Origin: a virus
IMG/VR virus record: IMGVR_UViG_3300017987_000202
Location: 1-36,581 of that record
Direction: 5' to 3' (one strand)
Length of the DNA: 36,581 nt
The notes under the pieces: model-generated
The model's database searches: none
The model's input: only the letters and a program-made list of their open reading frames with translations
What the model was told of the DNA's origin: nothing
Part shown: positions 1 through 36,581 of the stretch, piece by piece
Numbering within the stretch: the stretch's first letter is position 1
How the letters are laid out: each line of letters opens with the position of its first letter
Position numbers and translations under genes: made by a program

Positions 1-19
1 ATTTTTGCAGGAAAGACCG

Positions 20-217
20 ATGAAGATAGGAGACTTTGAAGCAGTTGATTCAAGATGGTTTTCCCTGTACGGACACAAGGATAAGGCCAATATGTTATGG
101 CAGTTTTGCAACGGATCGAATACTGTGGAAAAACTTTGCAGCATTGACGGAGAGTTGGACCCGGGCGCACTTGTTCAAGTTGCTCAGTTGGCACAATTAA
201 ATCTGGTAACAGCATGA
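20..217 (+). CDS. Small winged-helix-like protein, possibly the end of a longer protein
   Basis: The protein has 65 residues if the ATG at 20 is used. An AGGAAAG Shine-Dalgarno sequence lies five bases upstream, so I prefer it to the TTG at 5. The frame is open to the left window edge, so this could be the C-terminal part of a longer gene. The second half (GSNTVEKLCSIDGE, then QVAQLAQLNLV) has the spacing of a small winged-helix or PqqD-like fold: a conserved turn, a short helix, then a hydrophobic helix ending in a glycine-less 'LNLV' strand. No function can be assigned. The stop codon overlaps the ATG of the next gene (ATGA), so the two are probably translationally coupled and the product may belong to the DNA-modification cassette. 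Confidence 0.5.
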   Translation: MKIGDFEAVDSRWFSLYGHKDKANMLWQFCNGSNTVEKLCSIDGELDPGALVQVAQLAQLNLVTA

Positions 218-1086
218 AAGTTTTTCTGGCTGGAGTAGAACTATTTTACGGCAAGTATAGAAATCAGCCGGACGTGTATAATCTATTGGCCGATTCAAAT
301 CATTTTTATTGCTACAACAATAAGAAAGCTTGTACGGAAGCAGTTAAGGTCGTGCCGGGACGGATACGTATCTGTGATAGTGGGGCGTATTTTTATATTC
401 ATAAGCATCGAGCCGAGGAAGTTAAATTCAAAGAACTTGGAGTGGACAGCGGAAAGTTTGTTGTAAATTATATTAAATGGATTCAGCGCAATTGGGACAG
501 CTTTGATTATTTCGTAGAATTCGATCTTCAGGAATTGTTGCCTTATGAAATGATAATCAGATGGCGAAAGCTTTTTGACCGGGCACAGATTTCAGAGAAG
601 ATGATTTACGTTATGCATAAAGATAACACGATGGACGAATGGAAAGAGATGGTTGATTCTGCGGAAAGTAGATACTGCGGTATTTCTAAATTGCATTCGT
701 GGATGAGTTATACGAGATACATTAAGTATGCTTATGACAACCAGTGCAAGGTTCACGGTTTTGCAATGACAAGACCAGCTCAGACTTTGGAGTATCCTTT
801 TTATTCGGTTGATTCGGCAACATGGTATGCGGTTGCATTGTTCGGCCAGACGGTTAAATGGGACAGTGTGCTCAGTGCGGTGAAGGAATATCAATCAGGT
901 GCAAACGTCTGGACTAAGAAAAATATGGCATATCTTCTTAAAAGGGGAATACCTTCATGGTATAAAGATACCAAGAATGAGAGAGTGTTGATTCACAAAA
1001 TTCAGAACTCGGTGAAGGCATACGTTCAGTGGGAACAGCACTTGAAAAAATACTGGGCACAAAAAGGTGTTGTATGGCACGATTAA
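214..1086 (+). CDS. dpdA: DpdA-family DNA 7-deazaguanine transglycosylase (TGT-like)
   Basis: This 290-residue protein has the pattern of phage DpdA, a relative of tRNA-guanine transglycosylase that exchanges guanine in DNA for a 7-deazaguanine base. Visible landmarks are ICDSGAYF (D55, matching the DSG motif of the TGT base pocket), VEFDLQE around residue 101, CGISKL near 155 (position of the TGT glycine loop), and VHGFAMT followed by YPFYSVDSATW near 180-204. D200 in the last motif aligns with the nucleophilic aspartate. The TGT C-terminal tRNA-binding domain is absent, as expected of phage DpdA forms. The next gene is queC, which supplies the preQ0 base and strongly supports the assignment. 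Start ATG overlaps the upstream stop. The family call comes from remembered motifs, not a search. Confidence 0.82.
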   Translation: MKVFLAGVELFYGKYRNQPDVYNLLADSNHFYCYNNKKACTEAVKVVPGRIRICDSGAYFYIHKHRAEEVKFKELGVDSGKFVVNYIKWIQRNWDSFDYFVEFDLQELLPYEMIIRWRKLFDRAQISEKMIYVMHKDNTMDEWKEMVDSAESRYCGISKLHSWMSYTRYIKYAYDNQCKVHGFAMTRPAQTLEYPFYSVDSATWYAVALFGQTVKWDSVLSAVKEYQSGANVWTKKNMAYLLKRGIPSWYKDTKNERVLIHKIQNSVKAYVQWEQHLKKYWAQKGVVWHD

Positions 1087-1757
1087 ACAAAAAGGTTCTG
1101 GTGCTATTCAGCGGAGGAATGGATTCGGCTGTATGCTTGAAGTGGGCCATGGATCGTTACGAAAGGCCCAAGGCAATAATTTTTGACTATGGACAAAAGC
1201 ATTCTGTGGAGATTAATCAGGCACGGCGAATATGCAGGAGTTGGAATGTTCCTTATGCTGAGGTAGATATTAAAACATTCGGCCACATGGTTGATTCCGG
1301 ACTGGTTGATGATACCGGAGAGGTGGATGGCTTTCATAAACGGTTAAAACATTTACCGGCATCCTATGTCCCTAATAGAAACGCTTTATTTCTTACGCTG
1401 GCACATGCATATGCACAGCGGCATAGAGTTAGCACTATGGTATTCGGTGCAAGTCAGACCGATGATTCTGGTTATCCGGACTGCAGAAAGCATTTCATAA
1501 ACGGCATGGAGGCGGCATTGAATATAGGTTCTGATTCAGAGATAGCTATTTTGGCCCCATTGCTAAACAAGAACAAGGCGGACATATTCAAGATGGCATA
1601 TGGGCAGGGTATTTTGCAGACGCTTATTGAAGAAACTCATACTTGTTATAATGGAATCAGGGAAAAGCATGATTGGGGCTACGGATGCGGGGAATGTCCA
1701 TCCTGTAAAATAAGAAAAGAGGGCTGGAGCAAATATCGTGCAGTCAGTGACCATTGA
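1074..1757 (+). CDS. queC: 7-cyano-7-deazaguanine (preQ0) synthase QueC
   Basis: QueC converts 7-carboxy-7-deazaguanine, ammonia and ATP into preQ0. The PP-loop ATP pyrophosphatase motif SGGMDS sits at residues 13-18. YVPNRNALFL and FGASQTDDSGYPDCR are characteristic internal blocks, and the C-terminal zinc site is visible as HTCY plus CGECPSCKIR. Length is 227 residues, normal for QueC. I chose ATG 1074 rather than an upstream GTG because the standard N-terminus (basic residues, then VLVLFSGG) begins there and AGGTG precedes it. It overlaps the end of dpdA by 13 bases and itself overlaps the next gene. No queD, queE or folE is in this window, so CDG would come from the host or from genes elsewhere in the phage. 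Confidence 0.95.
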   Translation: MARLNKKVLVLFSGGMDSAVCLKWAMDRYERPKAIIFDYGQKHSVEINQARRICRSWNVPYAEVDIKTFGHMVDSGLVDDTGEVDGFHKRLKHLPASYVPNRNALFLTLAHAYAQRHRVSTMVFGASQTDDSGYPDCRKHFINGMEAALNIGSDSEIAILAPLLNKNKADIFKMAYGQGILQTLIEETHTCYNGIREKHDWGYGCGECPSCKIRKEGWSKYRAVSDH

Positions 1758-2175
1758 TGAAGCAGGGGCTGCAATTGCTGAAGCAATTAGCGGTGAGCAT
1801 TTCGACTGGTATGTAGCCATTACCAGAGGGGGAATGGTTCCAGCGTGTGCTATTGCTCAAAGAACAGGCATGCATCAGGTGGATACATTTTGCTGCAAGA
1901 GTTATGATAAGAATCGGCAACGGCATAATTTGGATTGTTCTTACAAGGGTTATTTTCATTTGAAGAATCAGCGTGTACTGGTGATAGATGATTTGGTTCA
2001 TACTGGAAAGACCATGCATAGAGCTTTAGTAATTCTCAGTCTGTTCGGTGCAAGAAAAATCAAAACAGCTGCAATTTATAAAAAGGTCGGTTCGATAGTT
2101 GAGCCGGATTATTATCTGCATGAGATTCCGGAAAGTGAATGGGTAAAATTTCCGTGGGAGACAGACAATGGCTAA
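1738..2175 (+). CDS. Purine phosphoribosyltransferase (Gpt/XPRT-like)
   Basis: This 145-residue protein has the type I phosphoribosyltransferase layout. It shows an early ITRGGMVPA loop, the PRPP-binding signature VLVIDDLVHTGKTM at residues 81-94, and a C-terminal KFPWE, the base-binding end typical of xanthine/guanine PRTases. Length matches E. coli Gpt (about 152). Translation probably begins at GTG 1738, with GGAG eight bases upstream, so the gene overlaps queC by 20 bases. It also overlaps the next gene by eight. Known members join guanine, xanthine or hypoxanthine to PRPP. Inference: it may recapture guanine released when DpdA swaps bases, or act on a deazapurine. Substrate cannot be told from sequence alone. 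Confidence 0.85.
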   Translation: MQSVTIDEAGAAIAEAISGEHFDWYVAITRGGMVPACAIAQRTGMHQVDTFCCKSYDKNRQRHNLDCSYKGYFHLKNQRVLVIDDLVHTGKTMHRALVILSLFGARKIKTAAIYKKVGSIVEPDYYLHEIPESEWVKFPWETDNG

Positions 2176-2758
2176 AAGAAAGAACAAGGAAAAGTTTTCA
2201 ATCGGATTCGTAGAGATACCACTGGACAGGCTTATTCAGGCGGACTGGAATTACAAGGACAACGATCCAGATCTGGCTGAAGCTCTTGAGCGAAATATCA
2301 GCGAGAGAGGGCAGGTCGAAAATCTTATAGTTCGGGAGCTGGGAAATGATTACGAAATAGTAAACGGTAATCACAGACTGCCGGTTCTTAAGAACTTGGG
2401 ATACGAGACGGCCATGTGTTACAACCTCGGCAATATTAATTCGGTAATGGCAAAGCGTATAGCAATCGAAACGAATGAGACGAGATTCGATAATGATGAA
2501 GTCATTCTGGCGAAAGTCATCAAGGACATTACGGAAGAGATTCCTATGGACGAGCTGGAATATACGATGCCTTACGACAGAGACGAGCTGGATGAATATC
2601 TGGCTAATGCTTCAGACTTCGATTGGGAAGAGGAGAGTCAGGAAGGTGAGCCTACGGATCCGGCCGGTAATTCCGGTGAGGATGATGATCTTCAGGAGAA
2701 TGAGATTGAGTGTCCACATTGCGGCGGGATAATTATTGTGGAAGAGGAGAAGGAGTAA
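2168..2758 (+). CDS. ParB/sulfiredoxin-fold protein, copy 1, with C-terminal Cys knuckle
   Basis: The 196-residue product has a ParB N-terminal domain. IPLDRLIQADWN marks the first strand and loop, ERGQVENLIVRE is box I, and YEIVNGNHRL at residues 63-71 is the nucleotide-binding box II (GxxR type, GNHR here). ETNETRF follows. An acidic linker leads to CPHCG at 182-186, a single zinc-knuckle half. There is no HTH DNA-binding domain as in chromosomal ParB, so plasmid-style partitioning is unlikely. Known relatives include phage ParB-like nucleases, sulfiredoxin-fold kinases and the DpdB partner of DpdA in bacterial dpd clusters. Position directly behind dpdA-queC-PRT makes a role in DNA modification attractive but unproven. 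Confidence 0.8.
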   Translation: MAKRKNKEKFSIGFVEIPLDRLIQADWNYKDNDPDLAEALERNISERGQVENLIVRELGNDYEIVNGNHRLPVLKNLGYETAMCYNLGNINSVMAKRIAIETNETRFDNDEVILAKVIKDITEEIPMDELEYTMPYDRDELDEYLANASDFDWEEESQEGEPTDPAGNSGEDDDLQENEIECPHCGGIIIVEEEKE

Positions 2759-2761
2759 GCC

Positions 2762-3316
2762 ATGGCGGGAAAAATTAAAAAGGGATTTACAATGATACCG
2801 GTAAAGCGCCTCATTCCTGCAGAATGGAATTATAAGCTGGATGATGAAGAACTGGCCGAGAAGTTAAAAAATAATATTGAAATGCATGGTCAGCTGGAAA
2901 ACATTATGGTGCGGCAGCTGGATTCAGGTGGATATGAAATTGTGAACGGCAATCACAGATTGCCAGCTTTCAGAGATTTGAAAATAAAGGAAGTGATGTG
3001 TTTTAACTTCGGAAAGATTTCCGATGCACAGGCAAAACGGATTGCGGTCGAGACAAATGAGACGCGATTTCCTACGGACTACATAAGACTAGCCGAATTA
3101 ATCAAGGGCATTTCGGATGAAACACCTATGGAGGAGCTGGAAAGAACGATGCCTTGGACAATGGAGGAGCTTGAGGACTTCAGAAAGTTTATTGATCTTG
3201 AATGGCCAGTGGACCAGAAAAACGAAACGACGGAAACGGTTGAGCTTGAGGAGGGGGAAATTATTTGTCCACATTGCGGAGAGGTTGTAAATATAGATGA
3301 TGAAATGAACGAATAG
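2762..3316 (+). CDS. ParB/sulfiredoxin-fold protein, copy 2, with C-terminal Cys knuckle
   Basis: This is a clear paralogue of the preceding gene. IPVKRLIPAEWNYK, MHGQLENIMVRQL, YEIVNGNHRLP (GNHR at 63-66), AKRIAVETNETRF and TPMEELERTMPW all match the first copy in the same order. It too ends in an acidic linker plus CPHCG (C169, C172). It has 184 residues and starts three bases after the upstream stop. The GAGGAGAAGGAG run that closes copy 1 serves as ribosome binding site. Tandem duplication with divergence throughout suggests either a heterodimer or two specialised partners. A zinc site could form across a dimer, each chain giving two cysteines; that is inference. Function is unknown beyond the fold. 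Confidence 0.8.
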   Translation: MAGKIKKGFTMIPVKRLIPAEWNYKLDDEELAEKLKNNIEMHGQLENIMVRQLDSGGYEIVNGNHRLPAFRDLKIKEVMCFNFGKISDAQAKRIAVETNETRFPTDYIRLAELIKGISDETPMEELERTMPWTMEELEDFRKFIDLEWPVDQKNETTETVELEEGEIICPHCGEVVNIDDEMNE

Positions 3317-3336
3317 ATTTATGGTATGATGGAACG

Positions 3337-4599
3337 ATGATTCAAACAGCACAGACATTCAAATCGGACGGCCTTTTTCTGGCAATGCCTTATACGGAAT
3401 TGAGCAAAGGTGTTGTACTTCCAGATCTAAAATCTGCACGTGGTTATGTTGTTCTTTCCGGCGTAGGTAAATTTTTATATCGCAGTAACAACAGGGACAA
3501 AGTATTACGAGCTGCATTGACTTATGCAAAACGGACAGGCGTAGATACTCAGATAGGAGAGATTATCGGTATAAGTGCTGGCAGACCTGTTTGCAAGCGT
3601 GCGGTTGTTGTGGCTGTTGATAAGGTAAAGAATCCATTAAAGGTAAATGAATTCTTACGACGTGTGGACAGTGCTGCTAAAAAGGCCAAGTCCATTACGG
3701 ATCCAATGGTAGTGAATACGGTCAACAGGGCACTGGACGATTTGGTCCGAAAACCGTGGAATAGAATGTCGGATGCTGAAGTAACGGCAGCTGTTAATTC
3801 GGCAAACAGAACGCTGGATAAATTATCGAAAAAATGGCCGAAGGCTACTCTGGATAAATTCGAAAAGAATTTTACGGTAACGAGCACGTCAGTTGTGAGA
3901 GATACACGGAGGGTACAGCGTACTGTCCACAATCTGGATATTGGCATTAATCTCTTACAATCGGATCAGGTTGCTGTAGAACACATGGTCAAGAATCAAA
4001 GCCTGTTTGCGCGAAATAGGTATAAAGATATTTCTACTGCAGCCAGCAAAAAAGCTCGGCGGATTGTTTCAGAAGGATTAGCCGCAGGGCTTGGACCGGA
4101 CGATATTGCTAAAGATTTAAGAAAAGGCATTGGTCCGATGTACAGTGCGGTTCAGAAAAATTATTACAGGACTTTGGCTCATGTATTTGTAGGACGATCT
4201 CGAGCATGGGCGCAGGGCACGAGTTATAAGGACGCCGGTATAACTCGGTATCGAGTGTCTGCAGTTCTGGACGAAGTTACTACGGATACATGTAGAGCAA
4301 TGAACGGTAGGATATTACCTGTAAGGGAGTCACTGGCTATTCAGAGAAATGCAATGGAACTTGAAAAGCCCGAAGACATTAAATATGAGCAGCCATTTAT
4401 GAGTGAAAGAAAAGGCGAGATAGGAATTTTTGATGCGGATGGCAATTGGGATTCGTTGTTTCAGGTGCGTGAGTCTGGACTTGGCACTCAGGATGTTGGA
4501 AGATACAGATCTATGGTTTCAAATGCAGACTTGATTGATAAAGGTATTGGATTCCCTCCATATCATTTTCATTGTAGGACGATAACCTTGCCAGAGTAA
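3337..4599 (+). CDS. MuF/SPP1 gp7-like minor head protein
   Basis: The last 200 of 420 residues match the Mu gpF (SPP1 gp7) head morphogenesis domain: helices around 220-300, then LDEVTTDTCRAMNGR near 312-325 and the terminal FPPYHFHCRTI at 406-416, the usual 'PPyH..CR' end. These proteins bind the portal and sit inside the head. The first 200 residues are longer than in compact MuF proteins and include an unrecognised segment (GYVVLSGVGKFLYRSNNRD, 36-54). The start ATG 3337 follows ATGGAACG, a moderate ribosome binding site. The gene opens the head module, and the portal and terminase would normally lie just upstream, where the modification cassette now sits. Confidence 0.85.
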   Translation: MIQTAQTFKSDGLFLAMPYTELSKGVVLPDLKSARGYVVLSGVGKFLYRSNNRDKVLRAALTYAKRTGVDTQIGEIIGISAGRPVCKRAVVVAVDKVKNPLKVNEFLRRVDSAAKKAKSITDPMVVNTVNRALDDLVRKPWNRMSDAEVTAAVNSANRTLDKLSKKWPKATLDKFEKNFTVTSTSVVRDTRRVQRTVHNLDIGINLLQSDQVAVEHMVKNQSLFARNRYKDISTAASKKARRIVSEGLAAGLGPDDIAKDLRKGIGPMYSAVQKNYYRTLAHVFVGRSRAWAQGTSYKDAGITRYRVSAVLDEVTTDTCRAMNGRILPVRESLAIQRNAMELEKPEDIKYEQPFMSERKGEIGIFDADGNWDSLFQVRESGLGTQDVGRYRSMVSNADLIDKGIGFPPYHFHCRTITLPE

Positions 4600-4608
4600 G
4601 GAGAAGAC

Positions 4609-5043
4609 ATGAACAAGAACAAGGTGAAGTACAGCAAACGCGGAGACATGCTGGTAAATTTTATTGACGCTTACGAAAAAAAAGGCACCATGGATAGGGT
4701 ATTCTGGACAATACATAATACAATTTTGGAATCATTTAGGAGTGAGGTTAAAAAGAATTTGATAGTTACTCCGGAACAAGTTAAAAGGTCTCATATTATG
4801 CCGGATACTGTTGTGGATTCAGGGACTGAAGCAGAGATTGGAAGGAGATTTGATATTTTGGCAAATTGGTATATGATTATGAGGAAGGATCAGAGATTGT
4901 CAGTGCCGGAAACATTGGATAATCTTCCGTTGGCACTAGAAGCAGAACTAGATGGAAATAGAAATTGGGAACCACCGCCAAGAAAAGAAGGGCTACGAGC
5001 TGGCGGTGAAACATTAAAAGAGGTAGCCAACCGACGGAGGTAA
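4609..5043 (+). CDS. Hypothetical protein in the head module
   Basis: This 144-residue protein is not recognised. It begins with a basic stretch (NKNKVKYSKRGD), contains a probably helical middle with FDILANWYMIMRKDQR near 84-99, and ends in a proline- and arginine-rich tail (EPPPRKEG, then EVANRRR). No signal peptide or membrane segment is seen. An AAGGAGAA ribosome binding site precedes the ATG, and the gene lies nine bases after the MuF gene and three before the acidic protein, so it is part of the head operon. A structural or assembly role is inferred from position only. Confidence 0.6.
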   Translation: MNKNKVKYSKRGDMLVNFIDAYEKKGTMDRVFWTIHNTILESFRSEVKKNLIVTPEQVKRSHIMPDTVVDSGTEAEIGRRFDILANWYMIMRKDQRLSVPETLDNLPLALEAELDGNRNWEPPPRKEGLRAGGETLKEVANRRR

Positions 5044-5046
5044 AAG

Positions 5047-5634
5047 ATGAAAGTTTTTTCAAGGACCATGAAGCTGTCAAGATTCAGAGATGTGGTAATT
5101 CCTGCACTCAGGAAATGGGCAGGTGAAGATGCTGACAAGCTTGAGTTTGTAAAGGATCAGGTCGAGGACGTTGAGCGCAAGACCAACGATACGGCTGACA
5201 ATGAGGATCCCGAAGTGAGCGTGGTTCTGCCGGATGAGTTCGTTCAGGACGAAGATTCTCATAATGCATTCGAAGGTGCATTGAAAAATGCTACGGATGC
5301 AATGCAGAAGATGGTCGAGGATGTTACCAAGCTGGTCAATGAATTTTCAGAAGGCGTGAACAAAAAGCTGGACGCATTGATGATGAAGATGGAAGTCGAA
5401 ATTTCCGAAGAGGACGACGCCGGTGAGCCTTCGGATGAAAGTGACTCAGACGATTCGGATGAGGCCAATGACGAAAAGGACAAAGATGCTCCCAGCAATG
5501 ACGAAGACAAAAAAGACGACGAGCCGGACGAAGATGATGGCGAGCCGGATGATGTCGATAAGGCACTGGATGGTGTTTATGATCTTTCGGCAGACGTGAA
5601 AACGAAAAAGGCGGCTGGTAAGTCAATAGCCTAG
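5047..5634 (+). CDS. Acidic scaffold-like protein with shared C-terminal tag
   Basis: This 195-residue protein starts with a basic helix (MKVFSRTMKLSRFRD). A helical middle follows, with heptad-like hydrophobics (NATDAMQKMVEDVTKLV, then VNKKLDALMMKMEVE). A very acidic low-complexity linker covers about residues 120-170, and the chain ends with the tag DGVYDLSADVKTKKAAG (175-191). The same tag ends the 653-residue protein encoded at 6144. Location upstream of the protease and capsid genes, coiled-coil character and acidity resemble capsid scaffolds, which are temporary internal proteins often cleaved or expelled. The ribosome binding site GGAGG is strong. Scaffold is inference; a minor internal head protein is the alternative. 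Confidence 0.6.
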   Translation: MKVFSRTMKLSRFRDVVIPALRKWAGEDADKLEFVKDQVEDVERKTNDTADNEDPEVSVVLPDEFVQDEDSHNAFEGALKNATDAMQKMVEDVTKLVNEFSEGVNKKLDALMMKMEVEISEEDDAGEPSDESDSDDSDEANDEKDKDAPSNDEDKKDDEPDEDDGEPDDVDKALDGVYDLSADVKTKKAAGKSIA

Positions 5635-5638
5635 ACGC

Positions 5639-6139
5639 ATGAGCGTAGAACTTTACAAATCGGCTCGGGAATACCTATCCCGAAATAATATAAGCGTTGG
5701 CGTTTTTGAGTGTCGGTTTGCCAAGGAAACGGCAAGAGAAGAAGAACGATACATCAAAGGCGTAGTGCTTGAACCTACCATTGGAAAGGACGTTCTTAAT
5801 CCGGACACGGATAATGATGTGTACACGGAGGGGGACGTAAGATTTGCAGCTCATTGGTTTGCGGAACATGGATGGCGAATGAAAATTCAGCATCAGATTG
5901 CTTCGGAAAGAGACATCGTTATTTTGGAAAACACGATAACGGATGTGGAGTACAAGCTGAATGGCGAGGTTGTTCACAAGGGATCATGGCTTATGGCAAA
6001 TCGCGTTTACAATGAGGAAATCTGGCAGATGATAAAGGACGGTCGAATCACTGGATTTTCAATAGGCGGATTAGGAAGTCGTGAGCCGATTACTCCGGCA
6101 CAGATCAGACAACTAAGGGCTAAAAGCAGATGGGGTTAA
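5639..6139 (+). CDS. XkdF-type prohead protease
   Basis: The protein matches the XkdF family of putative prohead serine proteases. YIKGVVLEPTI starts the first strand at 39, TEGDVRFAAHWFAEHG follows at 63-78, MKIQHQ places the likely catalytic histidine at 85, KGSWLMANRVYNEEIW lies at 114-129, and GRITGFSIGG gives the likely serine at 141. It would mature the head by cutting scaffold and coat proteins. At 166 residues it stops soon after the serine loop. The short segment that usually follows in this family (a 'VSLVD.PAN' strand) is instead found at the start of the next gene, which begins four bases later. Its own ribosome binding site is weak, so coupling to the acidic gene is likely. Confidence 0.8.
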   Translation: MSVELYKSAREYLSRNNISVGVFECRFAKETAREEERYIKGVVLEPTIGKDVLNPDTDNDVYTEGDVRFAAHWFAEHGWRMKIQHQIASERDIVILENTITDVEYKLNGEVVHKGSWLMANRVYNEEIWQMIKDGRITGFSIGGLGSREPITPAQIRQLRAKSRWG

Positions 6140-6143
6140 AAAA

Positions 6144-8105
6144 ATGCTGAGAGAATTTTTAATAAAAAGCGAACCTGTCGAAGATGAAGAAATTTTTCAT
6201 CTTACTTATATGAAGCCCGAAGAAGTCAGCGTTGTGGACGCAGCTGCCAATAAAAGAAAGTTGCTTGTCATCAAATCGCAGGAAAAAGTTTTCAAGGCCG
6301 AGGTGCCGGATACTGGGGCGACATCAGAAGAAAAGAGAGATGCACAGAAACAGCGTTCGGCTACTTTCGACATTGAAGCACTTGAAGGCAAGGGCGAGAA
6401 TTTGACGTATCCAAAGGGCGATCCGACGGACCTTGGATTATATGGTGATCCGGTCAATCTCAAATATCCGTTGGCTTATGCAGGTGAATCAGATCCTGAT
6501 TTGGCAAGAGCCAATAATGCAAGAGCACGATTCAAACAGGCAGCGGATACGTATGAACAGACTAGCAGTAAAAGGGTTATTCATACACGGATAGTCAGGG
6601 CACAGCTTTCTGCTGGTGCAAGCCCTTCGTATAATCCGGACGATGAGCTGGATAAGCTTTTGGCAAGCGATATAAAAGACAAGCTGACCAAGGAAGTTGA
6701 TGGCGATGCGGACGAGCTGATGGGCGTTGGTAAGCCACAGATAGGGAGAGCACCTGACGGTGATCCGGGAACGTGGGATATTCAGTCTCTGCTATTTTCT
6801 AAAGATGAGTTTTCACTTAGCGAAGCCAAGACATGGCTCACTGAGCACGACTCTTATAAGAACTATGGCATGGAAGAGACGGATGAATACTACCGGTTCA
6901 GACAGTACGACCCGGAACATTTTTCTACTTGCAGAATGGTTGATATGACTACTGGAATAAAGGCTGTGTACTGCAAGATTAAACAGAAAGAAAAATCTTC
7001 AAAACAGGATGCCAAGGTCAGTGAGACTTCATCTGGTACGAGAGCAGAACAGGTTAGCGACGCAAGAGCCGGTCAGCGCGAAAGATCAGGCATTTACGAG
7101 ATAGAAGTTCTGGAAGGCAAAGGTGAAGACATTCATCTGTTGTTGCAACAGGGCGAGAATGATGATGAGTACGCGGATCCGGTTAACAGATTATTCCGGC
7201 TGTCATGGTATGATGGCAATGCGGATCCGAGTCAGGTAGCCAGCGCCGTTCAGGAATTTCAATCTTCGGTCGGACTTTACGAACAGAAAACCAGCAAGAC
7301 GGTCATCATGGGAAGGATTATTCGGGCAGCATTTCAGGCGATGTTATATCCGAGATTTGAGTCGGATCATCCCTTGTTCGAATACATACCGGAAGACCTG
7401 AAGGCAATGGTTGTTCATGAAAAAGCCGAGAACAAGGATGAAGACAAACAGGACCAGCCGGAAGGCGATGATGCGGGCGCAAGCGATATGGATACAGGAC
7501 TCAAGTCGGTCCTGAGTGCTGCGGATAGCGGAATAAAAAGTCTTTTATCACTGGCCGAAGGCATTCGGTCAGGCGAGCAGACGGATGCCAGTGCAGCGAA
7601 ACAGAAACTTCTGGATGTAGCCAATGCATTGAATAGTGCAGGAGGCAAGGCTAAGAATGCAGATGCAGATAATGACGAGCCGAATGAGTCGGCGAGTCAG
7701 GATAAGCCGAAAGAAAAAAATTCTGGCCTTACATCGCAGATAGCGAGTTTGAATTTAGACATAGCAGCAGCCAGATTGGGAAAAAGGAAACCTGTCAACA
7801 ATGATAAGCCGAAGCCTGTTGACAAAGAGGGCAGTGGCAATGGTGGCTCAACATCAGTGAAGGATTCAGGTAAAGGTACTTCGGCCAAGCCTGTAAATAA
7901 GAATACTTCGAAAGAGAGCGAGCTGCAGCGTGAGGTAGGCGAGCTGAGAAAACAAGTCATCAGACTCAAGAAACAGGTTCTTGCTCCGGCGGGTATAACG
8001 GATTACCTGTCGAATAAAAACACAGTCGAAGATGATAACGCATGGGATGGCGAGTATGATCTTTCGGCGAGTGTGAAAAAGCAAAAAGAAGCGGGAACTC
8101 TGTAG
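6144..8105 (+). CDS. Multidomain capsid-assembly protein with duplicated DUF6582-like domain
   Basis: The 653 residues form a mosaic. Residues 27-44 (EEVSVVDAAANKRKLLVIK) look like the C-terminal strand of XkdF proteases. Residues 71-158 and 312-402 are two copies of one domain: 'RSATFDIEALEGKGE' against 'RSGIYEIEVLEGKGE', then YGDPVNLKYPLAY against YADPVNRLFRLSW, then RIVRA against RIIRA. This resembles DUF6582. Between them, 209-278 holds a phage domain with AKTWLTEH and YRFRQYDPEHF. After a charged region comes a coiled coil (590-612) and the terminal tag WDGEYDLSASVKKQKEAG (634-651), shared with the acidic protein at 5047. Placement between protease and major capsid gene argues for a scaffold or internal head role. 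Confidence 0.65.
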   Translation: MLREFLIKSEPVEDEEIFHLTYMKPEEVSVVDAAANKRKLLVIKSQEKVFKAEVPDTGATSEEKRDAQKQRSATFDIEALEGKGENLTYPKGDPTDLGLYGDPVNLKYPLAYAGESDPDLARANNARARFKQAADTYEQTSSKRVIHTRIVRAQLSAGASPSYNPDDELDKLLASDIKDKLTKEVDGDADELMGVGKPQIGRAPDGDPGTWDIQSLLFSKDEFSLSEAKTWLTEHDSYKNYGMEETDEYYRFRQYDPEHFSTCRMVDMTTGIKAVYCKIKQKEKSSKQDAKVSETSSGTRAEQVSDARAGQRERSGIYEIEVLEGKGEDIHLLLQQGENDDEYADPVNRLFRLSWYDGNADPSQVASAVQEFQSSVGLYEQKTSKTVIMGRIIRAAFQAMLYPRFESDHPLFEYIPEDLKAMVVHEKAENKDEDKQDQPEGDDAGASDMDTGLKSVLSAADSGIKSLLSLAEGIRSGEQTDASAAKQKLLDVANALNSAGGKAKNADADNDEPNESASQDKPKEKNSGLTSQIASLNLDIAAARLGKRKPVNNDKPKPVDKEGSGNGGSTSVKDSGKGTSAKPVNKNTSKESELQREVGELRKQVIRLKKQVLAPAGITDYLSNKNTVEDDNAWDGEYDLSASVKKQKEAGTL

Positions 8106-8159
8106 CAAACCAGAACCAGAACCAGCGACAAATAAACTGATTAACGTGGAGGTATTGTT

Positions 8160-9089
8160 ATGAAAGACAATAGAACACTGCTTCAGAAAGCAGATATGTC
8201 GCTGACTGACATAGCAACAGCTGGAGAGCTTTTGCCTATTCAGGCGAAAAAGTTTTTTCAGATTGCAATTGCGTCGGCAAAGCTTCTGGAAGAAATAATG
8301 ACTACAACAATTGGTTCGAAGAAACAGATCCTTCCGAAGATCGTTTTCTCTGGACCTATTCTCAGGCCGGGTGTAAGCGGACAGGCACTGCCCGAAGGTG
8401 ACAGGTCCAAGCCCACGACATCGAAGGTGGAGTGGGATACAAAGCTGTTCAAGGCAGAAGTCAGACTTCAGGACGAAGTGGTCGAAGACAACATCGAGCG
8501 CAACACGTTCACGACTACCATAAGAAACATGATGGCAACGAGAATCGGCTTGGATGTCGAGCACGTTTGCCTGAATGGAGACACTGGATCGGCGGATGCT
8601 CTGCTGGCATCTCTGAACGGACTCAGGAAACAGGCAAGTACGAATGTGGTCAACGCCGGTGTTACTTCTCTGGACAAGGATGTCTTGATTGCATCAATCA
8701 AGGCAATGCCTCTTGAGTTCAGGGACAAAAGGAACATGGCATTTTTCACGTCACCGGATGCGGTCGAAGATTATCATCATACCTTAACAGGTAGGGCGAC
8801 GATCCTCGGCGATGCAGCTCTGGAGAAAGGCATAACGCCGTATTACTCCGGCATTCCGGTGTACATCACGAGCACGTTCCCGGAGAATCTCGGTGGAGCA
8901 AACAATGAGACAGAAATGCTTCTCATGAATCCGAAAAACGCACAGCTGGCGTGGTGGAGAACTGTGAAGTTCGAGCTGGACAGAGATGTAAGCGCGGGTG
9001 AGATCATTATCGTGGCCACTATGCGGTTTGACATCAAGTTTGAGCATGAGCCTGCGGTTGTGAAAACGGACGAGATTACGGTTGCGTAG
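8160..9089 (+). CDS. Major capsid protein (HK97 fold)
   Basis: This 309-residue protein has the outline of an HK97-fold coat protein: an N-terminal arm with ELLPIQAKKFF, a spine-helix region IATAGELLPIQAKK to LLEEIM, VEWDTKLFKAEVRLQDEVVEDN near 93-114, a central A-domain with FFTSPDAVEDY, and a late SGIPVYITSTFP. The C-terminal strand is FDIKFEHEPAVV. It follows the protease and has a strong GGAGG site spaced eight bases from ATG, fitting the most abundant virion protein. No large N-terminal delta domain is seen, which agrees with separate scaffold genes. The leader carries a short AACCAG repeat. The call rests on layout and motifs; no alignment was run. Confidence 0.85.
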   Translation: MKDNRTLLQKADMSLTDIATAGELLPIQAKKFFQIAIASAKLLEEIMTTTIGSKKQILPKIVFSGPILRPGVSGQALPEGDRSKPTTSKVEWDTKLFKAEVRLQDEVVEDNIERNTFTTTIRNMMATRIGLDVEHVCLNGDTGSADALLASLNGLRKQASTNVVNAGVTSLDKDVLIASIKAMPLEFRDKRNMAFFTSPDAVEDYHHTLTGRATILGDAALEKGITPYYSGIPVYITSTFPENLGGANNETEMLLMNPKNAQLAWWRTVKFELDRDVSAGEIIIVATMRFDIKFEHEPAVVKTDEITVA

Positions 9090-9113
9090 CAACGGTAAAA
9101 AGGAGGTATAGAC

Positions 9114-9449
9114 ATGACCATAGGAACAATTACAGAAGGATCCAAGAATCAGGGCAATCCCAGTGATCCGATTTTCGTAGTGGACGTTTCGTTCACTGGA
9201 GATACATCATATCCGTCAGACGGCACTCCCGGCTTTCAGGCACTGGTCAATGCGGCTGTATTCGGTGGCAAGTCTTCGCTGGAAATTCTGGCGATAATGG
9301 ACTTCAGCTGCGGACAGTATATTCCGTATTACGACAAGGACAACGATAAGCTGCTGGTGTTTGACGGCGGACATGCAACGTGGGCTGAAGTCGGTAATGG
9401 GACAGCTCTGAACGGAACGACTTTCAAGCTTACGCTTCTTATGAAGTAA
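9114..9449 (+). CDS. Capsid decoration-like protein
   Basis: This 111-residue protein is encoded directly after the coat protein with an AGGAGG site. It reads as an all-beta fold: FVVDVSFTGDTSYP near the start, a central ILAIMDFSCGQYIPYYDKDNDKL, then LLVFDGG and a closing GTALNGTTFKLTLLMK. Small beta proteins with the endings 'KLLVF...' and 'TFKLT..' commonly follow phage major capsid genes and coat the head surface. A strong hairpin directly after the stop may end or stabilise a coat-decoration transcript, which would suit an abundant product. A head fibre base is the other possibility. Confidence 0.6.
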   Translation: MTIGTITEGSKNQGNPSDPIFVVDVSFTGDTSYPSDGTPGFQALVNAAVFGGKSSLEILAIMDFSCGQYIPYYDKDNDKLLVFDGGHATWAEVGNGTALNGTTFKLTLLMK

Positions 9450-9452
9450 TAT

Positions 9453-9497
9453 TATGGTCCGGGGAAGATTAGTATAAACTTTCTTCCCCGGACCATA
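9453..9497 (+). terminator. Perfect 16-bp hairpin after the capsid/decoration genes
   Basis: The arms TATGGTCCGGGGAAGA (9453-9468) and TCTTCCCCGGACCATA (9482-9497) pair without mismatch around a 13-base loop. The stem starts four bases after the decoration stop codon. It is followed by TTAATTTA rather than a clean U run, so it may be a partial intrinsic terminator, an RNase barrier protecting the coat-protein message, or both. It is the strongest simple hairpin found by eye in the window. Confidence 0.7.
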
Positions 9498-9522
9498 TTA
9501 ATTTAAGAAGGAGGAAAAAGTT

Positions 9523-9813
9523 ATGTCTCTCAATACAATAAAATCAGTTGAAGTGTCTGGTACCGGTCTCGATCCAAGCCATGGTCCTGCCTTGGCCAGA
9601 ATCAATGCTGCCATTGAAAAGACCAATGATATCGACACGGATAAATGGTCAGAGGGGTCAGAGATAACGCTTAAAGTCTACGAACAGGACGACGAGCCGG
9701 AATTGACTGAGGATCATAAGATGGCGATTTGGATCGACACGGATGACTCAGACAGGGTACGGCTTCTTTTCAGACGAGGTTCCGGAGACATTGTTAGGAC
9801 AGAACTGGCATAA
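9523..9813 (+). CDS. Small virion-associated protein
   Basis: The protein has 96 residues. The second half, HKMAIWIDTDDSDRVRLLF followed by RRGSGDIVRTEL, is a beta-rich pattern seen in many phage head or fibre-related proteins, where an aliphatic-tryptophan strand precedes an Asp-Thr-Asp turn. The first half (PALARINAAIEKTND) is probably helical. An AGGAGGAAAAAG site precedes the ATG. It is the first gene after the hairpin and leads into two beta-helix genes, so it could be an adaptor or base for head fibres. That role is inferred. Confidence 0.55.
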   Translation: MSLNTIKSVEVSGTGLDPSHGPALARINAAIEKTNDIDTDKWSEGSEITLKVYEQDDEPELTEDHKMAIWIDTDDSDRVRLLFRRGSGDIVRTELA

Positions 9814-9860
9814 GTCTGAACAATAGATGCCTTTAAGGTATCAAGAGACAAGGAGAAACC

Positions 9861-10889
9861 ATGGGACATCAGGAATTAAAAGCGTCGAGAATCTTTTTCG
9901 TAGACGGATACAGGACGGACGACTACACGGAGAATGGTACTCTGGAGGAGCCGTACAAGACAATTCAAGGCGGATATGATGCTGCAGCTGCATTAAATCC
10001 CACCCAAGCCAATCCTGCGGCAGTGGTTGTTTTCCCGGGAGAGTATGGCGAGAATCTTATCGTTGACAATGACAATGTGGCGGTCATTGCCATAGGCGGT
10101 CAGCAGGTGACAAACATTCGGCCATCGTCTGGACCAGCTGTTATAATTACCAATGCAACAAGGGCAAGTGTTGCTACCTTTTTGGCCAATGGTGGACACG
10201 CCGATCCGGATGCTCACTACAGTGATCTTGCAGCTGGAGCTAATCTTCCGAAGAACGTTCAGTTCAGAGACATTACCTTTGGTAAGTCAGGCGGGAGTGG
10301 ATATGACTTGATGGCATTGGGTGTCGGAGATGGAACTGAATTTCTCGGCTCAGAGTTAAACATCATGGGCTGCTGCATCTGGAACGAAACGTATTTGAGA
10401 TTGGCAAATTACATCTCCATGCAGGGAGCTACGTGGTGCGCCAATAAGATCGTAGCGTACAATATTGCTGGATGCTGGTGCAATGACTCACAGATCACGG
10501 GTTATGAAGGTGACTACGACTCAGGTGACGATGAGCCCAGTGATAATGGCAACTACGGCCTATGTGGAGGAAAGACTCTGAACAACGGAAGCATAGAACT
10601 GGACGGAGAGGCGAGAGCAGGAGCTGGGGATCCAAATGGTGGACTTGTACTTTTCCAGATTGCAGGAAATATTGATCTGAACGAAACGAGCGATATTTCT
10701 ATAGCGATGAGTGGAATCGGCGGAAACATTGATGCGGAAGCAGGAGCCAGTTTCGATCTGAAGGGATGCCACGTTCAGGGCAATATTGCCATGGCGAACG
10801 GTGCAGGAACATGTCAGATGGACGGAGGTCATTATATGGGAGTACTTACAGATCCGGGTGGCAAGTTCACGAGAAACGCAGGTGCTTAA
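9861..10889 (+). CDS. Parallel beta-helix protein, probable head fibre (1)
   Basis: The 342-residue product reads as a pectin-lyase-like right-handed beta-helix. The entry segment GTLEEPYKTIQGGYDAA then AAVVVFPGEYGENLIV (residues 27-70) is the standard cap seen before such helices. After it come repeated rungs: VQFRDITFGKSG, LNIMGCCIWNE, and late short rungs such as GNIDLNETSDISI, GGNIDAEAGASF and GNIAMANGAG. No catalytic triad of a known depolymerase can be picked out. Being placed among head genes, far from the tail fibres, suggests a fibre or decoration on the capsid surface. AAGGAGAAACC is the ribosome binding site. Confidence 0.65.
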   Translation: MGHQELKASRIFFVDGYRTDDYTENGTLEEPYKTIQGGYDAAAALNPTQANPAAVVVFPGEYGENLIVDNDNVAVIAIGGQQVTNIRPSSGPAVIITNATRASVATFLANGGHADPDAHYSDLAAGANLPKNVQFRDITFGKSGGSGYDLMALGVGDGTEFLGSELNIMGCCIWNETYLRLANYISMQGATWCANKIVAYNIAGCWCNDSQITGYEGDYDSGDDEPSDNGNYGLCGGKTLNNGSIELDGEARAGAGDPNGGLVLFQIAGNIDLNETSDISIAMSGIGGNIDAEAGASFDLKGCHVQGNIAMANGAGTCQMDGGHYMGVLTDPGGKFTRNAGA

Positions 10890-10929
10890 GAGGGATCAAA
10901 ATAACTGACAATAAAGAAAGGACTAACAT

Positions 10930-12189
10930 ATGAAACCTTCACGAATTCCAAAGGACAGAAATTATCTGACATCCTTGGTAGAAAATTGCATGTCGAGAAC
11001 CGCCAAGGTGGAGGCCCGGATCGAGAATGCCTTGGCTCAGACCGCTACGGTGGTAGTGACGGACACGGACGCAGATGCTTTGGCTACTGCAATTGCAGGA
11101 GCTTCGGACGGTGATGTGATAGAGGTTCAGACGAATGCGGCTTATAATCCGGTTGTACTTCCGGCAGATAAGACGCTGATTATCAGGGCCGGTCAGGGCT
11201 ATGGACCAAGATTTACCGGATCGAGATGCATACAGATTGCAGACGGTGCGGAGTGCCACTTGGTATCAGGATTTTCATTCGAGAATTACACAACGCCAAA
11301 TCCAAATTACAACGGCGCGGCGATAGACTTCGAGACGCGGAATTCGAAGATCACGGACGTGGTCTTTCATAACATGAGTTTCGGACAGGTAACTGCTGGC
11401 TCTGCAGTCATGCTTTCCTATCACTGGTCAGAGGGTGGTGATAATTATGCAGCACCGCCGCAGCTCAATGAGCTGAGTGATACGGTGTCTTTCGTGGATT
11501 GTCACTTTTGCGAGTCAGGGGCCGAGGGCATAGAGGGCGGTTGTCTTTCACTGAGGGCGATTGCGCATCCTCTTATTCTGAGATGTCAGATAAACGGCGA
11601 GGAGAAAAACAGTCGCGGCATACAGCTGCAGAACTGTACTGATTTATTGATTCGAGATTGTGCAGCTCGCGGTTTCGGAGGAGGCAACGGCGAGGGCATT
11701 AAAATTGATTCCATTGGCAGTCCAGTTGCAGTGAGGGAAAGTGGACTCGTTTTTAACTGCATTTGTTCAGAATGCGTAGAAGGAATCGACATTGACGATG
11801 ATGCGGACGTAGTTGTGCTGGACAATCTTTGCTTCGGCAATACGGACGAGGGAATCAGCATTGACGATTCGGCCAAGTGTCTTTGTGTTGGAAACGTGTG
11901 CTTCGATAATGGAGTTGGAATACTGGCAGAGGCAGGATCAGTTACAGAGATGCAGTATAATTCGTGCTTCGGAAATACAACGGATTATTCTATCTTAAAC
12001 GGGTACGCTTTGCCTTCGTCCAATGTGACAAACGCAAACAATGCTTTCAGAAATACTGTTGCAAGAGGAATTCCGTACACGGTCGAAGATGCGGCTGACT
12101 GGGCGGTATCGAGTCCAGTTACGGTTGCGCAGGCTCTGGACAGAATTGCAGATGCAGTTGCCGGACTGCTGGCGGCTCCAATACCGTAG
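10930..12189 (+). CDS. Parallel beta-helix protein, probable head fibre (2)
   Basis: The 419-residue protein begins with a helical segment (residues 1-40) that could be an attachment region. A beta-helix entry follows (ALATAIAGASDGDVIEVQ, 57-74), then many PbH1-type rungs: SGFSFENYT, ITDVVFHNMSFG, VSFVDCHFCE, PLILRCQING, TDLLIRDCAARGF, LVFNCICSECVEGIDI, VVVLDNLCFGNTDEGISI, CLCVGNVCFDNGVGI. Cysteines recur at the same rung position. It ends in a short helical tail with LDRIADAVAGLL. It is unlike its neighbour in detail, so the two may form different fibres or one composite. Enzymatic activity cannot be excluded, but no active site was recognised. Confidence 0.7.
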   Translation: MKPSRIPKDRNYLTSLVENCMSRTAKVEARIENALAQTATVVVTDTDADALATAIAGASDGDVIEVQTNAAYNPVVLPADKTLIIRAGQGYGPRFTGSRCIQIADGAECHLVSGFSFENYTTPNPNYNGAAIDFETRNSKITDVVFHNMSFGQVTAGSAVMLSYHWSEGGDNYAAPPQLNELSDTVSFVDCHFCESGAEGIEGGCLSLRAIAHPLILRCQINGEEKNSRGIQLQNCTDLLIRDCAARGFGGGNGEGIKIDSIGSPVAVRESGLVFNCICSECVEGIDIDDDADVVVLDNLCFGNTDEGISIDDSAKCLCVGNVCFDNGVGILAEAGSVTEMQYNSCFGNTTDYSILNGYALPSSNVTNANNAFRNTVARGIPYTVEDAADWAVSSPVTVAQALDRIADAVAGLLAAPIP

Positions 12190-12234
12190 TACTGAAGAGA
12201 CTACCAATAGACACAGATAGCAGTTCCTGTTGTT

Positions 12235-12263
12235 TTGGCATATTTTAATTGAAGTGCTATACT
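12235..12263 (+). promoter_or_regulatory. Sigma70-like promoter with extended -10
   Basis: TTGGCA (12235-12240) and TATACT (12258-12263) are separated by exactly 17 bases. TG stands one base before the -10 (TGCTATACT), an extended -10. The element lies in one of the longest intergenic gaps, 35 bases before the start codon at 12299. It is the only strong match of this kind found by eye and would give the following genes their own transcript. Confidence 0.7.
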
Positions 12264-12273
12264 CATTATAGCA
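12255..12273 (+). promoter_or_regulatory. Inverted repeat overlapping the -10 (possible operator)
   Basis: TGCTATA (12255-12261) is perfectly mirrored by TATAGCA (12267-12273) with a five-base spacer. It spans the -10 element and the likely start of transcription, the usual place for a repressor site. It could instead form a small 5' hairpin in the message. No regulator gene is recognisable nearby. Confidence 0.45.
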
Positions 12274-12298
12274 GAAGGCAGAAAACAGGAGGTAAATT

Positions 12299-12718
12299 AT
12301 GCCAATAAGTTTAGGAAAACGTCTGGACATAACCCTTACAGACGACGGACCTTTTTATTTTTACTATCTCGGGAAATACGGCGAAAAGTTTAGTATTCAG
12401 ATCAGAATGACTACTGGAGTTGGCGCTGGGAAAGATGATCTTTTGCTTGAAGCAGAAATGTGCAACGAGCCACTTAAAGTCAATCAGATTGAATCTATGG
12501 AAGCAGTAGAATTAGATGATGCATTTTCTTCTGTAAGCGATGAGTTACTTGGTGATGCTGCTGGTATTGACAACACAGCAGGAGCAGTCAGCAAGGCAAT
12601 CTTTGTGGATGCTGATAAGCATGCTTATTGGTGGAGATTCAAATACAGCAGAACAGACGGAACAGCTGACAATGGTCGTTTGAGAATTAATATATTCGAG
12701 CCACCTGCACAAAGTTAA
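12299..12718 (+). CDS. Hypothetical protein, probably beta-rich, first gene after the promoter
   Basis: The 139-residue protein is not recognised. It looks like a beta sandwich: KRLDITLTDDGPFYFYYLG, FSIQIRMTTG, then KAIFVDADKHAYWWRFKY and NGRLRINIFEPP. The ribosome binding site AGGAGGT is strong, and the gene is the first after the only convincing promoter in the window. It has no signal peptide. A surface or decoration protein is plausible from the strands and from lying next to head-fibre genes, but nothing shows this directly. Confidence 0.6.
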   Translation: MPISLGKRLDITLTDDGPFYFYYLGKYGEKFSIQIRMTTGVGAGKDDLLLEAEMCNEPLKVNQIESMEAVELDDAFSSVSDELLGDAAGIDNTAGAVSKAIFVDADKHAYWWRFKYSRTDGTADNGRLRINIFEPPAQS

Positions 12719-12727
12719 AGGTGATCG

Positions 12728-13015
12728 ATGGCATTCGGCAATCCACCAGAAGAGATTTCAAATCCAGCCACGAGCAATGCTTTATATGAGTATGCATATG
12801 AGCGCGTATGGCTTGAGGAAAAAGGACATTGGGATATAGATTATGGTGAGTTGCCGTCACTACATGAAGAAATCGAAACGGCATTGGATGTAATTGTTAA
12901 TATGGAATGCATTGGCAAGACGTGCAGATTAACAGCGAAGCATCATTTTGATCAGAATGAAATGAGCATTTTGAATGAAATTGTTGAGAGTCATAAAACA
13001 GCAGCTGGAGAATGA
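12728..13015 (+). CDS. Hypothetical small acidic protein
   Basis: The 95-residue product is unrecognised. It appears largely helical (SNALYEYAYERVWLEEKGHW, then HEEIETALDVIVNM) with two cysteines in MECIGKTC. AGGTGATCG precedes the ATG. It lies between the first promoter-proximal gene and the coiled-coil membrane gene, nine bases from the former and seventeen from the latter, so the three are likely cotranscribed. Confidence 0.55.
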   Translation: MAFGNPPEEISNPATSNALYEYAYERVWLEEKGHWDIDYGELPSLHEEIETALDVIVNMECIGKTCRLTAKHHFDQNEMSILNEIVESHKTAAGE

Positions 13016-13032
13016 AATGACGGGAGACGCAG

Positions 13033-13629
13033 ATGCAGGACAGTTCTGGAAATTCTACTCCACCGAGTTTGATATCAAAAGACGCTCTTGCGGAACGAGT
13101 GAAAAATTTGAAGGAACGGGTTGATGAGATCAAGAGGGATATTAATACCAAAGCCAGCAAGGAAGGATTGAAGGCAGAGGTCAGTAATATGAAAGACGAA
13201 GTACTGGAAGCCAAATCAATCGCGGTCAAGGCACTAGATAAGCCACATGAATGCATACAGACTAGTGTTATTGATAATATTAAGAATAATATACAGACGT
13301 TTTCCGAGGATATAAAGGAAATAGCCAAGGACAAGAGAAAAACTTTATACTGGGCTATTGGTATTGTAGTCATGATAGCGATTCCTACTATTGCAGCATG
13401 GATTATTATGGACAGGTCAGTCACAAAAAATACTCAGTCAATCAGTGCAGTTCAGACAGATGTCGATGCTATTAAAATAAAGCAGGAACAGATTCCTAAA
13501 GAGATAAAGGCCGAGATGAAAGAACAGCAAACTAAGTACGAAAAACAGCTTAATGCAAAGACGGATTTAATCATTGAAGCAATAAAGGTTCGAGTTGAAC
13601 CACGTCGCAGGACAAGGAGTACGAATTAA
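13033..13629 (+). CDS. Single-pass membrane protein with flanking coiled coils
   Basis: The 198-residue protein has a helical, heptad-rich N-terminal half (LAERVKNLKERVDEIKRDI, 19-37). One transmembrane helix lies at about 105-126 (LYWAIGIVVMIAIPTIAAWI), followed by a second coiled coil (QTDVDAIKIKQEQIPKEIK). It ends in a basic tail (RVEPRRRTRS). KDKRK before the membrane segment suggests that the N-terminal side is cytoplasmic. Membrane proteins are unusual inside a head-to-connector gene run. Lysis (spanin- or holin-like), superinfection exclusion or an entry protein are all possible, and the sequence does not decide. The site GGGAGA precedes the start. Confidence 0.6.
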   Translation: MQDSSGNSTPPSLISKDALAERVKNLKERVDEIKRDINTKASKEGLKAEVSNMKDEVLEAKSIAVKALDKPHECIQTSVIDNIKNNIQTFSEDIKEIAKDKRKTLYWAIGIVVMIAIPTIAAWIIMDRSVTKNTQSISAVQTDVDAIKIKQEQIPKEIKAEMKEQQTKYEKQLNAKTDLIIEAIKVRVEPRRRTRSTN

Positions 13630-13699
13630 TGAAAAAAGTAAATCTTTACATATGGCTGAGCAAGAATATACTTGCCAGAAAAACCAGAAGGAGGAAAAG

Positions 13700-14311
13700 A
13701 TGTCAGACACAGTATTTGTAAGATTAAAGCCGCATTATCCGAGACTCGGATGTGTACGGGGAACTCAGACCATAATTACAGAGCAGGGGTCATTTAAGTT
13801 TTTCGCTGGCAAATGGGTAAGGGTAGGACGGTCTATTGCAGATCTTCTTTTGAAGAAAAAAATGGATCGGAACAATCCTGCCAGCATTGCGGCATTCGAA
13901 ATGGCCGAAACAGCCAAGGACATCAGGCGCATTGAAGATGAATGGAAACAGGCAATGATTGCGGCACAGGCAGAGGACGGTCTTGCTCAGGCGACGGACA
14001 TTATTGCAGATGCAACACAGTTGACGCCGAAGACGGACAAAGGCAGCGTGGATGATGCAATAAGAAAACATCTTGGGGATGATGCAATTGAAGAGGCTAA
14101 GATTGCTCACAGGAGAGCTGGCGGCACTGTGGATGAAATTATGAACAAGGCCAACGCAATTGAAGACGATGAAGACGAGAACGAAGAGGACGAAGAAATT
14201 ATGGAAGTTCCTGAGACGGTAAAGAAAAAAGTCGCCAAGAAAAAAAGTCCTGACAAAAAGAAAGCCAAAGTTGCAAAGAAAAAGATCAGGAGAAAAAAAA
14301 GTAAGGCGTAA
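13700..14311 (+). CDS. Phage structural protein with histone-H1-like basic tail
   Basis: I use ATG 13700, with AGAAGGAGGAAAAG ahead of it, instead of an upstream start inside the previous gene. The 203-residue product has an N-terminal domain (VFVRLKPHYPRLGCVRG, then FKFFAGKWVRVGRSIADLL) resembling small phage neck/head-joining proteins in which 'W..V....A..L' is followed by an 'NPaS..aF' stretch. A helical middle and a run of acidic residues (DDEDENEEDEE) follow. The last 30 residues are almost only Lys, Ala, Arg and Pro (AKKKSPDKKKAKVAKKK), like the tail of histone H1. The tail could contact DNA in the head neck; that is inference. Confidence 0.6.
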   Translation: MSDTVFVRLKPHYPRLGCVRGTQTIITEQGSFKFFAGKWVRVGRSIADLLLKKKMDRNNPASIAAFEMAETAKDIRRIEDEWKQAMIAAQAEDGLAQATDIIADATQLTPKTDKGSVDDAIRKHLGDDAIEEAKIAHRRAGGTVDEIMNKANAIEDDEDENEEDEEIMEVPETVKKKVAKKKSPDKKKAKVAKKKIRRKKSKA

Positions 14312-14340
14312 TTATAAATCAGCAACAGAAGGAGACTCAG

Positions 14341-14592
14341 ATGAGCAAGCCAGACGAAGATAGGAATCTGGTCAAGATATATCAGCTTCCGTTGGCAGGA
14401 TGGTTATACATGAAAGACATAACTCTGGTGGACTGCTGGGAGGATGACAGGTCATCAGTTTTTCTGTTTGATGATCCGGAATGCAAAACGAAACAGATGG
14501 AAATAGATTTCCTTAATTCGGAAGCTCATAAGCATGATCAGGCAGTGCGGACATTGAAAAATCTTTTAAGATCTAAGAAACAGAGGCATTAG
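14341..14592 (+). CDS. DUF5659-like small protein
   Basis: This 83-residue protein has the arrangement of DUF5659: IYQLPLAGWLYMKDI, a second strand pair ending in SSVFLFDDPE, then a helix with IDFLNSEAH and a closing RTLKNLLRSKK. Proteins of this kind are common next to phage head-completion genes, but their role is not established. AGAAGGAGACTCAG precedes the ATG, and the stop lies two bases before the connector gene. Confidence 0.55.
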   Translation: MSKPDEDRNLVKIYQLPLAGWLYMKDITLVDCWEDDRSSVFLFDDPECKTKQMEIDFLNSEAHKHDQAVRTLKNLLRSKKQRH

Positions 14593-14594
14593 CG

Positions 14595-15590
14595 ATGTCA
14601 GCTTCTTTGGTATATTTCATTCCGGACATTGATCTGGCCATGTTGAATTATGACCAGATAAGACTGTACAGGGCCGACGCGGTAGATGGCACTTATGCAT
14701 TGTTAGGCGCAAAGACTCAGGCGCTTGAATCAGGCAAACGGTTATATACATTTCAGGACGCAGAGGGCGGTGAGGATAAGTGGTATAAATATACTCTTTA
14801 TAATTCGAGCACTCTGAATGAATCGGATTTGTCATATGCCAGAAACGGAGCATCGGTTGAGTACTGTAATATACAGGACCTGAGAGATGAAGGTCTTACG
14901 GCTGCAGCTGCGGATGATAATCGAGTACGCAAAGCAATAGGACTGGCTACGCGGTATATCGAACGTATTACAGGCAACTGGTTTTATCCACGGGAGAGGA
15001 CATTCATTCTGGACGGCATAGGAAAGAACGTTCAATTTCTTCGGCATCCGATTGTTATGATCGAAGAGACAAAAATATTAAGTGACTTAAATGATGAGTT
15101 CCTTACTATCGAGACCCCGGACCTGTATGTTTACAACAGACATTTAACTCAAGGATTACTTTCACCGGATGACAGAAATAGTCCGCGGATTGAAATACGG
15201 GATTTCAGCACGGCAGCGTTTTACTATTTCGCAAAAGGAAAGCAGAACGTTCAGGTCAAGGGCATATTCGGATGGACGGAACTACAGCCGGGAGCATATG
15301 CAGGGGAAACCGAAGAGGGGTCTCAGATCCCAGTAAATTATGGCACGGTTCCGGACCTTATCAGGCACGCGGCAGTTCTTTTATCGCTGAGAGAAATAGC
15401 ACTGAAGACCGATCTTGATGAGCTGGAGGACTGGAGAAAGCGATGGGCCGTTACTCAGCAAAAGACCGAGGACCAGACAATAACGTTTGGCACTCAGGCG
15501 TTGACAGCCAAGGGTGCTTATACTGGGGATTCGGAAATAGATGATATTCTGGACGCGCATTCAGTGCCGACTATGGTAGGATCTATATGA
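14595..15590 (+). CDS. Head-tail connector (gp6/gp15-like) with N-terminal beta domain
   Basis: The helical core near residues 90-130 (DLRDEGLTAAAADDNRVRKA, then ATRYIERITGNWF) is the pattern of head completion proteins such as HK97 gp6 or SPP1 gp15, which ring the portal base. Helices return at 260-290 (DLIRHAAVLLSLREIALK). The first 80 residues form an added fibronectin-III-like strand set (DQIRLYRADAVDGTYALLG, then EDKWYKYTLYNSS). Total length is 331, long for this family. The gene lies at the expected position before neck and tail-completion genes. Confidence 0.65.
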   Translation: MSASLVYFIPDIDLAMLNYDQIRLYRADAVDGTYALLGAKTQALESGKRLYTFQDAEGGEDKWYKYTLYNSSTLNESDLSYARNGASVEYCNIQDLRDEGLTAAAADDNRVRKAIGLATRYIERITGNWFYPRERTFILDGIGKNVQFLRHPIVMIEETKILSDLNDEFLTIETPDLYVYNRHLTQGLLSPDDRNSPRIEIRDFSTAAFYYFAKGKQNVQVKGIFGWTELQPGAYAGETEEGSQIPVNYGTVPDLIRHAAVLLSLREIALKTDLDELEDWRKRWAVTQQKTEDQTITFGTQALTAKGAYTGDSEIDDILDAHSVPTMVGSI

Positions 15591-16085
15591 ATGAGAGGAC
15601 GGTTAATACAGAAGTTCATTCTTTCGGTAAGCAGACTCGATACCAAGGAGACCAGCGAGGCTGACGGATACGATGATGACTACCGGGAGGTACTAAGGAC
15701 TCCAGCCACAGATGAATCTATAGGCGATTCAAAGCGCAAAGACCATGATTTGGACAAGATTCCCTGTCAGTTAAGACAGCGGGACATGAATGGTTTATAT
15801 ATGGTCGCCGGTGGGGATGACTTCAGAGATATTATTCGGATTACTCTTCATTATAGGGACTTGGAAAATCAGGGCTTGGTTGCGGATGATGGCTTTCCGC
15901 TGATTACCAAAGGCGCGAGAATCGTAGCATTGCACTCTAAGGACGGAAGGCTGGCATTGTCTTTTCCTGCTTCACCGGGCTTATACATTACAAAAGTTGA
16001 GCCGAGGGGATGGGGTATTGACGTGGCAAAGCCCCGGTTAAATTTGATTCGGCTTGAATGCGAAACGAGACAGGGGGCCGGGTAA
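15591..16085 (+). CDS. Head-tail joining / neck protein
   Basis: The 164-residue product starts directly after the previous stop. It contains beta-rich blocks: PCQLRQRDMNGLYMVAGGD, DIIRITLHYRDLENQG, and ITKGARIVALHSKDG. In the standard gene order the position between the connector and the tail-completion protein is taken by a stopper (SPP1 gp16 type), and the strands fit such an oligomeric beta ring. Sequence identity to a known stopper cannot be claimed by eye. Start assignment rests on the overlap context, as only a weak Shine-Dalgarno is seen. Confidence 0.5.
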   Translation: MRGRLIQKFILSVSRLDTKETSEADGYDDDYREVLRTPATDESIGDSKRKDHDLDKIPCQLRQRDMNGLYMVAGGDDFRDIIRITLHYRDLENQGLVADDGFPLITKGARIVALHSKDGRLALSFPASPGLYITKVEPRGWGIDVAKPRLNLIRLECETRQGAG

Positions 16086-16681
16086 TGATAGGCGTACACG
16101 TAACGGGACTGGATGCTGCTATTCACGGAACGGTTGCAGTTTCGCGGAAAATTAATCGAGCTATAGAATTTGGAACGATGAATGCAGCACAGGATTTACG
16201 TAAGGAAATCATTCAGGGGATTAATAAGCAAGCACCCGGCGGAAAAAAATTCAAGCCCCTGTCTCCTATGACTCTGGCGATACGGAAGGCACAGGGATTC
16301 GGCGGAAAGAAAGTACTGCTGCGAAGCGGATTTATGCGGGGCAGCATTAATGTAAAACGAGGTGCGGACAGGGCATCTGCATTTGTCGGCATTGCAAGAA
16401 CAGCCAGAACGAAAAAAGGAGAAAAGCTGGTAAACATTGCTGCGGTTCATGAGTTCGGATTTAAGAAACCGAAGGTGATCAAGGTAACGCAGAAGATGCG
16501 TAATTTTTTTATGGCACTTTATCTCGGCGGATTTACGAAAGGACCATTAAAGCAAAGCAAGCGACAGATTGTTCTTAATGTTCCGGCAAGGCCATTCCTT
16601 CGGCCGGCTCAAGAGGTATGGGCAAAAACGGCTCAAAAGAAATTCAGGCAGCGTATGAGCAGAAAGATGTTTGGTATGTAA
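16085..16681 (+). CDS. Tail completion protein (Mu gpG / HK97 gp10 type)
   Basis: I choose ATG 16085, whose A is the last base of the upstream TAA, over an upstream start. The 198-residue protein begins VHVTGLD, continues with a helix and DLRKEIIQGI, then FKPLSPMTLAIRKAQG, LLRSGFMRGSINVKRG, AAVHEFGF, and VPARPFLRPA near the end. The words 'L..tG.L..si', 'a.vHefG' and 'iPaRpFl.p' are the marks of the phage virion morphogenesis (HK97 gp10-like) family that finishes the head-tail junction. Strongly basic overall. Confidence 0.85.
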   Translation: MIGVHVTGLDAAIHGTVAVSRKINRAIEFGTMNAAQDLRKEIIQGINKQAPGGKKFKPLSPMTLAIRKAQGFGGKKVLLRSGFMRGSINVKRGADRASAFVGIARTARTKKGEKLVNIAAVHEFGFKKPKVIKVTQKMRNFFMALYLGGFTKGPLKQSKRQIVLNVPARPFLRPAQEVWAKTAQKKFRQRMSRKMFGM

Positions 16682-17640
16682 TGGCAGTTCCAAGCATAAG
16701 CGCAGTAGTTCCCGGCGATGGAATTACCTTAGGCGGATACTTGATTGAAATTACGGGAACGAATTTTAGAATACCTCCAGTACCGCCAGCTGGATATACC
16801 GGGGGCGAAGCGCAGAGAACAGTCAAGGTAGAGATTGACGGTGTGGAATGCGATCTGGTTTATGAAGCAACAACAGCGAGGGTGTTTGCTTTGATACCTC
16901 CATATGCCGGGGATCCGGATGACTTGGCTAAGGACGTGGACGTAACGGTAACAAATCTGGACGATGATGGTGATCCGATACCGGGCGAAACAGTCACTCT
17001 GGTTGATGGATTCAAATATCATTATTTAGACTTAGCGATTGAGCAACCGGTTACGAACGTAGGACGCAAGCTGAAACATCTTATGGAGAGACGGATAACA
17101 AAGAACGTGTATCTGAGAACCAGTCCGGACTATGATGATACGGTCGCAGACGAGCTGGACAGAATTGCGGAGCAAGCTGGTGACGAACCTTGGGTGGCCA
17201 TAATCGGACCGACTCTTGAGCCAAATCCGGACTATCAGGAAAACGAATATCAGGAAAAAGAACTGGCTGGAGGTGAGTACAGTAACTTCAGAGAGGCGGT
17301 AGCATGTGATTTGACTTACGAAATAGCCGGTGGAGCCTCTGGAGCAATGTCTCACCAGATAACTTTGAATTTATTGAATCTTCTGGTAATATTTATGAGA
17401 CAGACTACGCATGTGGAATTTGAGGTTGCAGGTTCGGGCGTAGACTTGGAGACTGAGGAAAGAGAGATAGAGTTGACCGGATACCCTAATTTAGTAGAAT
17501 CGACAAACATAGACGGACGGTTTCGGTTCGTATCTGAAATAAAGGTGATTGGAGTGCCGGTTGACTTGAGAGACAGATTCGAGGCAATAAGAACTGCGGA
17601 GCTGGACGAGGATCCAGATTTCGACTTTTATGGCGAGTAG
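16681..17640 (+). CDS. Tail terminator-like protein with N-terminal IPT/TIG domain
   Basis: ATG 16681 overlaps the preceding TAA by one base and gives 319 residues. Residues 2-110 form an IPT/TIG immunoglobulin-like domain: PSISAVVPGDGITLGGYLIE, ITGTNF, VKVEIDGVECDLVYEAT, FALIPPY, VDVTVTNLDDDG. The remainder has helices and strands (LKHLMERRITKNVYLRTS, VACDLTYEIAG, LNLLNLLVIFMRQT, FRFVSEIKVIGV) as expected of a tail terminator, the ring that caps tube and sheath. Position between the completion protein and the sheath agrees. A terminator with an IPT/TIG domain is uncommon as far as I know. Confidence 0.6.
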   Translation: MAVPSISAVVPGDGITLGGYLIEITGTNFRIPPVPPAGYTGGEAQRTVKVEIDGVECDLVYEATTARVFALIPPYAGDPDDLAKDVDVTVTNLDDDGDPIPGETVTLVDGFKYHYLDLAIEQPVTNVGRKLKHLMERRITKNVYLRTSPDYDDTVADELDRIAEQAGDEPWVAIIGPTLEPNPDYQENEYQEKELAGGEYSNFREAVACDLTYEIAGGASGAMSHQITLNLLNLLVIFMRQTTHVEFEVAGSGVDLETEEREIELTGYPNLVESTNIDGRFRFVSEIKVIGVPVDLRDRFEAIRTAELDEDPDFDFYGE

Positions 17641-17649
17641 GAGGTCGAT

Positions 17650-18042
17650 GTGGTTATCATAAAAAACGTAAGCAAACAGCAATTCATTTTTACTCTGGTG
17701 CATGATATTTATTGCATCGGAGCAGGAAAATGTGAATGCGAAACCAAAGAGGTTCAGACTACCGTCCATGATCCGAAAACAGGCAAGCGTGGTATTAAGG
17801 TCGTTGAGAAAAAAATTCCGAAGGCCGTTTACATCAGACCGGGCTTTACTACAAAGCCGATAAACAACGTAGTAAGAAATCTTCCTGATATTCAGGGCGG
17901 ATTGAATGCCAAGCCGAAAAGAATAAAGCTTTTCGATTACGAGGAGCCGACGGTATCGACTTCCGAGCCGAAGACCAGTACAAGGACGGTAACAAATACA
18001 CAGACAAAAAAGCCGATTAAGCGCAGACGCAAAAAGAAATAA
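17650..18042 (+). CDS. Small basic tail-module protein
   Basis: The start is GTG 17650; the nearby ATG 17648 is out of frame. GGAGG stands five bases before it. The 130-residue protein opens with a strand set (VIIKNVSKQQFIFTLVHDI) common in short proteins located just before phage sheath genes. It then carries a GKCECE cysteine pair and becomes Thr/Ser/Lys-rich and very basic (KKPIKRRRKKK at the end). The N-terminal strand set could be a phage tail-associated beta fold, but no named family is claimed. Confidence 0.5.
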   Translation: MVIIKNVSKQQFIFTLVHDIYCIGAGKCECETKEVQTTVHDPKTGKRGIKVVEKKIPKAVYIRPGFTTKPINNVVRNLPDIQGGLNAKPKRIKLFDYEEPTVSTSEPKTSTRTVTNTQTKKPIKRRRKKK

Positions 18043-18112
18043 TACCAGCTAGAACCAGACATAGAGATAGGAGCAGAGTCAGGGACGTAGCGTTCCAATA
18101 CGGAGGTATAAT

Positions 18113-20314
18113 ATGGAACTCCTATCTGCAAAAGTAGTAATAAGAGAAGAAGCCCCTAAGATCAGATCTGCTCCGAGTTTACCGACGGCGGTACTTGGAA
18201 TTGTAGGTGTAACGGAACGTGGTCCACTGGATCAGACACTTCTGGTTACATCATGGGGAGAGTACGTATCTCAGTACGGTAATTACATTACGGACAGCGA
18301 TGTTCCGTTGGCAGTGCATTCTTTCTTCATTAATGATGGAAAGTATCTCTACATGAGAAGGATATGTCACTTTACGGACGTGGACAGTCCATCATCGTTT
18401 ACCGCGGTCAAGGCATCGAGAATGCTTCAGACAGATGGTGGCGGTGCAACAGCCGGGGCGGTTGTCTCAAGCAACTCGGCACCGTTCGAGCTGGCTGATG
18501 GAGATACGCTGGACATCACAACGGACTTGGGCGGACCTACTACGGCAACATTTAACGGCACGGCTCCAAGCGTAACGGATACGACTTCTTATCCAGTGGG
18601 ACCCGGAACGGGTGTTCTACAGGTCAAGGTAGATCAGGGCAGTACTCAGAGCATAACGTTTGCTGGAACTGAGACTACGGCGGATGACATTGCGGCAACA
18701 ATCAATGCACAGATTGAAGGCGCGAGAGCAATAGTCGTAGCTGGTCCACAGGTGAAGATCGAATCTGACAAAAAAGGTACTGGCGGATATGTCGAAATCG
18801 TGGCTAATCCTTCGGCGAATCCCTTGCTTACTTTTTCGACTTCGGAAGTGCAGGGCGGAGGAAATGTTGCGGACATCGAAGCGGTAACAGGGGCCGAAGT
18901 CAAGAGCGTGGTTGAAGGTGCGGTATCAGGAGTTGAGGTATCCGGCGATACTTACGTAACCATAGCCCGCAGCGATACCGGGTCAACCAAGTACGTGACG
19001 GTTGCGGCCTCGAGCACGGCAGACGATGAGATGGGATTCGACAATCTGCAGCACGACGGCACGGACGATTCTCCGCAAGATACTTTGAATGTCGAAGGCA
19101 AGACGGAAGGGACTTATGCTCACAACGTAAAGACGAAGGTTGAAGACGCCAGCAATGGTGACAGCGACTATTTCAATTTTTACGTTCTGGAAGATGACAT
19201 AATCACGGAACGGTTTCCCGATGTGACAATGGAAGATGAAGCGGATCCGCGATATGTCGAGACGATAGTCAACGATGAAGATAACGGTTCAATGCTGATT
19301 CAGGTTGAGGATCAGGAACTGGCGGGAACAAGGCGACCGGCAAATCAGACATCGAGCGCATTGGCTGGCGGAGATGATGGACTGACCAGCTTGGCCGATG
19401 TGGATTACATAGGCTCTGAAGCTGGAAAGACCGGCCTGTATGCTTTCGATATTATATCGGACATAACCTTGATAGCGGTTCCGGGCATAGCTACTTCAGG
19501 CGTGCAGAATGCAATGATTACATATTGCGATACACACAGAAGCGGAATGATGCACGCATGTCTGGATCCACCGGCGAGCCAGACTGCATTGCAGATGAAG
19601 ACCTATGTTGAGACAACGGCATCGCTGAAGAACCTTTCAGAGCATGGATTCATATGGTGGCCGAGAATCAAGGTGGTCAATCCTAATGAGACCATTTACG
19701 GCAATGAGAAATATGTCGTAATTCCACCGGCGGCATCATTGGCCGGTGTCATGGCTCGGAATGATTCACGAGGGCCCGGCGGAATTGCTGAAGCTCCAGC
19801 GGGAATTGAGTACGGATTGATCAAGGACTGCGTAGGTCTGGAGACGGACGAAGCTCTGGATCCGAAAAAGCGGGACTTGGTTTATCCGGCGTTGATTAAT
19901 CCGATAACCAAGATTGGAAGTTCGCCTTATCATTCAGACGGCAGCAGAACACTGAAGGAGAACGGCAACTGGCCGAGCATCGGACAGAGACGGCTGGTTA
20001 CTTACATCGAGAGGGTAGCGAGAATTGCTGTACTGTATGCCAAGCACAGGAATATCACGAGAAGACTCAAGAACAGTGTTGAAGGAACGATGGAACAGTT
20101 CCTTCTTGAGCTGACCAGCTTGGGAGTTTTTGCGTCAACAAAGCCAAGAGAGGCATTCTGGATTGACGTATCAGACGAGTTGAATCCACCGAGCGTGGCA
20201 TTTGCAAGACAGGTCAGAGTAAGAATTGGTCTGGCGACTGCTTATCCGGGTGAGTTCATCATCATATCATTCTCACAGGATTTAAGGGCACTTGAGCAGG
20301 CGCTTCTTTTCTAA
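18113..20314 (+). CDS. Contractile tail sheath protein
   Basis: The N-terminus (REEAPKIRSAPSLPTAVLGI, VGVTERGPLD, VTSWGEYVSQYG) and the C-terminus (WPSIGQRRLVTYIERVARI, RRLKNSVEGTMEQFL, then RVRIGLATAYPGEFIII) are typical of tail sheaths. The inner part SGVQNAMITYCDTHRSGM and AGVMARNDSRGPG match the sheath core. With 733 residues it is much longer than simple sheaths of about 400-500. The extra length is mainly a beta-rich insert at about residues 105-330 (ADGDTLDITTDLGG, TTADDIAATINAQIEGA, VKIESDKKGTGG), which probably faces outward. AATACGGAGGTATAAT includes the ribosome binding site. Confidence 0.92.
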   Translation: MELLSAKVVIREEAPKIRSAPSLPTAVLGIVGVTERGPLDQTLLVTSWGEYVSQYGNYITDSDVPLAVHSFFINDGKYLYMRRICHFTDVDSPSSFTAVKASRMLQTDGGGATAGAVVSSNSAPFELADGDTLDITTDLGGPTTATFNGTAPSVTDTTSYPVGPGTGVLQVKVDQGSTQSITFAGTETTADDIAATINAQIEGARAIVVAGPQVKIESDKKGTGGYVEIVANPSANPLLTFSTSEVQGGGNVADIEAVTGAEVKSVVEGAVSGVEVSGDTYVTIARSDTGSTKYVTVAASSTADDEMGFDNLQHDGTDDSPQDTLNVEGKTEGTYAHNVKTKVEDASNGDSDYFNFYVLEDDIITERFPDVTMEDEADPRYVETIVNDEDNGSMLIQVEDQELAGTRRPANQTSSALAGGDDGLTSLADVDYIGSEAGKTGLYAFDIISDITLIAVPGIATSGVQNAMITYCDTHRSGMMHACLDPPASQTALQMKTYVETTASLKNLSEHGFIWWPRIKVVNPNETIYGNEKYVVIPPAASLAGVMARNDSRGPGGIAEAPAGIEYGLIKDCVGLETDEALDPKKRDLVYPALINPITKIGSSPYHSDGSRTLKENGNWPSIGQRRLVTYIERVARIAVLYAKHRNITRRLKNSVEGTMEQFLLELTSLGVFASTKPREAFWIDVSDELNPPSVAFARQVRVRIGLATAYPGEFIIISFSQDLRALEQALLF

Positions 20315-20326
20315 GGAGGAATAAAA

Positions 20327-20788
20327 ATGGCCAATGAAAGAAAAGACAGAGATAAAGGCTTTCTATTTCTGGTAGAAATCGGAGGCTTTAACAAGGCGGC
20401 TTTCCGGACGTGTTCACCTATCCGGCGGGATACGGAGATTATCGAAAACTGGGAAGGCGGCGAAATGATTGCGGACAAGGATCCGGGTCGGACCATGTTT
20501 GATCCGATAACACTGGAACGGGCCATGACGGATAACGAAGAACTCCGGCAATGGTGCGAGGACGTGGTTAATTTCACAGAGGGCAATGCTGGTGTTCCAT
20601 TGAACGAGCTGAAAAAGACTGTGGACATCATACAGCTGGACAGGACAAGAACTCCTATCCGGAAGTACAGACTCCATGAATGCTGGCCAAATACGGATCA
20701 GATAGGACCGTGGGACAACACTACCAGCGAAAATGTTTTGGAGTCTGTGACTCTTACATTTAAGTATTACACAAGAGAGCCGGTATAA
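20327..20788 (+). CDS. Tail tube protein
   Basis: This 153-residue protein has the gp19/FII-like tube pattern: FLFLVEIGGFNKAAFRTCS near the start, ADKDPGRTMFDPITLERAMT at 48-67, LRQWCEDVV, then a closing LESVTLTFKYYTREPV. It forms the inner tube that is driven out when the sheath contracts. It follows the sheath by 12 bases with an AAGGAGGAATAAAA site, the usual sheath-tube order. A hairpin overlaps the stop codon. Confidence 0.9.
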   Translation: MANERKDRDKGFLFLVEIGGFNKAAFRTCSPIRRDTEIIENWEGGEMIADKDPGRTMFDPITLERAMTDNEELRQWCEDVVNFTEGNAGVPLNELKKTVDIIQLDRTRTPIRKYRLHECWPNTDQIGPWDNTTSENVLESVTLTFKYYTREPV

Positions 20789-20799
20789 TTATCGGCTCT
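20776..20799 (+). terminator. Hairpin at the end of the tail tube gene
   Basis: AGAGCCGGTA (20776-20785) pairs with TATCGGCTCT (20790-20799), with one G-U pair and a four-base loop that holds most of the tube stop codon. It is followed by ATAAAAGG, with no U run. Partial termination or 3' protection of the abundant sheath-tube message is more likely than a full stop, as tail genes continue 30 bases later. Confidence 0.45.
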
Positions 20800-20830
20800 A
20801 TAAAAGGCCAAGAACCAGAAGGAGGATAAG

Positions 20831-21757
20831 ATGACAGAACAAGACCATACCGTAAAAAATCAGGCAAGCGAGAGTCAGACAGAACCTTTACAGGATACGA
20901 GCGTCCAGAAATCGGAAGATACTGGACCGGAAAAGTCCAATGTTAAGCCTTTTCCCAAGCCCGGCAAAATGAAAAAGATCGTTTGTCCGTCTGGATTGAC
21001 TGTGACTTTAAGAAAAATGCAGACACATGAGTACGATTATTTCGATGGTGCTACGGAAAGGGATGTTCCTACCATAACAACCAGCATATTGAATTCATGC
21101 ACGGAACAGGTTCACAGTCCGGTTCCAGCGTTTTATTCATTATCTAAGGAAGGAAATCTCGACTGGATGAAGGTTCTTACCGGTGACAGACTATATGCTC
21201 TGGTGCAGCTCAGAATTCTTTCATTAGGAAGCAAGTACGAGTTTACGGTGCATTGTGAAAGGCCGTATTGTCCACGGATGATTCATTGGAAGGTAGATTT
21301 GGACGAAGACATTCCTGTTCTGGACCTGCCGGATGAATCCCTTGAAGCATTATCGGCAAATAAGCCTTTATCTTTCAAGCTTCCGGACAGCGGTAATGTA
21401 GTCAAGTTTGTTCTTCCTACAGCCGAAATTGAAGAACGGTTGATGAAGATGGAGGATAACCAGTTTCAGACAAAGATAACGGCACAGCGTTTGCTTCACA
21501 GGATTGTAGACATCGAAGGCGTTGAGCCTAATGACCGGTCTACGTTCTTGGACAAGATGGACATTGATGAGCTGGCGGAATTGCAGATAGCCATGGATGA
21601 TGCCGATTGCGGAATAGATACGAACATCATAGTGCAGTGTGGTGGGTGTAAGGCGTCACAAGAGGTAAGTCTCCCTTTCGGACTAACTTTCTGGCTACCG
21701 AGTACCTTAGAACGAAATCGACGAAGGCGGCGGCGCTCGAGATCTTCAAAGGAATAG
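20831..21757 (+). CDS. Tail assembly chaperone / gp26-like protein, short (0-frame) product
   Basis: The 308-residue product starts with a Ser/Gln/Thr-rich leader, then MKKIVCPSGLTVTLRKMQTH. CERPYC near 142 and CGGC near 270 look like a zinc ribbon formed by distant Cys pairs, and TAQRLLHRIVDIEGV and MDIDELAELQIAMDDADCG lie between. This layout recalls T4 gp26-like baseplate/tail assembly proteins that sit between tube and tape measure in contractile phages. After VSLPF the 0 frame ends in an unlikely Arg run (RNRRRRRRSRSS), while the -1 frame opens into sensible protein. That fits the G/GT type of tail chaperone, where a fraction of ribosomes shifts. Confidence 0.7.
   Translation: MTEQDHTVKNQASESQTEPLQDTSVQKSEDTGPEKSNVKPFPKPGKMKKIVCPSGLTVTLRKMQTHEYDYFDGATERDVPTITTSILNSCTEQVHSPVPAFYSLSKEGNLDWMKVLTGDRLYALVQLRILSLGSKYEFTVHCERPYCPRMIHWKVDLDEDIPVLDLPDESLEALSANKPLSFKLPDSGNVVKFVLPTAEIEERLMKMEDNQFQTKITAQRLLHRIVDIEGVEPNDRSTFLDKMDIDELAELQIAMDDADCGIDTNIIVQCGGCKASQEVSLPFGLTFWLPSTLERNRRRRRRSRSSKE
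21673..21679 (+). promoter_or_regulatory. Candidate -1 ribosomal frameshift site CCCTTTC
   Basis: In the chaperone frame the bases read C CCT TTC, a canonical X_XXY_YYZ heptamer. The -1 frame is open from 21652 (a TAA ends it at 21649-21651) to the stop at 21982-21984, and it contains no credible start before 21778. Shifting here joins residues 1-283 to 101 more, giving 384 residues. Confidence 0.65.
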
Positions 21758-21984
21758 ATCATGAGTATCTGCATACCTTGGTCATTAATGCATGTCGGAT
21801 GGAATTGGGATGCGGGATAGCTGGAATAACGATGGAGCAGGCGTGGAGGATGACCATTGAAGACTTGGAGGACATCGCCAGAGCTTCGGTAGAAACAAGA
21901 AAAGCGGGACTCGGTGTCATAAAGGCGTTGGCCGAAATCGTAGCAAAGGCAGGTGGAATGAAGCTGAGATGGTCAAGAAAATGA
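21679..21984 (+). CDS. Frameshifted C-terminal extension of the tail assembly chaperone
   Basis: Read in the -1 frame after CCCTTTC, this encodes RTNFLATEYLRTKSTKAAAL, then EIFKGIDHEYLHTLVINACR, MELGCGIAGITMEQAWRMT and IEDLEDIARASVETRKAGL. It is a helical, evenly composed protein segment, unlike the Arg-rich end of the 0 frame. An independent start is poor: the only codons available are TTG 21778 without a Shine-Dalgarno and internal ATGs. The segment ends eight bases before the tape measure gene. Tail chaperone extensions of this size bind the tape measure during tail assembly in other phages. A sequencing frameshift would give the same picture and is the main alternative. Confidence 0.65.
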   Translation, partial: RTNFLATEYLRTKSTKAAALEIFKGIDHEYLHTLVINACRMELGCGIAGITMEQAWRMTIEDLEDIARASVETRKAGLGVIKALAEIVAKAGGMKLRWSRK

Positions 21985-21991
21985 GATAGCT

Positions 21992-24448
21992 ATGGCACTC
22001 AATCAATCCATGGGAATCGGTTTCGTCATTACAGGCAAAGACCTCGCTTCCCGACAAATCAACAAAGTCAAAGGTAATCTTAGAGGGTTAGGTAAGCAGT
22101 CCGAAGAGACTCAGCAGACTATGGAGTCAGCAATGAAGATGACTGCTGCTGGCATTGGATTGCTTACTGTAGGACTGGTCGGTTTGTCTGCGGAGATGAA
22201 GCTGGCTGGAGTAGCTGGTGAATTCGAACACGTAATGGCCGGGGTGGGTGCTACGGCACGGGCTTCCGAAGCAGAAATGAAAATGCTGAAACAGGCGGCG
22301 ATTGAGGCTGGTATAGCAACGCAATTTTCGCCATTGGAAGCTGGACGTGGATTAAAGGTTCTGGCAGCGCAAGGTCTGGCGGCTTCGGATCAGGTTACAG
22401 CATTGATTCCTGTACTGGACTTGGCTGCAGCTGGAGAAATATCCGTGGCGGAATCTGCGGAAGCCGCGGTCGGTGCCGTCAAAGCCTTCGGAATGGAAAT
22501 GACGGATTTGACCATGACGGCGGATAAAATGATGCGGGCTACGACTATTTCAAATTTACGAGCATCTGAGTTTTCAATTACGATGGGCCGGGCTGGTGCA
22601 ATGGCAAAGACATTCGGTCAGTCTCTGGATGATACGCTGATTGGCCTTGGTGCCTTAAGAAATATGAACGTTCAGGCAAGCGTAGCAACAACGTCATACA
22701 ATGAGGCGGTCAGGCGTCTGGCTGTTGACCAGGCAGGACAGCGTGAGGCACAGCGATTGGGCGTTCAGATATTCGATAAACAGACCGGCAAGATGCGGTC
22801 GGCTCTGGATATTATGCTGGACGTAGCTGAAGCTACAAAAGACTTGGGCGACAAGGAAAAAAATCGTGCATTGAATCAGATGTTCGGCGTGCGAGGCATT
22901 GCGGCGTTTAATGCTATTGCGGAAATAAATATCAAGACCATGAGAGACGGCAAGGAAGTAACCCTAAAGGGTGCCGAAGCTTTGAAAGAATATCGCAAAC
23001 AGATGAGCAGTGCTGGTGGAGCATCCGAAAAGTTCAGAGAGAAACTTCTTTCGACATACGAAGGACAGAAGACACTGTTGAAAGGTTCCATTGAGACGCT
23101 GGCTATTACGCTTGGAGAGCCTCTGGCCAATCTGTTCAAGCCCGGAGTAACGTTCATTATTGAGAAAGTTAATGAGCTTATTAAGGCATTTCAGGATATG
23201 GATCCAGAAACAAAAAAATGGGTTGCCGGGATTGCTGTAGCAATTCCTGTAATGATTACGGTTGGCGGTGCGATACTTACAATAGTAGGAGCGTTTGCTT
23301 TGCTGAAGCTAGCTATTGTTGCAGCTGGAATTACTCTTGCAGGAATAGGCATGGGGTTTGTATGGGTAACGGCCATTATTGCCGGACTGGTTGCAGCCGG
23401 GGCACTTCTTTATAAAGCGTATTCGGAAAATCTTGGTGGGCTTAAAGATTCCGTAGGTGACTTAGGTAAATCATTCAAAGGACTATTTGGTGCATTGAAA
23501 AATATCGGCAAGGCTTTCGTAGAAAATGAAAAAATAATGGCGGCATTAGGTTATGCTTTCACAGGTCTAGCGTGGATTGTGGGAAAAGTATTTTCGTTTA
23601 TAGCGACTACCATTGAGACAGCGGTTGAAGTAATAAGAAATATTTTTGAAGGATTGGGGTTATTGCTGGAAGGTGACTTCAAAGGATTCGGTAAGAAAAT
23701 GGTCCGGGCGCTTTTGTCAGCATTTACCGGAGTGGGCAAAGCTCTTGCGGAAGTGTTTGGTGTTGAGATGAAAGATATTCACAGTGAAGTAGATCTCACA
23801 ATTACTTGGATTACCGAGAAATCACTTAAAGCACTTGTGGCATGGAAAAAATTTAGACTTGAATTCCTAGTCAGCAAGGAAGGCAAGGCAGCACAGCAAC
23901 TTAGATCTGATATTGAAAAACTGGAAAAAGAATTGTCCACAATGAAAACGGCTGCAGAATTGATGGCTGAACAGGAAAAAGGTCCTACAGGAAAAAGGCA
24001 GTTTGCAGGTGGTCCGGGTGTTTCGGAAATGCCAACTATAATGGATGACTTTATTAAGGAGATGGAATCTGCACAGCGCGAACAGCAAAAAATGAGCGTA
24101 CCGCGAAAGAGAATTATTCACGAGACCGAAGAGTATGCAGATTACATCGAGCGCGGACCTGAGATGTCATTCGAAAGGCGTCCTGTATCTGAAGAAATTA
24201 TGCAGGAGGCTTTAGGTCAGACGGCTGTTCCTGAAGAATACAGGGAAACAGAAAGACAGAATGTTAAACAGGCAATGCAGGAATCCATGGAAGCGACTGT
24301 TGAGCAATTAAGTACTCAATTAACGGATAAATTTTTGAATGGCATCAGCGGGATGAGTGTTACCATGGATCAGTATGAAGTTGGTCGCATTGTTACACAT
24401 GGAGAGCGTGCTCGGCAGGATAGAGAATTAGGGGCCGGAGAAGAATAA
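21992..24448 (+). CDS. Tape measure protein (TP901 type)
   Basis: The 818-residue protein sets tail length and later enters the host envelope. The TP901 core is visible at about 50-330: AGVAGEFEHVMAGVGATARA, IEAGIATQFSPLEAGRGL, ATTISNLRASEFSITMGRAG, LRNMNVQASVATTSYNEAVR, then LNQMFGVRGIAAFNAI. Hydrophobic, probably membrane-active helices follow at 408-475 (VAIPVMITVGGAILTIVGAF and AIIAGLVAAGALLYKAY) and again near 520-570. The C-terminal 200 residues are charged and coiled-coil-like (LRSDIEKLEKELSTMK). Its length predicts a tail of moderate size, roughly 120 nm by the usual 1.5 angstrom per residue rule. Confidence 0.92.
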   Translation: MALNQSMGIGFVITGKDLASRQINKVKGNLRGLGKQSEETQQTMESAMKMTAAGIGLLTVGLVGLSAEMKLAGVAGEFEHVMAGVGATARASEAEMKMLKQAAIEAGIATQFSPLEAGRGLKVLAAQGLAASDQVTALIPVLDLAAAGEISVAESAEAAVGAVKAFGMEMTDLTMTADKMMRATTISNLRASEFSITMGRAGAMAKTFGQSLDDTLIGLGALRNMNVQASVATTSYNEAVRRLAVDQAGQREAQRLGVQIFDKQTGKMRSALDIMLDVAEATKDLGDKEKNRALNQMFGVRGIAAFNAIAEINIKTMRDGKEVTLKGAEALKEYRKQMSSAGGASEKFREKLLSTYEGQKTLLKGSIETLAITLGEPLANLFKPGVTFIIEKVNELIKAFQDMDPETKKWVAGIAVAIPVMITVGGAILTIVGAFALLKLAIVAAGITLAGIGMGFVWVTAIIAGLVAAGALLYKAYSENLGGLKDSVGDLGKSFKGLFGALKNIGKAFVENEKIMAALGYAFTGLAWIVGKVFSFIATTIETAVEVIRNIFEGLGLLLEGDFKGFGKKMVRALLSAFTGVGKALAEVFGVEMKDIHSEVDLTITWITEKSLKALVAWKKFRLEFLVSKEGKAAQQLRSDIEKLEKELSTMKTAAELMAEQEKGPTGKRQFAGGPGVSEMPTIMDDFIKEMESAQREQQKMSVPRKRIIHETEEYADYIERGPEMSFERRPVSEEIMQEALGQTAVPEEYRETERQNVKQAMQESMEATVEQLSTQLTDKFLNGISGMSVTMDQYEVGRIVTHGERARQDRELGAGEE

Positions 24449-24966
24449 TGGGAAACGATAACAAGGTCATTCTTACAAACGAGGACATGGATCCTTCGAA
24501 CAATGACAGACAGTTAATACTTCAGTTTGTCCCTAATGAATTGAGCATGAGTGTAGCGGTCAAATGGGCAGAGACTCAGGTTTTAGGAATGTCTCACACG
24601 CCATTGCAGTATCAATATACAGAAAACCAGAAATTACCGATGAAGATTGTGGTCATGCGCGGATTGATGACCAGAGACGCAATACTGGCAGACCCTCATG
24701 CGAGAAAGACGGAAAATTTTTTGTTGAGTCTTACGGTTCCCGGTCGTGACAGAAACGGCCAATTGATGTCCAGACCGCCGGTTGTGAAATTAACATGGCC
24801 GAATATGATCACGGCGAATTGTGTACTGGCCAGCCTTAATCTGGTTCATCAGCGTTTTACCAAGGATCAGGAACGCTGGATGTATATGGCAAACTGTGAA
24901 TTCATAAGAGTAAGGGATAGTCGTGTATGGGGTGATCAATTGCTGGTGAAAGGACTCATGGGATGA
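24448..24966 (+). CDS. CIS-tube-like tail/baseplate adaptor protein
   Basis: The 172-residue protein overlaps the tape measure stop by one base. LQFVPNELSMSVAVKWAETQ then VLGMSHTPLQYQYTENQKLP follows the contractile-injection-system tube/LysM-adaptor pattern 'F.P..l......W.......g.s.p.lqy..g...l'. VVKLTWPN and CVLASLNLVHQRFT continue the fold. Such proteins start tube growth or link tube to hub. No C-terminal LysM is present here, but the next gene encodes a LysM-like protein, as if the common two-domain protein were split. Confidence 0.65.
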   Translation: MGNDNKVILTNEDMDPSNNDRQLILQFVPNELSMSVAVKWAETQVLGMSHTPLQYQYTENQKLPMKIVVMRGLMTRDAILADPHARKTENFLLSLTVPGRDRNGQLMSRPPVVKLTWPNMITANCVLASLNLVHQRFTKDQERWMYMANCEFIRVRDSRVWGDQLLVKGLMG

Positions 24967-25322
24967 CGGAACTGGAGAATATACCTGTTGGACTGTTGAG
25001 CAAGACAAGCCGGTATCAAGGATGCACGGCATGGGAAGATGACGACGGCAACTGGTATCTCGGTAGCCCCCCTGTCGAAGTGAAGTATCAGGACTGGCCG
25101 GATAACAGAATTCATGTTGTACAGGAAGGCGACAGACCGTGGACACTGGCCGGCCGATTTTTCAAGCCAGTTCCTTTTCCTTCCCGGCTGTGGTGGATTA
25201 TCTGTCAGTTTCAGCCGGACCCTATTCATGATCCTACTGTAAAGCTTGAAGTGGGTAGAGAGCTGTTTATTCCGTCAATCGAAAAGGTACAGACAAAAAT
25301 ACTGCCAAGCTTAAAGGAATGA
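24963..25322 (+). CDS. LysM-like baseplate wedge protein (gp53-like)
   Basis: The 119-residue protein overlaps its neighbour by ATGA. The C-terminal half has the LysM-like layout of baseplate proteins: EGDRPWTLAGRFFKP, then SRLWWIICQFQPDPIHDP, and a closing VGRELFIPSIEKV. In T4-like and P2-like baseplates such a domain belongs to gp53 or gpX and stabilises contacts around the tube rather than binding peptidoglycan. The N-terminal half (YQGCTAWEDDDGNWYLGSP) is unassigned. Confidence 0.65.
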   Translation: MTELENIPVGLLSKTSRYQGCTAWEDDDGNWYLGSPPVEVKYQDWPDNRIHVVQEGDRPWTLAGRFFKPVPFPSRLWWIICQFQPDPIHDPTVKLEVGRELFIPSIEKVQTKILPSLKE

Positions 25323-25325
25323 TAC

Positions 25326-26576
25326 ATGTTGGACAGAGGAGACCCGGTCGTAGCTGTAGAGCTTATCGAAGGAGATGGACCGGATGAGTTTATCGACTTT
25401 GGCGACCGGCTTGCAGCATTTGATTATGAGGACGTGGACCACGGCAAGGACTCTTGCAATATTCTTTTAAGAAACTGGAACCTGTCATTGCTTGAAGACC
25501 GGCGATTTGCCAGAGGTCAAAAGCTCAGAGTGTCGTGGGGATACAGCGGCGGTATGGCACCACCGAGAGACGTAGTAATCAAAAAAATTCATGGACTGGA
25601 TTTGCTTCAGATAGCTTGCGAAGGAAAAGTTACTGAACTGGATCAGGAAGTTAAGGTCAGAGCTTGGGAGCAGATGACCGTTGGCGAGATAGCTGCGGAG
25701 ATAGCATTCAATGAACAGAATCTGGATGGTAAGTTCGTACACATTGTAGAGCCGGACGGCATTACTCATGAGTGCATTAATCAGCATTATTCGGATGCAA
25801 GATTTCTGGCGAAGCTGGCCAGAGATCATGGATGCGTTTTCTGTTTTAACCATACCGGATTCCATTTTCATCCACGGGATATGGCGGCAGCACCGAGGAA
25901 GGTTTTGATTTATCGAACGGACCCGGGCCGTGGAGATATTATTAAACTGGTTCCGGACAGTGACTTCAGTCGGTCGATAGGAAAGGTAGTAATAAAAAGT
26001 CGGGATCCTAATACCGGTGAAGAATTTGAAGTCGAAGCCAGCAATCAGGACACTGACAGAGATGGACTCGGCAAGGCATGGGAGGTAGGCAATCCAGCTA
26101 CGGTATCAGGAAATCTGGCCAAGCGAAACGCTACGGCTATTACAAGATACGTATCCGGTGCGACTAAGGATCAAGCCAAGCTCGAAGCGCAGAAACGATT
26201 CAAGCTGGCAGCGCAATTTCGTTTTAAGCTTACGGCGTATTGCCATGGAGACCCGGTTCATTCGGCAAGAAATGTTTACGAGCTACAGGGAGCCGGTCAG
26301 TATTTGGAAGGCAATTATTATTGTAAGCGAGCGAAGCATTCTATCAAGGGAAGTTATCAGACAGAGCTTTATTTAATACGAGATTCGGCATTGGAAGCTC
26401 CGACGATAATAGATCCTGAGAAAAGCAATGCGGCAATCAATGATCAGGAGGTTGTAGATGACAGCCTTTTAAGACCTGTTGTAGTATGGGAAGATGGTCC
26501 TGACGGACAGCCACAGCAGGTTATACAATGGCGCGATTCAAGAGGGAATATTGTGGATACGCCAGCACAACCATAG
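25326..26576 (+). CDS. Baseplate hub protein (gpD / gp27-like)
   Basis: The 416-residue protein has the late-control gene D pattern: VAAFDYEDV-type strand pair (FGDRLAAFDYEDVDHGKDSC), LRVSWGYSGGM at 67-77, GKVTELDQEVKVRAWEQMTV, AEIAFNEQNL, INQHYSDARFLAKLARDHGC at 147-166, FNHTGFHFHPR, and later SATKDQAKL-like GATKDQAKLEAQKRFKLA and QGAGQYLEGNYYCKRAKHSI. It forms the trimeric hub on which the spike sits. AAAGGAATGATAC holds the ribosome binding site. Placement just before the spike gene agrees. Confidence 0.88.
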   Translation: MLDRGDPVVAVELIEGDGPDEFIDFGDRLAAFDYEDVDHGKDSCNILLRNWNLSLLEDRRFARGQKLRVSWGYSGGMAPPRDVVIKKIHGLDLLQIACEGKVTELDQEVKVRAWEQMTVGEIAAEIAFNEQNLDGKFVHIVEPDGITHECINQHYSDARFLAKLARDHGCVFCFNHTGFHFHPRDMAAAPRKVLIYRTDPGRGDIIKLVPDSDFSRSIGKVVIKSRDPNTGEEFEVEASNQDTDRDGLGKAWEVGNPATVSGNLAKRNATAITRYVSGATKDQAKLEAQKRFKLAAQFRFKLTAYCHGDPVHSARNVYELQGAGQYLEGNYYCKRAKHSIKGSYQTELYLIRDSALEAPTIIDPEKSNAAINDQEVVDDSLLRPVVVWEDGPDGQPQQVIQWRDSRGNIVDTPAQP

Positions 26577-26585
26577 GAGAAGACC

Positions 26586-27185
26586 TTGAACATAGTTGGT
26601 TCACATGATCACGGCGTAGATGATGAAGCTTTAGATAGGGACAGGGATCCTTTTATCTATGACGGTACGGTTGTAGAAAATAATGATCCTGAAAAACGGT
26701 ACAGAGTCAAAGTCAAAGTGCCGGGTTTATTCGAGCCGACATCAGACTGGTTGACTCCTTATGGAGGACCGTGGAGCAGCGGTGGTGGGTGTGCGATTAT
26801 CGGAGCACCACCTAAAGGCGCGGTAGTGGGTGTGTTCTTTAGAGGCGGCTATAAAAATAAGCCAGCATACATAGGTGGACCTTTTACTCCGGGAGACATT
26901 GCGGAAATACCTAATGATCCGGAAGCGGTTGGTCATCCGGACGTTAGATTTATTTGCACTCCATCATTTATAATGATGTTCGATGAACGAGAAGGACAGG
27001 TAGGTTGGAGAGTTATTGATAGAAAGTCTGGACAGGTCATAAATATAGATTCAACAAATAACTCTATGGAAATGAGAGCTACAACAGCATTAAAAGCATC
27101 GGCATCAGGGATAGTTGATATTAGTGGGGCGCAGACCAATATACAGGGAAGGCCGGTAAAGGCGAAGGAGAAGCCAATCGAATGA
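26586..27185 (+). CDS. Baseplate spike protein (gpV / gp5-like)
   Basis: The start codon appears to be TTG 26586 behind AGGAGAAG; no ATG lies near. The 199-residue protein carries the gp5/gpV OB-fold: DPFIYDGTVVENNDPEKRYR, VKVKVPGLF, PYGGPWSSGGG, IIGAPPKGAVVGVFFRGG and KPAYIGGPF. The last 60 residues are a short beta-helix spike (VINIDSTNNSMEMRATTALK, then GIVDISGAQTNIQGRPV). No lysozyme domain is present, as in P2 gpV. It pierces the outer barrier when the sheath contracts. Confidence 0.9.
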   Translation: MNIVGSHDHGVDDEALDRDRDPFIYDGTVVENNDPEKRYRVKVKVPGLFEPTSDWLTPYGGPWSSGGGCAIIGAPPKGAVVGVFFRGGYKNKPAYIGGPFTPGDIAEIPNDPEAVGHPDVRFICTPSFIMMFDEREGQVGWRVIDRKSGQVINIDSTNNSMEMRATTALKASASGIVDISGAQTNIQGRPVKAKEKPIE

Positions 27186-27916
27186 GTGGAACGGCAGACG
27201 GCGGAGCATATTATCCTTTCGAGGTTCCGGAAGAAATCTGCGAGCTGTTCGATATTGAGATTAATTTCGAGCTGCCTATTCTCGGCGTTCCTTATATAGA
27301 TTTCGTTGAAGAATTAATCCGGCTGCTCAAGACGGCCCTCGGTCCTTTAATTCCTTTTTTCCGGGTACTGGATGTCATTGTTCAAATATATAAGTGCGCT
27401 CAAGCAGTGCCGGATGCAATAGTGGAGTTGGATCCTACAGATTTATTTACATGCCTTGGTGAGCTGGGCAGAAAAATTGCTCAGTTACTCGAGATGGCCC
27501 CATGGCTGGCAGTACCAATTCTGATAGTAAAAATCATAGACTTATTAATTGCATTTTTACAAAAAATAAAGCGGAGACTTGAGTATCAGCTATGGTTATT
27601 AAGGCAGATATTTGTTGCGATAGATCAAGCTGCAAACATTAATGATGGTCGACTTCAAGGACTTCTTACATGTGCACATGGAAACATGCAGGGAGAGCTG
27701 GATGAGTTGACAGAAATACTGAGAGGCATTGGCCAGCTTATCGGGGTTATAAATATTTTGATGGATCTGGCTGGCGTTCCTGAAGAGGCGCAGATACCTG
27801 AGCTTACAGCGATATTTGATGCCGGTTCAGAAAGTACTATTCAGGAAGGATTGGATGCAATGGACGATTTTATTGAAATTTTACGAACGGCAAGATCCTT
27901 GGTACCATTGCCATAA
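27182..27916 (+). CDS. Hydrophobic helical baseplate-module protein
   Basis: The 244-residue protein overlaps the spike stop by ATGA and is unrecognised. It is almost all helix, with long apolar stretches: IDFVEELIRLLKTALGPLIP (around 40-58), FFRVLDVIVQIYKCAQ, and MAPWLAVPILIVKIIDLLIA (105-124). A C-terminal LRGIGQLIGVINILMDLAG follows. The acidic ends and amphipathic spacing suggest either an envelope-inserting protein or a helical bundle buried in the baseplate. Position between spike and gp25 is normally empty in P2. It may be carried with the spike and be delivered on contraction; that is inference. Confidence 0.6.
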   Translation: MSGTADGGAYYPFEVPEEICELFDIEINFELPILGVPYIDFVEELIRLLKTALGPLIPFFRVLDVIVQIYKCAQAVPDAIVELDPTDLFTCLGELGRKIAQLLEMAPWLAVPILIVKIIDLLIAFLQKIKRRLEYQLWLLRQIFVAIDQAANINDGRLQGLLTCAHGNMQGELDELTEILRGIGQLIGVINILMDLAGVPEEAQIPELTAIFDAGSESTIQEGLDAMDDFIEILRTARSLVPLP

Positions 27917-27924
27917 GGTGAGAC

Positions 27925-28362
27925 ATGGAAGGATTTACAGGTAAGGATGAGTTAACTACGGGCCGCGGCCTGTTGTTACCTTTAAGGTGGGAGGCGAATG
28001 ACTTCGCAAATGGCAGTGGAGAGCCGTTGGTGCATAGCTGTTTATTAATTGCAGTGGGCACCATAGGAGATTCTCCATTTACGGACGGCGAAATACCTTG
28101 GGATACTGAGGTTGGAACTATTGTCATGGCGATGAAGCACAGAAATATGACAATCGGAAGGGCGGACAGGGCCGAGGAAGAAATATCCAGAGGGGTCCAT
28201 ACTACTTATCCGGTAGTTATAATCCGTGAAGTAGACGTTAAAATAAATCAGGGTGAAAGAAAGACGGCATTCCGAGTCAGTGCGCGGTATGATATGCGAA
28301 GTAAATTTGTTGAGGCGGATCAGGTCATTCATTCTGGTTTGGAATTTAATACGGAGCTGTAA
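27925..28362 (+). CDS. Baseplate wedge protein (gp25 / gpW-like)
   Basis: The 145-residue protein carries the gp25 fold: LVHSCLLIAVGTIGDSPF then DGEIPWDTEVGTIVMAMKHR, with the conserved GE.pw...G sequence at about 53-62, TYPVVIIREVDVKINQGERK and a final strand FRVSARYDMRS. In T4 and P2 these subunits form part of the wedge and nucleate the sheath. The usual order spike, gp25, gpJ is kept. AAGGTGAGAC gives the start. Confidence 0.85.
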   Translation: MEGFTGKDELTTGRGLLLPLRWEANDFANGSGEPLVHSCLLIAVGTIGDSPFTDGEIPWDTEVGTIVMAMKHRNMTIGRADRAEEEISRGVHTTYPVVIIREVDVKINQGERKTAFRVSARYDMRSKFVEADQVIHSGLEFNTEL

Positions 28363-28363
28363 T

Positions 28364-29968
28364 ATGACAGATATAATTTCTCAACAATTTGGCAGCAATC
28401 AGGATTACACGTCAAACGACTTCGAGACTTTACTGGCCAGATTGCAATCATTGACCGGTTCGGTATTCCCCGGCTGGACAGAGGCTACAAGGGTTGGTTT
28501 TGCTAATGTCCTAAGAGCGCAGAATGCATTTGTCGGTGATGTCCTTTGTTATTTGATGAACAATAAAAAGAAGGAGTGTCACTGGGGAACGCTTTCACAA
28601 AGACACAGCGCAATTAATATGGGTAAGTTAATCAGCTATCGACTTGGAGGGGCTACTCCAGCACAGACGGAAGTTGTTTTCAGAGCAGAGAGAACCATAC
28701 TTCCCGGCAAGGTGGCGGGATCCGTTTACATTCCCGAAGGAGTTATTTGCAGGACTTCAGGAACGAATATTATCAGACAGCGTTCATTGTCTGCAGTGAC
28801 AATAGCTGCAGGATCAGCAGAGAGTTCTATTGTTATGGTTGAAAATAGCACTGAAGAAACAGAATCTTTTCCAGCGAACGGTAAAAAATTTCAGGAACTT
28901 GTATTGGGATATACTCCATTTGTGGAGGGTGAGTACGACATATATGGAGATAGCTCGCATCTGGCAAAGATAGACATGAGTGATTCGATTGGTCCGTTCG
29001 AGACAGTGGATTCGTTTCTGGATAGCAGGGCCAGCGATGCACATGCCGTGGTTTTGGTGGATGAAAATAATAAGGCTACTGTCAGAATAGGCGACGGACA
29101 AAACGGACGACTGGCAAATGGAACAATAACAGTAGCGTATAAATATGGCGGTGGTGAAGCTGGTCGTGTGGAAGCGGAACAATTGACCGTAGTTGAAAAC
29201 GGGCCAACGGTTGACAGCAATGGCAATCCTGTTGTGGTCACTTGTTTTAATGAGAACGCCAGTATTGAAGGTACGGGAACTGACAGAGAGACGGTAGCGT
29301 ATGCAAAGCAGACAGCTCCAGCATCATCAAGAGTAGGGCAATATACTATTGCAAAAGAAGATTATGTTTTTAATGCCAAGCGTGTAGCAGGAGTGGCCAG
29401 AGCGTTATGCCTGACAAATAACGAAGAAGCGGCAATTCCAAATGGGCGGGTCAGAGTTTATATTGTACCAGAGGGCGGTGGTCAGCCTGCTTCAGCATTA
29501 ATCAGCAATGTGGAAACCATGTTGCAGGTTACGCGACGGCATACGGTTACGGCAATCCCGGAAGTAATGTCGGTGACTCCATATCTTAATATAGATGTTT
29601 ATGCGGTCGTTTATCTGCGGCCTATTCCGGCTGGATATACGAGGTCTGAATATTTGGCAGTGGTCAGAGATCAAATCGAAACGGCACTGGAAGATTTCTT
29701 TATTCCTTCACTTAGTGATGGAACGGAAAATCCTAATGTAGATTTCGGTGCTAATTATAAAGATATCAATGATAATATTATTGGTGAAATAGCATGGAGT
29801 GATATTCTAAATGAAGTCAGGGATGCAGGATACGTAAGGAAGGTTGGTTCTGGTGCGGATGAATTTTTGCTTAATGGAGAAAGAGATGATGTGTTTTTAT
29901 TTCCGTATCAGTTCCCGGCGTTCGGTGAGATAACACTGATAGACGGAGACAGCGGTGAGGAATTTTAG
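28364..29968 (+). CDS. Baseplate wedge protein (gpJ-like)
   Basis: ATG 28364, one base after the gp25 stop, gives 534 residues; the longer frame begins inside gp25. It reads as a gpJ/Mu gp47-like wedge: DYTSNDFETLLARLQSL near the start, QRHSAINMGKLISYRLGG at 83-100, YIPEGVICRTSG, VRIGDGQNGRLANGTITVAY, RVGQYTIAKEDYVFNAKRVA, and VTPYLNIDVYAVVYLRPIPA. At the end, GEIAWSDILNEVRDAGYVRK is the usual C-terminal signature. It builds the iris ring of the baseplate. Longer than P2 gpJ (about 300) because of a middle beta domain. Confidence 0.88.
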   Translation: MTDIISQQFGSNQDYTSNDFETLLARLQSLTGSVFPGWTEATRVGFANVLRAQNAFVGDVLCYLMNNKKKECHWGTLSQRHSAINMGKLISYRLGGATPAQTEVVFRAERTILPGKVAGSVYIPEGVICRTSGTNIIRQRSLSAVTIAAGSAESSIVMVENSTEETESFPANGKKFQELVLGYTPFVEGEYDIYGDSSHLAKIDMSDSIGPFETVDSFLDSRASDAHAVVLVDENNKATVRIGDGQNGRLANGTITVAYKYGGGEAGRVEAEQLTVVENGPTVDSNGNPVVVTCFNENASIEGTGTDRETVAYAKQTAPASSRVGQYTIAKEDYVFNAKRVAGVARALCLTNNEEAAIPNGRVRVYIVPEGGGQPASALISNVETMLQVTRRHTVTAIPEVMSVTPYLNIDVYAVVYLRPIPAGYTRSEYLAVVRDQIETALEDFFIPSLSDGTENPNVDFGANYKDINDNIIGEIAWSDILNEVRDAGYVRKVGSGADEFLLNGERDDVFLFPYQFPAFGEITLIDGDSGEEF

Positions 29969-32900
29969 ATGACACTGCCAGTAAGAAAATATTGGTGGCG
30001 ACCAAGTGTGCTGGCTCCCTATGCAGGACAGGGCCTTAATATCTCCGGCAACAATTATGAGGACTTCGAAAAGTTCATGGGATGGTTGCTGGTAAGAAAG
30101 ATATTTGTTTCCGGAGTACCAAGAGAATATGAGCGCGAGCTTTCTATAGACGCCAATGGTGCGCGGATTATTTTGCCTGTCAATACAGACTGGGCAGAAA
30201 CGAATCTGGATGATGATAATGCGTTGATGGGTGATAGCAGATATTGGGTATGTGTTTATCCATATTCCTTGAGAGGTTTTATTAATCCTAGAATGGACCC
30301 GGATATACTGGGCTTTGCAGAAATACACTGGCGGGTTCCCAATGTAAGAAAATATAATAATAATTATGGAATGCATACTGGCCTTGGAATAACACTGGGG
30401 AAAAGCCATGCGGCAGTAGCACATACAAAAAAGCAAAGTCTTATTGTTCCACCTGAAAGTGGTGGTGGCTGGAAAATAAAATCTGATTACGCTGGTTCAT
30501 CATGGAACAATCCGGCATTGGAATCGGATGTTGTGCTAGACGAAATAGCAGAAGGAAAATTCCGAGCAGACCATGTGAAGAGAGATGACTCTACCGGATT
30601 GATGACCTTGAAGTTTTGGAATCCTATTACAAGAGAATATCAATTAATGTTTTCGGATAATTCCGTTTCTTGGGATATGTATGCAGATTTTGTTCCGTTT
30701 ATGATCGGCGTTCCTAATTCAGAAAGCGGTGATGATCTTGAGCATACTCTGGTTCAGTTTCAGGGCTATCCTTATGATCCTTTTATAGCACAGGTAATGC
30801 CGGTTGCAGATTACTTGTCTAATCTGGATATTATTTTTGATGGCAAAAATGCTGCAGCTTCTGGACATGGCGGTTATGAGCTCAGGGAAGATCTTGGCTG
30901 GGCAATAAGATGTACAGCGTATACGAGAGGTGGCGCATCAAGTGGGTTGGCTCATATTATTACAGACTCTATGGCACAGGGATATGATCATCCGTGGATG
31001 CCAAGCGGAGCATTTACTATTTTATTTGATATAAATATTGATGATTGGGATCCGGGCGAGCGGAGATATATTGCTTATTGTACAGGCTCAAATACATATC
31101 CGGTTTATTGGACACTGAGTGCGGATGATGATCTCCGGGCTGAAATAACTACTGGTTCAGGTTCTATAATAATGGATTTTACAGCGGCTCTCTTTTGGAA
31201 CGGAGAGCCGCATCAGGTCGGAATAAGTTTCGATGGAGTGAGCAGATGGCGATTGTTATTTGACGGACAGTATGTTTCAGAAAAAATTGATTCTACAGCA
31301 GTCATGCAGAATGAGACTTTGCTTCTTGGTGCATGGTTTGGAAATCGTGGTGTTGAAGCATGGCGTGGTGATGTTCAGATATGGGAACAGGAGCTTAATA
31401 ATGATCAGCTGGTCGAGGCTTATAGCGAATTACTGAAATATAGAATTAAAAATTATTCTTTCGAAATAGCGAAAGATGGCGCTGCAATTGCTGGCGAGGC
31501 TGAAGACTGGGATTGTACTCCTTCGGAGCTTTATGCGTTTGCAGAATTCGAACATCATGATCAATTTAATTCTGAGCGCGAAGATTATGAGACGGACTGG
31601 AACAATAATGATGGACATATAGACCAGTGGGATAATGATGCAAGTGCACCGGCATTATTTTCTTTAGGCAAAGAGAAAATTGCCGCAGAGACTTTTGAAC
31701 GTCCGGGATGGGAAGTGCTCGGTTCGGACTATCAGAAAAACGGCTGGCCGTGGCAATGGCCGAGCAACAGTAAGCAAGCTGTATTTTCAGGTGTGGCGTT
31801 TTATGGCATTGCGGATATTACGGTCGAATCGTTTGAGTTCGGATGGGATTCAAATGAAAATTATATTTACAGTCCACAGGACATATGGGTACTTGAGCCA
31901 CAGCTTCCATTGATAATTAATAAATGGAAAAACAGCAGGGTGGCTTTTGCAATTTATAATTTCGGACTGGCCGAATGGCGTGGAGCTGACATTGAAATAG
32001 CAGAGGGTACTTATAATACGGCAACGGATTTGGCTTCTGCATTGCAAAGCGCATTCGATGCAATCGGTCTGGCTTCTGAGTTTGGACTTACTTTCGGAAC
32101 GCATCCGGACAGCCCGGCTACGAAATATACGATTAAGACAGATAACGTGGTAAGCATAGCCGCTGTAGGCGTAGGTCCTGATATTAGCTCCGGCGAACAG
32201 CCGGATGGTCGTGCGGACTTAGGAATGCCAGCCAGAGAGACTTCAATAATTCTAGGTGATGAAAATGTAGAAGGCTATCGGGTTAATCAGCTGGATGTAA
32301 TTATGAATGGTGATCTGGCCGGATTTAACTGGCTGGGAGGCAATGGTGGTTTTTCGAATCGAGCACAATTTGACGGACAGAGTGCTGAAAAATTCGAAAC
32401 CGGATGGAACAATGACGAGTACACAGACAAGATGGTGGGTAATATTATTTATGCTTTGAATCCCTATGATCAGATAGGCATTACGGGAGATTATACATCA
32501 AGATATAATATTCCTGGACTTGAGTGCGTGATAGCAGACGGTCAGGAAAATGATGGAAATTATACAGTAATATCAGCCGTGTTTTTAGGTGGTATAACTA
32601 TAGTTACATTTAATGAACGTATAGAGGTGGTTATTTCTGGATGGGGTTCGGTTTATCCTAATTACAAGAGGGCAGAATTCAATGCAACAGAAGCTTATTT
32701 AATAGGTAATTCATGGCCGATCCCGGATGAGTTTGAAATATTCGGAAGAGACTTAACGGCATTATTTGATACGGATTACGAGTTTTCTGTTACAGGTCAT
32801 CCTAATGCTGGCAAGTATACAGTAAAAGCACCCGGAGCATATATGAGTGGATCGAATATGAGAATTCCGGTTAATGAAAATTTTAATCACATGGCAGCTC

Positions 32901-32983
32901 AAGGTCATGTTTCGGCTCCGAGAAGAGTAGAAAATTTCGAAGATCCTTACGGACACTTATGGCCAACAGAGGTTATTGATTAG
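29969..32983 (+). CDS. Large LamG-containing tail/baseplate structural protein
   Basis: The 1004-residue protein starts immediately after gpJ. Residues about 350-486 form a laminin-G/ConA-like jelly roll (FTILFDINIDDWDPGER, VGISFDGVSRWRLLFDGQ, LLLGAWFGNRG, DVQIWEQELNNDQLVEAY), a common carbohydrate- or surface-binding fold. After it, a short unit recurs: DYETDW near 538, TFERPGW 573, SFEFGW 620, KFETGW 807 and NFEDPYG 988. Each precedes or follows an Asn/Asp-rich turn. N-terminal 300 residues are unrecognised and may dock to the wedge. It is probably a peripheral baseplate or side-fibre protein that contacts the host. Confidence 0.6.
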   Translation: MTLPVRKYWWRPSVLAPYAGQGLNISGNNYEDFEKFMGWLLVRKIFVSGVPREYERELSIDANGARIILPVNTDWAETNLDDDNALMGDSRYWVCVYPYSLRGFINPRMDPDILGFAEIHWRVPNVRKYNNNYGMHTGLGITLGKSHAAVAHTKKQSLIVPPESGGGWKIKSDYAGSSWNNPALESDVVLDEIAEGKFRADHVKRDDSTGLMTLKFWNPITREYQLMFSDNSVSWDMYADFVPFMIGVPNSESGDDLEHTLVQFQGYPYDPFIAQVMPVADYLSNLDIIFDGKNAAASGHGGYELREDLGWAIRCTAYTRGGASSGLAHIITDSMAQGYDHPWMPSGAFTILFDINIDDWDPGERRYIAYCTGSNTYPVYWTLSADDDLRAEITTGSGSIIMDFTAALFWNGEPHQVGISFDGVSRWRLLFDGQYVSEKIDSTAVMQNETLLLGAWFGNRGVEAWRGDVQIWEQELNNDQLVEAYSELLKYRIKNYSFEIAKDGAAIAGEAEDWDCTPSELYAFAEFEHHDQFNSEREDYETDWNNNDGHIDQWDNDASAPALFSLGKEKIAAETFERPGWEVLGSDYQKNGWPWQWPSNSKQAVFSGVAFYGIADITVESFEFGWDSNENYIYSPQDIWVLEPQLPLIINKWKNSRVAFAIYNFGLAEWRGADIEIAEGTYNTATDLASALQSAFDAIGLASEFGLTFGTHPDSPATKYTIKTDNVVSIAAVGVGPDISSGEQPDGRADLGMPARETSIILGDENVEGYRVNQLDVIMNGDLAGFNWLGGNGGFSNRAQFDGQSAEKFETGWNNDEYTDKMVGNIIYALNPYDQIGITGDYTSRYNIPGLECVIADGQENDGNYTVISAVFLGGITIVTFNERIEVVISGWGSVYPNYKRAEFNATEAYLIGNSWPIPDEFEIFGRDLTALFDTDYEFSVTGHPNAGKYTVKAPGAYMSGSNMRIPVNENFNHMAAQGHVSAPRRVENFEDPYGHLWPTEVID

Positions 32984-32994
32984 GAGGTAATGTC

Positions 32995-33717
32995 ATGGCG
33001 CAAGGTGAATGGGCAGACTGGGGCGAGAGCGTAGCTCAAGCAAATGTAAAGAGAGGAGTTAGCGCGGGTTATCCAAAGCCATCCGGCGGTGGATCCTTTT
33101 GTTATGCTTTTTCCTCAAAAGTCAGCGAGGCTGGTCAGGCGGTTGCAAAGTATGTGGACCTGTCGAACTTTAATCCTATTGCATCAGGCAAAGGATGCAG
33201 TGTCAGAGGAACTTTGCGAAGACATTCAAGTGCCGGTCATTCTGTATTTCTTATAGCATTGGGCCAGAGCGTGGCGGATATATACAGCGATGAAGCGTAC
33301 CTGTTAGGCGTATGGGATGCGGAACCGGGCAAGATAGCTTTGCGAAAAGGAATCATAGCTGAAGGAATTCCTGAAGATGATGATCAGATATTAGCTTCAA
33401 GCAATTTACTTTACGAAGGTGGACAATATTTGCATTTGAGATTGGACGTTATCGTGAACGGCAACGGCGATGTGGTATTAAACGTTTTGCAGAATGATTT
33501 GTCAGCGCACAACGTGGATGCTCCAGTGTGGGAGAACATTGAAGGCATGGGCGATCCTCTTAATGATGATCCGACATTCGTGGACGATGTGCTGGGTATC
33601 AATAGCGGCAGTGTTCCATTTATCGGCGGTGGTTATGTCGGATATGGATATACTTCATCGCAGATAGGCAGAAATGCATTTGTAGATCATCTGGAGATGC
33701 TACGGCAAACGGCATAA
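32995..33717 (+). CDS. Hypothetical tail-module protein
   Basis: The 240-residue product has a strong AGGAGG site. It appears beta-rich: CYAFSSKVSEAGQAVAKYVD, KGCSVRGTLRRHSSAGHSVF, IALRKGIIAEG, and GGQYLHLRLDVIVNGNGDVV with a late HLEMLRQTA. The strand order resembles a ConA-like sandwich, where a ligand face is formed by the last strands, but no family is certain. It stands between the LamG protein and another possible sandwich protein, so a receptor-facing peripheral role is likely. Confidence 0.5.
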   Translation: MAQGEWADWGESVAQANVKRGVSAGYPKPSGGGSFCYAFSSKVSEAGQAVAKYVDLSNFNPIASGKGCSVRGTLRRHSSAGHSVFLIALGQSVADIYSDEAYLLGVWDAEPGKIALRKGIIAEGIPEDDDQILASSNLLYEGGQYLHLRLDVIVNGNGDVVLNVLQNDLSAHNVDAPVWENIEGMGDPLNDDPTFVDDVLGINSGSVPFIGGGYVGYGYTSSQIGRNAFVDHLEMLRQTA

Positions 33718-33718
33718 G

Positions 33719-34975
33719 ATGGCGAATATTCTAGCACCATTAAGGAAGGCAAGCGGCTACTTATCTGGCCGAATTGAGCATCAATTTGCAGAGGACGGCT
33801 CTCATGTTTTCGTATTGGGTGCATTGGATGACGTTATCGAGCTGGTAGCTTTGAATGAGAGAGTAGTTTTATATCAAAGTGGTATTGATTTGAAAGAGAT
33901 AGATTTTCTTACTGGCAGATTTTCATGTCAAGGTCCAAGTCAGTCCTTGCAGGAACATGGCGAAAGGATGTTACCTGCAGATGCTCCGGCTGGAGAATTA
34001 CTTACGATGTGGCAGATGGATCAGTGGGTTCCAGCTGGTGGAACTGTTTATTCAACGCCGGGCATAGCAGGAGTGGGTTCTAACGCTATTTTGCATTTTA
34101 ACCCTACAGGCAAGGCTAAGGTTTGGAATCCGTCACCGGAAAATATTAATTGGCTTGGCAAAGCACCTGAATTCGAAATTAATTATAGTACTGTTCATGA
34201 TGTAGCATACATTCCAAGTGGTACGGCTATTTATTCTATAGCCAATTCAATTGAAGAAAGACAGTTTGACTTCTGGCTATCAGTCGATTCTATGGATCCC
34301 AGTTATCAAAATACTGAGTACAGACAATTGTGGGCACAGGGTCCGCAGTTTCCGGGCATGAATCCTCGGCCGGGGATATCAATAGCATTCGAGCCGGTTA
34401 CAATGGGCGGTGGACTTGTTGTGGACATATCTCCGGACGGTGTGAATCCGGGTGAAAAATACGGACCCATACTTCCCGGCGATGGATGGTCTGTAGGGGG
34501 AGGGCCTTTTCTGTTTACCGTACAGCTTGGACAGCGGGCAGTGAGCAATACAACAAAGCTTTTTATAAACGGCGTAAAAAAATGGGAAGGAACCAGAACT
34601 ATTAATCAAGGCGGAGTGCATAGTGTATTGGTTGGTGGTGCAGTGGATGCTGGTTTTACATTCCCATTTGCAGCATGTGGTCTTGGAACGAATATATATG
34701 AGATTCGTATTCTTAATAAGCTGAGAAGCGAAGCGTCCGTAAAATGGACAGCGGATGGAATGTCCAGAAAATACGGATGGTGTTTTGAAATAATGATAAA
34801 CAACAGACCGAGAGCCAGACGATGGATAAGACCCGGCAATGCTCAGACTCTTGAGGACGTTAAGGCATGGGTGCATGACTTTTCGACCAGCGAGGATGTA
34901 AGCTTTCAATTAAGACTGGGACACTATCCGGAAGATCCGGCTTTCGTTTATAACTCTACTTTATACGCGGTGTAA
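33719..34975 (+). CDS. Hypothetical tail protein with probable LamG-like domain
   Basis: The 418-residue protein begins LRKASGYLSGRIEHQF and has an N-terminal 95-residue domain with VFVLGALDDVIELV. The central part shows LamG-like strands: IEERQFDFWLSVDSMDP, FLFTVQLGQRAVSNTTKLFI, NGVKKWEG and YEIRILNKLRSEA. The last 60 residues (KYGWCFEIMINNRPRARRW, then DFSTSEDVSFQLRLGHYP) form a separate small domain. It starts one base after the previous stop. Function is not known; host binding is inferred from fold type and place. Confidence 0.5.
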   Translation: MANILAPLRKASGYLSGRIEHQFAEDGSHVFVLGALDDVIELVALNERVVLYQSGIDLKEIDFLTGRFSCQGPSQSLQEHGERMLPADAPAGELLTMWQMDQWVPAGGTVYSTPGIAGVGSNAILHFNPTGKAKVWNPSPENINWLGKAPEFEINYSTVHDVAYIPSGTAIYSIANSIEERQFDFWLSVDSMDPSYQNTEYRQLWAQGPQFPGMNPRPGISIAFEPVTMGGGLVVDISPDGVNPGEKYGPILPGDGWSVGGGPFLFTVQLGQRAVSNTTKLFINGVKKWEGTRTINQGGVHSVLVGGAVDAGFTFPFAACGLGTNIYEIRILNKLRSEASVKWTADGMSRKYGWCFEIMINNRPRARRWIRPGNAQTLEDVKAWVHDFSTSEDVSFQLRLGHYPEDPAFVYNSTLYAV

Positions 34976-34978
34976 AAA

Positions 34979-36475
34979 ATGTTTGTCTGGTGGCTGGTAA
35001 TAAATTATTTAACTGCGGCGACTGTAAGGTTTCCGGCAATATTGCTGGATGTTATTTTTCCGATTCGTTTGGACGAAGACAAAGATCATGTTCTGGCGAT
35101 TAATAGAAGTCCTGAACCAGACGAGACAGACATTCCTAGAGAGGGACCTGTAAGATTACAGATAGCATCTCTTGGCAAGGCGGATGTAGATATTGAAAAT
35201 ACGCTTGTTTATATAAACAGCGTTCTGGCATTTGATGGCAGCTCATTTTCTGTAGACAGAAATTTGTGTTTTCAATCGGGATGGAACAGGGACGGTTGGT
35301 CGTGGGTCGGTGCGGCTGATGAGATAGGTATTCAGTCATCAGACCCGGACATGCTTTATGAAATAGCAATTTATCCGGATGAAGACTTTGAGTCTGAAGA
35401 AGAAATTTCTGTCCGGGTTGTTTCGCAGACAGTTCATTCATCGGCAACAATGGATGAGACTTATTCATTCACTATCGAAGATTATTCAGCTCCAGAAATT
35501 CTTTTATTAACACCGGTGGACGAATTTACACTGGATGTAGAATTCAATGAGCCGGTCAGGATGGAGGGAGACGGCGATTTATCAGACGCGCTTACGCTGG
35601 GCAATTACAGCATAGAGCGACAGAATGAAGATCCTTTTCCGGCTGTACATCTGGAAGTGGTTGCGGTCGAAGCCGTGGATGATTCCACTGTCCGGCTGAC
35701 GTTTCAGTGGGAATCTACTCCGGTGCAGATTTATGAGCTTACAGTCGAAAATGTTGAGGACATAAAAGGTAATGCAATTGATCCGGATAATAATACGGCA
35801 ACATGGTCCGGATATGAATGGCCAGTTCCAGAGGGACGCGAGTTCAGCATTTACTATAACATGCTTCCGGGCATTGCCAGACAGCTTGATGAGAACTTGG
35901 ACCTGCGAAGGTTAACGGCATGCTTCGAAGAAATTCTTTATTTGCTTTTATGGTGGATAGATAAATTCACATGGCAGGTTGACATTGATCGGGCTACGGA
36001 ATCTCAGTTGGATGAGTTACTTCTGGATATGGGCAATCCGTTTAACTTCGAGATGGATGTCAATCAGAAGCGAAAATTGCTTCGAGTGCTTTGGGAGATA
36101 TATCAATCCAAAGGAATCGACCGAGCAATGGAGAATGTAATTTATTTATTTTTAGGACTGGAGGTCAGGGTCCGGGCGTTTGTAGATTTTCTGGACGAAG
36201 AAGGACAGAACTATATGTGGCGGCTAGGTCATTCAAGACTAGGAACGGATACGGCCCTGTGGCCTACGAGCGAATGGAGTCAGCTGGCATTTAATGTTTA
36301 CAGCGATGTAATTCTTACAGATGACCAGCGCGGCAAGATTGAACAGATAATAGAAATCATGCGTCCGGCGGAAAGTCATTTTGCCTTTCTTATAGAACCG
36401 GATACAATACCAGAAACAGATCACTGGCAGCTTGGTCGCAGCCGTCTTGGTGTTGAGACTTTCCTGCATGAGTGA
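34979..36475 (+). CDS. gpI-like tail protein with Ig-like domains
   Basis: Residues about 292-400 match P2 gpI: YYNMLPGIARQLDENLDLR, LLLWWIDKF, LDELLLDMGNPF and VLWEIYQSKGIDRAMENVIY. In P2 this protein joins fibres to the baseplate. Before it lie an unassigned 40-170 beta domain (TLVYINSVLAFDG, MLYEIAIYPDEDF, YSFTIEDYSAPEI) and an SbsA-like Ig domain at about 172-278 (LDVEFNEPVRM, DSTVRLTFQW, DIKGNAIDPDNN). The end has two related units, WRLGHSRLGTDTALW and WQLGRSRLGVETFL. The hydrophobic start (FVWWLVINYL) and the absence of a clear Shine-Dalgarno leave the start uncertain. At 498 residues it is far longer than P2 gpI (176). Confidence 0.8.
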   Translation: MFVWWLVINYLTAATVRFPAILLDVIFPIRLDEDKDHVLAINRSPEPDETDIPREGPVRLQIASLGKADVDIENTLVYINSVLAFDGSSFSVDRNLCFQSGWNRDGWSWVGAADEIGIQSSDPDMLYEIAIYPDEDFESEEEISVRVVSQTVHSSATMDETYSFTIEDYSAPEILLLTPVDEFTLDVEFNEPVRMEGDGDLSDALTLGNYSIERQNEDPFPAVHLEVVAVEAVDDSTVRLTFQWESTPVQIYELTVENVEDIKGNAIDPDNNTATWSGYEWPVPEGREFSIYYNMLPGIARQLDENLDLRRLTACFEEILYLLLWWIDKFTWQVDIDRATESQLDELLLDMGNPFNFEMDVNQKRKLLRVLWEIYQSKGIDRAMENVIYLFLGLEVRVRAFVDFLDEEGQNYMWRLGHSRLGTDTALWPTSEWSQLAFNVYSDVILTDDQRGKIEQIIEIMRPAESHFAFLIEPDTIPETDHWQLGRSRLGVETFLHE

Positions 36476-36486
36476 GGAGGACAGAG

Positions 36487-36581
36487 ATGGATAAATTCGA
36501 TTGGTACTTTGATCAGCTTGTTTCAGAGGGAGACTTGGACGATGCATTCGACAATGTAGAACAGGCGCTCTGGAACATTGC
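36487..36581 (+). CDS. Tail fibre/baseplate accessory protein, 5' fragment
   Basis: Only the first 31 codons are present before the window ends. The ATG follows GAGGAGGACAGAG. The start MDKFDWYFDQLVSEGDLDDA, followed by FDNVEQALWNI, is close to the opening of a phage protein type usually found right after gpI, reading 'FDWYf.Q.VteaeLd.aFd..E.A'. These proteins link to side fibres. The rest of the gene lies outside. Confidence 0.65.
   Translation, partial: MDKFDWYFDQLVSEGDLDDAFDNVEQALWNI

Follow-up and report, generated by a model that had tools for sequence, protein, structure and literature searches.

Most work on phage DpdA concerns 9g-like phages, in which it has no ParB neighbor. In bacteria, DpdB is a ParB-like ATPase that is used with DpdA for insertion, and it is dispensable in some clusters (PMC12839542). 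ParB proteins form NTP-driven clamps that close around DNA. Members of the wider fold bind CTP, ATP or GTP, and the arginine of the GxxR motif, through which they do so, is required for NTP binding in ParB-fold proteins, those of phages included (PMC12704722). ParBc proteins that adjoin CmoX have been described with a function reported as unknown (PMC12783734), and the same applies to phage ParB-methyltransferase fusions (PMC12704722). In mycobacteriophage CRB2, ORF1 (ParB) lies beside ORF2 (DpdA), and ORF1 is proposed in one sentence to be a DpdB homologue (PMC6392294); the passage concerns a single genome and contains no analysis of the family, the gene order or controls. The literature searched, in which the key work on DpdB and phage 7-deazaguanine was incompletely covered, gave no systematic account of phage DpdA paired with two classes of ParB, as described below.

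Gene organization at the left end of the window

The DNA analyzed here (the window, 36.6 kb at its full length) is a piece of the genome of a contractile-tailed phage, and carries genes for the tail sheath, tape measure, baseplate and head. At its left end, dpdA is followed by queC, a gene for a phosphoribosyltransferase-fold protein (PRTase), two ParB genes and then a Mu F-like head gene (Table 1). The original prediction, which was made from the letters of the DNA alone, had placed dpdA, queC and the PRTase gene upstream of the ParB pair, and this was confirmed by the matches to phrog_887, PF06508 and PF00156 and by the superposition of the DpdA model on TGT. The predicted overlap of the first ParB copy with the PRTase gene was found in the ORF coordinates to be exactly 8 bases. 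Conservation of the order of all five genes in other phages had been suggested as a check; this order was seen in this virus only (the window, L003 and L004), and the conserved unit is dpdA-ParB.

Table 1. Features at the left end of the window
Feature	Position	Strand	Remarks
dpdA	214..1086	+	TGT-fold DNA-guanine transglycosylase-like, 290 aa; phrog_887 E 1e-17
DpdA C-terminal tail KKYWAQKGVVW (consensus TxLWxxRG[IV]xW)	1045..1077	+	marks DpdAs with a ParB gene downstream
queC, 7-cyano-7-deazaguanine synthase	1074..1757	+	PF06508 E 3.5e-65; ORF open from 1029, ATG at 1074 probable
Phosphoribosyltransferase-fold protein (PRTase)	1738..2175	+	between queC and ParB1; PF00156 E 1.5e-14
ParB1, 196 aa	2168..2758	+	WNYK 2246-2257, GNHR 2366-2377, ETNETRF 2468-2488, CPHCG 2711-2725
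ParB2, 184 aa	2762..3316	+	WNYK 2825-2836, GNHR 2948-2959, ETNETRF 3050-3070, CPHCG 3266-3280
ParB2 HTH-like acidic three-helix unit (residues 106-147)	3077..3202	+	AF2 model, structure superposition, residue charge

L004, a contig of 86.5 kb, derives from the same virus (99.8% identity over 9313 bases) and adds FolE (195-731) and QueD (84993-85394). The virus therefore carries most genes of the preQ0 pathway, among which no QueE was identified. Upstream of dpdA on this contig (749-3114), a radical SAM gene (PF04055, 4e-11), the end of which forms the first ORF of the window (5-217), is accompanied by a gene with a weak likeness to glycosyltransferase 4. These two genes could serve for a further modification of the inserted base. 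Two unrelated phages, that of the window and L058 (near 5570), have a phosphoribosyltransferase-fold gene located between dpdA and ParB.

ParB1 and ParB2 have the nucleotide-binding fold of ParB

ParB1 and ParB2 are about 50% identical (E 7e-53), and therefore their likeness is not due to chance. Both copies contain the motifs WNYK, GQ.EN, VNGNHR, AKRIA.ETNETRF and a C-terminal CPHCG, and both matched PHROG ParB families (1e-19 and 7e-23). With the ParB_N profile (PF02195), ParB2 scored above the cut-off (9.8e-8) and ParB1 below it (5.6e-4). From this identity and these matches, the prediction of two diverged tandem ParB-fold copies, each with GNHR and CPHCG, proved correct.

The AF2 model of ParB2 (m760ec83a4a7d; pLDDT 91) was superposed on the N-domains of ParB proteins with CTP analogues or CDP, with Z of 14.5-13.7 and rmsd of 1.4-2.2. 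The best superposition on ParB-CTP (Z 14.5) had an rmsd of 1.4 over 91 residues, and together with the PF02195 match it assigns ParB2 to the ParB/Srx N-domain fold; sulfiredoxin and free serine kinase were weaker structural matches. Among the aligned ParB relatives, G63 and R66 of the GNHR pocket, the latter being the arginine of the GxxR P-motif, were both found in 71/71, and within the Box III-like ETNET sequence N99 was kept in 70/71 and E100 in 64/71.

TIGR00180 gave 32.7 bits for ParB2 against a cut-off of 58.45 and did not match ParB1. No ParA-like gene was found among the scanned genes, which are part of the window's gene set. The DpdB family models (NF041060 and TIGR03187) matched neither ParB1 nor ParB2 at E<=1. 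A comparison with the DpdB and ParB families had been proposed, and its outcome was divided: ParB_N (PF02195) was matched, and DpdB (NF041060) was not. ParB1 and ParB2 are ParB-fold proteins, neither canonical ParB nor DpdB.

The statement that the pair has no HTH domain held for sequence profiles but not for the AF2 model of ParB2, in which residues 106-147 form three HTH-like helices that superpose on HTH domains with Z of 4-5. The superpositions on KorB (Z 12.9 over 8-147) and Noc (Z 11.7 over 6-147) include the matching HTH part of these proteins. This unit is strongly acidic across the 71 aligned relatives (mean net charge -7.5, range -12 to -1), and for this reason it is unlikely to read DNA in the classical way. 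The HTH-like unit, as well as the fusion of the ParB domain of this subfamily to DNA methyltransferases described below, would fit a protein that reads the DNA sequence and picks the guanines for exchange by DpdA. However, the unit is acidic in every one of the 71 relatives, and many relatives have other C-terminal modules, so that we regard such a role in target selection as very unlikely.

The ParB genes are linked to dpdA

When relatives were recruited by ParB sequence alone, 88 unique ParBs were obtained, which formed 69 clusters at 70% identity. The dpdA gene was directly upstream in 46 clusters and farther away in 2, while 10 were DNA methyltransferase fusions, 6 were cut by a contig edge, and 5 were in other contexts, including L086 (after a PAPS-reductase gene), L102 (after QueE), L088 (after QueD) and L076 (beside a ParB-methyltransferase fusion). 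The partner idea would have suffered if the relatives occurred mostly in phages without dpdA; the opposite was seen, and most of them adjoin it. The two genes usually overlap, the commonest junctions being 4, 31 or 34 bases. As a control, the same DpdA HMM detected dpdA in 0/45 SSU5-type ParB loci, which represent one related enterobacterial phage group. The adjacency was also found in the cultured phages phiSM, Mufasa8 and phiFN37 and in the MAG contigs L103 and L105; in cultured phage Cracklewink one small gene separates DpdA and ParB, and in Roos the ParB is located about 340 bases upstream of DpdA. Therefore, the part of the original prediction that regarded the pair as partners of DpdA is well supported by this linkage, although the "DpdB-like" part, in the sense of family membership, is not (no NF041060 match).

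The surroundings raise the question of whether the ParBs are part of the terminase/head region and serve packaging, by nicking or by regulation, with dpdA as a chance neighbor. TerL was found within 4.5 kb downstream of ParB in 38/59 assessable loci, the head gene after ParB2 in the window has a similar bearing, and some ParB-fold proteins nick DNA (PMC12839542). Nevertheless, in L022, L119, L177, L182 and L185 the dpdA-ParB unit is kept with QueC, QueD or QueE after it and no terminase, the second ParB class described below lies on the opposite side of dpdA, and the control ParB genes are near terminase without dpdA. A packaging factor is thus quite an unlikely explanation of the pairing.

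A second ParB class lies upstream of dpdA

In the reciprocal set, recruited by DpdA alone, there were 79 DpdA copies in 75 loci. A ParB of the window's family (type A) was downstream of 44 copies, a ParB of a second class (type B) was directly upstream of 27, and 8 had neither; as the DpdA tail motif was among the patterns used for recruitment, the ratio of type A to type B is not a census. The 8 copies with neither consist of 3 at contig edges, 3 second copies or fragments, L216 (polymerase clamp nearby) and L221. For all unique DpdAs at 70% identity (n=103), the numbers were 70 with type A, 25 with type B and 8 with none. We had considered the label "ParB-less" for the DpdAs without type A and rejected it, as most have a type-B ParB upstream.

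Type B (L190-L237) is a ParB_N class of about 160-185 aa with the pattern NNPR...GGNxR, and it typically overlaps dpdA by 4 bases. PF02195 matched 9/10 of those tested, the hhalign probability between types B and A was 97.7%, and 8/28 type-B members have a CPxC tail like that of type A.

Two DpdA copies were observed close together on each of the contigs L224, L213 and L210. An apparent natural DpdA-ParB fusion in L090 was rejected as a frameshift: the normal DpdA end (HYTRLWQERGVLWPE, then the stop) is in the next frame, and the contig has Ns. In L242 (4755-8516), a series of small genes, most of them zinc-ribbon-like, encodes proteins that end in [KR]ER[IV]; these ends are probably the ribosome-binding site of the next gene read as codons.

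Tandem copies and the C-terminal tail

About nine lineages have dpdA followed by two ParB genes. The tandem duplication recurred, as the two members of several pairs (L175, L201 and L090) are each other's sisters in the tree, whereas an old pair is kept in L038/L044/L057. For the L038/L044 pair, dN/dS was about 0.2 and 0.16, and both copies are under purifying selection.

The C-terminal tail of ParB2 forms a beta hairpin that encloses one CPxC, or half a zinc knuckle. An obligate heterodimer had been proposed from this half knuckle and the duplication. Many dpdA-linked single-copy relatives have the CPxC tail as well (L007, L050, L051 and L103), and an obligate heterodimer is therefore not general: because single-copy relatives share the tail, the half knuckle demands no heterodimer, and the zinc site could be completed by a homodimer. 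Many relatives (L069, L096 and their kin) end not in CPxCG but in a module VSEETYxxWxxL...GYDNESKVxEFAxIExLNIP, which has no Pfam match.

ParB relatives in other contexts

Fusions to N4/N6-type DNA methyltransferases occur within the ParB subfamily of the window (L008, L009, L015, L018, L021 and L107-L111), and these relatives are again paired with DNA base modifiers. In L016 (1273-2840), the contig of L086, a gene with a PAPS-reductase domain overlaps a single ParB gene of the subfamily and is followed by a radical SAM gene, which is possibly a cluster for another DNA modification. In SSU5, nickie, RHEph10 and BUCTxx99 (L023-L026), tandem ParB genes are accompanied by ABC/AAA-type ATPase genes and, where the stretch includes the terminase, lie upstream of it; no dpdA was detected in these phages by phrog_887.

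DpdA of the window and its C-terminal tail

The AF2 model of the window DpdA (pLDDT 93) was superposed on Zymomonas tRNA-guanine transglycosylase over 260 residues, nearly the whole length, with Z of 17.5 (VIA-align). D55, D104, H181 and D200 were invariant in 61 ParB-linked DpdAs, and the protein has the TGT fold with conserved catalytic-type aspartates; judged from their order along the chain, D55, D104 and D200 would correspond to the catalytic residues of TGT. W281 of the tail was present in 61/61 aligned ParB-linked DpdAs, and the whole tail motif was found in 73/87 DpdAs with a type-A ParB downstream versus 1/30 without. On the tree, 5 independent contrasts on starred branches were available, of which 2 went in the same direction, 0 in the opposite and 3 were equal (p 0.5), so the association of the tail with ParB is at the level of clades only. 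The tail is a candidate docking segment for ParB. In a mirror-tree test for coevolution, DpdA and ParB were not correlated (r ~ 0).

9g-type phages and the sliding clamp

The annotations show no ParB adjoining DpdA in the 9g-type phages 9g, CAjan, PaMx25, RHEph04 and PSTCR7 (loci L114, L118, L256, L258 and L259) or in Dp-1, and the ParB HMM had no match on the 9g and PaMx25 stretches. Because 9g-type DpdAs have no ParB neighbor, not every phage DpdA requires a ParB. In 9g, PaMx25, CAjan and RHEph04, an annotated DNA polymerase processivity factor is beside dpdA or one to two small genes away, and PSTCR7 has an unnamed gene with a similar start of sequence at this position. A homologue of the polymerase clamp was near only 3/30 DpdAs without a type-A ParB, and the clamp pairing is therefore limited to the 9g type. 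One may speculate that phage guanine exchange generally needs a DNA clamp whose gene adjoins dpdA. Phages of the 9g/CAjan/PaMx25 type would use the sliding clamp of the replicative polymerase, and the others an NTP-driven clamp of the ParB fold (type A downstream or type B upstream); we find this generalization rather doubtful. If it were true, the modification would be post-replicative and clamp-borne in the ParB class, and replication-coupled in the sliding-clamp class.

Proposed function

We consider it probable that ParB1 and ParB2 serve DpdA as dedicated partners, with a function that depends on the NTP-binding ParB fold; a clamp or loading step, taken alone, is put forward tentatively, as a possibility somewhat short of probable. 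In the proposed scheme, the TGT-fold DpdA would exchange guanine in the phage DNA for a protective 7-deazaguanine supplied via QueC. The ParB proteins retain Box I, the GxxR P-motif (as GNHR) and a Box III-like ETNET, which make up the nucleotide pocket in ParB CTPases, with the DNA-reading HTH replaced by the acidic helical unit and the dimerization domain by the short half-zinc-knuckle tail. The ParB protein would most likely dimerize and bind NTP, and between replication and packaging this NTP switch would serve to load DpdA on duplex DNA, to hold it there or to activate it. The phage ParB would thereby do the job of bacterial DpdB from a different branch of the ParB fold. The fold, the conserved pocket residues, the specific and recurring linkage to dpdA and the purifying selection on a tandem pair of a related phage are observations, whereas the physical contact with DpdA, the use and type of NTP, the clamp action and the hetero- or homodimer state are presumptive elements of the scheme. 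The observations that count against it are the mirror-tree result, the 9g-type DpdAs with no ParB neighbor, the frequent position of ParB just ahead of terminase, and the tandem ParB pairs of SSU5, nickie, RHEph10 and BUCTxx99, in which no dpdA was detected.

The same proteins might instead act negatively, limiting or timing DpdA or its operon in an NTP-dependent, DndB-like manner, for example with the acidic unit as a mimic of nucleic acid. In dnd systems, negative regulation is the proposed role of DndB, a member of the ParB superfamily (PMC12839542); the HTH-like unit carries a strong acidic charge, and DGQHR proteins can be aligned with the phage ParBs at the columns of the P-motif and Box III. 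However, the profile similarity between the 71 ParBs and the DGQHR relatives is weak (hhalign probability 18%), bacterial DpdB is positive for insertion (PMC12839542), and the near-universal pairing and the overlap with dpdA suggest a needed partner. Such a regulator is therefore unlikely.

If most phage DpdAs have a ParB-fold partner, the in-vitro work on DpdA may have missed a component, and the annotation of such genes as "ParB partition" or "ParB-like nuclease" is misleading. Also, the role of ParBc domains beside DNA modifiers (methyltransferases, CmoX and DpdA) would become testable on one small gene pair.

Comparison with known systems

Bacterial DpdB (NF041060), like the phage ParBs, belongs to the ParB superfamily, is encoded next to a TGT-fold DpdA and has a G-x-H-R P-motif (DGQHR, [ND]GNHR in the phage proteins), but it is a DGQHR protein of about 350 aa compared with about 160-240 aa. 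Extra copies occur in both, since dpdB is most often multi-copy (PMC11888242) and the phage ParBs are found in tandem. DpdB is an ATPase needed for preQ0 insertion; the phage ParBs, in which the pocket residues are conserved, might have a corresponding activity.

With the CTPase N-domain of ParB/Noc/Spo0J, the phage ParBs have in common the fold, the GxxR P-motif and the position of Box III. They differ from ParB/Noc/Spo0J in having no DNA-binding sequence profile, no ParA partner seen among the scanned genes and no C-terminal dimerization domain, and they have instead the acidic HTH-like unit, the WNYK signature and the CPxCG tail. The phage CmoX-linked ParBc proteins and the ParB-N6/N4 methyltransferase fusions likewise combine a ParB domain with a DNA base modifier, as a neighbor or within one fused protein. 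The modifying enzyme in those systems is different, yet relatives within the present subfamily (L008, L015 and L018) themselves carry the methyltransferase fusion.

Follow-up and report, generated by a model that had tools for sequence, protein, structure and literature searches.

A shared C-terminal peptide in the head module

Why do two genes that flank the protease gene of a phage head module encode proteins ending in the same peptide, when the remainders of the two proteins look unrelated? The question is raised by the 36,581-nucleotide stretch of viral DNA analyzed here (hereafter the window), a 36.6-kb virus record to which contigs of 86.6 and 9.9 kb are nearly identical. Its head-module genes lie in the order of a MuF-like protein, a 144-residue protein (starting at 4609), an acidic 195-residue protein, an XkdF-type protease, a 653-residue protein and an XkdG-type capsid protein (Table 1). 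The features that characterize an XkdF/XkdG-type head module are all present, i.e., a Peptidase_S78_2 protease, an HK97-fold XkdG-like capsid and, between them, a scaffold with the VSxVDxxAN motif. The AlphaFold2 model of the capsid protein matches HK97-fold capsids and encapsulins in Foldseek, with E-values down to 1.8e-14; a comparison with solved structures by sequence gave no match. The window also encodes a contractile tail, with a tail sheath at 18113 (phrog_15814, 2.4e-172; phrog_17610, 1.7e-48). The genes at 214-1754 encode a protein that matches a queuine tRNA-ribosyltransferase family (phrog_887, 1.2e-17) and, after it, QueC (Pfam, 3.5e-65), and, judging by these matches, their probable role is 7-deazaguanine modification of the phage DNA.

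Table 1. Features of the head module, with positions in the window
Feature	Position	Strand	Support
MuF-like minor head protein, upstream neighbour of the module, untagged	3337..4599	+	Pfam Phage_Mu_F 3.3e-7; phrog_13868 1.6e-45
Second tagged protein, 195 aa, acidic (61 D/E, 26 K/R)	5047..5634	+	AlphaFold2 single sequence, pLDDT 73
Candidate protease site VDK/A (VDK/ALDG) before tag copy 1, second protein	5554-5565	+	
Tag copy 1, ALDGVYDLSADVKTKKAAG then KSIA, 4 residues from the stop of the 195-aa protein	5563..5619	+	
XkdF-type head maturation protease (Peptidase_S78_2), 166 aa, untagged	5639..6139	+	Pfam 1.6e-20; phrog_3017 1.4e-27
Scaffold, 653 aa: N-terminal VSxVDxxAN motif, duplicated domain, coiled-coil/low-complexity region, C-terminal tag	6144..8105	+	
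Scaffold N-terminal motif EEVSVVDAAANKRKLLVIKS, residues 26-45, common to relatives' scaffold ORFs and protease-scaffold fusions	6219..6278	+	
Tag copy 2, AWDGEYDLSASVKKQKEAG then TL, 2 residues from the stop of the 653-aa scaffold	8040..8096	+	
Major capsid protein, XkdG-like (phrog_1623), HK97 fold; presumed docking partner	8160..9089	+	PHROG 1.9e-75; AlphaFold2 pLDDT 82; Foldseek
Candidate capsid pro-peptide cleavage site LLQK/AD (K10-A11)	8187..8192	+	

The sequence-only reading of the window had placed one terminal peptide on both the 195-residue and the 653-residue proteins, and both copies are indeed there, with the consensus AxDGxYDLSAxVKxxKxAG and at the distances from the stops given in Table 1. 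The exact 14-mer that it had noted in the DNA, TATGATCTTTCGGC, is likewise found at 5578 and 8055, with no third copy in the window. Given that 16 14-mers are repeated in the window, it is the peptide, not the 14-mer, that is informative. When the C-terminal 30-mers of the 40 window genes were compared, the two tags scored 66, second among the 780 pairs, and none of 20,000 shuffles reached that score (maximum 45). The top pair (score 72) belongs to two adjoining ParB-like paralogues directly upstream of the MuF gene (2168-2755 and 2762-3313), which have similar C-termini and match the same ParB families over most of their length. The bodies of the two tagged proteins scored 63 against 49 ± 7 for shuffled sequences, and 11 of 200 shuffles reached 63. 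The description of two otherwise unrelated head-module proteins thus holds for the bodies, which have no clear similarity, and is to be refined in that the 653-residue protein is not an arbitrary head protein, as described below.

The 653-residue protein as scaffold

Judged on sequence grounds, the 653-residue protein is the scaffold of the XkdF-protease/XkdG-capsid head module, given its place between protease and capsid, its N-terminal motif and its match to the scaffold ORFs of relatives (phmmer 7e-42; 39% identity over 188 residues to the scaffold of L148). Searches with the two tagged window proteins themselves returned only near-identical contigs, and tblastn with the 653-residue protein found no match among named phages. 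The relatives were collected via the capsid and grouped into 98 clusters at 90% capsid identity. In named phages of Rhodobacter, Stenotrophomonas, Vibrio, Rhizobium and Aeromonas, as well as in relatives from metagenomes, the gene that separates protease and capsid encodes a scaffold-like, coiled-coil and low-complexity protein that starts with [FVI]SxVxxxAN. In fused protease-scaffold forms, this motif precedes the protease; it is possibly another assembly contact.

The window scaffold contains two diverged copies of one domain of approximately 130 residues (6330-6716 and 7059-7442; local score 175), which is present as a single copy in relatives such as L148. Residues 195-309 of the scaffold (window 6726-7070, approximately 115 residues) are the counterpart of a domain at the N-terminal end of relatives' protease ORF (3.7e-31), and the window protease is without that domain. 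The domain seems to have moved from protease to scaffold.

Conservation of the tail among relatives

Conservation of the tag in relatives had been set beforehand as the test on which its significance hung. Scaffolds end in a tail of the form [WF]x(1-4)D[LMI][NSATGC] in 37 of the 98 clusters, and 27 of these 37, among them the window, have a tail of this kind also on a second protein, whose gene lies immediately upstream of that for the protease. Four of the remaining 10 clusters lack a second tagged protein, and six could not be evaluated at contig ends. The scaffold and second-protein tails are, respectively, PEWPMDMGAGE and VDWPMDMGS in L063 and TDWSGDLNEATR and TDWSGDLNTRKE in L145, all four running up to the stop; VVWPSDMAAKYRK, at the stop, and TVWPADMAKAYKAK in L042; PKPWPKDLAAE and PKPWPKDIAGD in L044; and KSAWGSTDLASELEAE and KPAWGSGDLNEEFKAE in L153. 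Both proteins retain the motif in phages with only 35-49% capsid identity to the window. Elsewhere in the loci, a W-motif near the C-terminus was found in 13 of 1464 ORFs, and a near-terminal motif in a protease ORF occurred in a single case (MSDVIWPTDMT in L063). Eight phage contigs of 78-114 kb yielded no convincing third tagged protein, only the two that flank the protease.

Within a phage, the two tails resemble each other. Among 24 divergent loci (capsid identity up to approximately 75%), the tags of a phage's own scaffold and second protein had a mean BLOSUM score of 34.0, compared to 19.7 ± 1.7 when partners were permuted, and none of 20,000 permutations reached the observed value. A scaffold tag matched its own partner better than the second protein of the nearest relative at 14 loci, worse at 9 and equally at 1, so that shared ancestry explains part of the within-phage matching. 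Together, the shuffles, the conservation among relatives and the within-phage permutation rule out chance as the source of the shared tail. A degradation tag is disfavoured, as in second proteins up to 49 residues separate the motif from the stop. We conclude that the peptide is almost certainly a conserved, functional tail on two head-module proteins.

The second tagged protein of the window belongs to no known family in Pfam or PHROGs. AlphaFold2, run on the single sequence, predicted helix over residues 10-121 and an unstructured acidic linker over residues 122-169, followed by the tag; the second proteins of relatives, judged from their sequences, also look helical in their N-terminal parts, with linkers that are acidic or charged. 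They average 15% identity among themselves, and the Asp of the tag is the sole invariant column; given that they were picked by the motif, conserved tag columns are expected and are not independent evidence, and it is the scarcity of other conservation that is informative. For L107, the reading frame of the second protein is doubtful except for its last 60 residues or so. A 2_5_RNA_ligase2 domain was found in 2 of the 27 second proteins (best 1.1e-17), and those of L063 and L159 were assigned as 2H phosphoesterases by both HxT motifs, which are readable in the sequence. In L159 (2468-4111) and L063 (846-2117), a tag-like peptide also occurs internally, behind the 2H domain (WPEDMAKAA and WPDDIAETV, respectively). 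The second proteins of L161, L138, L020, L137 and L165 have a further conserved element of approximately WGxD(P) after the tag near the C-terminus (e.g., DDWGKDPDF at the stop), which was not seen in scaffolds.

The second protein is absent in a clade associated with Myxococcales, which indicates that it is not always needed. L097, L098, L105 and L106 (Myxococcales and related MAGs) have a tagged scaffold and no second tagged protein, and their XkdF protease is fused behind an N-terminal domain resembling a Dam-type DNA methyltransferase.

Candidate protease sites

Residues K10 and A11 of the capsid protein are invariant in 17 aligned capsids, and KA stands at this place in 76 of the 98 clusters. 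Relative to shuffled sequences, the motif [VIL]xK[AS] is about three times as frequent in the scaffolds (341 vs. 112) and in the second proteins (67 vs. 21) and is not enriched in downstream ORFs (208 vs. 198). Protease ORFs (141 vs. 53) and the body of the capsid protein (93 vs. 46) also contain more of it than their shuffled counterparts, which makes shuffling a lenient control and leaves the cleavage motif as no more than a prediction. In the 22 residues that precede the tag, [KR][ASG] occurs in 22 of 27 second proteins (14.8 ± 2.3 in shuffles) and in 44 of 58 scaffolds (33.8 ± 3.4), values matched in 4 of 2000 shuffles in each case; in the window scaffold, no K[ASG] occurs in the 22 residues before the tag. 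These patterns suggest that cleavage by the XkdF protease detaches the proteins from their tails, and we give even chances to such a release at [VIL]xK/[AS] sites, where the slash marks the predicted cut.

Docking partner of the tail

The sequence-only reading had proposed a docking tag behind a flexible linker, with the shell or the protease as its target. Conservation on both proteins and the acidic-linker anatomy are consistent with the docking part of this proposal; as for the partner, the shell, the protease and other proteins are candidates, of which we favor the capsid. The tail probably docks to the shell. With somewhat reserved confidence, we further propose that the tag is a C-terminal shell-docking tail of the scaffold and of a co-packaged protein, and that it is cut off at maturation. 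Both proteins would then hang by their tails from the inner face of the procapsid shell, where the scaffold would shape the shell and the second protein would be packaged alongside, as a minor component of the core or as cargo. Cleavage at [VIL]xK/[AS] by the XkdF protease would take place within the N-terminus of the capsid protein, at sites along the scaffold and, in many cases, directly ahead of the tag, so that the tails would let go as the head matures.

The tag could instead dock to the XkdF protease, as a substrate-recruitment or protease-incorporation tail on its two main substrates, which we regard as unlikely. In the window as in its relatives, the protease gene sits between the two tagged genes, the predicted cleavage motifs are frequent in both tagged proteins, and in partial Mantel tests the tag distance tracked the protease distance at least as well as the capsid distance (partial correlations of 0.34 and 0.26, which do not separate the partners). 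However, a conserved tail is still present at the end of scaffolds that are fused to the protease (e.g., PIWDGLL, YLAGIL and SWPEDMARSK, each at the stop), and a protein already tied to the protease needs no protease tag, which makes the shell the better partner. Such fusions, ending in [WF]xG[LIV][LIV] or WPEDMARSK, are found in Bacillus PBP180, Dulem virus 37, L050, L054, L069, L085, L159 and others, where we assume that the [WF]xG[LIV][LIV] and WxxD[LMI] tails are one element. Moreover, the capsid has the predicted cleavage motif yet no tag, and a scaffold needs a contact with the shell, which in herpesviruses is the C-terminal tail (PMC12474303).

Improbable, too, and more so, is a tag that binds another common partner, e.g., the portal or the scaffold itself, and thereby organizes a two-protein core rather than anchoring it to the shell. 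The second proteins are coiled-coil and acidic, as scaffolds are, and the capsid-targeting sequence of T4 interacts with the prohead core (PMC7411985). The scaffold, however, is itself tagged, so that a scaffold receptor would have to recognize its own tail, and the tail is kept in phages that lack a second tagged protein.

That the tails are a functionless relic of recent duplication or gene conversion is very hard to credit and largely refuted by conservation: the window, with the same codon at 9 of 11 identical residues (expected 4.2) and the exact 14-mer, would fit a relic, but over the 27 loci the same codon is used at 60 of 125 shared tag residues (expected 58.1 ± 5.2), and the motif persists in both proteins at the capsid divergence given above. 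Codon sharing at expectation indicates that the tail match is kept at the protein level, and the codon test rules out recent DNA copying as a general cause, with the window as a possible exception. The window alone has an excess of shared codons, which may reflect a recent conversion or copy in its lineage; such an event would account for the 14-mer.

Possible cargo loading and significance

More tentatively than the shell-docking tail itself, the tail may be read as a general cargo-loading signal of this phage group, which would load the scaffold and a fast-evolving second protein with possible effector domains for delivery with the DNA. We hold this reading to be less likely than not; its grounds are the 2H phosphoesterases on the second proteins of L063 and L159 and the proposal that 2H domains fused to MuF or portal domains are head-packaged effectors (PMC5512222). 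If it is true, these phages would possess a packaging tag of natural origin, placed at the C-terminus and transferable to other proteins.

How a scaffold grips the shell, and how the protease and minor core proteins are recruited, is known for few protease-bearing tailed-phage systems. A tail that co-varies over at least 27 divergent phages, often behind candidate protease sites, offers a direct experimental handle in one peptide. If the docking model holds, the peptide would serve as a simple C-terminal packaging tag, the second protein would count as a new component of the head core or of the cargo, and a cleavage specificity would be predicted for the XkdF family of proteases.

Comparison with known systems

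In the literature searched, which covered few subscription journals, we found no publication on XkdF scaffolds or on this shared tail. The modules of PBSX type are alike in protease family, capsid family and gene order. The Bacillus XkdF/XkdG forms differ in having the protease and scaffold fused and in their [WF]xG[LIV][LIV] tails, and no second tagged protein was found there.

The idea of an encapsulin-like cargo tag, also raised in the sequence-only reading, stands as an analogy only; the scaffold tails of herpesviruses and the capsid-targeting sequences of T4 come closest. The cargo-loading peptide of encapsulins is short, C-terminal, carried by different proteins and bound to the inner face of an HK97-fold shell (PMC7355545), but encapsulins lack a scaffold, a protease and a step of release. 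In the window, the shell is not an encapsulin but a phage capsid (phrog_1623) encoded beside protease and scaffold genes, with tail genes in the record.

In lambda, C and Nu3 share a C-terminus, Nu3 being read from inside C. There, as here, protease and scaffold belong to one head-assembly system; what is shared in lambda, however, is a whole domain from one gene, whereas here it is a short tail on two separate genes. Contacts of lambda Nu3 with C and with E have been described (PMC3224144).

In T4, the capsid-targeting sequence on IPI, IPII, IPIII and Alt carries these internal proteins into the prohead, where it is cleaved by the prohead protease (PMC9026906, PMC7411985). Both systems place a short peptide on otherwise diverged head proteins. 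The T4 sequence, however, is N-terminal, acts through the core and is described on internal proteins, while the tag described here is C-terminal in the window and its relatives and is carried by the scaffold as well.

In herpesviruses, UL26 and UL26.5 end in the same C-terminal sequence, through which they bind the major capsid protein; the maturation protease cuts it loose at the M site, which lies near the C-terminus (PMC12474303). The likeness lies in two proteins with one common C-terminus and in a conserved C-terminal scaffold tail, found here in 37 clusters. The herpesvirus proteins, however, are nested products of one reading frame, whereas those described here come from separate genes without other clear similarity, and the tail here is approximately 20 residues long and varies in sequence. 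As far as tested, the tail is homologous to none of the herpesvirus tail, the T4 capsid-targeting sequence and the encapsulin peptide. Its distinctive feature is that a short C-terminal tail is common to a scaffold and a second protein encoded by separate genes.

Follow-up and report, generated by a model that had tools for sequence, protein, structure and literature searches.

The window, that is, the whole stretch of DNA analysed here, is a virus record of 36,581 bases (IMG/VR IMGVR_UViG_3300017987_000202). The features of its tail region with which this analysis is concerned are the following.

18113-20314, plus strand, tail sheath protein (phrog_15814, unnamed, E 2.4e-172; phrog_17610, tail sheath, E 1.7e-48; phrog_23, tail sheath, E 1.6e-34)
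20327-20788, plus strand, tail tube protein, T4 gp19-like (PF06841, E 2.7e-24)
20831-21757, plus strand, short 0-frame form (TAC-N) of a T4 gp26-like chaperone, 308 aa, with two Cys pairs (PF12322, phrog_150)
21662-21665, plus strand, candidate internal Shine-Dalgarno-like GAGG, 7 nt ahead of the heptamer, a putative stimulator
21673-21679, plus strand, slippery heptamer C CCT TTC, read from the sequence, which would re-pair as CCC TTT; the next -1 codon is CGG, 21679-21681
21679-21984 including the stop, plus strand, C-terminal extension of TAC-NC in the -1 frame, an open frame without a usable start that has counterparts in relatives and an AlphaFold2 (AF2) model
21992-24448, plus strand, tape measure protein, PhageMin_Tail (PF10145, E 4.3e-32; phrog_1533, E 2.5e-59)

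The first-pass annotation had placed the gene between tube and tape measure, and the matches of both neighbours bear this out. The 0-frame protein itself matches PF12322 (T4_baseplate), which is the T4 gp26 family, with an E of 1.9e-11 and 44.5 bits against a cut-off of 24.5, and phrog_150, a 'baseplate hub' family, with an E of 5.5e-17; its Cys columns are invariant among 8 homologues. The AlphaFold2 model of the 308-residue protein reaches a pLDDT of 78.8, the N-terminal 43 residues being of low confidence, and a fold search pairs it with predicted hub proteins of the T4-like type (best E 2.7e-15). Foldseek with 2ob9, the HK97 tail assembly chaperone, and with 3fgx gives TMt values of 0.45 and 0.52 at non-significant E values of 5.6 and 5.9. 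A sequence search of solved structures returned no match and an NCBIfam search nothing relevant. Fusion to the downstream frame lengthens the phrog_150 match by only two residues, and the family profile ends near the slip point.

Codon phase puts C CCT TTC in the 0 frame of the ORF at 20831-21757, as had been proposed, with CTC at 21671-21673, CCT at 21674-21676 and TTC at 21677-21679 (local reading GTA AGT CTC CCT TTC GGA). The -1 frame is free of stops from 21652 until the stop at 21982-21984, and the +1 frame closes immediately. The earliest ATG of the -1 frame lies at 21799, and no convincing Shine-Dalgarno sequence is present at any -1 frame start in the window, including TTG 21778 and ATG 21799. 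The earlier description of an open -1 frame with no good start is correct, as is the stated size of the fusion, join(20831..21679,21679..21984), at 384 aa. Another part of that description we revise: the Arg-rich 0-frame end is not an artefact. GLTFWLPS, its first part, is similar to the aromatic stretch found after the zinc ribbon in relatives (GRDFF, GRAYWLPK, EFFHARF), and the Arg run is probably the result of overprinting by the -1 frame. CCCTTT occurs a single time on the entire plus strand of the window. In-frame sites of the form X_XXY_YYZ are common in its genes, with 38 in 11,835 codon pairs, so that one heptamer by itself says little; what lifts this heptamer beyond chance is its conservation in diverged relatives.

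Relatives of the locus were found via the better-conserved sheath (L008, L009/L010, L017 and L020 to L023, later also L129/L130), and their hub proteins share only about 18-35% identity with that of the window. We find that the 0-frame gene of each relative stops soon after a slippery heptamer and that the -1 frame continues for 60-117 codons, the extension of L010 being truncated by the contig end. The slip sites with CCT read ATC CCT TTC in L008, CTC CCT TTC in L009/L010, CTC CCT TTG in L017, L129 and L130, and GAC CCT TTC in L022/L023; those with a run of T read GGT TTT TTC in L020 and GAT TTT TTC in L021. C CCT TT[C/G] thus stands at the ORF end in five diverged lineages, represented by the window, L008, L009, L017/L129 and L022, and a -1 extension always follows. 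The check on relatives that had been suggested along with the site therefore comes out in its favour, as a slippery heptamer is present in all of L008, L009/L010, L017/L129/L130 and L020-L023 and a single continuous frame in none of them. CCT is scarce as a Pro codon in the GC-rich genomes among these (1/48 in L009, 2/48 in L017 and 2/33 in L008). The chance of a preceding C together with CCT for Pro is 0.041 in the window, 0.022 in L008, 0.011 in L009, 0.024 in L017 and 0.044 in L022, and the product of these five per-genome chances, about 1e-8, serves as an illustration and not as a formal p-value, the site having been picked after inspection.

The -1 frame of the relatives is under purifying selection. 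Between L017 and L129, 80 of the 124 substitutions upstream lie at the 0-frame wobble position, and beyond the 0-frame stop 33 of 54 lie at the -1 wobble position (p=2.7e-5), indicating that in this pair the -1 frame evolves as protein-coding sequence. Wobble selection was tested in relatives and not in the window because the search for a near but non-identical relative of the window yielded only identical copies. Genome-contig scans with the sheath alignment and with the L008 sheath gave no prophage relatives. A perfect palindrome, GGGAGGTCGACCTCCC, at L017 6987-7002 and L129 4686-4701, ends within the slip heptamer and is absent from the other lineages.

A similar arrangement, with T TTT TTC as the slip site, is found in T4-like phages. 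The heptamer lies exactly three codons ahead of the gp26 stop in 80/80 T4-like cyanophage loci (L042-L121), which are the best 80 of at least 598, are 72-96% identical to the reference, Synechococcus phage Bellamy, and are mutually related. The -1 frame after the site is a short ORF that the Bellamy annotation lists as a gene of its own under 'baseplate hub assembly' (gp51, 56 aa; L038 2675-2869). Beyond the gp26 stop, 154 of 260 changes among the cyanophages fall at the -1 wobble position (p=1e-17). T TTT TTC followed by a -1 extension is also present in Vibrio KVP40, Agrobacterium Atu_ph07, Aeromonas Ah1, Cronobacter S13 and Stenotrophomonas Mendera.

Phage T6 (L122 1159-2585) encodes the long form in a gene of its own, gp51, a paralogue of gp26 (blastp E 7e-5 in a two-sequence comparison). 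The C-terminus of gp51, fused in frame, is matched by hhalign to the -1 extension of the cyanophage type (E 7.9e-5). The window extension corresponds by position to this gp51-like domain, which T4/T6 carry within a distinct full-length duplicate gene. The label 'baseplate wedge tail fiber connector' that record AP018814 gives to T6 gp26 is probably a misannotation.

The AF2 model of the window extension is helical, with a mean pLDDT of 69. Compared by hhalign with the other -1 extensions, it gives an E of 0.012 at a probability of 3.5% and is strongly diverged; its homology to the gp51-like domain is accordingly suggested mainly by position, the sequence being too diverged to reveal it alone. 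The extensions of the -1 clade align with cyanophage-type gp51 at an E of 0.021. A fold search of the window extension returned nothing significant, a tape measure chaperone of phage Moogle appearing at E 1.9. DUF6760, which we take to be a small protein from the context of contractile injection systems, was considered as a source of the extension and set aside, its matches being sub-threshold (E 0.08 for L009 9471-9740 and 0.17 for the +1 extension of L015), with no match in control genomes; the similarity could tie the extension to a small protein of such systems.

Given the conserved heptamer and the -1 extension in diverged relatives, the interpretation offered by the first-pass annotation, a programmed -1 frameshift in the tail assembly chaperone, is supported, and the frameshift in the window is very probably real and functional. 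We put at roughly 0.92 the probability, judged from comparative sequence evidence, that slippage at CCCTTTC makes a two-form tail assembly chaperone of the G/GT type, whose minor, 384-residue form would carry a gp51-like C-terminus. The majority of ribosomes would read 20831-21757 and produce the 308-residue, G-like TAC-N. On a minority, the tRNAs reading CCU (P site) and UUC (A site) would slip back by one base in tandem (CCU to CCC, UUC to UUU), and these ribosomes would pass the 0-frame stop and add 101 residues, giving the 384-residue, GT-like TAC-NC. The fusion junction is predicted to be LPF-RTNF, reading ...SLPFRTNFLATEYLR. The lambda scheme assigns tape measure binding to G and the recruitment of tube subunits to T (PMC5009743); by analogy the part common to both forms would cover the tape measure protein, and tube subunits would be brought in by the C-terminal domain of the minor form.

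The GAGG ahead of the heptamer may act as a stimulator of slippage. A Shine-Dalgarno-like tetramer lies 5-17 nt upstream of the slip in 6/8 -1 relatives (P=0.0016 against a phase-matched background, L017 and L129 not being independent) and upstream of the slip in 80/80 cyanophages, against a background of 9%. An internal Shine-Dalgarno sequence stimulates -1 shifting in E. coli dnaX, at a somewhat longer spacing. Because conserved Glu/Gly codons could contribute to the enrichment, it argues only weakly for a stimulator. Support for a downstream stimulatory RNA structure is lacking in the window (z +1.07) and weak elsewhere.

Could the two frames encode two separate proteins, the downstream ORF starting alone (TTG 21778 or ATG 21799) or by coupling, without any fusion? 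Cyanophage and KVP40 records do annotate a downstream ORF of its own, of 56 and 55 codons, in many cases with an ATG near the slip, and phrog_20255, a family of 63 positions and unknown function that matches the extensions of L008 and L009, looks like such a short ORF. However, the -1 frame starts of the window lack a Shine-Dalgarno sequence, L009 has no ATG ahead of the domain core, the cyanophage loci L097 and L110 are without the usual ATG near the slip, and in Ah1 and S13 the extension has neither an annotated ORF nor an early ATG. Moreover, the domain is fused in frame in T6 gp51, and independent initiation would leave the invariant heptamer unexplained. We consider two proteins improbable. 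Slippage of the transcribing polymerase in place of ribosomal frameshifting would likewise be expected to yield mixed products from one gene, yet CCCTTTC holds no run of more than three bases, and the heptamer keeps its codon phase, which is needed only for tandem tRNA slippage; this origin of the long form is less probable still.

The data are metagenomic and the site consists of short homopolymer runs, so that one base wrongly added or dropped at the C/T run might have split one continuous gene. Two further metagenome records, 3300017991_000663 and 3300029267_001213, separate from that of the window although perhaps not independent samples, are identical to it across the gene, the sole difference found being one base at 22364, outside the gene; this base-for-base agreement makes an indel unlikely. 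Against an error stands, too, the out-of-phase layout that recurs at the same motif in diverged relatives and at T TTT TTC in GenBank isolates. As for a non-coding -1 ORF that happens to follow a coincidental heptamer, in-frame heptamers are indeed not rare in the window genes, but conservation in five CCCTTT lineages and the wobble-position selection in relatives speak against coincidence. An indel and chance are, to our judgement, the least probable explanations of all, and both are close to negligible.

The programmed frameshift that we favour for the window is not the only form that recoding appears to take in this family. In Streptomyces phages BRock (L015 7903-8986), LuckySocke (L039 5870-6977), pSt2308 (L040 5903-7008) and GiJojo (L041 5945-7052) the extension lies in the +1 frame after CTG TTT C, and in a wobble test of two disjoint pairs 56 of 101 changes fall at its wobble position (p=4e-6). 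These phages appear to use +1 instead of -1, and the small downstream ORF that is annotated in them, absent in pSt2308, is probably part of the +1 fusion. The extension also appears to lie in +1 (or -2, which is indistinguishable) in SP-15, LIS04, GXN1, LR756508, immuto and Mel-JY01. In Bacillus SP-15 (L011 2974-3913), Listeria LIS04 (L012 2941-3900) and Streptococcus GXN1 (L013, 2932 onward) a gp51-like extension lies near a common CC CGA TT[C/T]; SP15_046 is probably the tail end of that of SP-15, and LIS04 has an unannotated gap of 230 nt there. The odds seem to us slightly in favour of a wider proposal: across T4-type contractile phages the gp26/gp51 two-isoform chaperone would be a recoding gene throughout its family, one whose slip sequence, and even direction, changed again and again (-1 at C CCU UUC/G or U UUU UUC, and apparently +1 at UUU C or CUU U in phages of Streptomyces, Bacillus, Listeria, Streptococcus and Flavobacterium) and whose T4/T6 branch lost recoding by gene duplication. 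If so, T4, the often-cited exception, would represent a derived state.

Chaperone genes of T4-like phages were reportedly identified by Vladimirov, Gautam and Davidson in 2022 (Virology 566:9-15), and the gp26/gp51-type genes treated here are probably the ones named there. The first-pass annotation knew of no described shift in gp26-like chaperones; this does not hold, as PMC12846349, with reference to Vladimirov et al. 2022, names poly-T sequences as known -1 signals in TAC-N genes of T4-like phages. In place of the shift, certain T4-like phages have a short gene together with a long fused one (PMC10885494). Chaperones of the gp26/gp51 type, both frameshifted and duplicated, are already on record for T4-like phages. 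What we did not find described, and what looks new, are the lineage of the window, the CCCTTT[C/G] slip sequence and what look like changes between -1 and +1 inside a single family; among the papers listed by a literature text search with frameshift terms, none paired CCCTTT or CCCUUU with phage tail genes.

The T4-like gp26/gp51 genes share with the window the short and long chaperone forms and the PF12322 family, and poly-T -1 signals are reported in some of these phages; T4/T6 have a duplicated long gene, gp51, and no shift, whereas the window has the CCCTTTC shift and a much diverged extension. The lambda G/GT pair is alike in its position upstream of the tape measure, its -1 direction and its minor, C-terminally extended product. 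Its slip site is G GGA AAG, different from that of the window, PF12322 has a zinc ribbon, and the likeness is one of layout. P2 E/E+E', also from a myophage, has a -1 shift into a short downstream frame without a ribosome binding site (PMC3931495); its slip site is T6G, not CCCTTTC, and here too the likeness is one of layout. Vandenendeviridae have a conserved -1 shift in the tail assembly chaperone (PMC12846349), and Vandenendeviridae/Andersonviridae such as phage Adele share the TAC-N/TAC-NC logic upstream of the tape measure and a conserved -1 site; the signal of the Adele type is GTTTTT, unlike CCCTTTC, and the comparison is one of layout.

Ordinary annotation misses the long form in the window, and in the GenBank entries examined the extension is either absent or given as an ORF of its own, 'hypothetical' or 'baseplate hub assembly'. 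Recognising the shift would give the correct long chaperone for the window lineage and for many T4-type phages. It would also tie contractile T4-type tails to the lambda G/GT scheme, a frameshift that a 2016 review describes as widely conserved with the exception of T4 (PMC5009743). The family permits direct comparison of how frameshift direction evolves and how a gene escapes recoding by duplication.

Elsewhere in the window, the large ORFs at 29969-32983, 6144-8105, 10930-12189 and 34979-36475 have no PHROG match at E 0.001. The GTG start listed for the baseplate wedge-like ORF at 28253-29968 makes it overlap the preceding ORF, 27925-28362, by 110 bases, and the true start probably lies further downstream.
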